This document shows positions 1-40,370 of a stretch of DNA of 40,370 nt, one piece after another. Under the pieces are notes generated by a model. That model searched no databases. It had not been told where the DNA came from and was given only the letters and a program-made list of their open reading frames with translations. The stretch spans positions 1 through 40,370 of the forward strand of contig CAIVDK010000166.1 in NCBI GenBank assembly GCA_903904655.1, written 5' to 3'. This DNA comes from an uncultured delta proteobacterium (GTDB lineage Bacteria > Desulfobacterota > Syntrophia > Syntrophales > Smithellaceae). Position 1 is the first letter of the stretch; every line of letters starts with the position of its first letter. The position numbers were made by a program, and so were the translations under genes.

Positions 1-2
1 GA

Positions 3-140
3 TTGATCCTGGTTTCTTTAAAAAGAAAATATAACAAGATGTACACGGCGGAAGTTGTTGGCGCCTTTGCCCTCTACACCATTTTGATGGCGCTGTTTAC
101 CAACCCGGTTATTGATGCTGTAAAGAACATTGTGACCTGA
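3..140 (+). CDS. C-terminal fragment of an unidentified membrane protein
   Basis: This is an open frame that enters from the left edge and stops at 138-140. The visible 45 residues contain a basic stretch (LKRKYNKMYT), then a hydrophobic segment of about 20 residues (VVGAFALYTILMALF), and a short tail ending NIVT. This is what the last transmembrane helix of an integral membrane protein looks like. The next gene, 52 bases downstream, is an AtpZ/AtpI-like small membrane protein, so the two may be co-transcribed. I do not recognise the family from this fragment. An ion pump or transporter subunit is possible but unsupported. Confidence 0.5.
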   Translation: MILVSLKRKYNKMYTAEVVGAFALYTILMALFTNPVIDAVKNIVT

Positions 141-192
141 TTAGAAAGTAGTAAAAATACGTAGATAGAAAGCCAGAAAGGAGGAAAAAGCT

Positions 193-432
193 ATGATCGC
201 GACACACAAGACACATTATCAGAAGTATCAGGCATTCAGCGGCGTGTTAATGTTATCGGCCTGGGGTTTGGCGATGGTGGTTGCATCCTTCCTGTTCCTC
301 TACATCGGTCACCTCCTGGATGAAATGCTGGGAACTGCACCGAACTTCATGCTGGGATTATTCATGCTGGCAATCTTCATCTGCGTCATGAGACTCTATC
401 AGGAAGCGAAGATTAGAATGAAGAACTTATAG
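193..432 (+). CDS. small two-helix membrane protein, AtpZ/AtpI-like
   Basis: This 79-residue protein has two predicted membrane helices, at about residues 17-38 and 49-66, separated by a short loop containing GHLLDEMLG. It has a charged C-terminal tail (YQEAKIRMKNL). The layout and the loop resemble the AtpZ/AtpI (ATPase_gene1) family, whose members often precede F-type ATP synthase operons and are linked to F0 ring assembly or Mg/Ca transport. No ATP synthase genes follow here: the gene is closed by a terminator at 466-502. Any role with an ATP synthase is therefore doubtful, and a link to the upstream membrane protein is more likely. A strong ribosome site (aaggagg, 179-185) supports the ATG at 193. 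Confidence 0.6.
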   Translation: MIATHKTHYQKYQAFSGVLMLSAWGLAMVVASFLFLYIGHLLDEMLGTAPNFMLGLFMLAIFICVMRLYQEAKIRMKNL

Positions 433-465
433 CCGCTGCACAAAAAACATGATCTGTGTAATATA

Positions 466-502
466 GCCCCCTCAGGTTCATCAGACTGAGGGGGCTTTTT
501 TT
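466..502 (+). terminator. Rho-independent terminator after the AtpZ-like gene
   Basis: A perfect 10-bp stem (GCCCCCTCAG at 466-475 with CTGAGGGGGC at 486-495) encloses a 10-base loop and is followed by seven T residues. It ends the transcript of the first two genes and separates them from panC. Confidence 0.92.
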
Positions 503-504
503 AC

Positions 505-533
505 TTGACAAAAACTAACGTTGTTGTTAAGTG
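505..533 (+). promoter_or_regulatory. candidate sigma-70 promoter for panC
   Basis: A consensus -35 box TTGACA lies at 505-510, directly after the terminator T-tract. With 17-bp spacing it leads to TTAAGT at 528-533, a poor -10 match (3 of 6). The position is sensible: transcription would start near 540, giving a leader of about 84 bases before panC. Confidence is limited by the -10 box. Confidence 0.4.
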
Positions 534-539
534 CATCAC

Positions 540-623
540 ACGCTTGGATCCGAAAGGACTGGGACGGAAGGGAACCTTAGAAGGAATGTTAAGCCTCTCG
601 TCTTGCGACAAGGGGCTTTTTTT
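540..623 (+). promoter_or_regulatory. panC leader RNA with a terminator/SD-sequestering hairpin
   Basis: A 28-base hairpin at 591-618 has a 12-bp stem with one C/A mismatch, one G-U pair and a TTGC tetraloop. Seven T residues (617-623) follow and abut the panC ATG at 624. The only Shine-Dalgarno-like run, AAGGGG at 610-615, lies inside the 3' arm. The hairpin would therefore both terminate transcription and hide the ribosome site. The purine-rich stretch before it (about 545-585) could be a sensor domain. Established knowledge: a 'pan' RNA motif precedes pantothenate genes in several phyla including deltaproteobacteria. I cannot confirm that this leader matches its consensus. Confidence 0.55.
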
Positions 624-1490
624 ATGGAAAAAATGAGAGTCATAGAATCCATCAAAGAAATGCAGGCTCACTGTGAAAGCTTAAGGCTTTCCGGTAAGAA
701 AATATCTTTTGTCCCGACGATGGGCTATTTTCATGAGGGCCATCTTTCTCTGATGAAAGAAGCCCGCAAGACGGCGGATCATGTTGTTGTCAGTATTTAT
801 GTTAATCCCACCCAGTTTGGCCCTAAAGAAGATTTTTCCAAATACCCGCGAGATTTTGAACGGGATACTCAAATGGCGCAGAGTGTAGGCGTCGATGTTA
901 TCTTTTTCCCGGCAAATACGGAAATGTATCCAAACGCATATCAAACCTATGTTGACGTAGAACAGGTAACGCAAAATCTATGCGGAATGTCCAGGCCGGG
1001 GCATTTTCGCGGTGTTACGACGATCTGCTGCAAATTATTTAATATTGTTAAGCCTCATAGTGCGATCTTTGGTAAGAAAGATTTTCAGCAACTGGCGGCG
1101 ATTAAACGAATGGTTGCCGATTTGAACCTGGATCTGGAGATTATCGGTTTGCCGACGTTCAGAGAGTCGGATGGCCTGGCTATGAGTTCACGTAATTTTT
1201 ACCTGAGTCAAGAGGAACGGTCATCGGCCCTGACGCTGATCGGTGCGCTCAGACTGGCGCAAAAGCTTTACGCGGGAGGCGAAAGAAATGCGGCAGTGAT
1301 GATCAAACAGGCGGAAAAGCTTATTAATAGCGCCCAATTTACCGCTATCGATTATATTAAAATATGCGACGCGGCCACTCTAGAAGATGTGAATGAGATA
1401 AAGGGGGAGACCGTGATGGCCTTGGCCGTAAAGGTAGGAAAAACCAGGCTGATTGACAATTCCGTTTTGGGTGAAGAGCTTAAAGCGTAA
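624..1490 (+). CDS. panC: pantothenate synthetase (pantoate--beta-alanine ligase)
   Basis: PanC condenses pantoate with beta-alanine using ATP to give pantothenate, the vitamin B5 precursor of coenzyme A, in the cytoplasm. The 288-residue product has the usual family length. It carries the nucleotide-binding motif PTMGYFHEGH at residues 31-40, NPTQFGP, the FGKKDFQQ stretch and the AMSSRN loop that plays the KMSKS-like role. The frame stays open upstream to a GTG at 531, but family alignment starts at MRVI, so ATG 624 is chosen (ATG 633 is also possible). The gene begins directly after a terminator-like hairpin and is followed 21 bases later by panD, which makes the beta-alanine substrate. panB is not in the window. 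Confidence 0.96.
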   Translation: MEKMRVIESIKEMQAHCESLRLSGKKISFVPTMGYFHEGHLSLMKEARKTADHVVVSIYVNPTQFGPKEDFSKYPRDFERDTQMAQSVGVDVIFFPANTEMYPNAYQTYVDVEQVTQNLCGMSRPGHFRGVTTICCKLFNIVKPHSAIFGKKDFQQLAAIKRMVADLNLDLEIIGLPTFRESDGLAMSSRNFYLSQEERSSALTLIGALRLAQKLYAGGERNAAVMIKQAEKLINSAQFTAIDYIKICDAATLEDVNEIKGETVMALAVKVGKTRLIDNSVLGEELKA

Positions 1491-1520
1491 TATTTTACAG
1501 ACGGGAGAGGAATGACAACC

Positions 1521-1880
1521 ATGCAAAGATTTATGATGAAGTCAAAAATCCATCGCGCCACTGTCACGGACGCGGATTTACATTACGAAGGCAGTATTTC
1601 CATTGATGAAAAACTTTTGGAAGAAGCCAACATGGTGCCTTATGAAAAAGTGGAAATTTACGATATTAATAACGGTGCGCGTTTTTCCACTTATATCATT
1701 AAAGGGAAACGTAATTCGGGAACCATTTGTCTTAATGGCGCCGCCGCCCGTATGGTGGCCAAGGGCGATTTAATTATTATTGCCACCTTCGTGACGGTTG
1801 ATGACGCCGAAGCCAAAAAATGGAAACCCATATGTATTATGGTGGATGCTAAAAATAAAATTAAAAAAGTATCCAAATAG
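1521..1880 (+). CDS. panD: aspartate 1-decarboxylase proenzyme
   Basis: PanD decarboxylates L-aspartate to beta-alanine, the co-substrate of PanC. It is a pyruvoyl enzyme made by self-cleavage before a serine. Starting at ATG 1521 gives 119 residues and places the cleavage pair Gly-Ser at 24-25 (HYEGSIS), matching the classical numbering. The alternative ATG at 1512 would add three residues and sits too close to the ribosome site GGGAGAGG at about 1503-1510. Other family features are [17 protein letters not shown] at the N terminus, the substrate-binding region [12 protein letters not shown] and the conserved [13 protein letters not shown]. It is co-directional with panC, and a terminator follows at 1902-1935. 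Confidence 0.96.
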
Positions 1881-1901
1881 GCTTAGCAAAATTAGAACAA
1901 A

Positions 1902-1935
1902 AGCACTCGCTACTTTTTTAGTGGGTGCTTTTTTT
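1902..1935 (+). terminator. Rho-independent terminator after panD
   Basis: The arms AGCACTCGCT (1902-1911) and AGTGGGTGCT (1920-1929) form a 10-bp stem with two or three G-U pairs and an 8-base loop. A run of seven T residues (1929-1935) follows. It ends the panC-panD transcript. Confidence 0.85.
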
Positions 1936-2035
1936 ATTTTCCGGAACTTAAGCATAAAGATATTGAACTCACCTTGGGTGTATGCTATCGGTATCCCAAT
2001 AATAACTAATCAAGTTTTAAGGATATGGAGGAGAC

Positions 2036-3460
2036 ATGGTCTTTCAGGACATTGATAAAAATCTGAAATATAAAGTCGCGGATTTATCCCTGGCTGCCTG
2101 GGGAAGGAAAGAATTGAAACTGGCGGAGAATGAAATGCCCGGTTTGATGGCGGTGCGCAAAAAATACGGACGCAAAAAACCGCTGAAAGGCTTAAAAATC
2201 ATGGGCAGTCTGCATATGACCATCCAGACGGCCATGCTGATTGAAACGCTGAAAGAGTTGGGCGCTGATCTTCGCTGGGCGTCCTGCAATATATTTTCAA
2301 CACAGGATCACGCGGCGGCGGCCATTGCCAAGGCGGGCAGTGCGGCGGTTTTTGCCTGGAAAGGCGAGACACTGGAAGAATACTGGTGGTGCACGGAACA
2401 GGCCTTAACCTGGCCGGACGGATCAGGGCCCGATTTGATCGTGGATGACGGCGGCGATGCTACATTGTTTATTCACCATGGCGTTAAAATTGAAAAAAAC
2501 CCGCAATTGCTCAAACAAAAAGCAGATAATAAGGAGTTCGCAATTGTTATTTCGCGCCTTGAACAGCTGTATAAAAAAAATCCTAAACACTGGCAGAAAG
2601 TTGCCGCCGGAATCCGGGGCGTATCGGAAGAGACGACCACCGGTGTCCATCGCCTCTATCAGATGCAGGCATCAGGCGAACTCTTATTTCCGGCCATCAA
2701 TGTGAACGATTCCGTCACGAAATCAAAATTTGATAATTTGTATGGCTGCCGGGAATCGCTGGTGGACGGCATTAAAAGGGCAACGGACGTCATGATGGCC
2801 GGCAAGATGGTCGTTGTTTGCGGTTATGGCGATGTCGGAAAAGGCAGCGCTCAGTCGATGCGGGGATTCGGTGCCCGTGTGGTGGTGACGGAAATTGATC
2901 CCATTTGCGCCCTGCAGGCGGCGATGGAAGGGTATGAAGTGAAAACACTCGACGAGGCGGCGCCAATTGCGGATATATTTGTATCAGCGACCGGCTGCTG
3001 CGATGTCATTACGGGCCGTCACATGGAAATGATGAAGGATGAAGCCATTGTCTGCAATGTCGGTCATTTCGACAGCGAAATTGATATGCATTACCTCGAA
3101 ACGAGCAAGTTTTGCCGCAAAGATAACATCAAACCACAGGTTGATAAATGGACGCTCAAATCGGGTCGCTCGATTATTATTCTGGCCGAGGGACGTCTGG
3201 TCAATCTGGGGTGTGCCACAGGACATCCGAGCTTTGTCATGAGCAACAGCTTCACTAATCAGACGCTGGCGCAGATTGAACTGGCTACTAAGAAATATGA
3301 CGTCGGTGTTTATACGCTGCCCAAGAAACTGGACGAAGAAGTTGCTCTTTTGCATCTGGCCAGACTGGATGCCAAGATTTCAAAGCTGACGAAAAAGCAG
3401 GCTCAATATCTGGGCGTGCCGATGGATGGACCATTTAAACCCGATTATTACAGATATTAA
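2036..3460 (+). CDS. ahcY: adenosylhomocysteinase (SAH hydrolase)
   Basis: AhcY reversibly hydrolyses S-adenosylhomocysteine to adenosine and homocysteine, using bound NAD. It removes the product inhibitor of methyltransferases and feeds the activated methyl cycle. The 474-residue protein shows the substrate-binding stretches NIFSTQDH and VDDGGDAT. It has the NAD fold motif GYGDVGKG at residues 263-270 and the family C terminus [10 protein letters not shown]. It carries the roughly 40-residue insert (about 150-195) typical of the longer bacterial form. GGAGG about five bases before the ATG supports the start. The 155-base gap upstream contains the panD terminator. I looked for the SAH riboswitch core there and did not see it. 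A stem-loop follows the stop. Confidence 0.97.
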
Positions 3461-3470
3461 CCTTTCTCTG

Positions 3471-3512
3471 ATCAACGCATTCCCCACCCAAAGTCAGGGG
3501 GATGCGTTGATG
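3471..3512. terminator. inverted repeat between convergent ahcY and lptG
   Basis: The arms ATCAACGCAT(T)CCCC at 3471-3485 and GGGG(G)ATGCGTTGAT at 3497-3511 form a long stem of about 14 bp around a 12-base loop. It lies exactly between the stop codons of two convergent genes. There is no clear T-tract on either side, so a bidirectional terminator or an mRNA 3'-end stabiliser are both possible. Confidence 0.6.
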
Positions 3513-3516
3513 TCAA

Positions 3517-4596
3517 TCAAGTTCGTATGCGATAAAACAGGAAAGCGGCAAGGCTGGTAAAGATGATATTGGAAGCCCAGGCTGCCACGAAAATGGGTAA
3601 TATTCCCGACCTTCCCAGAGACATGCTGAATGCGTGGACAATCCAGTAGGAAAAACCGATAAATATTCCAAGAGCCACACTCTGCATGACGCCGCCGCTT
3701 CGTTCCGAGCGTAAGGAAAAGGACATGCCGATAAAAACAAGAATCAGGCAAACAAACGGAAAGGCAATTTTGCCTTGTAAATCAACAAGATATCTGGAAA
3801 CGTCATATCCCTCCGCCTGTATTTTCTGAACATATCGCTTTAACTCGAAATAACCCATTTTTTCCGCGTCCTTCTGGATAATTTTAAAGTCATCCGGTCG
3901 CTCCGGAATTGGAATGACTTTCTCTTTAGCCCATTCCAGGGATGGCGCATTGTTTTTATTAAATGTCGTGACCAGCAGGTTGAAAAAAACCCATTGATTG
4001 TTTTTCCATTCAGCCCGTTCAGCGTCGATTCGCATCTGCAGCGTGAAACCAGGATTCAGTTTGTTAATGGTTATGCCGCGTAAAATGTTTTTTTCGACGT
4101 CAAACATCTTAAAATTATAAATTGCGTTCTGAGCGCGATACCAGATTTCATTTTGCTTGAAAAATCCAAGAGATTTTTGTTTCTGCACATCCACCTTGAC
4201 AATATATTCCGTCTTCTGGATGGAGGCTGGGGTGACCAGTTCGGTGAAAAAGAATAAAAATACGGCTATTATCGCCGCCACCGCCAAAACGGGAAGAGCA
4301 ATGCGGTACAGGCTGATACCGTTGGCTTTCATGGCCGTTATTTCGCTGAATTTGGACAAAAAACTATACGTCAGCAGCGTGGATAGAAGAATTGCCGCAG
4401 GCAGCGTCAGCGAAATGATCATGGGGATAGAATACAAAAAATAAGACGCCATTTGAACCGCTGTTGCTTTGTTGCTCAGGAACATTCGACTTTTTTCAAA
4501 AAAATCAATAATCAGGTAAAGCGCAAGAAACGTGACACAAGTGACGATGAAAAATCTCAAGAATTCTCTAAGGATATATTTATCAAGCAGTTTCAA
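3517..4596 (-). CDS. lptG: LPS export ABC transporter permease LptG
   Basis: LptG is one of two inner-membrane permeases of the LptB2FG complex that pulls lipopolysaccharide out of the inner membrane and passes it to LptC/LptA. The 359-residue protein (YjgP/YjgQ family) starts MKLLDKYILREF. It has N-terminal helices at about residues 13-30 and 55-80, the coupling-helix region LSKFSEITAMKANGISLYRI, a periplasmic beta-jellyroll domain (about 130-260) and three C-terminal helices. It follows lptF with a 10-base gap, so the two are translated as a pair. lptB, lptC and lptA are not in the window. Confidence 0.94.
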   Translation of the reverse strand: MKLLDKYILREFLRFFIVTCVTFLALYLIIDFFEKSRMFLSNKATAVQMASYFLYSIPMIISLTLPAAILLSTLLTYSFLSKFSEITAMKANGISLYRIALPVLAVAAIIAVFLFFFTELVTPASIQKTEYIVKVDVQKQKSLGFFKQNEIWYRAQNAIYNFKMFDVEKNILRGITINKLNPGFTLQMRIDAERAEWKNNQWVFFNLLVTTFNKNNAPSLEWAKEKVIPIPERPDDFKIIQKDAEKMGYFELKRYVQKIQAEGYDVSRYLVDLQGKIAFPFVCLILVFIGMSFSLRSERSGGVMQSVALGIFIGFSYWIVHAFSMSLGRSGILPIFVAAWASNIIFTSLAAFLFYRIRT

Positions 4597-4606
4597 TGGT
4601 TTATCC

Positions 4607-5764
4607 TCAACCTTTCAATTTGCTCTTCCAAAAATACGCATAAGCGATTCGGAAAAGAGAAATCTCTTTGTTGGCCATATAAAACAGATAAATGCCCAGC
4701 AGGGCAAACACAAAATTCGGTGTCCAGACGCCAATGAATGGAGCAAGCCGACCGGTTTCCACCAGCGCTTCACCGCCGATACGTAAAAGGTAATAGGCGG
4801 TAACAATCATGATGCCGACGGCAAAACCACGGGATTTAACCGCACGGTGGCTGGTGATGCCTAACGGCAAGGCCAGCAGGCCAAAAAAAATACAGGATAA
4901 GGGGATGGAAAATTTTTTATGCACTTCGATGGCCAGTTCACGAACGACCGCGCCATCCAACCCCGGTTTTTTCATTCGCTCCAGGAGTTCTGTCATGGTC
5001 ATTTCAGTACTGGACTTGGATGCATCGGTTAAAGCAGCCAGCGTTGTGGATAGATCAAGATTGACATCGTAGCTTTTAAAATCAACTTTCCGATAGTTTT
5101 TGAGATCAGAACTCACGGTATGAATCGAGCCGTCTTCCATTCGTAGTTTTATGATCATCAATTTCGGGTCGGAAACCAGAAAAGCTTTTTTTGCCAGAAT
5201 GGTATTTTGTTTGCCGATAATGCGGTTGTCGGAAATGATGACACCTTCCATGTATTCACCGTCCGCCGGAACTTTATCGGCGTATAAAAGCAGGTCCTTA
5301 AAATCCGAGTTAAATACTTTTTCCTTGATACCAATACTGGCATTTTGTGAGGCCAGTTTAAAAAGGAGTCTCTTGGTGGCGAAATTGCTTTGAGGCACAA
5401 GAAAATATCCAATGACTATGGCACAAAAAAAAGCCAGTAAAGAGGCGATGGCTACGGGATAATAAATCTGAATTAAGCTGACGCCGGATGCTTTGAGGGC
5501 CGTCATTTCATTGTCGGCGGAAAATCTGCCCATAGCAATGAGGATAGAGATTAAAAGTGCTATGGGAATTGTAAATAGCATGAAATTGGGCATGATCAGG
5601 ATAATCAGATGGCCGATGTCCAAAACACGGATGCCTTTATTGACCATCAGATCCATAATTTGAAGGATCTTCCCCATCAACAGGACAAAGGTCAAGACGA
5701 AAAGGATAATGAGAAAAGGGACGGCAATTTCCCGAAATATGTATCGACTGATAATTTTATTCAT
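4607..5764 (-). CDS. lptF: LPS export ABC transporter permease LptF
   Basis: LptF is the partner permease of LptG. The 385-residue product begins MNKIISRYIFREI. It has the six-helix plus periplasmic domain layout of the YjgP/YjgQ family, with the coupling sequence FSADNEMTALKASGVSLIQI after the second helix pair and GITSHRAVKSRGFAVGI near the C-terminal helices. It is assigned as LptF rather than LptG because it is the first gene of the pair and resembles that subfamily. The 185-base gap to the divergent glycosyltransferase gene must hold its promoter, which I could not place clearly on this strand. Confidence 0.92.
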   Translation of the reverse strand: MNKIISRYIFREIAVPFLIILFVLTFVLLMGKILQIMDLMVNKGIRVLDIGHLIILIMPNFMLFTIPIALLISILIAMGRFSADNEMTALKASGVSLIQIYYPVAIASLLAFFCAIVIGYFLVPQSNFATKRLLFKLASQNASIGIKEKVFNSDFKDLLLYADKVPADGEYMEGVIISDNRIIGKQNTILAKKAFLVSDPKLMIIKLRMEDGSIHTVSSDLKNYRKVDFKSYDVNLDLSTTLAALTDASKSSTEMTMTELLERMKKPGLDGAVVRELAIEVHKKFSIPLSCIFFGLLALPLGITSHRAVKSRGFAVGIMIVTAYYLLRIGGEALVETGRLAPFIGVWTPNFVFALLGIYLFYMANKEISLFRIAYAYFWKSKLKG

Positions 5765-5871
5765 ATTGTCATCAAAAGTTTTTGAAAAACTATCATGTAT
5801 CGATGATTTTGCACAAGTAAAACATCACAAATTCGCGAAATAGGTTTTGCCGGCCGAATTGCATTGTTTTG

Positions 5872-5900
5872 TTGACAGTCGAAAGCATTTTGCCTATATT
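5872..5900 (+). promoter_or_regulatory. sigma-70 promoter for the aminoarabinose/LPS operon
   Basis: TTGACA at 5872-5877 and TATATT at 5895-5900 are separated by exactly 17 bp, a near-consensus housekeeping promoter. The start would fall near 5907, giving a leader of about 43 bases with a ribosome site AAAGGGA at 5931-5937 before ATG 5950. I saw no PmrA- or PhoP-like direct repeat next to it. Confidence 0.75.
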
Positions 5901-5949
5901 CCAGTCACATTTTAAATAACTTGCCTGTTGAAAGGGAATTTAGCACATC

Positions 5950-7179
5950 ATGAAAGTTGATACCATGCGCCGGATAGATTATTATGTTGGCGTTCCCCTT
6001 TGTTTTATTGGCACCATCCTCTGTAAATTATGCCGCCTATTCTGCAAACCTGATAGAAAGGCACCTCATAATGTTTTATTCGTCGAGTTATCGGAAATGG
6101 GCAGCGCCATCCTTGTTGACCCCGCCATGAGAAAGTTGCGGCGGGAAACAGCGGCTACTCTTCATTTTGCAATATTCAAGAAGAATAAACCAAGCCTGGA
6201 ACTGCTTAAGACCGTGCCGGCCGAAAACATTTACACCATCCGGGAAGACAGCATTTTGTTCTTTGTCTTCGATACATTGAAATTATTTTTATGGACACGA
6301 AACAGAAAAATCGATTCCGTAATCGATTTGGAGCTTTTTTCTCGCTTTACGGCACTGCTTACCGGGTTTTCCGGTGCGGCGGTAAAAGTCGGGTTTCACG
6401 CTTATTATAATGAAGGTCTTTACCGCGGGGATTTTTTAACGCATAAGGTTGCCTATAATCCTCACATTCATATTGCGGCAAACTTCATTGCCCTCGTCAA
6501 TGCCCTGAATTCGGACAGAGAAGAAATTCCTTATTCTAAAACAAAGGTTTCCGACGAAGATCTCATTCTGACCAAAGTTTCGATATCGCCTATTGAACAA
6601 AACGTTATTTTAAATATTATCCGGGATTGTTTTGCAGGTTTTGATCCACAAAAAGATAAGATAGTCCTGATCAATCCCAATGCCAGTGAACTGCTGATTC
6701 AAAGACGCTGGCCGCAGCCATATTATGTCCGGTTGATCAAAATGATTCTGGACAAATGCCCGCGGGCGCTTGTTTTGATCACCGGCGATCCCCGTGAACG
6801 CGAGGAGGCGCGACAGCTCAAAGAAGAGGTGGACAATGACCGGTGTGTTAATTTTGCGGGGAATGTCAGCTTCGCGCAACTGCCCCCGCTGTACAGCGTT
6901 TGTGAGTTTATGGTGACGAACGATTCGGGGCCGGGTCATTTTGCAGCCGTGACGGATATGCCGACGTTTGTTATTTTTGGTCCGGAAACTCCTGCGCTCT
7001 ATGGATCACTAGGCAAATCAACGCCGATTTTTGCGGGATTGGCCTGCTCTCCCTGCGTCAGCGCGTCTAATCATCGCAAAACAGCCTGTAAAGACAATGT
7101 TTGTCTGCAAGTCATTCATCCCGAAAAAGTGTTCAATACCATCTTGCCCAATCTGGGAGAGATCAATGCCCAAAGCTGA
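5950..7179 (+). CDS. glycosyltransferase family 9 (LPS heptosyltransferase-like)
   Basis: The 409-residue protein has a two-lobed GT-B layout. It shows a heptosyltransferase-type N-terminal lobe (NVLFVELSEMGSAIL, about residues 41-55) and the C-terminal nucleotide-sugar site VTNDSGPGHFAAVTDMPTFVIFGPETP. This is the ADP-heptose:LPS heptosyltransferase (WaaF/WaaC/WaaQ) superfamily, which adds sugars to the LPS core on the cytoplasmic face. A cysteine-rich tail (LACSPCVSASNHRKTACKDNVC) is common in this subgroup. A hydrophobic stretch near residues 13-32 may tether it to the membrane. It is the first gene of the operon leading into arn genes. The exact sugar donor cannot be read from the sequence. 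Confidence 0.85.
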   Translation: MKVDTMRRIDYYVGVPLCFIGTILCKLCRLFCKPDRKAPHNVLFVELSEMGSAILVDPAMRKLRRETAATLHFAIFKKNKPSLELLKTVPAENIYTIREDSILFFVFDTLKLFLWTRNRKIDSVIDLELFSRFTALLTGFSGAAVKVGFHAYYNEGLYRGDFLTHKVAYNPHIHIAANFIALVNALNSDREEIPYSKTKVSDEDLILTKVSISPIEQNVILNIIRDCFAGFDPQKDKIVLINPNASELLIQRRWPQPYYVRLIKMILDKCPRALVLITGDPREREEARQLKEEVDNDRCVNFAGNVSFAQLPPLYSVCEFMVTNDSGPGHFAAVTDMPTFVIFGPETPALYGSLGKSTPIFAGLACSPCVSASNHRKTACKDNVCLQVIHPEKVFNTILPNLGEINAQS

Positions 7180-8611
7180 AAAACGGATATTTATTCTAAT
7201 ATTGTTGTTTTCTTTGATTCGCCTGATGGTGGCGCCATTTTTCGGTCTTGGCGTTGATGAGGCCCATTATGTTTTGTACGCGAAGTATCTTGACTGGAGT
7301 TACCTGGATCATCCGCCTCTTGTGGGTTGGCTGCATGCGCTTTTTTTATATATTTTCGGCGCCAGTGAATTTCTCGCCCGCCTGCCGGCTATTTTGCTTT
7401 TTGCTGCCACGTCCTATTGCTGTTATGTTTTTATTCTCAGGATCACACAGTCCGTTCGATTAGCGTTATTGTCCGTTCTGGCGTTGAACTGCTCCTTTAT
7501 GCTTAATGCCCTGGGCATCATGCTTTTGCCCGATTCCATATTGCTTCTGTTGGTTTTTCTGCTGATCTTTGTTGGGGAAAGACTTGCCCGCAGTAAAAGA
7601 CCGCTGGATTATGTTTTTCTGGGTATTATCCTGGGTTTAATGGGTTTGGCCAAATATACGGCGATCCTTCTTGTGCCGCCTCTGATCGTCTTCTTCCTCA
7701 TGAAAAAACGATATGATGTTATTTTATCGCCGTATATTTTATTAGCGGCATTTATTGCGTTTTTGCTGATTATGCCGGTGATCTATTGGAATATCACGCA
7801 TGACTTTATCAGTTTCCGGTATCAGGGTTCTCATGTTTTCGGATCATGGGCATCAAGTTTTAGATATTTTTTCGAATCACTGGCGGCGCAGTTCGGCGCT
7901 TACAGTCCATTTTTATTTGCTGTCGCGGTCTATGGTTTCTTCAAAGTCTTACGTAATAAGGACGATTATCTGCGCCTGGCCGTTTTATTCGGCGGCACCA
8001 TTATGGTGTTTTTTCTGGTTACATCGGTTTATGAACGGACGCTTCCCCATTGGCCCTCTATTTTCTATCTCTTGTTTATCCCCGTCGGATCCTATTATTT
8101 GTATGCATCGCAGAAAAAATGGCAGAGAACATTTTTGTATATTGCCGTTGGATGCAGCCTGATCGCTATGCTGCTTGCTTATGCGGAGCTGGCTGGAAAA
8201 TTTGTTACATTCCCCGAGTACAAATCTCCTTTCCGTGATATTTACGGATACTCGGAAATGGCGGCGCAGGCCGACAAGATCATCAAAAGGAATCCATCAT
8301 CCCGTCCTAAAGCTATCGCTGTGACCAACTGGACCATGGGCAGCCGGGTGATGTACTATAATATGCCCTATGGGTATGATGTATTTGTGATGGATACGAG
8401 ACAGGATCAATTTGACGTTTGGCAGAAGAAATCACCACGAGGCTATGATATGCTGTTTTTCAATACAAAGTTTGAAAATGTTGATGTGGCCCGTTTACTC
8501 AGGTGCGATCATGTCGATGTTGCCGATAAAATGGATTTGAAGCTCAATGGTTCAAATGTGAATAGCGTGGAATATGTCTGGTGTTATAATTATCAGGGAG
8601 TAAAAAATTGA
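7166..8611 (+). CDS. PMT-family (GT39/ArnT-like) membrane glycosyltransferase
   Basis: The 481-residue polytopic membrane protein (about 11-12 helices) belongs to the dolichyl/polyprenyl-phosphate-sugar transferase superfamily. The first periplasmic loop has the acidic pair and downstream motif DEAHYVLYAKYLDW and YLDHPPLVGW, the hallmark of bacterial GT39-like enzymes that move a sugar from undecaprenyl phosphate to an outer acceptor. The start at ATG 7166 overlaps the previous gene by 14 bases and has GGGAGA at 7155-7160. The open frame extends upstream to 7031 but only as an out-of-frame overlap. It is a second PMT enzyme besides the ArnT-like gene in the same operon, so its sugar may differ from Ara4N. 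Confidence 0.85.
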   Translation: MPKAEKRIFILILLFSLIRLMVAPFFGLGVDEAHYVLYAKYLDWSYLDHPPLVGWLHALFLYIFGASEFLARLPAILLFAATSYCCYVFILRITQSVRLALLSVLALNCSFMLNALGIMLLPDSILLLLVFLLIFVGERLARSKRPLDYVFLGIILGLMGLAKYTAILLVPPLIVFFLMKKRYDVILSPYILLAAFIAFLLIMPVIYWNITHDFISFRYQGSHVFGSWASSFRYFFESLAAQFGAYSPFLFAVAVYGFFKVLRNKDDYLRLAVLFGGTIMVFFLVTSVYERTLPHWPSIFYLLFIPVGSYYLYASQKKWQRTFLYIAVGCSLIAMLLAYAELAGKFVTFPEYKSPFRDIYGYSEMAAQADKIIKRNPSSRPKAIAVTNWTMGSRVMYYNMPYGYDVFVMDTRQDQFDVWQKKSPRGYDMLFFNTKFENVDVARLLRCDHVDVADKMDLKLNGSNVNSVEYVWCYNYQGVKN

Positions 8612-9237
8612 AAAAAAGATGGATGGCGTTCCTCCTCATGATACCGGGCGTCTTTTTGACTTACGTTGCCTATACCCAGTGGGATATTTCGGTTGCCTAC
8701 ACCTGCCGCGGCTTAAGCCGGTCTGTCCTTGATATTGCCGAAATAGTAACGAACGCCGGAGATTCCAAATGGTATTTTGTTTTATTTGTGCCAGCTTTCT
8801 TGATTTTTCATTTTATTTTAAAAAACAAGAACTGGTCGATGAAGATGCTGTTTCTCGTTATCGCCATATCTGCGTCCGGTTTGATCAACATACTGATCAA
8901 ATGGATCGCCGGAAGAAACAGGCCGATTAATCTGTTTAACCACGGGTTATTCGGATTCGATTATTTTAAAGCGAGTTATGAATTAAATTCCTTTCCTTCG
9001 GGGCACTCGGTCACAGCGTTTTCCCTTGCTGCCGCCTTGAGTATATTGTTTCCTCGCTTTGGCGTTTTGGCTTTCATCCCGGCAACAGCCATTGCATTGA
9101 GCAGAGTGATTATTACGTCGCACTATGTCAGCGATGTAATCGCCGGCGCCGCAATCGGCACCGTCTGCACGCTGGCGGTCAAATATTATTTTGACCGTTT
9201 TAAAATTGAACTGGCGCCCCAGTTAGAGGTGTCTTAA
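8608..9237 (+). CDS. PAP2-family membrane phosphatase
   Basis: The 209-residue membrane protein has all three PAP2 acid-phosphatase signatures: K98-x6-RP (KWIAGRNRP), PSGH at 130-133, and SR-x5-H-x3-D at 165-176 (SRVIITSHYVSD). Such enzymes dephosphorylate lipid phosphates in the periplasmic leaflet, for example undecaprenyl pyrophosphate or lipid A phosphates (LpxE/LpxF type). In this operon a role in recycling the carrier or preparing lipid A is a reasonable inference. The chosen TTG start at 8608 overlaps the upstream stop as TTGA and has AGGGAG about eight bases before it; ATG 8620 is an alternative. Confidence 0.85.
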   Translation: MKKRWMAFLLMIPGVFLTYVAYTQWDISVAYTCRGLSRSVLDIAEIVTNAGDSKWYFVLFVPAFLIFHFILKNKNWSMKMLFLVIAISASGLINILIKWIAGRNRPINLFNHGLFGFDYFKASYELNSFPSGHSVTAFSLAAALSILFPRFGVLAFIPATAIALSRVIITSHYVSDVIAGAAIGTVCTLAVKYYFDRFKIELAPQLEVS

Positions 9238-10905
9238 ATGAAGAAAAGATATATTCTGCTTTTGATGCCATTTCTTCTCTATGTCGCGCTGCTGGGTGTT
9301 ATGCCGCAGATGGAACCGGATGAATCCCGCTACAGTCTGATTCCCAGTGCGATGAACGAGACAGGCAACTATGTTACACCCCATATAAAAAATACCATTT
9401 ATCTGGAAAAACCGCCGTTGGCTTCCTGGGGGACGGCAGTGTCCTTTAAAATCTTCGGAGAAAACGACTTCTCCGCACGGTTATTTACAGGTCTTTGCGC
9501 CTGGGGCTGTATCCTGCTCACGTTTTTTATCGGACGGCGTTTTCGCGATGAAAAGACCGGTCTGTATGCCGCAGCTGTTCTCACCATATCCGTGTTTCCC
9601 TTTATTCTGGGAAGAATTAATATCCTGGATATGCCTCTGACCTTTTTTCTGTGTCTGTCCATATGGCTGGGCTATTTATCGTTAACCTCGGAAAAGAAAC
9701 GATACCGATCCTATTTATTCTATTTTACCTGTGCCTTGGCTTTCTTGACTAAGGGGATTATCGGAGTCGTTTTTCCATTTGCCATTTTAGTTATTTGGCT
9801 CGTTTGGGTCGGGCGCTGGCGCGAAATAGGGCGGCTGATTTCGCCTGTGGGAATTGTAATTTTCCTGATCGTTGTTTGCCCGTGGCTTTATCTGGCGCAG
9901 AAGGAAAATGCGGATTTCCTCTGGTTCTTCTTTGTGCGTGAACACTTCCTGCGTTTTACAACACAGATGCATGGCAAGACGGAGCCGTTTTATTACTTTC
10001 TGCCGATTATTATCGGCGGCATGCTTCCCTGGCTTGTTTACTTAATTCGCGCCGGGCAGCAAAAAAACATCAAAGCCTGTCTGTTCCAAAAGGATGACAA
10101 TAAACTGTTGGTCGTCTGGTTTTTATTTATTTTCATTTTTTACACGGTTTCTTCATCAAAACTCGCCCCATACATTGCTCCGGTATTTTTGCCTATCGCT
10201 CTTTTTGCCGGCCGGATATTTCGAAACCATGAAGAGGAACTGCCGGATCTGCTCGGCAAAAGAAAGATTTTTTACCGCCTTGCGTTATGCATTCAGTCAG
10301 CGATGATATTGATTGCTCTTCTCCTGCCGCCGATTTTGAAGCAATATTCTGATCCCGCCAAAGGACTGGTCGTTATGACCTCCGATTATTGGTGGGTATA
10401 TATCATTCCCGTGCTGATTGCGGCTGCTTTGCTGACTTTTCTGCCTGATCTCATTGCCCGTAAAGTTCGTGCGGGCTGGTTTGTAACGATCTACCTGCTT
10501 TGTTGTTTGCTTTTAGCGGGGATGATTTTTCCGCTCAATGATTTTCTGACTCCGTATCGCAGCGCACTGGTTGCCAAGGATGCGATTGCCCGGTATGTGC
10601 CGCCGGGGCAACTTTTATATCAGTATCGCGTCAATTTTTACGGGATTGATTTTTATAACAAGATCCGAACACCGATTATCGAAGATTTCGGTGAGTTGGG
10701 AGACGGCATCGTGAAAATGCCGCAGCAGGAAAGAAAGAAATATTTTTTATCGGTCAATGATTTCTTTGAAAAAATTGAACAGGAAAAGGAAATTTACTGT
10801 ATCACACAGCATCTGGATAAGCTGACACAGCTGCGATCGAAATATTCCCATGTCGATATTCTTTGGGACAATGGTGCATTTTATCTTTTACGTATTAAAA
10901 ATTGA
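9238..10905 (+). CDS. arnT: ArnT-like aminoarabinose lipid A transferase (PMT family)
   Basis: ArnT transfers 4-amino-4-deoxy-L-arabinose from undecaprenyl phosphate to lipid A phosphates on the periplasmic side, lowering surface negative charge. The 555-residue protein has the ArnT-type first loop (QMEPDESRYSLIPSAM, then YLEKPPLASWG), about twelve helices up to residue 420, and a soluble C-terminal domain. It starts one base after the PAP2 stop. Unlike enterobacterial operons, where arnT follows arnD, it lies upstream of arnB here. The gene symbol rests on operon context plus the loop motif; a related PMT enzyme with another sugar is possible. Confidence 0.82.
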   Translation: MKKRYILLLMPFLLYVALLGVMPQMEPDESRYSLIPSAMNETGNYVTPHIKNTIYLEKPPLASWGTAVSFKIFGENDFSARLFTGLCAWGCILLTFFIGRRFRDEKTGLYAAAVLTISVFPFILGRINILDMPLTFFLCLSIWLGYLSLTSEKKRYRSYLFYFTCALAFLTKGIIGVVFPFAILVIWLVWVGRWREIGRLISPVGIVIFLIVVCPWLYLAQKENADFLWFFFVREHFLRFTTQMHGKTEPFYYFLPIIIGGMLPWLVYLIRAGQQKNIKACLFQKDDNKLLVVWFLFIFIFYTVSSSKLAPYIAPVFLPIALFAGRIFRNHEEELPDLLGKRKIFYRLALCIQSAMILIALLLPPILKQYSDPAKGLVVMTSDYWWVYIIPVLIAAALLTFLPDLIARKVRAGWFVTIYLLCCLLLAGMIFPLNDFLTPYRSALVAKDAIARYVPPGQLLYQYRVNFYGIDFYNKIRTPIIEDFGELGDGIVKMPQQERKKYFLSVNDFFEKIEQEKEIYCITQHLDKLTQLRSKYSHVDILWDNGAFYLLRIKN

Positions 10906-10917
10906 ATTGAGGACTGA

Positions 10918-12075
10918 ATGTCAATGATGATAAGAAAAGATTTCTTACCCTTCAGCCGCCCATCCATCGGTGAGACTGAGATAAACAGCGTTGTCGCCTG
11001 TCTGAAATCAGGTTGGATCACCACGGGCGCTCTTTGCAAGGAGTTTGAAGATAAGTTCTGCGGACTGACCGGTGCCAGGCAGGCCGTCACACTGAACTCA
11101 GCTACCGCCGGTATGCACTTGATGCTGACCGCTCTGAACCTTCAGCCCGGAGATGAGGTGATCACACCTTCCATGACGTTTGCCTCAACGATCAACATGA
11201 TTGCCATGCGTCAGGCAAAACCCGTGTTTGTCGATATTGATTATGATACGCTCAATATCAATTGTGATTTGATCGAAGCAAGCCTGACCTCGAGAACAAA
11301 GGTGATTATTCCGGTTCATTTTGCCGGTGCTCCTGCGGATATGGATAAAATCAATGAACTTGCCCGCAAATATTCTATCGTCGTTTTAGAGGACGCGGCA
11401 CACGCGGTGGGCACTTACTATAAGGGTATTCATGCCGGTGGTTTCGGCCATGCCGCTATTTTTTCTTTTCATCCGATAAAAAATATCACAACCGGCGAGG
11501 GCGGGATGATCACGCTCAATGATGCCGATTTTGAAAAGAAATTGCGTTTGCTGAGATTCCATGGAATAGAAAGGGACGCTTGGAAAAGGTATGGCAAAGG
11601 CGGTGATCCTTCCTACGATATTATGGAGCCGGGCTATAAATATAACATGCCCGATTTACTGGCCGCGTTGGGGATTGCGCAGCTCGAACGATGGAAAGAA
11701 TTGAATGGACGTCGTCAAGCCTTAGCCCGGCTTTATCTTGAGGGCCTGGAAGGAATAGACGGACTGGATTTACCGCAAGTTCCGCAATATGATCACATCC
11801 ATGCCTGGCATTTGTTCATCATTAAATTAAAAGATTATTCCCGGGATGAGTTTATGCAAAAGCTGGCGGAATATAATATTGGTTATGGCCTGCATTTTCC
11901 TCCCGCACATACATTATCCTATGTCAACGGCAAGTATAACGGAAGCAGTATGCCCCTTCAGGAAACAAACCGGGCTGCAGATAAAATATTATCTTTGCCT
12001 TTATTTCCTGATATGATGGAAGATGACGTTCAATACGTTTGCGCGGCAATAAAGGAGATTTTGAAAAATGGCTAA
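10918..12075 (+). CDS. arnB: UDP-4-keto-pentose aminotransferase ArnB
   Basis: ArnB is a PLP enzyme of the DegT/DnrJ/EryC1/StrS family that aminates UDP-4-keto-L-arabinose to UDP-Ara4N with glutamate as donor. The 385-residue protein has the N-terminal PFSRPSIGETEI stretch, the PLP phosphate region NSATAGMHL, VLEDAAHAVG with the cofactor-binding Asp, and the Schiff-base lysine K188 in SFHPIKNITTGEGG. The length equals the family norm. It sits directly before arnC (8-base overlap) and upstream of both halves of ArnA, whose decarboxylase makes its substrate. A sugar aminotransferase of other specificity is unlikely given that context. Confidence 0.93.
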   Translation: MSMMIRKDFLPFSRPSIGETEINSVVACLKSGWITTGALCKEFEDKFCGLTGARQAVTLNSATAGMHLMLTALNLQPGDEVITPSMTFASTINMIAMRQAKPVFVDIDYDTLNINCDLIEASLTSRTKVIIPVHFAGAPADMDKINELARKYSIVVLEDAAHAVGTYYKGIHAGGFGHAAIFSFHPIKNITTGEGGMITLNDADFEKKLRLLRFHGIERDAWKRYGKGGDPSYDIMEPGYKYNMPDLLAALGIAQLERWKELNGRRQALARLYLEGLEGIDGLDLPQVPQYDHIHAWHLFIIKLKDYSRDEFMQKLAEYNIGYGLHFPPAHTLSYVNGKYNGSSMPLQETNRAADKILSLPLFPDMMEDDVQYVCAAIKEILKNG

Positions 12076-13024
12076 GGTGCAGGTCTCAGTGGTCATTCCG
12101 GTGTACAATGAAGAAGCCAATCTAGCGGCTTTGATGGGTAGGTTGATGCCGGTCATGAAGGAAATGGGGAAAAGTTTTGAGATCATCCTGATTGATGACG
12201 GAAGTCGTGACAACTCACTTACGCTACTTAAGGGATTTGTGTCGGATCCTTTTGTGCGGGTTGTGGAACTGACCAGGAATTATGGACAACACGCGGCCAT
12301 CATGGCGGGATTTTCGGTGGTACAGGGTGATGTTGTTATCACGATGGATGCAGATTTGCAGAATCCTCCGGAAGAAATACCGAAACTTGTTTCCGTGATG
12401 GAAGAGGGGAGTTATGACGTTGTCGGCACCATCAGAAAAGGTCGCAAGGATTCTTTTTTGCGTATCTTTCCATCTAAAATTATTAATATGATCGCGCGCA
12501 AAATTACCGGTGTCAGCATGCGCGACTGGGGGTGCATGCTGCGTGCCTATAGTCGGCCGGTTGTGGAACGAATGATCGCCTGTCACGAGCAGGCAACTTT
12601 TATTCCCGCATTGGCGACTGTCTTTGCTAAACGCGTTACGGAAATAGAAGTGGTTCATGAAGAACGTTTTGGCGGTAAATCGAACTATCCTTTGAGAAAA
12701 CTCATTAACCTTCAGTTCGATTTGGTGGCGTCTTTTTCGGATTTGCCCATGAAGTTGATCATGTATGGTGGTATTTTAATGTCTTTGCTGGGTGTGTGCT
12801 TTGGCGCTTTGCTGGCCATTGCCCGTCTGGTTTACGGTGTACGCTGGGCTGCTGAGGGCATTTTTACGCTATTTGCCATTTTGTTTGTTTTTGTTGGTTT
12901 ACAGTTTTTTGCCCTGGGGGTCATCGGAGAATATATCGGCAGAATTTTCCGCGAAGTCCGCAAACGGCCCGAATACGTAATTGAGAATATCTATGGCGCA
13001 AAGGGAAATGGCGAAATAAATTGA
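12068..13024 (+). CDS. arnC: undecaprenyl-phosphate Ara4FN transferase ArnC
   Basis: ArnC is a family 2 glycosyltransferase that transfers formylated Ara4N from UDP to undecaprenyl phosphate at the cytoplasmic membrane face. The 318-residue protein has the GT-A N terminus VSVVIPVYNEEANL, the IIDDGS-type motif (IILIDDGSRDNS), RNYGQHAAIMAGF and the DADLQNPPEEIP metal-binding motif. Two C-terminal membrane helices follow (about residues 232-255 and 268-292). It overlaps arnB by 8 bases and its stop overlaps the next start. Family homologues include dolichol-phosphate mannose synthases; operon context favours ArnC. Confidence 0.92.
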   Translation: MAKVQVSVVIPVYNEEANLAALMGRLMPVMKEMGKSFEIILIDDGSRDNSLTLLKGFVSDPFVRVVELTRNYGQHAAIMAGFSVVQGDVVITMDADLQNPPEEIPKLVSVMEEGSYDVVGTIRKGRKDSFLRIFPSKIINMIARKITGVSMRDWGCMLRAYSRPVVERMIACHEQATFIPALATVFAKRVTEIEVVHEERFGGKSNYPLRKLINLQFDLVASFSDLPMKLIMYGGILMSLLGVCFGALLAIARLVYGVRWAAEGIFTLFAILFVFVGLQFFALGVIGEYIGRIFREVRKRPEYVIENIYGAKGNGEIN

Positions 13025-13941
13025 AAACCATTGCTTTAGCCTATCACAATATGGGAATCGCGGGTCTTGATGCGCTTTTTCGGCATGGTTTTGATATTGC
13101 AGCCGTTTTTACCCATGAAGACGATCCCCAGGAAAACTGCTGGTTCGGTTCTGTGAGAGACTGGGCGATGAAGCATGACATTCCTTATTACACAACAGAG
13201 AATATTAATACGGATCAATGGATAGCAGAAATATTGAAATTCAAGCCGGATATAATATTTTCTTTTTATTACCGAAAAATGATTTGTAAAGAGATTCTGG
13301 AAATTCCCAGGCTCGGCGCTCTAAATTTACACGGATCGCTGCTGCCGGTCTACCGCGGAAGGTGTCCGGTAAACTGGGTGTTGGTTAAAGGTGAAAATCA
13401 GACGGGCGTGACGCTTCATTTCATGGTTGACAAGCCGGATGCCGGTGATATCGTCGGACAGAAAAAAGTAAACATTGATTTTAATGATACAGCACGGTCG
13501 CTCTATGATAAACTCTGCGAGGCAGCAGGCCTTTTGCTGAATGATTTGCTGCCGGTGATCAAAACCGGACAAATCCCGCGCAGAAAACAAAATCTGGTTC
13601 AGGGCAGTTACTACGGCGGCAGGCGTCCGGAGGATGGCCGTATCGACTGGACCGGGTCAGCCAATGAGATTTACAACCTGATACGCGCTGTGACGTACCC
13701 TTACCCTGGGGCGTATTCTCTCACGGAAAATGGTGAAAAGATCATTATCTGGTGGGCTCTTCCTGAGGCATTGCGCTTTGGAAGTAAACCGGGCGATGTT
13801 GATATATCAGGGCAAGATGTTCTTGTGAAAACAGGCAAGGATGCTATAAGACTTTTGAATGTTGAAATAGATGGGAAAAGCATGAGGAATTTGCAAATCA
13901 GTGAATATTTTAAAACCGGGAAGGTGATTAAACTTAAATGA
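13021..13941 (+). CDS. arnA (N-terminal half): ArnA formyltransferase half (UDP-Ara4N formyltransferase)
   Basis: This 306-residue protein corresponds to the N-terminal domain of bifunctional ArnA, which formylates UDP-Ara4N using 10-formyl-tetrahydrofolate. The catalytic triad residues fall at exactly the classical positions: Asn102, His104 (LNLHGSLLP) and Asp140 (DKPDAGD). The start AYHNMGIAGLDAL and FSFYYR are also ArnA-like. The initiation codon is TTG at 13021, overlapping the arnC stop as TTGA. In enterobacteria this domain is fused to the decarboxylase. Here a stop at 13939-13941 separates them, with an ATGA overlap to the next gene, so the pair is translationally coupled but split. 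Confidence 0.93.
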   Translation: MKTIALAYHNMGIAGLDALFRHGFDIAAVFTHEDDPQENCWFGSVRDWAMKHDIPYYTTENINTDQWIAEILKFKPDIIFSFYYRKMICKEILEIPRLGALNLHGSLLPVYRGRCPVNWVLVKGENQTGVTLHFMVDKPDAGDIVGQKKVNIDFNDTARSLYDKLCEAAGLLLNDLLPVIKTGQIPRRKQNLVQGSYYGGRRPEDGRIDWTGSANEIYNLIRAVTYPYPGAYSLTENGEKIIIWWALPEALRFGSKPGDVDISGQDVLVKTGKDAIRLLNVEIDGKSMRNLQISEYFKTGKVIKLK

Positions 13942-14972
13942 AGATATTAATACTGGGCGTAAACGGTTTTATCGGTCATCATCTGGTCAATCGAATCCTG
14001 GCCGAGAAGCCCGATTGGCAGGTATTCGGAATGGATTTAGGTACAGAGCGAATTGGCGCGGCTCTAAATAATCCGCGCTTCAATTTCCTGGAGGGTGATA
14101 TTTCCATTAACAAGGAATGGATCGAATATCATATCAAGAAATGCGATGTGATTATGCCGCTCGTGGCCATTGCTACGCCGAAAGCGTACGTGGAAGATCC
14201 CATTGGTGTTTATAGCCTGGATTTTGAAATGAATATCCAGATTGTCAAACAATGCGTGAAGTATCATAAGCGCGTTGTTTTTCCTTCCACATCGGAGGTC
14301 TATGGGGCTTGCGCCGATCCGGAATTCAAGGAAGACGAAAGCTACCTGGTCGTCGGTCCCATACAAAAAGAACGCTGGATATACTCGTGCTGCAAGCAGC
14401 TTCTGGATCGCGTTATTTACGGATACGGCACGCGAGGACAACTGGAATTCACGCTTTTTCGACCATTCAACTGGGTCGGGCCCAGACTGGATTCTCTCGA
14501 TACCGCCAAGGAAGGAAGTTCCCGCGTTGTCACGCAATTCATCGCCGAATTACTCCTGAAGCGTCCAATTAATCTGGTTGATGGCGGTCAGCAGAAGCGC
14601 TGTTTCACTTATGTAGATGATGGCATTGCCGCGCTGATGAAGATTCTGGAAAACAAGAATGACATCTGCAAGAATCAAATCATCAATATCGGCAATCCGG
14701 ACAATGAGTGTTCTGTAAAGGAACTGGCGGACATTCTCAAAAAAATGTTTAAAGAACACCCCGATCATAAAAATGATTCGACTTATTCGGATATCATTGA
14801 GGTTCCCGCGGACACATTTTACGGCAAAGGCTATCAGGATATTTACACGCGCAAACCAAGCATCGAAAAGGCTAGAAATCTTCTTCAATGGGAACCGACG
14901 GTCGACTTGCAGGAATCCATGCGGCTGACGCTCAATTCGTTCTTGGAAGAAAATAAAACGGTGACACTATAA
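13938..14972 (+). CDS. arnA (C-terminal half): ArnA decarboxylase half (UDP-glucuronate oxidative decarboxylase)
   Basis: This 344-residue short-chain dehydrogenase-type enzyme matches the C-terminal domain of ArnA. That domain oxidises UDP-glucuronate at C4 with NAD and decarboxylates it to UDP-4-keto-arabinose, the ArnB substrate. It has the dinucleotide motif GVNGFIG at residues 7-13, the TSE triad segment at 118-120, YxxxK at Tyr149/Lys153 (YSCCK) and RPFNWVGPR. It starts inside the stop codon of the formyltransferase gene (ATGA). Its independent start codon shows a genuine two-gene arrangement rather than an obvious frameshift, because both products are full length for their domains. Confidence 0.93.
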   Translation: MKILILGVNGFIGHHLVNRILAEKPDWQVFGMDLGTERIGAALNNPRFNFLEGDISINKEWIEYHIKKCDVIMPLVAIATPKAYVEDPIGVYSLDFEMNIQIVKQCVKYHKRVVFPSTSEVYGACADPEFKEDESYLVVGPIQKERWIYSCCKQLLDRVIYGYGTRGQLEFTLFRPFNWVGPRLDSLDTAKEGSSRVVTQFIAELLLKRPINLVDGGQQKRCFTYVDDGIAALMKILENKNDICKNQIINIGNPDNECSVKELADILKKMFKEHPDHKNDSTYSDIIEVPADTFYGKGYQDIYTRKPSIEKARNLLQWEPTVDLQESMRLTLNSFLEENKTVTL

Positions 14973-14994
14973 CCGGCCTCAAACGGAATGCTTT

Positions 14995-15852
14995 ATGGGA
15001 ATGCTCGGATTAAAGATTGATGTGGATACCTACTGGGGCATGAAAAACGGCGTTCCCCGTCTTTTGCGGATATTGAAAGATTTCCAGGTAAGGGGGACTT
15101 TTTTCTTAAGCATCGGACCCGATAACTCCGGGCGTGCCGCACTACAGCTCATTAAAAATCCACTTTTCTTTAAAAAGATGTTGCGGACCAAAGCGGCCAG
15201 TCTTTACGGCTGGAAAACCGCTCTTTATGGCACGCTTTTGCCTGCGCCGATGATCGCTTTATCCTTCCCTGAACTTGTCAATCAAATCATGGCTGAAGGC
15301 CACGACGTGCAGTTTCACGCCTGGGATCACCGCCGATGGCAGGATGAATTGCCGAAGAAATCAGTACAATGGATAGAACGGTGGTTTGAAGCGGGGATAG
15401 GCGGTTTTGAAAAACTGACAGGACGAAAACCCACTGCATTCGGCGCACCATCCTGGCTGATTGACGATCGTGTTTTAAACATTATTCAGAAGTATCATTT
15501 TGAATATCTCAGCTGCACACGGGCCAAGGTGCCTTTTATCCACGAAGAACTCGATATCCCGGAAATACCTTCTGATTTACCCTGTTTTGAAGAAGTTGAT
15601 CCTCAAAAAGGCGTATCCATTATTGGCAGTTTGATAAACGATGGGGGCAACCACGTGCTTCCGGTTCATGCTGAAGTTGAAGGGGGGATTTATGCAGATA
15701 AGTTTAGGGAAGTATTGAGAAACGCTTTGACAATAGGAATAAATGTTGTGGGATTGGATCACATGAAGGCTGATTTAGACGCACATCTCATTTCAAAGCG
15801 AAAGCATAAAATGGATTTGCTACCCGGCAGGCACTCTCCTTGCGCCGTATAG
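14995..15852 (+). CDS. arnD: Und-P-Ara4FN deformylase ArnD
   Basis: ArnD is a polysaccharide-deacetylase-fold metalloenzyme that removes the formyl group from undecaprenyl-phosphate-Ara4FN, which commits the lipid to export. The 285-residue protein has the N-terminal metal motif KIDVDTYWG (Asp9 and Asp11 region), the second motif HDVQFHAWDHRRWQ with metal-binding histidines, FGAPSW and the catalytic GLDHMKAD late in the sequence. It begins 22 bases after the ArnA decarboxylase and ends the operon. The last eight residues (GRHSPCAV) look unlike the family tail. No arnE or arnF flippase gene follows. Confidence 0.92.
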   Translation: MGMLGLKIDVDTYWGMKNGVPRLLRILKDFQVRGTFFLSIGPDNSGRAALQLIKNPLFFKKMLRTKAASLYGWKTALYGTLLPAPMIALSFPELVNQIMAEGHDVQFHAWDHRRWQDELPKKSVQWIERWFEAGIGGFEKLTGRKPTAFGAPSWLIDDRVLNIIQKYHFEYLSCTRAKVPFIHEELDIPEIPSDLPCFEEVDPQKGVSIIGSLINDGGNHVLPVHAEVEGGIYADKFREVLRNALTIGINVVGLDHMKADLDAHLISKRKHKMDLLPGRHSPCAV

Positions 15853-15866
15853 GAATCATTATGATA

Positions 15867-15907
15867 TAAGCACAAAATTAGTGAAATTTATTAACGGTTA
15901 GTGCTTA
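15867..15907. repeat. inverted repeat after arnD
   Basis: TAAGCAC at 15867-15873 and GTGCTTA at 15901-15907 are perfect complements around a 27-base AT-rich loop. No T-tract follows, so it is not a standard terminator. It may be an operator or chance in AT-rich spacer DNA. Confidence 0.35.
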
Positions 15908-15937
15908 ATTGACGATATTGGTTTCAGTGACTTATGC

Positions 15938-15966
15938 TTGACTTTGATTTTTCCCTGTGTTAAATA
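15938..15966 (+). promoter_or_regulatory. sigma-70 promoter for the M23 peptidase gene
   Basis: TTGACT at 15938-15943 and TAAATA at 15961-15966 are spaced 17 bp apart. The start would be near 15973, about 48 bases before the coding start, which has a strong ribosome site (AGGGGGAAG) just upstream. Confidence 0.65.
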
Positions 15967-16020
15967 TCTTAACTCGTACCGCTTGATATTTATTTTGTAG
16001 TCTCAGTTTCTAGGGGGAAG

Positions 16021-16926
16021 ATGTCGGATAATTTCTTTACACTGATGATTATACCTCGCAGAAAGAGCGCGGTAACTAAGATTTCTCTTTCGAGTAATTT
16101 GGTTCGGGGTCTTTTTATTGGTTCAATCCTGGCAGTTCTTTTAACCCTTTATGTTATTTACGATTACGCCGGTATTCAAAGAGATCGTGCAGAGCTCTCA
16201 CGCCTCAGACAACAAACAGTCCAACAATCAAAAGAAATTATTGATTTAGCCGTAAAAGTCGATGAATTTGCCGATCGCATGGAAGAATTCAAACAATTCG
16301 ATAAAAAAATAAGAATATTGGCAACGAATCAAGCCGGACGAGATAAAAAAATCCCGTTGGGTATCGGAGGTTCAAATAGCGAGCAGATTCGATTAAACGA
16401 GTTGATTGGCCAGGATCAGGAAAAGCTTGTTTCCGGTATGCGTAAAAGTATCAGCCAGTTAAATGAAGATGCTAACGAAAGAAATTTGAGCTTTAGCGAA
16501 CTTTTAAAGTTTCTTCGGGAGCAGAAGTCTCTTTTGGCGGCTACGCCTTCCATTTGGCCGGTCAAAGGGTGGGTAACCTCCGAGTTTGGTTCACGGGACA
16601 ATCCTTTTGCGAGGGGAGTTGAATTTCATAGAGGCATAGACATCGCAACAAGAATGGGAAAAGAAGTCAGGGCCCCGGCGGATGGGCTTGTTTCTGAGGT
16701 TGCCTATCGTTCTGATGATGGTCATGTTATCAGAATTGATCATGGGTATGGTTTTTCCACAAGTTATGCGCATTTATCAAAGTCAGTGGCAAAACAAGGG
16801 ATTCGGGTTAAAAGAGATGACTTGATTGGATATGTCGGCGATACCGGTCGGAGCACCGGAGCGCATCTGCATTACGGTGTCTATGTAAATGATGTTCCGG
16901 TCAATCCAAGAAAATACATGAAATAA
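16021..16926 (+). CDS. M23-family (LytM-type) peptidoglycan peptidase, membrane anchored
   Basis: The 301-residue protein has a short cytoplasmic N terminus, one membrane helix (about residues 29-47), a coiled-coil-like region (about 50-100) and a C-terminal M23 metallopeptidase domain (about 178-300). The zinc ligands are present: His203 and Asp207 in FHRGID and His284 in AHLHYGV, with His251 and His282 as further catalytic histidines. An active endopeptidase cutting peptidoglycan cross-bridges in the periplasm is therefore expected, rather than an EnvC-like inactive activator. A gene of this kind next to secA is frequent in deltaproteobacteria. It has its own promoter, and a terminator follows at 17055-17079. 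Confidence 0.9.
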   Translation: MSDNFFTLMIIPRRKSAVTKISLSSNLVRGLFIGSILAVLLTLYVIYDYAGIQRDRAELSRLRQQTVQQSKEIIDLAVKVDEFADRMEEFKQFDKKIRILATNQAGRDKKIPLGIGGSNSEQIRLNELIGQDQEKLVSGMRKSISQLNEDANERNLSFSELLKFLREQKSLLAATPSIWPVKGWVTSEFGSRDNPFARGVEFHRGIDIATRMGKEVRAPADGLVSEVAYRSDDGHVIRIDHGYGFSTSYAHLSKSVAKQGIRVKRDDLIGYVGDTGRSTGAHLHYGVYVNDVPVNPRKYMK

Positions 16927-17054
16927 TCAAAGGATCTGCATTAACATTCCAAGAACGTCAGTCCCGGGAGGGTAACTGGATCGTTTCAATATACGGATAA
17001 ATTATTCCCCCAATAAACATGGGTTTTTATTAAATGATTAAATGTGTTAAAGTC

Positions 17055-17079
17055 AACCGGTAAAAATACCGGTTTTTTT
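17055..17079 (+). terminator. terminator-like hairpin 11 bases before secA
   Basis: AACCGGTA (17055-17062) and TACCGGTT (17067-17074) pair perfectly around an AAAA loop and run into seven T residues (17073-17079). It could end the M23 peptidase transcript. However, it lies only 11 bases before the secA ATG at 17091, with the secA ribosome site AAGG (17081-17084) just after it. Any secA transcript starting upstream would have to pass through it. The rest of the 164-base gap (16927-17090) shows no convincing promoter. Confidence 0.85.
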
Positions 17080-17090
17080 GAAGGTGACCA

Positions 17091-19610
17091 ATGCTGGGTG
17101 TAATTCTCAAAAAAATAGTAGGAACAAAAAATGATCGAGAATTAAAACGATTAGCCATCCTGTTAAACGAAGTTAACGGCTTTGAACCAAACCTGATGTC
17201 GCTCAGTGACGCGCAATTAAGGGAGAAGACGTCCTATTTTAAGGAAAAGCTTAAAAGCGGATTAACGCTTGATGATATCCTGTCGGAGGCGTTTGCGGTG
17301 GCCAGAGAAGCGTCCCGCAGGACGCTAATGATGCGTCCTTTCGATGTGCAGGTTATCGGCGGAATTGTTTTGCATGAAGGCAAAATAGCGGAAATGAAGA
17401 CCGGAGAAGGCAAAACGCTTGCCGCAACGATGCCGTTATATCTGAACGCTTTGGAAGGCAAAGGTTGCCATGTCGTTACGGTCAATGATTATCTTGCCCG
17501 CCGCGACGCGGACTGGATGGGCCCTATTTATCATTTTCTGGGATTAACGGTTGGCGTCATTGTGCATGGCATGGACGATGACGAGCGCCGTAAGGCTTAT
17601 GGTGAGGATATCACTTATGGCACCAATAACGAATTCGGCTTTGATTATCTTCGCGACAATATGAAATTCAGTCTCGAAGATTATGTTCAGCGGGAATTCA
17701 ATTTCGCGATCGTCGATGAAGTCGATAGTATTCTGATTGATGAAGCCCGCACCCCGCTCATTATTTCCGGGGCTTCGGAAGAATCAACGGATAAATATTA
17801 TAAAATAAACCAGATTATTCCGCGTTTAAAAAAAGACCAAGATTACAGCATTGAAGAAAAAAGCAAAACAGTTGTCATGACCGAAGAAGGTGTGGCTAGT
17901 GTTGAAAAATATTTAAATATCCAGAATCTATACGAGCCGAAAAACATTGAAATTGTTCATCACGTTAATCAGGCCCTGCGCGCTCACACATTATTTAAAT
18001 GTGATGTGGATTATCTGGTCAAAGATGGTCAGGTGATTATCGTCGATGAATTCACCGGGCGAGTCATGCCGGGCAGGCGTTACAGCGATGGTCTGCATCA
18101 GGCGCTCGAAGCAAAAGAGAAAGTAAAGATCGAAAAAGAAAATCAAACACTCGCATCCATTACGTTCCAGAATTATTTTAGAATGTATAAAAAGCTGGCG
18201 GGGATGACGGGTACTGCCGATACCGAAGCCGCCGAGTTCAAGAAAATTTATAATCTTGAAGTTTTGGTTATGCCGACCAATATGCCGATGATCCGTCAGG
18301 ATCATAATGACTTGATTTATAAGACGGAGCAGGAAAAAATCAAAGCCGTCATTGAAGAAGTGAAGGCTTTAAACAAGGCGAAACGTCCCGTCCTGATCGG
18401 TACCATTTCCATTGAGAAGTCTGAACTTCTGGGTAAGCATCTTACTCGGGCAGGGGTAAAGCATCATGTTCTGAACGCAAAAAATCACGAAAGAGAGGCG
18501 GAGATCGTTGCCCAGGCAGGGCAACCTGGTCAGGTCACTATCTCCACAAATATGGCCGGCCGCGGCACGGATATTAAGCTTGGTGAAAATGTCGCCGAAT
18601 TGGGCGGCCTTCATATTTTGGGAACAGAAAGGCATGAAAGCCGCCGCATTGACAATCAGTTAAGAGGGAGAGCCGGTCGTCAGGGAGACAACGGATCGTC
18701 GCGTTTCTATCTTTCCCTGGAAGATGATTTGCTACGGGTCTTCGGAGCCGACAGAATCTCATCCGTCATGGATACAGTCGGGATCGAAGAAGGTCAGCCT
18801 ATTGAGCATAAATATATTTCGCGGGCGATTGAAAACGCTCAAAAACGGGTGGAAGGCCAGAATTTTGATATTCGAAAACATCTGCTCGATTATGATGATG
18901 TGATGAACAACCAAAGAAAAGTCGTCTATGAACAGCGGAAAAAAGTATTGCGTGGAGATAACTTATGGTCTGATGTTGAAGAGATGGTTGAAGAAATTAC
19001 CGGCGATCTTTTATTTGAGTTTGCGGGAGATAAAAGTCATCCTACTGATTGGAATCTCAAATCTCTTGATGATGCATTATTCAAACAATTTAATTTACGT
19101 TTGGATGTCGTGAATGCAAAAGATATGAATTCCGTCGAAGCCATCCGTGATTTCATTTTGCAGAATGTTCAGAAATATCTGCGTGATAAAGGAAAAGAAT
19201 TTGGTCCGGACATGACGACTTATCTTATGAAAGTCATCATGTTACAGACTATTGATACCCATTGGAAAGAACATTTGCTGTCCATGGATCACTTAAGGGA
19301 AGGCATCGGTTTACGCGGCTACGGCCAGAAAGATCCGGTAAGGGAATATCAGCGTGAAGGATATGCCATGTTTATGGAAATGATCAGTCGCATTAAAATG
19401 GATACGCTCGAAAAACTTTGCATGGTCAGAATACAGAAAGAGGAAGAAGTCGAAGAAATTAGACAGAAGCAGAAACAGGACTATGTCCTGAGCCGCGGTG
19501 AAGACACACCGATGAATCAAACCGTTAAGCGTGAGAGCGAGAAGGTTGGCCGGAACGATCCTTGTCCTTGCGGCAGCGGCAAAAAATACAAAAAATGTTG
19601 CGGTGCTTAG
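17091..19610 (+). CDS. secA: preprotein translocase ATPase SecA
   Basis: SecA is the ATP-driven motor that pushes unfolded preproteins through SecYEG. The 839-residue protein contains nucleotide-binding domain 1 with Walker [10 protein letters not shown] (residues 101-109) and the [19 protein letters not shown] helicase motif II region. The cross-linking domain, nucleotide-binding domain 2 ([36 protein letters not shown]) and the helical scaffold follow in order. It ends with the zinc-binding SEC-C motif [13 protein letters not shown] that contacts SecB and the ribosome. The length is somewhat shorter than the 901 residues of the E. coli protein, as is common. A ribosome site AAGG six bases before the ATG supports the start. 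Confidence 0.98.
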
Positions 19611-19631
19611 GCCCTTAGAGGAGTGGCAGTG

Positions 19632-20831
19632 ATGGTGAAAACGACGCTTAAAATTAGTGTTCCCGGTTTTTTAGCCAATGGAGTTTCCGTAGGCATTAAA
19701 AGTGGCGACCAAAAGGATTTGGGGCTGATCTATTCTACAGTTCCGGCAAAGGTAGCCGCGCTATTTACGAAAAATACTTTCAAGGCCGCACCGGTTTTAA
19801 TTGATGCGGAGAGGATCAAAAGAGGAATAGCGCAAGCAATTATCACCAACAGCGGCTGTGCCAACGCGGCAACCGGAAAAGAGGGCATGGTGGATGCGCT
19901 GGCTGTTTCGGGGGCTGCGGCCAGGCAATTAAAAATTCCCGAAGAGCATCTTTTGGTTTGTTCGACGGGTGTGATCGGTAAAAGGCTTCCTGTTAAGAAA
20001 ATTGAAAACGGCATCGGCAGACTGGTCAAGGGTCTCAACGAAATGGGTATCGAAGATGCCGAAGCGGCCATGATGACAACGGATAAATATCCCAAAATAG
20101 CCATTCGCAAAGGCATTGTTGGCGCGAAGGATATCACGATTTGCGGGATTGCCAAAGGTGCCGGCATGATTGAACCGAATATGGCAACGTTGCTGACTTA
20201 CGTGATGACTGACGCATTAATTGACGCCAAGGCGCTCAATACAGTATTTCATCAGGTGATTGATTCCACATTCAACGCTATCAGCGTCGATGGCTGTATG
20301 AGCACCAATGACACGGCCATAATTTTGGCCAACGGTCTGGCCGGAAACAATCCGTTGGAGAGGGCCCAGGCGCGCCTCCAGAGGTTTCGAGAAATGCTGA
20401 CGGATGTCTTATCCGAACTGTCTTGTGCCGTAGTTAAAGATGGAGAGGGTGCGACAAAATTTATAACCATTGCAGTTGACGGCGCTAAATCAAAATCCGA
20501 TGCGAGGCGTGTCGCTTATGCGGTTGCCAATTCTAATCTTGTCAAAACAGCTTTTTTTGGCGAAGATCCCAATTGGGGCAGAATTATTGCAGCCATTGGT
20601 TCTTCGGGAATACTGCTGGAAAAAGAAAAAATCAGTCTATCGATTGGTAATATGAACGTATTTTCACAGGATACACCTGCCAATATAACACTTTCTAAAT
20701 TGAAAGAAATCTTTCAAGGCAGCAAAATAGAGATCCGTGTCGGTCTGGGAGGCGGCGATAAGTCCTATTCGGTTTATACATCGGATCTTTCATACGATTA
20801 TGTTAAAATCAACGCTGATTACTCAACATGA
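19632..20831 (+). CDS. argJ: bifunctional ornithine acetyltransferase / N-acetylglutamate synthase
   Basis: ArgJ moves the acetyl group from N-acetylornithine to glutamate in the arginine pathway and, in bifunctional forms, also makes N-acetylglutamate from acetyl-CoA. It is a self-cleaving Ntn-type enzyme. The cleavage motif GAGMIEPNMATLL is present and the nucleophile is Thr186 when counted from ATG 19632. That start gives 399 residues and the best ribosome-site spacing (AGAGGAG at 19617-19623); GTG 19623 would lie on the ribosome site itself. It follows secA by 21 bases, so the two may share a transcript. Whether it is mono- or bifunctional cannot be read safely from sequence. Confidence 0.95.
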   Translation: MVKTTLKISVPGFLANGVSVGIKSGDQKDLGLIYSTVPAKVAALFTKNTFKAAPVLIDAERIKRGIAQAIITNSGCANAATGKEGMVDALAVSGAAARQLKIPEEHLLVCSTGVIGKRLPVKKIENGIGRLVKGLNEMGIEDAEAAMMTTDKYPKIAIRKGIVGAKDITICGIAKGAGMIEPNMATLLTYVMTDALIDAKALNTVFHQVIDSTFNAISVDGCMSTNDTAIILANGLAGNNPLERAQARLQRFREMLTDVLSELSCAVVKDGEGATKFITIAVDGAKSKSDARRVAYAVANSNLVKTAFFGEDPNWGRIIAAIGSSGILLEKEKISLSIGNMNVFSQDTPANITLSKLKEIFQGSKIEIRVGLGGGDKSYSVYTSDLSYDYVKINADYST

Positions 20832-20880
20832 GAAAATGCATAAAATATACTAATTTTATTGCCGAAAAAGTTATTTTATC

Positions 20881-21012
20881 TTGAACAATTCGATTATTTG
20901 TGGTAATTCCCGCAAAATTTCACACATCCTCTGATTGACGGCATGTTGCTTAGAAATTAAGTGTGTCGCGCAAGATGATGGGGGTGGCGGAAAAAAACAA
21001 AGGAGAAAAAAT
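20881..21012 (+). promoter_or_regulatory. rpsB promoter and leader region
   Basis: TTGAAC at 20881-20886 and TAATTC at 20904-20909, 17 bp apart, make a weak promoter candidate. The leader of about 95 bases contains CACAC (20921-20925) complementary to GTGTG (20961-20965) and a G-rich stretch before the ribosome site AGGAG (21001-21005). Such leaders often bind ribosomal protein S2 for feedback control. That is established for gamma-proteobacteria and only inferred here. Confidence 0.35.
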
Positions 21013-21825
21013 ATGTCAGCAATTTCAATGAAACTGTTACTCGAGGCCGGTGTCCATTTCGGGCATCAAACCAACAAATGGAACCCCAAGATGAAACCCT
21101 ATATCTTTGGGGCGCGAAACAACATCTACATTATTGACTTACAGCAAACCGTTGGTATGTTTCAGACGGCCTATAACTTTGTTGTAGATACGGTCAGCCA
21201 GGGGAAAGAAATTCTTTTTGTCGGAACCAAGAAACAATCGCAGGAAGCAATCCGGGAAGAAGCGTTACGCTGCGGCATGCCGTTTGTTAATCAGCGGTGG
21301 CTGGGGGGTATGTTGACCAATTTTGTCACCATTAAAAAAAGCATTGATCGCTTAAACAGTTTAAACAAGATGTTTGCCGACGATTCCATCAAGGCTTTTC
21401 CTAAAAAAGAAATCACCAAACTGCAAAAGGAAATGGATAAAATGGAAAATGTTTTAGGTGGTATCAAACACATGAAATCCCATCCTGCAGCCGTTTTTAT
21501 TGTTGATCCCAACCGGGAACACATTACCGTCCTGGAAGCGAAGAAATTGAAAGTTCCGTTGGTCGCCATTGTCGATACCAATTGCGATCCGACGGATATT
21601 GATTATATCATTCCGGGAAATGATGATGCCATTCGGGCCATAAAATTGTTTGCCTCGAAATTTGCTGATGCGGTTTTAGAAGGCAAAAAACGATTCGAAG
21701 AGAAGCTGACTGCCGAATCTAACAAAGAAGCAGGGGCAGCTGTGGTGGAAAATAAAGATGCCGAAGCGGACATTCCAGATAGCGTCGAGATGGAAAATGC
21801 TTCTTCTGCCAGAACGGATAAGTAG
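21013..21825 (+). CDS. rpsB: 30S ribosomal protein S2
   Basis: S2 binds late to the 30S subunit and is needed for mRNA placement and S1 docking. From ATG 21013 the product has 270 residues. It starts [27 protein letters not shown], the S2 signature, and contains the second signature [30 protein letters not shown]. The last 35 residues form an acidic, alanine-rich extension beyond the conserved fold, common in this group. The frame is open upstream to 20935 but AGGAG seven bases before ATG 21013 fixes the start. It leads the conserved rpsB-tsf-pyrH-frr block. Confidence 0.97.
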
Positions 21826-21880
21826 TGAACGCGCAAAACTTGGGACAAAGGTATAGTTAAGGAATAGAATTTAGGAGGAT

Positions 21881-22492
21881 ATGAAATTGGAAATCACTTC
21901 AACGATGGTAAAAGAATTAAGAACGAAAACCGGCGCAGGGATGATGGACTGCAAAGAAGCGCTCGCGTCGGTGGACGGCGATTTTGAAAAAGCGATTGAT
22001 TATTTAAGAAAGAAGGGACTTTCGGCGGCGACCAAAAGATCATCTAAGGCGGCCAAGGATGGAACCGTTGCTTCGTATATACACATGGGTGGCAGAATCG
22101 GTGTGATGGTGGAAATTAACTGTGAAACGGATTTTGTAGCTAAAACCGATGGTTTTCAGACGATGGCCAGAGACATTGCCATGCACATTGCTGCTTCTAA
22201 TCCGCTTTGCGTGCATCCGGATGAAATTGCCGAGGACGCTCTCAACAGAGAGAAAGAAATTTATCGCAGTCAGTTGCGCGACGAGAAGAAGCCGGAAAAA
22301 ATTTGGGACAAAATTATCGAGGGAAAACTCAAAAAATATTACGAAGATGTTTGCCTGATCGAACAGAAGTTTGTTAAGAATCAAGACATAACCGTTGGAA
22401 CACTGATCAGCAACATGATTGCCAAAACAGGTGAAAACATTATTATTCGCCGCTTTTCCCGTTTCCAGCTCGGAGAGGAAATTAAGCAATAA
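21881..22492 (+). CDS. tsf: elongation factor Ts (short form)
   Basis: EF-Ts exchanges GDP for GTP on EF-Tu. The 203-residue product has the N-terminal UBA-like domain with [15 protein letters not shown] and the TDFVAK motif at residues 83-88 that inserts into EF-Tu. It is the short form with one reduced core subdomain, as in Thermus and many deltaproteobacteria, rather than the 283-residue E. coli form. The ribosome site GGAGG lies just before the ATG. The stop overlaps the pyrH start by one base (TAATG). Confidence 0.96.
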
Positions 22493-23217
22493 TGAGCGAG
22501 AAGACAAAAGCTGCGTACGGAAGAATTCTCTTAAAGCTCAGTGGTGAAGCCCTTTTAGGCAAACAAACCACCGGTGTTGATCCGGATGTGGCTAATTACA
22601 TCGCCGATGAGATAAAATCTTTGTCTGATCTGAAAATCCAGATTGGCATTGTCATCGGGGGCGGAAATATTTTTCGCGGCATTGAGGCCAGTGCCAAAGG
22701 AATGGACAGAATAACCGCCGATTATATGGGTATGCTGGCAACCGTCATCAATAGTCTTGCCCTCCAGAGCGCTTTGGAAATGCACGGTTTGCCAACACGT
22801 GTTCAATCGTCTATTGAAATGAGAGAAATCGCGGAACCTTTTATTCAACGGAAAGCCGTCCGTCATTTGGAAAAAGGCAGAATTGTCATATTTGCCGGCG
22901 GTACGGGAAACCCCTATTTTTCCACGGATACGGCCGCAGCCCTTCGAGCAATGGAAATTCGGGCCGACGTCATCATGAAAGCCACGAAGGTTGATGGTGT
23001 GTATGATGCGGATCCGGTTAAAAATAAATCAGCAGTTATGTTTAAAAATATAAGTTATATTGATGTATTAACAAAAAATCTTAAAGTAATGGATTCAACA
23101 GCTATCACACTTTGTCGGGATAATTCATTACCCATCGTTGTATTCAATTTACAAAAAAAAGGAAACATCCGGAGCGTAATTTGTGGTAAAAAAATTGGAA
23201 CTTACGTAGGAGAATGA
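22492..23217 (+). CDS. pyrH: UMP kinase
   Basis: PyrH phosphorylates UMP to UDP with ATP in pyrimidine nucleotide synthesis and belongs to the amino-acid-kinase fold rather than the P-loop NMP kinases. The 241-residue protein shows [13 protein letters not shown], the glycine-rich [11 protein letters not shown], the [20 protein letters not shown] substrate region and [11 protein letters not shown]. It is translationally coupled to tsf by a one-base overlap and followed after two bases by frr, a conserved order. Confidence 0.97.
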
Positions 23218-23219
23218 TC

Positions 23220-23777
23220 ATGAAAGAGCAAATTTTTCAGAAATTCAAGGATGAGATGGAAAAAACAATATCCTCTCTGGAAAAATCATTCAGCAGAGTA
23301 AGAACGGGGCGAGCGTCTGTTTCACTGCTGGATGGCATCAAGGTTGATTATTATGGAACACCAACCCCGATTGCCCAGGTGGCTACTCTTTCCATCCCGG
23401 AAAGCCGCCTCATCGTGATTGCGCCCTGGGATGCGACCGCCATCGGCGCGATTGAGAAAGCGATTCAGAAGTCCGATTTGGGTTTGATGCCGTCCAGCGA
23501 CGGCAAGATTATTCGCCTGGCCATTCCGCAATTAACGGAAGAGAGGCGTAAGGAACTTGTGAAAGTTGTTAAAAAAATGGCGGAGGAAGGTAAAGTTAAA
23601 TTGCGCAACGAACGTCGCGATGCCAACGAAGAGTTAAAAGATTTAAAAAAGAATAATAAAATGGCGGAGGACGAGCTTTTCAGCGCTCAGGATGAAGTTC
23701 AGAAATTAACGGACCGCTATATTGAAAAGACAGATAAGATTCTGGCGGCCAAAGAAAAAGAAATCATGGAGATTTAA
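23220..23777 (+). CDS. frr: ribosome recycling factor
   Basis: RRF splits post-termination ribosomes together with EF-G. From ATG 23220 the product has 185 residues, exactly the family length, with the [30 protein letters not shown] region and the C-terminal helical [21 protein letters not shown] segment. ATG 23214 in the same frame is rejected because it lies only one base after the ribosome site TAGGAG (23207-23212), which is correctly spaced for 23220. A terminator-like hairpin follows at 23801-23832. Confidence 0.96.
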
Positions 23778-23800
23778 ATCCAATCGCAGAAAAACATCAC

Positions 23801-23832
23801 AATGGGGAGTCAAAAGCTCCCCATTTGTTTTT
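23801..23832 (+). terminator. terminator between frr and uppS
   Basis: AATGGGGAG (23801-23809) and CTCCCCATT (23817-23825) form a perfect 9-bp stem around a 7-base loop, followed by TGTTTTTG. It should end most rpsB-frr transcripts. No promoter is visible in the 19 bases between it and uppS, so uppS and the genes after it may rely on readthrough. Confidence 0.8.
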
Positions 23833-23851
23833 GAGGATATATTAAATCGAA

Positions 23852-24589
23852 ATGTTAAAAGTTGATCAAAATAACTTACCCCGACACATAGCCATTATTA
23901 TGGACGGTAATGGTCGTTGGGCAAAACAGCATGCGATGGGGCGAATTCGAGGCCATAAAAAAGGGGCTCAGGCCGTCAAGACAACAGTGACAGCGTGTCG
24001 TGAAATTGGAATTCAATGCTTGACTCTATTTGCTTTTTCCTCTGAAAACTGGGGCAGGCCCAATGAGGAAGTTAACGCCTTAATGTCTTTGCTTATAGAC
24101 TATTTGGACAAGGAAGCGCCGACACTTCAAAAACAGGAAATCATGCTGATGACCATCGGAGACGTTGAACGACTCTATCCTTCGGTGAAAAAAAAGCTTC
24201 TTGAGGTGAAAAAACTAACCGAAAAAAATCGTAAAATGGTATTGAATCTGGCATTAAGTTACGGTAGCCGGGATGAGATTATTTTTGCCGTCAAAAAAAT
24301 GATTTCAGATAACCGGGAAGGAAAGCTTGACGTTGATTCTATAGATAATGATACGGTTGGACGTTATTTATATACGAACAACATTCCTGATCCCGATCTG
24401 TTAATTCGGACCAGCGGCGAATATCGTATCAGCAATTTTCTTCTCTGGCAGATGGCTTATTCGGAACTTTATTTTACAGATGTCTTATGGCCTGATTTTA
24501 AAAAGGAAGATTTGTTAAAGGCGATAGCTGTTTATCAGCATCGCGAACGACGCTTCGGATTAACGAGCGAGCAAATCAATGACAAATAG
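23852..24589 (+). CDS. uppS: undecaprenyl diphosphate synthase
   Basis: UppS (cis-prenyltransferase) extends farnesyl diphosphate with eight isopentenyl units to make the C55 carrier lipid used for peptidoglycan, LPS and the arn pathway. The 245-residue protein has the phosphate-binding motif MDGNGRWA at residues 17-24, FAFSSENWGRP, and the C-terminal DLLIRTSGEYRISNFLLWQMAYSELYF. The length is typical. It opens the uppS-cdsA-dxr-rseP-tsaB run. Confidence 0.97.
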   Translation: MLKVDQNNLPRHIAIIMDGNGRWAKQHAMGRIRGHKKGAQAVKTTVTACREIGIQCLTLFAFSSENWGRPNEEVNALMSLLIDYLDKEAPTLQKQEIMLMTIGDVERLYPSVKKKLLEVKKLTEKNRKMVLNLALSYGSRDEIIFAVKKMISDNREGKLDVDSIDNDTVGRYLYTNNIPDPDLLIRTSGEYRISNFLLWQMAYSELYFTDVLWPDFKKEDLLKAIAVYQHRERRFGLTSEQINDK

Positions 24590-24610
24590 TTTTTTATACA
24601 AAGGGCAAAA

Positions 24611-25426
24611 ATGGTTATACAAAATTCGAATCTGCAAAGATGGCTAACCGGTATTATTTTAGCTGTGGCCTTGCTTCTGGTTATCGTATTTGGCCCATTG
24701 GAATTATTGGCTGCGGTGATTACACTGTGTATTATCGGCGGTGTTTGGGAATATAACGGCATTGTATTTGGCCATGGTTTTCTGAAAGAAAAAGTTGAAA
24801 GTCTGCTGATTGCAATTCTCATTCCCGGGGTTGTGCTCTTCGGGGATGCCCAATTGTTAGTCGCCCTCCTTGTTTTTGCGATTATAGCCGTATTTATTGT
24901 TTTTCTCTGGAAAGTCAATGAAACCAACTTTGATGTGTCCTCTGTGGCCAAAGTGATTTTCGGAATGATTTATATTCCGTTACTGACGTCGCATTTTATC
25001 CTGCTTCGAAAACTGGACAGCGGTATCTACTGGATCTTACTGGTGCTAGTCATTGCAATTGTTGGTGATACTGTGGCGCTTTATGTAGGCAAGTCTTTAG
25101 GTAAAAGAAAGCTGATTCCATTGGTAAGCCCGGGTAAAACTGTCGAAGGCACTATCGGACTTATTGTGGGCGGCACAATAGCTGCCTGCATATTTGGATA
25201 CTATTTGATGCCCCGGATCTCATTAATCCACTTTCTGATTCTCGGTTGTGTGGCCGGTATCATCGGACAGTTGGGCGATCTTTGCGAATCCGCCATCAAA
25301 AGAAATTATGGCAAAAAGGATGCCAGTTCGCTGTTGCCCGGGCACGGGGGGCTGATGGACCGGATGGACAGTCTGATCTTCGTGGCTCCCTTTGTTTATT
25401 ATTACCGGATTTTTGTGATTGGCTAA
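24611..25426 (+). CDS. cdsA: phosphatidate cytidylyltransferase (CDP-diacylglycerol synthase)
   Basis: CdsA converts phosphatidic acid and CTP to CDP-diacylglycerol, the branch point of phospholipid synthesis. The 271-residue protein has about seven or eight membrane helices and the CdsA signature near the C terminus. That signature comprises SPGKTVEGTIGL, IKRNYGKKDASSLLPGHGG and LMDRMDSLIF with its metal-binding aspartates. It lies 21 bases after uppS, and its stop overlaps the dxr start by one base. Confidence 0.96.
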   Translation: MVIQNSNLQRWLTGIILAVALLLVIVFGPLELLAAVITLCIIGGVWEYNGIVFGHGFLKEKVESLLIAILIPGVVLFGDAQLLVALLVFAIIAVFIVFLWKVNETNFDVSSVAKVIFGMIYIPLLTSHFILLRKLDSGIYWILLVLVIAIVGDTVALYVGKSLGKRKLIPLVSPGKTVEGTIGLIVGGTIAACIFGYYLMPRISLIHFLILGCVAGIIGQLGDLCESAIKRNYGKKDASSLLPGHGGLMDRMDSLIFVAPFVYYYRIFVIG

Positions 25427-26592
25427 TGAAGAAAATAACTCTTTTAGGATCGACAGGATCCATCGGTGTCAGCGCGCTGGATGTTATCGAAAAGAATCCC
25501 AATAAATTTAAAGTCATGGCGCTTGCGGCAGGCAAAAATGTTCGACTTCTGGCCAAACAGGTTTTAAAATTTCAGCCTAAGATCGTTGCGGTTCGAGCCA
25601 GACAAGACGCTGAGCGATTACGCCAAATCCTGGGACTTAAGAATAATATTCCAATCCTTTACGATGAAACGGGGGTTGAGGAAGTTGCTTCCTATCCACC
25701 TTCCGATATGGTTATTTCAGCCATTTCCGGCGCAGCAGGCCTGAAGCCAACACTGGCGGCGATAGAAGCGGGGAAAGATATTGCGTTGGCGAATAAAGAA
25801 ACCATGGTAATTGCCGGGCACCTCGTTACGAAAAAAGCTAAGATAAAAAAGATTAACATTTTTCCCGTGGATAGTGAGCACAGCGCGATATTTCAATGTT
25901 TGGAGGGACAGAAGCTGCAATCATTGCGCCGGATTATTTTAACGGCATCCGGTGGCCCTTTTTTAAATTTCTCTAAGGATGATCTGAAGAAAGTGACATT
26001 AGAACAGGCGCTTAAGCATCCGCGCTGGAAAATGGGCCGAAAAATCACGATTGATTCAGCATCCCTGATGAATAAAGGACTGGAAGTTATTGAGGCAAAA
26101 TGGTTGTTTAATCTGGACATCGGCCATATCGATGTTTTAATTCATCCGCAGAGTGTGGTTCATTCGCTGATTGAACTTCTTGACGGATCAGTTTTAGCGC
26201 AACTGGGTATTGCTGATATGAGAATACCGATTGCGTATGCTCTGACCTATCCGGATCGTATGATAAATGACCTGCCAAGATTAAATCTGGCGAAGACAGG
26301 CCGTCTGGAATTTTATCCACCGGATATGAAGAAATTTCCGTGCCTGGGGCTTGCGTATGAGGCGGGACGCATAGGAGAAACGGCTCCTGCGGCATTGAAT
26401 GCAGCCAACGAAATTGCCGTTGCCGCGTTTATTGAAAATAAAATTTGCTTTAATGATCTGCCCAAAGTAATAGAAAAAGTATTGGATAAGCACCAGACAC
26501 AACGTAATCCATCTCTGGAAGATATCCTCGATACCGATAGTGAGGCCAGAACACAAGCGGAAAACGTTATTAAAAAGTTAAAGAAAGGATGA
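25426..26592 (+). CDS. dxr: 1-deoxy-D-xylulose 5-phosphate reductoisomerase
   Basis: Dxr converts DXP to MEP with NADPH and Mg/Mn, the committed step of the non-mevalonate isoprenoid pathway that feeds UppS. From ATG 25426 the product has 388 residues. It carries the NADPH motif LLGSTGSIG at the N terminus, ALANKETMVIAG, the metal-binding PVDSEHSAIFQC, TIDSASLMNKGLE and HPQSVVHSLIE. The frame is open upstream to 25246, but homology begins at MKKITLLGSTG and the ATG overlaps the cdsA stop (TAATG), so the shorter start is used. Confidence 0.97.
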   Translation: MKKITLLGSTGSIGVSALDVIEKNPNKFKVMALAAGKNVRLLAKQVLKFQPKIVAVRARQDAERLRQILGLKNNIPILYDETGVEEVASYPPSDMVISAISGAAGLKPTLAAIEAGKDIALANKETMVIAGHLVTKKAKIKKINIFPVDSEHSAIFQCLEGQKLQSLRRIILTASGGPFLNFSKDDLKKVTLEQALKHPRWKMGRKITIDSASLMNKGLEVIEAKWLFNLDIGHIDVLIHPQSVVHSLIELLDGSVLAQLGIADMRIPIAYALTYPDRMINDLPRLNLAKTGRLEFYPPDMKKFPCLGLAYEAGRIGETAPAALNAANEIAVAAFIENKICFNDLPKVIEKVLDKHQTQRNPSLEDILDTDSEARTQAENVIKKLKKG

Positions 26593-26596
26593 TAGT

Positions 26597-27688
26597 TTGG
26601 TTACCTTAATTTCATTTATCGTTTTGCTGGGCATTCTGATTTTTGTTCATGAGTTGGGCCATTTTCTGGCCGCACGCATTGGGGGAGTAGGGGTTCTTAA
26701 ATTTTCCCTGGGCTTTGGACCTAAAATTGTTGGGAAAAAAATAGGGGAGACAGAATATATCCTTTCCTGGATACCCTTGGGTGGATTTGTCAAACTGTTG
26801 GGTGAATCCGGTACGGAAGAATTGCTGCCGGAAGATGAGGAAAGGTCGTTTTTTAAACAACCAACCTGGAAACGCTTACTCATTGTACTGGCGGGGCCGG
26901 TTTTTAACTTTCTTCTGGCCATTGTCATTTTCTTTATTGTCTTTATGTATGGATTACCCAACCTCATTCCCGTTATCGGGCAGATGTCACCGGGTTCTTC
27001 TGCTTTGGAGGCAGGCCTTGTCACCGGTGATAATATTCTAGCACTCAATGATGAAAAAATAACTTATTGGGAAGAAATAAAGCCAATTATAACAAAGAGT
27101 AAAGGCGTTGATGTTAAAGTGGTTGTTCAGCGTGGGAATGAGGAGAAGATTTTCACCGTAAAACCGAAATTGTCCAAGGCAAAGAATATTTTCGGTGAAG
27201 AAGAATCGACCTACCTGATAGGCGTCTCGCCTGCAGGCAATGTGGTTATTGAAAGAAAAAATCCTCTGATGGCCATTGTTTCTTCAGTTGGTAAGACATG
27301 GGAAATAAGCAAGTTGACGGTCATTTCCGTAGTAAAAATGATTGAAGGGGTTATATCACCCAGGACTCTGGGCGGACCCATTTTTATTGCACAGGTGGCG
27401 GGAGCTCAGGTCAAAGAAGGTCTTGTCCCGTTTATTCTTTTTATGGCCATTCTTTCTATTAACTTGGGGGTAATTAATTTGTTCCCCATCCCTGTTTTGG
27501 ATGGAGGGCATATATTCTTTTATCTCATCGAGATGGTGACCCGAAGAGAAATTCCAATTAAAATTAGAGAAATATCTCAGCAAATCGGTTTTGTCGCATT
27601 ATTAATGCTGATGATTTTTGTCATCATGATCGATATTGAACGGCTCAATATCAAGCCGATTAATGATGTTTTGAAATATTTTAAGTAA
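26597..27688 (+). CDS. rseP: site-2 zinc metalloprotease RseP
   Basis: RseP cleaves transmembrane segments such as anti-sigma factors during regulated intramembrane proteolysis. The 363-residue protein has the zinc motif HELGH at residues 18-22 in the first helix, a PDZ domain (about 115-190, with IGQMSPGSSALEAGLVTGDNI split by loops), and the third zinc ligand in NLFPIPVLDGGH near the C terminus. It has a single PDZ domain, whereas the E. coli protein has two. The start is TTG at 26597 with AAAGGAT eight bases upstream. Confidence 0.95.
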   Translation: MVTLISFIVLLGILIFVHELGHFLAARIGGVGVLKFSLGFGPKIVGKKIGETEYILSWIPLGGFVKLLGESGTEELLPEDEERSFFKQPTWKRLLIVLAGPVFNFLLAIVIFFIVFMYGLPNLIPVIGQMSPGSSALEAGLVTGDNILALNDEKITYWEEIKPIITKSKGVDVKVVVQRGNEEKIFTVKPKLSKAKNIFGEEESTYLIGVSPAGNVVIERKNPLMAIVSSVGKTWEISKLTVISVVKMIEGVISPRTLGGPIFIAQVAGAQVKEGLVPFILFMAILSINLGVINLFPIPVLDGGHIFFYLIEMVTRREIPIKIREISQQIGFVALLMLMIFVIMIDIERLNIKPINDVLKYFK

Positions 27689-27689
27689 T

Positions 27690-28379
27690 ATGTTGACATT
27701 AGCCTTTGATACCTCTTCGAAAACAGCCTCAGTATCCCTGTTAAGGGATAAAGCTGTTTTATATGATACGATTATTAATAAAGGTCTGAACCATTCTGAA
27801 GTACTCCTTCCAGCCATTGACGAAGCATGCCGTCTCACGGGTATTCAATTGCCTGAAATTGATTTGTTCGCCTGCGCACTAGGTCCTGGATCATTTACCG
27901 GTTTACGCATTGGCGTCAGCACCCTCAAGGGATTAATGCTGTCAACGGGAAAACCGGCGGCAGGTATTTCAACACTTGCCGCGTTGGCTCTCAATGTGCA
28001 AAAAAAAGAAAATATTATCTGTTCGATGATGGATGCCGGTCGTGGGCAAGTGTATCTTGCTTACTACCAATATGACAAAGACGGTATTTTGAGTCAACTT
28101 GAAGCCGCAAGAACCCTTGATCCGCAAAGCATTTCTTATTCTTATGAAGAGGACGTGATATATGTCGGTGACGGAGCGATTAAATATGCCGACTTGATCA
28201 GGTCTTTTTCAATTAAAAATAAAATAGCCTCTGCGGAACAACAATTCATATGCGCTTCAGCCGTGGGAGTTCTGGCGATAGAAAAATATCATCTTGATAA
28301 TTTACTTGATTTGGCAACATGTGTCCCTGTTTATTTACGCTCGACCGATGCCAAACTGAAAAAAGAAATATTACCTTAA
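27690..28379 (+). CDS. tsaB: tRNA t6A37 synthesis protein TsaB
   Basis: TsaB is the non-catalytic partner of TsaD in forming threonylcarbamoyladenosine at position 37 of ANN-decoding tRNAs. The 229-residue protein has the ASKHA fold start LAFDTSSKTASVSL, the NHSEVLLPAI segment with the histidine seen in the family, and the signature LGPGSFTGLRIGVSTLKGL. It starts one base after rseP and ends the uppS-tsaB run. A rimI or tsaE neighbour, common elsewhere, is not present. Confidence 0.94.
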   Translation: MLTLAFDTSSKTASVSLLRDKAVLYDTIINKGLNHSEVLLPAIDEACRLTGIQLPEIDLFACALGPGSFTGLRIGVSTLKGLMLSTGKPAAGISTLAALALNVQKKENIICSMMDAGRGQVYLAYYQYDKDGILSQLEAARTLDPQSISYSYEEDVIYVGDGAIKYADLIRSFSIKNKIASAEQQFICASAVGVLAIEKYHLDNLLDLATCVPVYLRSTDAKLKKEILP

Positions 28380-28457
28380 AATATCACCGTCTAACCTTTC
28401 GATTTTAATTAATATAATGTTTATTACACAGCAAAATAAAAACAGGCGGTTTTTAAG

Positions 28458-29330
28458 ATGAATGTCTTAATTTCCCGAAAAAAAATTCGTTCAGGAACAG
28501 GAAAATGGTCGGGAAGATTCATATCGCAAGTAACTGTTTTCTTTTTAATGGCATTCATCGTATGGCCATATCCGATCCATTCGGAAGATATGCTGCAGCG
28601 ACAGCTTAATAAGTTCTCACCCTTATTAAAAACCAGGGTTGCGATCGCGTCTGTTGAAGTTAAAAACACTTATCCTCATGATACCAGCGCATTCACGCAA
28701 GGATTGTTTTTTCATCAGGACTATTTTTATGAATCAACCGGCCTCAATGGGAAATCTTCTTTATCCAGAAAAGAAATGAAAACCGGAAAAAGTTTGCAAG
28801 AAGTCAAAATAGATCAGGAGTATTTTGGCGAGGGAATTGCCTTGCTGAAGGAAAAAATTTATCAACTGACGTGGCAGAATGAAATGGTCTTGATTTATGA
28901 TGCGCGGTCTTTCAAGGAAATCAGGAAAATAAAATATCGGGGAGAAGGTTGGGGATTGACCTCTGACGGCAAACATTTGCTGAAGAGCAACGGTTCATCA
29001 ATCATCACATTTCATGATCCGGATTCGTTCAAAGTGGTTCGGCAAATTCATGTCCGTGACGGCGATAGCCCTGTTGGCCAGCTCAATGAACTGGAGTTCA
29101 TCAAAGGTGAGATATGGGCGCATATATTCACGGAAGACTTGATTGTCCGGATTTCCCCAGAAAACGGTAAGGTGATGGGTTGGATTAATTTATCATCACT
29201 CCGTTCTTATCTTCCCCGTAGTGCGCAGGTGGATGTGCTGAACGGCATAGCCTATGATGCAAAAGGAGACCGTATTTTTGTGACAGGCAAATACTGGCCT
29301 AAAGTATTTGAAGTCCAACTATCAAAGTAA
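28458..29330 (+). CDS. glutaminyl-peptide cyclotransferase (glutamine cyclotransferase family)
   Basis: The 290-residue protein is a five-bladed beta-propeller of the plant/bacterial glutamine cyclotransferase family, which forms N-terminal pyroglutamate on peptides. Family motifs are YPHDTSAFTQGLFF, YESTGLNGKSSL, EGIALLKEKIYQLTWQ, EGWGLTSDGKHLLKSNGS, LNELEFIKGEIWAHIF and LNGIAYDAKGDRIFVTGKYWP. A basic N terminus followed by a hydrophobic stretch (about residues 28-41) suggests a signal peptide or anchor, so the enzyme is probably periplasmic. The ribosome site before ATG 28458 is weak. A TATAAT box at 28413-28418 may serve a promoter, but its -35 region is poor. Confidence 0.88.
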   Translation: MNVLISRKKIRSGTGKWSGRFISQVTVFFLMAFIVWPYPIHSEDMLQRQLNKFSPLLKTRVAIASVEVKNTYPHDTSAFTQGLFFHQDYFYESTGLNGKSSLSRKEMKTGKSLQEVKIDQEYFGEGIALLKEKIYQLTWQNEMVLIYDARSFKEIRKIKYRGEGWGLTSDGKHLLKSNGSSIITFHDPDSFKVVRQIHVRDGDSPVGQLNELEFIKGEIWAHIFTEDLIVRISPENGKVMGWINLSSLRSYLPRSAQVDVLNGIAYDAKGDRIFVTGKYWPKVFEVQLSK

Positions 29331-29352
29331 ATGGTTTAAAACCTTAATTAAC

Positions 29353-29381
29353 TTGACCGCATATATTATTTGCATTATAAG
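29353..29381 (+). promoter_or_regulatory. sigma-70 promoter for adk
   Basis: TTGACC at 29353-29358 and TATAAG at 29376-29381 are 17 bp apart. The start would be near 29388, 38 bases before the adk ATG, which has a strong GGAGG ribosome site. Confidence 0.68.
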
Positions 29382-29425
29382 CCCCGCAGTTTAAAACATC
29401 GGATATTTAATTCTGGAGGAAAAAA

Positions 29426-30073
29426 ATGAGACTAATATTATTAGGCGCGCCGGGTGCCGGCAAAGGTACAGTGGCAAAATTATTGACGGAATTTGACGGT
29501 TCCGTGCAGATATCCACAGGCGATATTTTACGCTCCGCCGTAAAAGAAGGAAGCGCCTTAGGCAAAAAAGCCAAAGACTATATGGATCGGGGAGACCTTG
29601 TGCCTGATTCACTGATTATGGAAATTATGGAAGCACGGCTTCAGGATCCGGATTGTCAGAAGGGATTCATTCTGGACGGTTTTCCCCGAACGATTCCACA
29701 GGCGGAAGATCTGGCCAAACTGCTCGCCAAACTGAATATTAAACTGGATTTTGTTGCTAATCTGGATGTTCCGCGCGAAGTAGTTCTGGATCGGTTGACG
29801 ACCAGAAGAACCTGCTGTAATCCATCCTGTCAGGCCATTTATAACGTCAAAAGCAATCCGCCGAAAGAAGACGGCACTTGCACGTTGTGCAATCATCAGA
29901 CCATTCAGCGCGACGACGAAACAGAAGAGGCCATCACCAACCGTCTGGAAACATACAACCTGAAAACCGCGCCACTGATCGGTTTTTATGAAAAAGTAGA
30001 CATGCTGAAAACGTTCCTGTCGCTTAGTTCCAAAGATACGGTTGCCGATATTAAAAAAGCCTTGAAGGCTTGA
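29426..30073 (+). CDS. adk: adenylate kinase with zinc-type lid
   Basis: Adk interconverts ATP plus AMP with two ADP. The 215-residue long-form enzyme has the P-loop GAPGAGKGT at residues 7-15, the AMP-binding STGDILR and DGFPRT motifs, and an extended lid. The lid carries cysteines at 130, 131, 135, 152 and 155 (CCNPSCQ and CTLC), consistent with a structural zinc site. The first pair is spaced by three or four residues rather than the textbook two. It has its own promoter and is followed 15 bases later by a helicase gene. Confidence 0.97.
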   Translation: MRLILLGAPGAGKGTVAKLLTEFDGSVQISTGDILRSAVKEGSALGKKAKDYMDRGDLVPDSLIMEIMEARLQDPDCQKGFILDGFPRTIPQAEDLAKLLAKLNIKLDFVANLDVPREVVLDRLTTRRTCCNPSCQAIYNVKSNPPKEDGTCTLCNHQTIQRDDETEEAITNRLETYNLKTAPLIGFYEKVDMLKTFLSLSSKDTVADIKKALKA

Positions 30074-30088
30074 ATCCTCAATAACTAA

Positions 30089-32056
30089 ATGATTGAGTAT
30101 GAAAAAGAGCTGAACCCGGAGCAGTATCGCGTCGTCACAGAAGAAGGCGGGCCGCTTCTTGTTCTTGCCGGAGCAGGAAGCGGTAAAACGCGGACACTGA
30201 TCTATCGGGTGGCTCATCTGCTGGAATCCGGCGTTCGACCGGAAAATATTCTGCTCGCGACCTTCACCAATAAAGCTGCCCATTCCATGCTGAATCGGGT
30301 GGAAAGTCTTCTTCAATCTTACACGGGAAAAATTATGGGCGGGACGTTTCATTCCATCGCCCATCGATTTCTCAGAAGCTACGCTTTTCGTCTGGGCTAC
30401 AACAATAGTTTCTCCATCGTTGATAGCGAGGATGCCCGCCAAGTTATTGCGTCAGCGATGACCGACTTAAAGATCGACACCAAGCTCACTAAATTCCCCA
30501 AGAATAATATTCTCGCGGAAATGATCAGTCTGACGATGAACACGCAAAGCACGCTGGAAGAGGTGATCTTTAACCGATACCCGTTCTTTATGCACTTAAG
30601 CCCGGAAATCCATCAGATCGCCAGTCTCTACCAGTTTAAAAAGAAAGATCTCAATGTGATGGATTTTGATGATCTGCTTAACAACTGCCGTCGCTTGCTT
30701 CATGAAAATCCCGATATTCTGCAAACTCTTTCCCAGAGATTTCATCACGTTCTGGTGGATGAATATCAGGATACAAATATCATTCAAGCTGATATCGTTG
30801 ATCTGCTGGCCTCCAGCCATCGTAACTTGATGGTTGTCGGGGATGATTCGCAAAGCATTTATGCTTTTCGCGGCGCCAATTTCAGCAATATCATCCATTT
30901 TCCGGAGCGATATCCTGACTGTAAAATATTCAAACTAGAGACCAACTATCGCAGCACGCCGGAAATACTGCACCTGGCCAACCTGAGTATCAATAATAAT
31001 GAAAATCACTTTCCCAAAGAGCTGAAAGCTATTCGCAACAAGGGGATGAGGCCGGTCATTGTTTCCGCGCAAAATGTTTTAAAACAGGCGGACTTTGTCG
31101 CGCAGCGGATCACTGAATTAACTCGCAGCGGCGTGCCTTATAGCGAAATAGCGGTGCTTTACCGGGCGCATTATCATTCGATGGAAGTGCAGATGGAATT
31201 TGTAAGGCGTGACATTCCTTTCGATATCCGCTCCGGTATCCGCTTTTTTGAGCAGGCGCATATCAAAGATGTAACATCTTACATGCGAGTATTGGTCAAC
31301 CCGCAGGATGAACTGGCTTGGCGCAGGCTTTTGATGATGTATCCCAAGGTCGGCAAAGTTACTTTTGAAAAAATATGGCGCCATCTGGCCAAACAGGATA
31401 ACCCGCTCGAAGCGATATTGACCAATGAGTTTCTCAAAGCCGTGCCAAAGTCGGCGCAGACAGGTGTTCAACAATGTCAAAAGACGTTGCTCTTTTTGCT
31501 TGAACTTGATCTTCCCGATCGAATACCGGAAAAAATTATAGAGATATTATTGAACGAAGGCGATTACCGGACTTACATGCAGGATAATTATTCCGACACA
31601 TTCGCCCGTGAAGATGACTTGATCCAGTTGGGAAACTTTGCAGCCAAGTTTGAGCGGATGGATGACTTTTTAAACGAACTGGCTTTACTCACCAACATGT
31701 CTAAAGAAGAAGAAAAAGAAGACCGGCAAGAAGACAAGGTAATCTTAAGCACGATCCATCAGGCTAAAGGCCTGGAATGGTCTTATGTCTTTCTGATCTG
31801 GTGCGCCGACGGCATGATTCCCCTGCAGCGGGCGCTTAAGGAACCGGGAGGAGAAGAAGAGGAACGAAGGCTTTTTTATGTGGCTGTGACGCGCGCCAAG
31901 GATCAGCTCTACCTTTGTTCACCCGTGCTGGACTATACGCGATCCGCAGGCACGTTGACGCTCAACCCGTCGCGCTTCATCAGCGAAATAGCACCTCTGT
32001 CTCTAAAAGACGAACAGCGCCCATTTGAACAATGGACACTGTTCGATGATTATTAA
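30089..32056 (+). CDS. UvrD/Rep-family ATP-dependent DNA helicase (SF1A)
   Basis: The 655-residue superfamily 1A helicase unwinds DNA 3' to 5' in repair or replication restart. Motifs in order are Q-motif LNPEQYRVV, Walker A LAGAGSGKTRT (residues 26-36), Ia TFTNKAA, GTFHSIAHRFLR, motif II VDEYQDTN, motif III GDDSQSIYAFRGA, motif IV ETNYRS, motif V VILSTIHQAKGLEW and motif VI FYVAVTRAKDQLYL. The length is closest to Rep/PcrA. The C-terminal tail is short and lacks an obvious RNA-polymerase-binding extension, so UvrD versus Rep is left open. It is probably co-transcribed with adk. It marks the end of the housekeeping part of the window. Confidence 0.94.
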   Translation: MIEYEKELNPEQYRVVTEEGGPLLVLAGAGSGKTRTLIYRVAHLLESGVRPENILLATFTNKAAHSMLNRVESLLQSYTGKIMGGTFHSIAHRFLRSYAFRLGYNNSFSIVDSEDARQVIASAMTDLKIDTKLTKFPKNNILAEMISLTMNTQSTLEEVIFNRYPFFMHLSPEIHQIASLYQFKKKDLNVMDFDDLLNNCRRLLHENPDILQTLSQRFHHVLVDEYQDTNIIQADIVDLLASSHRNLMVVGDDSQSIYAFRGANFSNIIHFPERYPDCKIFKLETNYRSTPEILHLANLSINNNENHFPKELKAIRNKGMRPVIVSAQNVLKQADFVAQRITELTRSGVPYSEIAVLYRAHYHSMEVQMEFVRRDIPFDIRSGIRFFEQAHIKDVTSYMRVLVNPQDELAWRRLLMMYPKVGKVTFEKIWRHLAKQDNPLEAILTNEFLKAVPKSAQTGVQQCQKTLLFLLELDLPDRIPEKIIEILLNEGDYRTYMQDNYSDTFAREDDLIQLGNFAAKFERMDDFLNELALLTNMSKEEEKEDRQEDKVILSTIHQAKGLEWSYVFLIWCADGMIPLQRALKEPGGEEEERRLFYVAVTRAKDQLYLCSPVLDYTRSAGTLTLNPSRFISEIAPLSLKDEQRPFEQWTLFDDY

Positions 32057-32170
32057 GGCTTATCCGGCTGAAGCTTCTATTGAAACATTTTGTCTGTTAT
32101 ATGCAAGCAAGTTCAAGGCAAATCTGAATTGTGCTGGATGTCGCAGCCACCGACAAATCATGTCCATCTT

Positions 32171-34225
32171 CTATATTTCACGAACGACATTGTATCCCTG
32201 ATGGATTGCATCAAAAGCTTTGGCTATGCGCCGGGCATCGCCAAGCACTTTGTAGCTAATGCCCTTCCTTTTGCAGATTTCCTCCAGCGGATTGTATGAT
32301 CTGGAGCCCAGGGCAAGCACCACAGTGTCGGCGGCGATTTCGCTCACGCCGTTTTCCGTTTCGACAACGACGCCGGCCGGCGTAATTTCCTTTGCCCTGG
32401 TGCTTGTCGTGATCCGAACGCGATGGCGGTGCAGGTCCTGCATCATTCCCCATCTCGTTGACTTTCCGATATCCGGGCCGACATGTTCCAGCATCTCGAT
32501 AATGACAATTTTTTTAGTTCCGATTGTTGAGAGCCTGTAGAGATCCTCGACGGGCTCCGCCCGATTGACAAACAGGAATTTAACCGCATCGGCCGGCAAT
32601 GTGCCTTTCTGAGCCAGAAAAAGAGCCGTTTCCACACCGACTGCGCCGCCGCCTATTATGGCGACGCGCTTTCCGACGCGAACCCGGCCTGAGAGTACAT
32701 CCCAGGCGCTGACGACATTCGGCAGCCCGGCGCCAGGAATGGGGGGCACAATTTCCACGGCGCCGGTCGCCAGTAATACGATGTCCGGATTTTCCCGGTC
32801 GATAACATCTTCATCTACCTCTGCGCCGATTACCACCTTTTTTATGCCGCTGGGTTCCAATTGAGCCTGCAGATCCGACGCCAATACAGAAAACTCTTCG
32901 CGACCAGGAGGGCTTCCGGCGATCAGCAGTTGTCCGCCGAGCCGTTCGCTTTTTTCATAGATCACCACCTCATGACCATGCTGCGCCGCAGTGGCCGCAG
33001 CGGACATTCCTGCCGGGCCACCCCCGCAGACCAGGATTTTCTTCGGGCTGTCCGTTTTGCCGGAAACGGCCGTAAGCTCATGCCCTGCCAGAGGATTGCA
33101 CAGGCATTCCACGGGTTGCACCACGAAGAGGTGATCGAAACATCCCTGGGCGCAGGCGATGCAGTGGATGATTTCACTGTCTCTGCCTTCGGCTGCTTTT
33201 TTCGGAAGGTCCGGATCGGCAATCAGCGGCCGGCCCATGGCCACCATATCACAGAGGTCGTCCTCGATCATCTGGCGGGCCGTTTGCGGATCGTTAATGC
33301 GGTGCCCGGCAATGACCGGAACGTCGACGCATTCCTTGATTCCTCTGGCCAGATAAGCATAGGCCGCGCGCGGCACTTCCGTGACGAGCTGCGGTATCCT
33401 TGCTTCGTGCCAACCTACATTCACGGAGATAGCATCCGCGCCTTTTTTAACGATCAGCGCGGCATATTCCTGAAGACGGATTCTACCAATCCCGTTGGCC
33501 ATAAGATCATTTCCATTAATCCGCCACATCACCGGATAGTCTCTTCCCACCGCATTGCGAACGGCTGTCGCAATCTCCAAACCGAAACGCATGCGGTTTT
33601 CCCACGACCCGCCGTATTCGTCATACCGCTGATTCGTTAATTCGGACAAGAACTGGCTGATGAGATAGCCCGTTCCGGACAGAATCTCGACAAAATCAAA
33701 ACCGGCCTTTTTCGCCCGGACGGCTGCATCGGCGAAGTCCTGAATCGTCTGTTTGATTTCTTCCAATTCCAATGCCCGGGGCGTTTCATGTGTAAACCTT
33801 GAGAAGACGGCGGATGGCGCGACGGCTTGTTTTCCTTCCATCATGATGGAATGGGCATAGCGACCCGCGTGGTTCAATTGCAGGCCCGCTTTTCCGTCGC
33901 CCAGTTGCATGGCTTTGCGCAAATGCGACAACCCCTCGATAAAGTCATCGGCATATGCGCCGATAACGCCTCCGCCGGAAGATTCATTGACACCGGCATA
34001 GCCGGCGATCAAGGCGCCCGCGCCTCCCCGCGCCCGTGCCGCATAAAAGGCTATGATCCGATCGTTGATATACGGCGTCGGGATCATGTTGAGGTGCATG
34101 GCCGGCATCATAATGCGGTTGGGCACAATCATCTTATTGATGGTGACGGGTGAAAAAAGAATATCGTTTTCCGCCGGTTTTCTTTTGGCTGAATTCGCTT
34201 CTAAAGATTTGTTCAAAAACTCCAT
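32171..34225 (-). CDS. 2,4-dienoyl-CoA-reductase-type Fe-S flavoenzyme (OYE family)
   Basis: The 684-residue product combines an Old-Yellow-Enzyme TIM barrel with FMN (about residues 20-350), a 4Fe-4S site (Cys355, Cys358, Cys362 and Cys374 or 376) and a C-terminal FAD/NAD(P) reductase module with GGGPAGM at 401-407 and GGGAVG at 525-530. Barrel motifs include LNHAGRYAH and GTGYLISQFL with the likely acid Tyr187, then NQRYDEYGGSWENRMRF. This is the FadH/enoate reductase architecture that reduces conjugated C=C bonds with NAD(P)H. The start is ATG 34225 with GGAGG six bases before it; the open frame further upstream runs through a relict ferredoxin tail. It lies beyond a terminator and has no clear promoter. 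The true substrate is unknown. Confidence 0.9.
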   Translation of the reverse strand: MEFLNKSLEANSAKRKPAENDILFSPVTINKMIVPNRIMMPAMHLNMIPTPYINDRIIAFYAARARGGAGALIAGYAGVNESSGGGVIGAYADDFIEGLSHLRKAMQLGDGKAGLQLNHAGRYAHSIMMEGKQAVAPSAVFSRFTHETPRALELEEIKQTIQDFADAAVRAKKAGFDFVEILSGTGYLISQFLSELTNQRYDEYGGSWENRMRFGLEIATAVRNAVGRDYPVMWRINGNDLMANGIGRIRLQEYAALIVKKGADAISVNVGWHEARIPQLVTEVPRAAYAYLARGIKECVDVPVIAGHRINDPQTARQMIEDDLCDMVAMGRPLIADPDLPKKAAEGRDSEIIHCIACAQGCFDHLFVVQPVECLCNPLAGHELTAVSGKTDSPKKILVCGGGPAGMSAAATAAQHGHEVVIYEKSERLGGQLLIAGSPPGREEFSVLASDLQAQLEPSGIKKVVIGAEVDEDVIDRENPDIVLLATGAVEIVPPIPGAGLPNVVSAWDVLSGRVRVGKRVAIIGGGAVGVETALFLAQKGTLPADAVKFLFVNRAEPVEDLYRLSTIGTKKIVIIEMLEHVGPDIGKSTRWGMMQDLHRHRVRITTSTRAKEITPAGVVVETENGVSEIAADTVVLALGSRSYNPLEEICKRKGISYKVLGDARRIAKAFDAIHQGYNVVREI

Positions 34226-34293
34226 ATAACCTCCGTAAAAGTTGAAAAGACTTACAGCAGAATTTCGATATTGCTGATCGGATACGTGGTACA
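34206..34293 (-). repeat. duplicated junction segment, copy A
   Basis: This segment aligns with 35749-35830 (copy B). Both copies contain, in minus-strand order, the end of a ferredoxin-like domain, a TAAGTCTTT spacer, a GGAGG ribosome site, and the start ATGGAGTTT of a protein beginning MEF[LM]NKSL. Copy A carries about 9 extra bases before the ribosome site. Confidence 0.85.
34252..34293 (-). pseudogene. relict C-terminal tail of a 2Fe-2S ferredoxin domain
   Basis: Read on the minus strand, the 13 codons before the TAA at 34252-34254 encode CTTYPISNIEILL. The intact fusion protein encoded at 35788-38502 ends CVTYPIGDVEILL, so 9 of 13 residues are identical, including the last Fe-S cysteine. 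Nothing of the rest of the domain is left: the sequence before it is the hydrolase terminator. This is the remnant of a second copy of the fusion gene. Confidence 0.8.
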
Positions 34294-34295
34294 GT

Positions 34296-34336
34296 GAAAA
34301 AAGCAGGGCAACCTCGCGTAATCGAAGGTTGCCCTG
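34296..34336 (-). terminator. Rho-independent terminator after the NylB-like gene
   Basis: On the minus strand the arms CAGGGCAACCT and AGGTTGCCCTG form a perfect 11-bp stem around an 11-base loop, followed by CTTTTTTC. It lies 14 bases after the hydrolase stop and would separate the reductase gene from upstream transcription. Confidence 0.92.
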
Positions 34337-34350
34337 TTCAGAACAGTATT

Positions 34351-35652
34351 TTACTTCCTGACTGCCTGGGCCAGTGCTTCCCATGCCTTCAGGGTCATCG
34401 GATGGGTAAACCCGGCTCCCGCTATGGGATGCGAGGAGAGCTTGACCACCACCATTTCCGCGGCTGGGTTGATGTGAATCATATTGCCATGGACTCCTGA
34501 TGCCTCATAGGCCCCATCGGCATTATGCAGAATCCACCACTGATTGTGGTAGCTGTACCCGGCGCGAAATTTCATTCCCGAAGTCTTGAATTTCTCCCGG
34601 TCGCCGCCTTTTCGGATGCCATCGATGACCTCCTTATCGAAGATACGCTGGCCGTTCCACTCTCCGTCCCGGCGCATCATTTCCGCAAATCGGGCCAGAT
34701 CCCTTGCCGTGGCACAGAGTCCGGACCCCTGCAGAGGCGTCCCCACGGCGTCGACCATGATATAGGCATCCTCCTCCATTCCCAGTCTCTGCCAGATTCT
34801 CTCTGACATGATGTCCGCAAAGTGCTGCCCGGTAATGCGGGACAGAATCCACCCCAGCACATCGGAGTGCACCGTGCGGTATACGAATCCGGCGCCATGT
34901 TCACCCTCTTTTTTGAGCGATTTCAAAAATTCGCAGATTGTCAGGGGACCTTTGTAGGTCGGAGGCGGCAACATCAGGCCCATGGCATAGTTATAGGCGA
35001 ATATTTCAGTGGACGGGTCGGTGTAGACTTCCCGAAAACGGACGGCACCTGTCATATCAAGGACGTCGCGGACCTTCATGTCGCCCCATGCGCTTTCGGC
35101 CAGTTCCGGCACATACTTCGTAACCAGGGCGTCCGGATCGAGTTTGCCGTCCCGGACCATCTGTGCCGCGAGCAATCCCGTAAACGACTTGGTCACAGAA
35201 AACAAGATGTGCGGCGTCTCCTCTGCGCCCTGGTTATAGTAGCGCTCATAGACGAGCTTACCCTTGTGCAACACGACGAGGGCATCTGTATACGTTTTTT
35301 TCTGCCACTCGGAGATAGTGATCTTTTGCCCTTTTTCATCCTCGAAAACAAAATTATCCAGGTTGCGTTCCGCTTTTGGAAGTTCGGAAATTTGTCCACT
35401 GCCACGACGGATATTCTTTGTCGTGCCGAGCTCTCGAATGTGCTGAAGCGACCAGCGCAGTTGCGGGTATTTAGAACTGTTTTTGGAGCTGACAACCTTG
35501 TCGGCCGGCGGGGGGAATCCGGTCATGAACCCGAGCTTGTCAATGGCGACTGCGTCCGGGGGCGGCAATTGCTGCGCTATGCCCGACGAGTTTAAAAAAA
35601 AGCATCCGATGACCAGCGTCACAATAAAACACCACACGTTTATCCTTTTCAT
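34351..35652 (-). CDS. secreted serine hydrolase, NylB/class C beta-lactamase fold
   Basis: The 433-residue protein has a signal peptide (basic MKR, hydrophobic stretch about residues 7-20, AQQ cleavage region), so it should act in the periplasm or outside. The fold is penicillin-binding-protein-like: the catalytic SxxK is Ser152/Lys155 (FSVTKSFTG) and the second motif is Tyr258 in YRTVHSDVLGW. The third motif reads GVHGN at 386-390 instead of KTG. This set is that of 6-aminohexanoate-dimer hydrolase (NylB) and related esterases rather than true beta-lactamases. It sits 3' of the fusion oxidoreductase on the same strand, with an AGGAGG ribosome site. A role in opening an amide, lactone or ester for the neighbouring redox enzymes is inference. 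Confidence 0.87.
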   Translation of the reverse strand: MKRINVWCFIVTLVIGCFFLNSSGIAQQLPPPDAVAIDKLGFMTGFPPPADKVVSSKNSSKYPQLRWSLQHIRELGTTKNIRRGSGQISELPKAERNLDNFVFEDEKGQKITISEWQKKTYTDALVVLHKGKLVYERYYNQGAEETPHILFSVTKSFTGLLAAQMVRDGKLDPDALVTKYVPELAESAWGDMKVRDVLDMTGAVRFREVYTDPSTEIFAYNYAMGLMLPPPTYKGPLTICEFLKSLKKEGEHGAGFVYRTVHSDVLGWILSRITGQHFADIMSERIWQRLGMEEDAYIMVDAVGTPLQGSGLCATARDLARFAEMMRRDGEWNGQRIFDKEVIDGIRKGGDREKFKTSGMKFRAGYSYHNQWWILHNADGAYEASGVHGNMIHINPAAEMVVVKLSSHPIAGAGFTHPMTLKAWEALAQAVRK

Positions 35653-35693
35653 AATTCCTCCTTTGCTTGGCGTTTTGGAAAATATCGGGACGA

Positions 35694-35768
35694 CTACTTA
35701 TTGTCACTTCTTCCCGCCTCTTTGTTCCAGCCTGTATCCGGTTGCAATGATTTGTTCATAAACTCCAT
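35694..35768 (-). pseudogene. 24-codon relict of the reductase N terminus
   Basis: Directly after the fusion gene lies a well-placed ribosome site (AAGGAGG) and an ATG starting MEFMNKSLQ, ending after 24 codons at TAG. The intact reductase at 34225 begins MEFLNKSLE with the same upstream sequence. The similarity is lost after residue 8 or so. It is best read as the stump of a second reductase copy; translation as a short coupling peptide is possible. Confidence 0.65.
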
Positions 35769-35830
35769 ATACCCTCCTTGGAAAGACTTACAGCAGAATT
35801 TCAACGTCACCGATCGGATAGGTGACGCAG
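35749..35830 (-). repeat. duplicated junction segment, copy B
   Basis: This is the partner of 34206-34293. It spans the last codons and stop of the intact fusion gene, the ribosome site and the first codons of the 24-codon relict. The two copies flank the NylB-like gene and its terminator as direct repeats about 1.5 kb apart. Confidence 0.85.
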
Positions 35831-38502
35831 GGATGAATATAACCGAACTTCGTATCCGATTTTCGCAAAAGCTCGGATGCCGGGTGAAATACCTTGCCGG
35901 AAAGAAGCTTAGTGCGGCAGGCGCTGCATTCGCCGCCCCGGCATAAAGACGGCACAACAACACCTGCTCTTTCCAGAGCGATTAGGACGGTTTCACCGGC
36001 ATTTGCGGTAAGCGTGCGACCATCAGGCAACGTTACCGTAAATTGGTCTTTGCCGCCGATGCCGTGGGGCCAGCCCGGCAGTTTGGTGGGATCATCGGGC
36101 GCTGTTTGAACCTCGCGACGGATTTGCCGATCCGAAACCCCCAACTTTTGAAGTTCGGGCAGGACAAAATCATACATGACGGTGGGCCCGCAGAGAAAGA
36201 ACGTGCAATGCGCGACATCTCCCGCGACATCCCTGATAATGTCTGCCGTAACGAATCCCTGACGTTCGCGGCAGTCTGCCCCCGGCTCCGAAATGACCGG
36301 ATGTATTTTGACAAAGCCTGCTTTCTCCAGCTTGCGCAGCCTTGTCTTAAAAATAATGTCCTCTTCCCTGGCGCAGCCATAGATGAGATCAATCTGATAG
36401 TCGCGGTTTGCTTTTTCAAAATCAGTCTGCAGCATACTCATGAATGGCGTAATGCCCGAGCCGCCGGCGATTAAAATAAGTCTTTTATCGTGGACGGGGC
36501 CGATCCGATAGAAATTGCCCGCCGGGCCGGAACCGGTCAGCAGATTGCCAACTTTCAGTTGGCCCAGTAGATAGTCCGAGACGAAACCGTTTTTAGCGGT
36601 GCGCACCGTGATTTCGTAATAGGCGCGCTGGGTGGCGGGTGAAGCAATACTGTAGGGCCGGCTGGTGCGAATGCCATCAATATCCACTTCAAGATTGATG
36701 TACTGGCCGGGAACAAACGGCGGAAGGTATCCGTCTGTCGATGTCAGGCGTATCGTTTTGGCACTGTCTGTCTCCTTGCGGATTTCCGTAACGCGGTATT
36801 CAATGTTCCCGGGATGCAGGACATCCAGTGCCCGTTTGATGCTGCCGCGGTTGCACCGGTGATCGAGATTATATCTCTGACTGACTTCAATTTCCTTTCG
36901 AATCGAATCCAGACCGGCTAGGCCTTCAAACGCTGTGGGGGCTTTGGGTTTCCGGCCCGTCGAATCTTTCAGGATCAATTTTGCCGCCGTATAGCCGGAG
37001 GTCAGCGTGGTGTTGAAACCGCCGAAGAGCAATGACGCTCCACAGAAATAGAGCCCGTTGATGGGGGAACGGGCCTGCATCTTGTTGGCGATCAGATCCT
37101 TGAAATACGCGTCCACACCGTAGATGCAGCCTCCGGGCGAGTTGATATACCGCATCAGCGTAAGTGGGGTGAATGCTTCCATTTCCTCAATGTGCCCCTT
37201 GATTTTCGGGTAAAATTGATACAGGAAGTCCAGCAGTTTGGAGGCATACTGCATCTTTGCCTCGTGATATTTTTCGGGCGGCAGATTGATCCACGAATCG
37301 GCTGTCTGGCTGGAGAGAATCGTGATGACACTGGTTCCTTTCGGGCTGCAGTCTGGATCATCAATATTGTAGCAGGACATGTACCCGCCGGGGATAACGC
37401 TGGTCTGATGCAAACCGACGTCATAGCGCATCCTCGGCATGTTGAGCGGCGCGGCCATAAAGCTGGTGGCGTTCTTAATGCCCGCTTCTTGTGCCGTGCA
37501 GTCCAGACCAATAAAAAGTCCGAACGACGACATGCTGAGGGTGGAGACGCGCAGTTCCGCGAATACGCTTTCTGGGACGTGTTGTTCCTCAATCATATCC
37601 ACGTAAACATTGATCTTGTTGGCGTTGCAAAGGATGGTATCCGTTTTGAAGATTTCACCTGCGCCTGTCACCACGCCTCTGACCGAACCATCCTCCACCA
37701 GAATCTTTTCCACGGCTGTGTTGAATCTGATGGTGCCGCCCGATGCCAGAAATTCATCCGCAAGGGCGTTGGACATGGCTTGGGAGCCACCCTTCACATA
37801 ACAAGTACCTTCGCCGCGCGCATACAGGGCGGCCAAAGCCAGAAACGGGACGCGATCCACTGGCATGCCCAGGTAGCCGAAGAGCGCCTTGTATACCCCT
37901 TTCACAATGGAGTTTTTAAAATACCTGTCCAGCACCTCCTTGCCGGTCAACGAACCGAACTCGAATATCGTGGGGACTTTTTCTTTTGTCAGCGGCTCAT
38001 CTTCGGCGACGCTTTCATACAGGAGCGCCGTTTCTTCAGCTATTTTGTCGACCAGAGCCTGGTATTCCCGGATGGCATCGGCCTCATCCGGAGCCAGCTC
38101 CTGAAGCTTCTTTACAAAACCGTCATGGGAACCGGGCAGCACAATTTCACCCACTCCCGGAATCGCCAGGCGGAAGGCTTCTTCTTGCAAAACGAAATCG
38201 ATTTTATTCCATACGTTCAGTTCTTCAAAGAGCCTGCGCAGTGAACCTTTTTCGCCGCGATAATTATTGCTGATGTCATAGAGCTGGTGCAGCGCAACTT
38301 CGAATTCAAAGCGTCCGCGCCGAAAGGTCGTGCCGCAGCCGCCGGGGATGTTGTGCCTTTCCAGCAGAAGCACTTTTTTGCCGGCTTTGCAAAGGGTCAG
38401 TGCACCCGTCAGACCTCCATTTCCCGCTCCGACAACGACGGCGTCAAAAACGGAATCGTATTTGGTGACCGCCCCTCCTTCTTTTGCATTTGATGACGAC
38501 AT
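35788..38502 (-). CDS. triple fusion: CrtI/RetSat-like flavoprotein + ferredoxin reductase + 2Fe-2S ferredoxin
   Basis: The 904-residue protein has three modules. Residues 18-512 form a phytoene-desaturase/carotenoid-isomerase/retinol-saturase-like FAD enzyme (VVVGAGNGG at 22-30, IPGGCGTTF at 52-60, and INGLYFCGAS near 481). Residues about 565-790 form a ferredoxin-reductase unit with the FAD motif RPYS (615-618), the NAD(P) motif GGSGITP (680-686) and CGP (771-773). Residues about 818-904 form a plant-type 2Fe-2S ferredoxin with Cys854, Cys859, Cys862 and Cys892. The order suggests electron flow from NAD(P)H to FAD to the Fe-S centre to the N-terminal flavin, for saturating or isomerising C=C bonds. 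No carotenoid genes are nearby. GGAGG precedes ATG 38502, and a sigma-54 promoter lies upstream. Confidence 0.9.
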   Translation of the reverse strand: MSSSNAKEGGAVTKYDSVFDAVVVGAGNGGLTGALTLCKAGKKVLLLERHNIPGGCGTTFRRGRFEFEVALHQLYDISNNYRGEKGSLRRLFEELNVWNKIDFVLQEEAFRLAIPGVGEIVLPGSHDGFVKKLQELAPDEADAIREYQALVDKIAEETALLYESVAEDEPLTKEKVPTIFEFGSLTGKEVLDRYFKNSIVKGVYKALFGYLGMPVDRVPFLALAALYARGEGTCYVKGGSQAMSNALADEFLASGGTIRFNTAVEKILVEDGSVRGVVTGAGEIFKTDTILCNANKINVYVDMIEEQHVPESVFAELRVSTLSMSSFGLFIGLDCTAQEAGIKNATSFMAAPLNMPRMRYDVGLHQTSVIPGGYMSCYNIDDPDCSPKGTSVITILSSQTADSWINLPPEKYHEAKMQYASKLLDFLYQFYPKIKGHIEEMEAFTPLTLMRYINSPGGCIYGVDAYFKDLIANKMQARSPINGLYFCGASLLFGGFNTTLTSGYTAAKLILKDSTGRKPKAPTAFEGLAGLDSIRKEIEVSQRYNLDHRCNRGSIKRALDVLHPGNIEYRVTEIRKETDSAKTIRLTSTDGYLPPFVPGQYINLEVDIDGIRTSRPYSIASPATQRAYYEITVRTAKNGFVSDYLLGQLKVGNLLTGSGPAGNFYRIGPVHDKRLILIAGGSGITPFMSMLQTDFEKANRDYQIDLIYGCAREEDIIFKTRLRKLEKAGFVKIHPVISEPGADCRERQGFVTADIIRDVAGDVAHCTFFLCGPTVMYDFVLPELQKLGVSDRQIRREVQTAPDDPTKLPGWPHGIGGKDQFTVTLPDGRTLTANAGETVLIALERAGVVVPSLCRGGECSACRTKLLSGKVFHPASELLRKSDTKFGYIHPCVTYPIGDVEILL

Positions 38503-38556
38503 GTGCCCTCCTTGAATGATTCATTTTTTAATGGGTCTGTGTTTCGTCTATGGTTT

Positions 38557-38574
38557 AATTGCCAAACCGCAATT
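38557..38574. repeat. inverted repeat AATTGC-N6-GCAATT in the fusion-gene leader
   Basis: This perfect 6-bp inverted repeat lies about 45-60 bases inside the predicted transcript of the fusion gene. Its outer part (ATTG...CAAT) matches the ends of the three upstream palindromes but the spacing is 2 bp shorter. It may be a weak fourth operator or an RNA hairpin. Confidence 0.4.
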
Positions 38575-38626
38575 CGGCGTAACTTCATATTTACTACATT
38601 CCCGGTTTAATTATCAGCTATTTTAT

Positions 38627-38642
38627 AGCGATTATCATGCCA
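38627..38642 (-). promoter_or_regulatory. sigma-54 (-24/-12) promoter for the oxidoreductase cluster
   Basis: Read on the minus strand the sequence is TGGCATGATAATCGCT, with GG and GC separated by exactly 10 bases and TGGCA intact. It matches the -24/-12 consensus (TGGCACG-N4-TTGCW) except for small changes. The start would be near 38616, giving a leader of about 114 bases to ATG 38502. The palindrome array then sits at about -84, -106 and -128, normal for enhancer-binding activators. The sequence fits, and the divergent gene encodes such an activator. Confidence 0.72.
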
Positions 38643-38691
38643 TAATAAATATCCTGTTATTCCGGTACGTATCGTATTCCTCTTTCCATAA

Positions 38692-38753
38692 ATTGTCCTA
38701 TGGTGCAATGACTATTGTCCCATAGCACAACATTAATTGTCTTATAGAGCAAT
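38692..38753. promoter_or_regulatory. three-site palindrome array (candidate activator binding sites)
   Basis: Three 18-bp imperfect palindromes occur at 38692-38709 (ATTGTCCTATGGTGCAAT), 38714-38731 (ATTGTCCCATAGCACAAC) and 38736-38753 (ATTGTCTTATAGAGCAAT). Each is symmetric at 12 of 18 positions, and start-to-start spacing is exactly 22 bp twice, about two helical turns. They lie in the 317-base gap (38503-38819) between the divergent genes, which otherwise holds only the two promoters and the small inverted repeat. They are the likely upstream activating sequences for the adjacent sigma-54 activator. Confidence 0.75.
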
Positions 38754-38765
38754 TCATGATAAAAT
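38737..38765 (+). promoter_or_regulatory. sigma-70 promoter of the sigma-54 activator gene
   Basis: TTGTCT (38737-38742) and TAAAAT (38760-38765) are 17 bp apart, giving a start near 38772 and a 48-base leader. The -35 box lies inside the third palindrome, so binding there would block this promoter and give negative autoregulation. Confidence 0.5.
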
Positions 38766-38819
38766 AAAACATTGTTCCTCACAAAAGGAACGACTGCATC
38801 TTATGTGCGGGAGGCTATG

Positions 38820-40352
38820 ATGATCGATGAAAATGATTTCTTCAGACAAGTGACAACAAGAGTATGCGGCTCGTTGGATATCAAGACAGCCCTGGCTAAA
38901 GCTTTTCAATATCTCAAGGAATTCATTCCGCTGGATGCCATGGGACTCCATCTCTATGAGCCGGAACTGAACGTCATGCGTACGATCGCCCGCGTGAGTG
39001 CGTCAGGAAGCTTTGTTGTCGATCAAGTTACGCCTCTGCGGGGGAAGTTGGAAGAGTTGCAAGAACCGGTAAAGATCATTAATCATCCGGAGCGCGATCT
39101 TCTCATCAAAACCATGATTCGCCACGGAAAGCCGTCTGCATCTTCCGTGATGCTTCTTTATCTGATGATGGCCGAGGACAGGGGCGGTGCCTTGTCGATG
39201 CGGGCTGACGGCAAAAACAAATACCGTGAGGATCATGCGCAATTACTGTCGCTGGTTGCCGAACCCTTTACCATCGCTCTGGATAATGCTTTGAAACATC
39301 GCGAGCTGTCCAACCTCAAAGACAGGCTTGCGGATGACAACCGCTACTTGCAGAAGGAGCTGCGGGATATCTACGGTGATAAAATTATAGGCGAGAATTC
39401 GGGGCTGAAAGATATTATGGCTATGGTCCGACAGGTGGCGCCGCTGGACAGTCCCGTACTACTCTTGGGAGAGACTGGTACGGGCAAGGACGTGATCGCC
39501 AATGCCATCCATTATTCTTCCAAACGCAGGGGCGGCTCTTTCATCAAGGTGAATTGCGGCGCCATTCCCGATACGCTCTTGGACAGCGAGCTTTTCGGAC
39601 ATGAAAAAGGCGCCTTCACCGGGGCAGATGTTCAGAAGAGGGGACGCTTTGAACGCGCACACGGAGGGACGATTTTTCTCGATGAGGTGGGAGAGCTCCT
39701 CCCTCAGGCTCAAGTCCGGATGCTTCGTGTGCTGCAGGAAAAAGAGATTGAAAGAGTAGGCGGCGCAAAAGTGATACCGGTGGACATCCGATTGATTACG
39801 GCTACCAACAGAAACCTGGAGGAAATGGCGCGTTCAAACCAGTTTCGTCGAGATCTGTGGTTTCGTCTGAACGTCTTTCCGATTTTCATTCCTCCGTTGA
39901 GGGAGAGGAAGCATGATATCCCCGAGTTTGTAGACTATTTCATGCTGAAGAAATCAAGAGACATGAAACTTTCCCGGCCTCCCAAGCTCGCTACCGGAAC
40001 AATCAATCGGCTGCTCGATTATGAATGGCCCGGAAATGTGAGGGAACTGGAAAACGTCGTCGAGCGCGCCCTGATCATGAACCAGGGGGAGCAGCTGATT
40101 ATTGACGATTCGCTCATACCGAAGAAATCGAGTTGCTACACCCGTCCATTGGTTGTCATCAATGAATCACTCAATTTAGATGCGGTCGTTTCCAACCACA
40201 TCAGGAAGGCGCTGCAATCGACAGACGGGAGGGTTCACGGGCCGGACGGCGCCGCCCGTCTACTGGGCATCAACCCCAGCACACTGAGAAAACGGATGTC
40301 GAAACTCGGGATCGATTACGGAAGGCGCTTTAGAGCAAAAAGTGACCGGTAA
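38820..40352 (+). CDS. sigma-54-dependent activator, GAF-AAA-Fis type
   Basis: From ATG 38820 the product has 510 residues. An N-terminal GAF-like sensor domain spans about residues 5-160 and a short coiled linker follows. The AAA+ domain has Walker A GETGTGKD (217-224), the sigma-54 contact loop GAFTGA (264-269), Walker B FLDE (286-289), and the FRRDLWFRLNVFPI and WPGNVRELENVVERA motifs. A Fis-type helix-turn-helix (about 474-493, GAARLLGINPSTLRKRM) ends it. There is no receiver domain, so it probably responds to a small ligand or redox signal through GAF, like FhlA or NorR. GGGAGG (38809-38814) favours ATG 38820 over ATG 38817. It is divergent from the oxidoreductase cluster and is its likely regulator. 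Confidence 0.94.
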   Translation: MIDENDFFRQVTTRVCGSLDIKTALAKAFQYLKEFIPLDAMGLHLYEPELNVMRTIARVSASGSFVVDQVTPLRGKLEELQEPVKIINHPERDLLIKTMIRHGKPSASSVMLLYLMMAEDRGGALSMRADGKNKYREDHAQLLSLVAEPFTIALDNALKHRELSNLKDRLADDNRYLQKELRDIYGDKIIGENSGLKDIMAMVRQVAPLDSPVLLLGETGTGKDVIANAIHYSSKRRGGSFIKVNCGAIPDTLLDSELFGHEKGAFTGADVQKRGRFERAHGGTIFLDEVGELLPQAQVRMLRVLQEKEIERVGGAKVIPVDIRLITATNRNLEEMARSNQFRRDLWFRLNVFPIFIPPLRERKHDIPEFVDYFMLKKSRDMKLSRPPKLATGTINRLLDYEWPGNVRELENVVERALIMNQGEQLIIDDSLIPKKSSCYTRPLVVINESLNLDAVVSNHIRKALQSTDGRVHGPDGAARLLGINPSTLRKRMSKLGIDYGRRFRAKSDR

Positions 40353-40370
40353 TGCTGAAGATCGGATCAC

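Follow-up and report, generated by a model that had tools for sequence, protein, structure and literature searches.

What would a relative of the carotenoid desaturases do with an electron supply of its own? The question is raised by a gene of an anaerobic bacterium, at 35788..38502 on the minus strand of the window (the whole 40,370-nucleotide stretch of DNA analysed here), in which a CrtI-type flavoprotein, a ferredoxin-reductase unit and a [2Fe-2S] ferredoxin are joined in a single chain of 904 residues. An earlier note on this DNA had described such a three-module chain, and the gene bears the description out. The reading frame starts with ATG and has no internal stops, and its Pfam matches above curated cut-offs are Amino_oxidase (CrtI-type, residues 30-511), FAD_binding_6 (595-665), NAD_binding_1 (677-780) and Fer2 (826-896). 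The motifs GAGNGG (residue 25), RPYS (615), GGSGITP (680) and CGP (771) are present, the last three as the note had listed them, and the ferredoxin cysteines lie at exactly the residues it gave: 854, 859, 862 and 892.

All modules are encoded on the minus strand. The CrtI-type FAD module, the proposed catalytic part, spans residues 18-513 (36964..38451), and its closest solved fold is 4rep (Z 37.5, rmsd 2.9, 470 aligned). It is followed by a helical arm (residues 514-565, 36808..36963) with model helices at 531-544, 548-551 and 554-562. The arm ends in an LHP motif whose H563 and P564 are conserved in 93 and 92 of 94 alignment rows, respectively; where the genes are separate, the counterpart of this arm is an N-terminal arm of the reductase. 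The ferredoxin-reductase unit, with its FAD and NAD(P) domains, occupies residues 566-797 (36112..36807) and finds benzoate dioxygenase reductase (1krh) as its top solved match. The [2Fe-2S] ferredoxin domain completes the chain (residues 818-904, 35791..36051), and each of its four ligand cysteines is kept in 91 of the 94 rows, the other three being gaps. With FAD_binding_6, NAD_binding_1 and Fer2 above cut-off and these four cysteines in place, the C-terminal half is a BenC-like electron chain. An AlphaFold model of the full-length fusion has a pLDDT of 90.9 and a pTM of 0.91, from an input alignment in which both halves are present in just 5 of 50 rows; the structure alignments consist of chosen rows (n=58 and n=50).

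The window gene is the fused form of a widespread and conserved two-gene system. Seven other genomes (L065, L066, L067, L138, L031, L032 and L033) have the three parts in the same order within a single reading frame, so an assembly artefact can be ruled out; the nearest fused relatives are 88%, 82% and 57% identical to the window fusion. Among 80 named-genome loci found by CrtI-module patterns only, the reductase is directly downstream of the CrtI-type module in 77, as a separate gene in 73 and as a fusion in 4. One of these fusions is L138, with all three parts in one frame of 882 residues. Three of the 77 (L072, L080 and L091) are cut ahead of the ferredoxin. Two further loci (L117 and L121) carry the reductase upstream, one gene away, and in the last (L125) the contig stops 16 nt past the match. 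A fresh set of loci, 17 of 21 being kept after removal of repeats of earlier contigs (L201, L208, L211 and L218), has the reductase in 17 of 17, with L206 lacking a ferredoxin match in the same reading frame. More distant CrtI-type genes have the reductase in 0 of 10 loci, within the stretch examined around each. A pairing that is near-constant here but missing in those ten distant relatives argues for a dedicated electron chain. CrtI-type enzymes had been thought in the earlier note normally to stand alone, which is wrong for this branch, where the reductase is the next gene in most relatives. The note had also allowed for separate genes with an unrelated role for the ferredoxin parts; the outcome was the opposite, the two genes lying side by side in the 73 loci counted above.

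In a supported tree of 64 rows, a subset of the loci picked for diversity, the fusions are most simply explained by three events, one with reversed order. Record titles for the system include Delta- and Gammaproteobacteria, Syntrophomonas, Clostridia, Spirochaetes, Nocardia, Actinomadura and Chloroflexi. Plasmid and phage searches returned no record that covers 80% of the query at a single location, the top plasmid match being a Ligilactobacillus pair without ferredoxin.

The operon partner of the fusion offers a guide to its chemistry. The gene at 32171..34384 (minus strand) encodes an FMN/FAD reductase with Oxidored_FMN (PF00724) and Pyr_redox_2 (PF07992) in one chain. Its near full-length alignment to the top solved match, 1ps9 (E 1.7e-108, query residues 76-716 against chain residues 5-648), makes it 2,4-dienoyl-CoA reductase-like; against the BaiCD equivalog it scores 490.8, below the cut-off of 825. 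Its true start is probably Met54, near 34225: a gene adjoining the fusion in genome G009 is 87% identical, and its first residue aligns there. In both G009 and G004 the dienoyl-CoA-reductase-like gene follows the fusion and is itself followed by an enoyl-CoA hydratase. A serine hydrolase (PF00144, 34351..35652, minus strand) has 6-aminohexanoate-dimer hydrolase as its closest solved relative; judged by eye, its hydrophobic N-terminus resembles a signal peptide.

A NifA/FhlA-like sigma-54 activator (38772..40352, plus strand; PF00158 and HTH_8) is encoded divergently and matches the nifA model with E 8.6e-110, under that model's cut-off. A candidate -24/-12 promoter of the fusion, TGGCATGATAATCGCT, lies at 38627..38642 on the minus strand; at 9 of 11 consensus positions it is a weak match, and such sites occur 11 times across the whole window. 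G009 has a 9/11 site in the same orientation, and the Syntrophomonas-type loci L087, L088 and L090 have sites matching at 11/11 positions. Two 23-nt direct repeats at 38687-38709 and 38731-38753 (span 38687..38753) are candidate binding sites for the activator. Sigma-54 itself is encoded in the window genome, and the operon is probably under its control.

Across the family, many members adjoin acyl-CoA ligases, enoyl-CoA hydratases, acyl-CoA dehydrogenases or FabK-like reductases. With seed genes removed, acyl-CoA seed matches account for 36 of 292 genes no more than two genes from the pair and for 8 of 412 at a distance of five genes or more (odds 7.1, a test that overstates independence because the loci are related). 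An acyl-CoA gene lies within three genes in 33 of 96 scored loci and is absent there in 63; in the fresh set the figure is 8 of 17. These context counts omit L065, L066, L101, L109, L114, L117 and L121 (duplicate retrievals or tandem copies), as well as L049-L064 and the Ligilactobacillus locus L024, and leave L047 unscored as clustering recognised no core reading frame. The 105 operon partners (107 before removal of two reductase pieces) include 10 AMP-binding, 10 ECH, 6 NMO and 6 acyl-CoA dehydrogenase genes, the last equalled by 6 metallo-beta-lactamase-fold genes. Two ligase neighbours that we examined score best as long-chain fatty-acid ligases, though under cut-off. The 2,4-dienoyl-CoA-reductase-like gene has no family-wide enrichment (2/301 near, 2/413 far).

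Neighbour context varies by phylum. HMG-CoA synthase and thiolase genes occur near some members. A TetR-type gene lies close to the pair in 13 gammaproteobacterial loci, of which only L092, L093 and L095 have acyl-CoA genes as well. Five Nocardia loci have in common a gene of 145-160 residues, probably SnoaL-like to judge from five SnoaL_2 matches among the 105 partners; one copy searched singly gave no match at 1e-9. Overall the context points to unsaturated acyl chains rather than carotenoids. For the terpenoid or aromatic-derived substrates suggested in the earlier note we found no direct evidence, the neighbours pointing instead to acyl-CoA and unsaturated fatty-acid metabolism.

We propose, with a probability of roughly 45%, that the fusion is a self-contained NAD(P)H-driven C=C saturase, most likely for an unsaturated long-chain fatty acid or acyl-CoA. 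Alongside the observed domains, conserved pairing, repeated fusion and gene context, we infer a direction of electron flow. Electrons from NAD(P)H would enter the FAD of the reductase unit, pass singly to the [2Fe-2S] cluster and from there reach the FAD of the CrtI-type module. This module would hydrogenate a C=C bond in a long hydrophobic substrate; the divergent sigma-54 activator would turn the operon on. The earlier note had left saturase and isomerase side by side. The NAD(P)H supply that it described is indeed part of the chain, as the domains attest, and we favour a saturase because the protein brings its own reducing equivalents and shares its operon with a member of a C=C reductase family. 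An unsaturated fatty acid or acyl-CoA seems the likeliest substrate because the operon encodes a dienoyl-CoA-reductase-like enzyme and many family members adjoin acyl-CoA genes. Against an acyl saturase stand the 63 loci with no acyl-CoA gene nearby, the lack of family-wide enrichment of the dienoyl-CoA-reductase-like gene, and the metallo-beta-lactamase-fold, TetR-type and Nocardia neighbours. Those of the closest solved folds that have been characterised, moreover, use carotenoids as substrates, and reduction is chemically more demanding for an isolated double bond than for a conjugated one.

Pfam and fold would agree with an ordinary carotenoid enzyme, a desaturase or isomerase whose reductase is incidental. 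The CrtI-type module scores 131.8 bits against TIGR02730 (carotenoid isomerase; cut-off 586.9), 107.0 against TIGR02733 (549.7) and 98.6 against TIGR02734 (CrtI phytoene desaturase; 238.1), reaching none of these cut-offs. Phytoene/squalene synthase (PF00494, E 1e-10) is absent in 24 of 25 system-carrying genomes, the window genome included, and in 12 of the 13 whose completeness is rated at 90% or more and contamination at 5% or less; the same search found it in 7 of 14 control genomes. We reject a carotenoid role because the family cut-offs are unmet and PF00494 is absent, in keeping with the non-carotenoid substrate that the note had expected. Loci L174, L178 and L179 pass the TIGR02734 cut-off (404 to 542). 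As for the CrtI part of the N-terminal-module tree that the note had suggested, genuine CrtI sequences lie outside the system's clade. The reductase pairing is moreover too consistent for a chance association, and an ordinary carotenoid enzyme is hardly credible.

A reductase might instead serve merely to keep the CrtI flavin reduced, with no net transfer of hydrogen, in an enzyme that isomerises unsaturated chains, either cis-trans or in double-bond position. Carotenoid isomerase requires reduced FAD and outscores the other carotenoid families on the module, the fold also includes a known fatty-acid isomerase (2b9w, Z 25.1), and isomerisation would equally suit the enoyl-CoA hydratase and dienoyl-CoA reductase neighbours. 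That top score is nevertheless far under its cut-off, 2b9w is not known to have an electron-supply or reductase partner, and a three-cofactor chain at a 1:1 dose would seem to exceed the needs of priming; we regard an isomerase as unlikely. Isoprenoids are the classical substrates of CrtI-fold enzymes, and a saturase of lipid chains, isoprenoid or otherwise (for instance terpenoid acids, quinone tails or polyketide polyenes), with the acyl-CoA neighbours serving later breakdown of the acid, would fit the HMG-CoA synthase and thiolase genes and the variation in context between phyla. Squalene/phytoene synthase is missing from 24 of 25 genomes and the two ligases lean towards long-chain fatty acids, albeit under cut-off, which makes such substrates improbable. 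Electrons could also run the other way, from a substrate dehydrogenated by the CrtI-type module through the ferredoxin to NAD(P)+, since CrtI itself is a desaturase and the closest folds are carotenoid desaturases. A saturated carbon chain would have to pass its electrons strongly uphill to reach NAD+, however, and reductases of the benzoate-dioxygenase/methane-monooxygenase type deliver electrons from NADH, which leaves reverse flow very improbable.

Oleate hydratase is a known alternative means of attack on a fatty-acid double bond, and its family (PF06100) is absent in 24 of the same 25 system-carrying genomes, which speaks for the saturase reading. A tentative and, on present evidence, rather doubtful extension of the saturase reading is that the pair is a biohydrogenase for oleate or linoleate in anaerobic fat degraders, across several phyla and acting without oleate hydratase. 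For digesters, biohydrogenation has been described as a presumed part of oleate breakdown, with no enzyme named in the passages concerned (PMC7934545), and hydrogenation of the double bond is likewise described with the enzyme unnamed in the relevant passage (PMC6328780). In a rumen Butyrivibrio, oleate hydratase has been suggested for oleate hydrogenation (PMC6249431), which tells against the saturase reading; Desulfatibacillum is reported as an oleate user and Desulfomonile tiedjei as a non-user (PMC7773648). We found no paper on the combination of a CrtI-type enzyme with a reductase-ferredoxin, including in syntrophic oleate hydrogenation, in open-licence PMC, a collection outside which most subscription journals lie. 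If the biohydrogenase reading is true, the system supplies an enzyme class for the digester conversion that those passages leave without a named enzyme (PMC7934545, PMC6328780). If only the isomerase reading is true, the system still forms an electron-coupled branch within the CrtI/CrtISO superfamily. A dedicated NAD(P)H-ferredoxin chain accompanies this branch in several phyla, and the fusion is an expressible candidate, with its electron supply in the same chain, for a step of anaerobic fat breakdown that is still poorly understood.

Among known systems, CrtISO (TIGR02730) and CrtI/CrtD (TIGR02734 and TIGR02733; 4rep and 4dgk) have the fold and FAD motif in common with the N-terminal module and are its best named families, yet with scores far under their cut-offs. 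Unlike them, the system carries or adjoins a reductase-ferredoxin, in genomes that lack phytoene/squalene synthase in 24 of 25 cases. The polyunsaturated fatty acid isomerase of P. acnes (2b9w), which makes conjugated linoleic acid, has the same overall fold (Z 25.1, rmsd 3.6, 401 aligned), amid many amine-oxidase-fold rows and ranked below 4rep. RetSat is a CrtI-superfamily flavoenzyme, likened here by description, and its likeness lies in the proposed C=C saturation chemistry. Saturation of a conjugated C18:3 fatty acid by RetSat has been postulated, without confirmation (PMC5188460), and the enzyme is described as an animal retinol enzyme of the ER, unlike the bacterial fusion (PMC5577314). 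The putative isoprene reductase IsrA of Acetobacterium wieringae resembles the fusion in anaerobic C=C hydrogenation by flavin and Fe-S; the published description is of an oxidoreductase that has HypA/HypB partners and sites for NADH, FAD and [4Fe-4S] (PMC10134865), and we set this lead aside as its domain architecture differs. The domain content of the C-terminal half matches reductases of the BenC/PaaE/MmoC type, with scores of 150.8, 137.6 and 115.0 bits against the PaaE, BenC and MmoC equivalogs that do not reach their cut-offs (420.8, 430 and 500). Unlike those reductases, which serve oxygenases, the reductase of this system is paired with a CrtI-type flavoprotein.

The fusion gene (35788-38502, minus strand) is a stop-free ORF of 904 residues. 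Pfam places a CrtI-type amine-oxidase-fold module at residues 30-511, FAD_binding_6 at 595-665, NAD_binding_1 at 677-780 and Fer2 at 826-896, all above the curated cut-offs. With an uninterrupted ORF and every domain above threshold, the three-module single chain claimed in the earlier note is real. The reductase motifs it named (RPYS, GGSGITP and CGP) begin at residues 615, 680 and 771, and the ferredoxin cysteines lie exactly where it put them, at 854, 859, 862 and 892; these four are kept in 91 of 94 alignment rows, with gaps in the remaining three. Predicted structures are confident both for the CrtI module alone (pLDDT 86.9, pTM 0.88) and for the whole chain (pLDDT 90.9, pTM 0.91), the latter from a 50-row alignment in which only 5 rows contain both halves. 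By structure comparison, the nearest fold to the CrtI module is gamma-carotenoid desaturase 4rep (Z 37.5, rmsd 2.9, 470 residues aligned). The segment between the halves (residues 514-565) has LHP at its end, with His563 present in 93 of 94 rows and Pro564 in 92. Since separate reductases bear the same N-terminal arm, this segment is that arm rather than a new linker.

The fusion represents one version of a two-gene system. Named genomes were scanned with patterns taken from the CrtI module only; at least 586 stretches matched, confirmation left 575, and the 80 best of these were analysed. Among these 80, a reductase directly follows the CrtI-type gene in 77 loci, as a separate gene in 73 (in L072, L080 and L091 the contig stops before the ferredoxin) and within a single ORF in four (L065, L066, L067 and L138). 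Two others, L117 and L121, have tandem CrtI-type genes, of which the later was matched, and the reductase-ferredoxin is upstream of it at a distance of one gene; in the last, L125, the contig ends 16 bases past the match. All 17 later loci, from Syntrophomonadaceae, the window's order (Syntrophales) and one Treponema-type genome, have an adjoining reductase, in one case (L206) with no ferredoxin match within the reductase ORF. The CrtI module is found at E 1e-75 or better in 26 of 155 genomes of the window's order, and at 1e-60 in 14 of 54 genomes from the family of the Syntrophomonas-type locus. More distant CrtI-type genes of the window's order (L049-L058, 28-30% identical) have a reductase in none of 10 retrieved stretches.

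A maximum-likelihood tree built on 64 rows groups 50 partnered rows in one clade (96/97); four unpartnered paralogues and the CrtI sequences above the family cut-off fall outside it. Fusions occupy three places: the window with L065, L066 and L067 (100/98); L138 with L031, L032 and L033 (100/100); and L047, which has the separate-gene pair L048 as its sister (100/100). The 997-residue ORF of L047 (2752-5745) has the reverse order, reductase-ferredoxin N-terminal to the CrtI module, and must have arisen independently. Fusion arose more than once, three events being the simplest count; later splitting of old fusions is a possible alternative to that count. Consistent pairing and repeated fusion make an electron chain dedicated to the CrtI-type enzyme well supported.

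Several loci depart from the simple pair. In L121 (2-4078), L117 (2-3173; the contig begins within the reductase) and L216 (6168-11108), CrtI-type genes flank one reductase-ferredoxin gene and a 171-residue gene, which in L216 has no Pfam match at 1e-6; one electron supply may be common to two catalytic subunits. The unpaired L049-L058 paralogues (541-574 residues) carry an N-terminal extension, and in L053 and L055 a sigma-54 activator resembling the window's is close by. A Ligilactobacillus acidipiscis plasmid (L024, 7929-17886) has a related CrtI-type/reductase pair without ferredoxin. The pair's neighbours there are a TetR gene, genes for pyruvate oxidase and FAD synthetase, and a cluster for riboflavin synthesis, as though the plasmid brought its own flavin. 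On a Pseudalkalibacillus plasmid (L175, 1-7410), another CrtI-like gene lies inside a fatty-acid/polyketide-like cluster of acyl carrier protein, ketosynthase, enoyl-CoA hydratase and FabZ-like genes.

In the window, the next gene on the same strand (34351-35652) encodes a serine hydrolase whose nearest relative of solved structure is 6-aminohexanoate-dimer hydrolase. It stands between the fusion and a same-strand FMN/FAD reductase (32171-34384), whose residues 76-716 best match the solved 2,4-dienoyl-CoA reductase 1ps9 (E 1.7e-108), the E. coli enzyme. Genomes G009 and G004 lack the hydrolase there; the same reductase (87% identical in G009) immediately follows the fusion, and then enoyl-CoA hydratase. 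A NifA-like sigma-54 activator (38772-40352) is divergent from the fusion. The gap between them contains two 23-nt repeats and a candidate -24/-12 site directed at the fusion that matches 9 of 11 consensus positions; because the whole window, counting both strands, has 11 sites of at least this quality, it is by itself a weak candidate promoter. G009 has a similar site, three Syntrophomonas-type loci with an upstream sigma-54 activator have perfect 11-of-11 sites, and sigma-54 is encoded in the window's genome. The fusions L032 (10619-16389) and L033 (6541-12175) are preceded by a thiamine-diphosphate enzyme and followed by a gene resembling an M24 peptidase; a large sigma-54 activator is divergent, and the gap holds 10-of-11 sigma-54 sites.

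Acyl-CoA-type genes (acyl-CoA ligase, enoyl-CoA hydratase, acyl-CoA dehydrogenase, FabK-like reductase, dienoyl-CoA-reductase-like) account for 36 of the 292 genes that lie at most two genes from the pair versus 8 of 412 at five or more, counted after dropping 11 seed genes picked from the near genes. The odds ratio is 7.1, with a one-sided Fisher p of 1.9e-8 that is too small because the loci are related. The near matches come from 27 of 96 loci; of the 17 later loci, 8 carry such a gene no more than three genes away. The commonest families among 105 operon partners are AMP-binding and enoyl-CoA hydratase (10 each), then NMO, acyl-CoA dehydrogenase and metallo-beta-lactamase (6 each) and SnoaL_2 (5). 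A TetR-type gene is close to the pair in 13 gammaproteobacterial loci, three of them also with acyl-CoA genes. In five Nocardia loci (L136, L137, L141, L142 and L143; about 9519-10013), a 145-160-residue, probably SnoaL-like gene shares 4 bases with the start of the CrtI-type gene, which suggests translational coupling. In a Treponema-type genome (L202, 7461-11984), two genes that match DUF5692, a family of unknown function, flank the pair, one on each side.

The order of parts suggests that electrons would pass from NAD(P)H to the reductase FAD, the [2Fe-2S] cluster, the FAD of the CrtI module and the substrate. Redox potentials favour flow toward the CrtI flavin, and from these and the reductase type it follows that electrons should run in that direction. 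The product would be a saturated chain; an isomerase, the other activity proposed from sequence alone, is less likely. An unsaturated fatty acid or acyl-CoA as substrate is suggested by gene context. In 63 of 96 scored loci no acyl-CoA gene lies within three genes of the pair, and the dienoyl-CoA-reductase-like gene alone is not enriched near it; a non-acyl substrate is about as likely as an isomerase. A carotenoid had already been thought improbable, and this is borne out: the fusion reaches no carotenoid equivalog cut-off, and squalene/phytoene synthase (PF00494; matched in 7 of 14 control genomes) is absent in 24 of 25 genomes with the system, the window's included. Oleate hydratase (PF06100; matched in 1 of 14 controls) is likewise absent in 24 and present in G031. 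Several of the 25 genomes are incomplete; among the 13 with a completeness rating of 90% or more and contamination of no more than 5%, each family is lacking in 12. We tentatively favour an NAD(P)H-driven saturase of unsaturated fatty acids or acyl-CoAs, served by a dedicated chain, with a probability of roughly 0.45 for this combined reading.

A full-text search of open-licence PMC with combined terms found no description of the pairing, and excerpts of PMC4926282, PMC6687939, PMC10134865, PMC12254105 and PMC5577314 do not mention it. The window's protein is a fused version of this widespread pairing, in which a CrtI-type flavoenzyme has an electron supply to itself; its most likely activity is to saturate unsaturated acyl chains. 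Among known systems, retinol saturase has been suggested to saturate alpha-eleostearic acid; an excerpt of PMC5188460 says that this was never confirmed and concludes that the enzyme's role is at most minor. For a rumen biohydrogenating Butyrivibrio, an excerpt of PMC6249431 reports no linoleate isomerase gene and ascribes oleate hydrogenation to oleate hydratase. PMC7773648 gives pairs of oleate users and non-users that would suit a presence test, and work cited in an excerpt of PMC6328780 has unsaturated acids converted to saturated acids two carbons shorter. For oleate in digesters, the relevant passage of PMC7934545 names no enzyme and gives two proposed routes, each of which includes biohydrogenation of the double bond.
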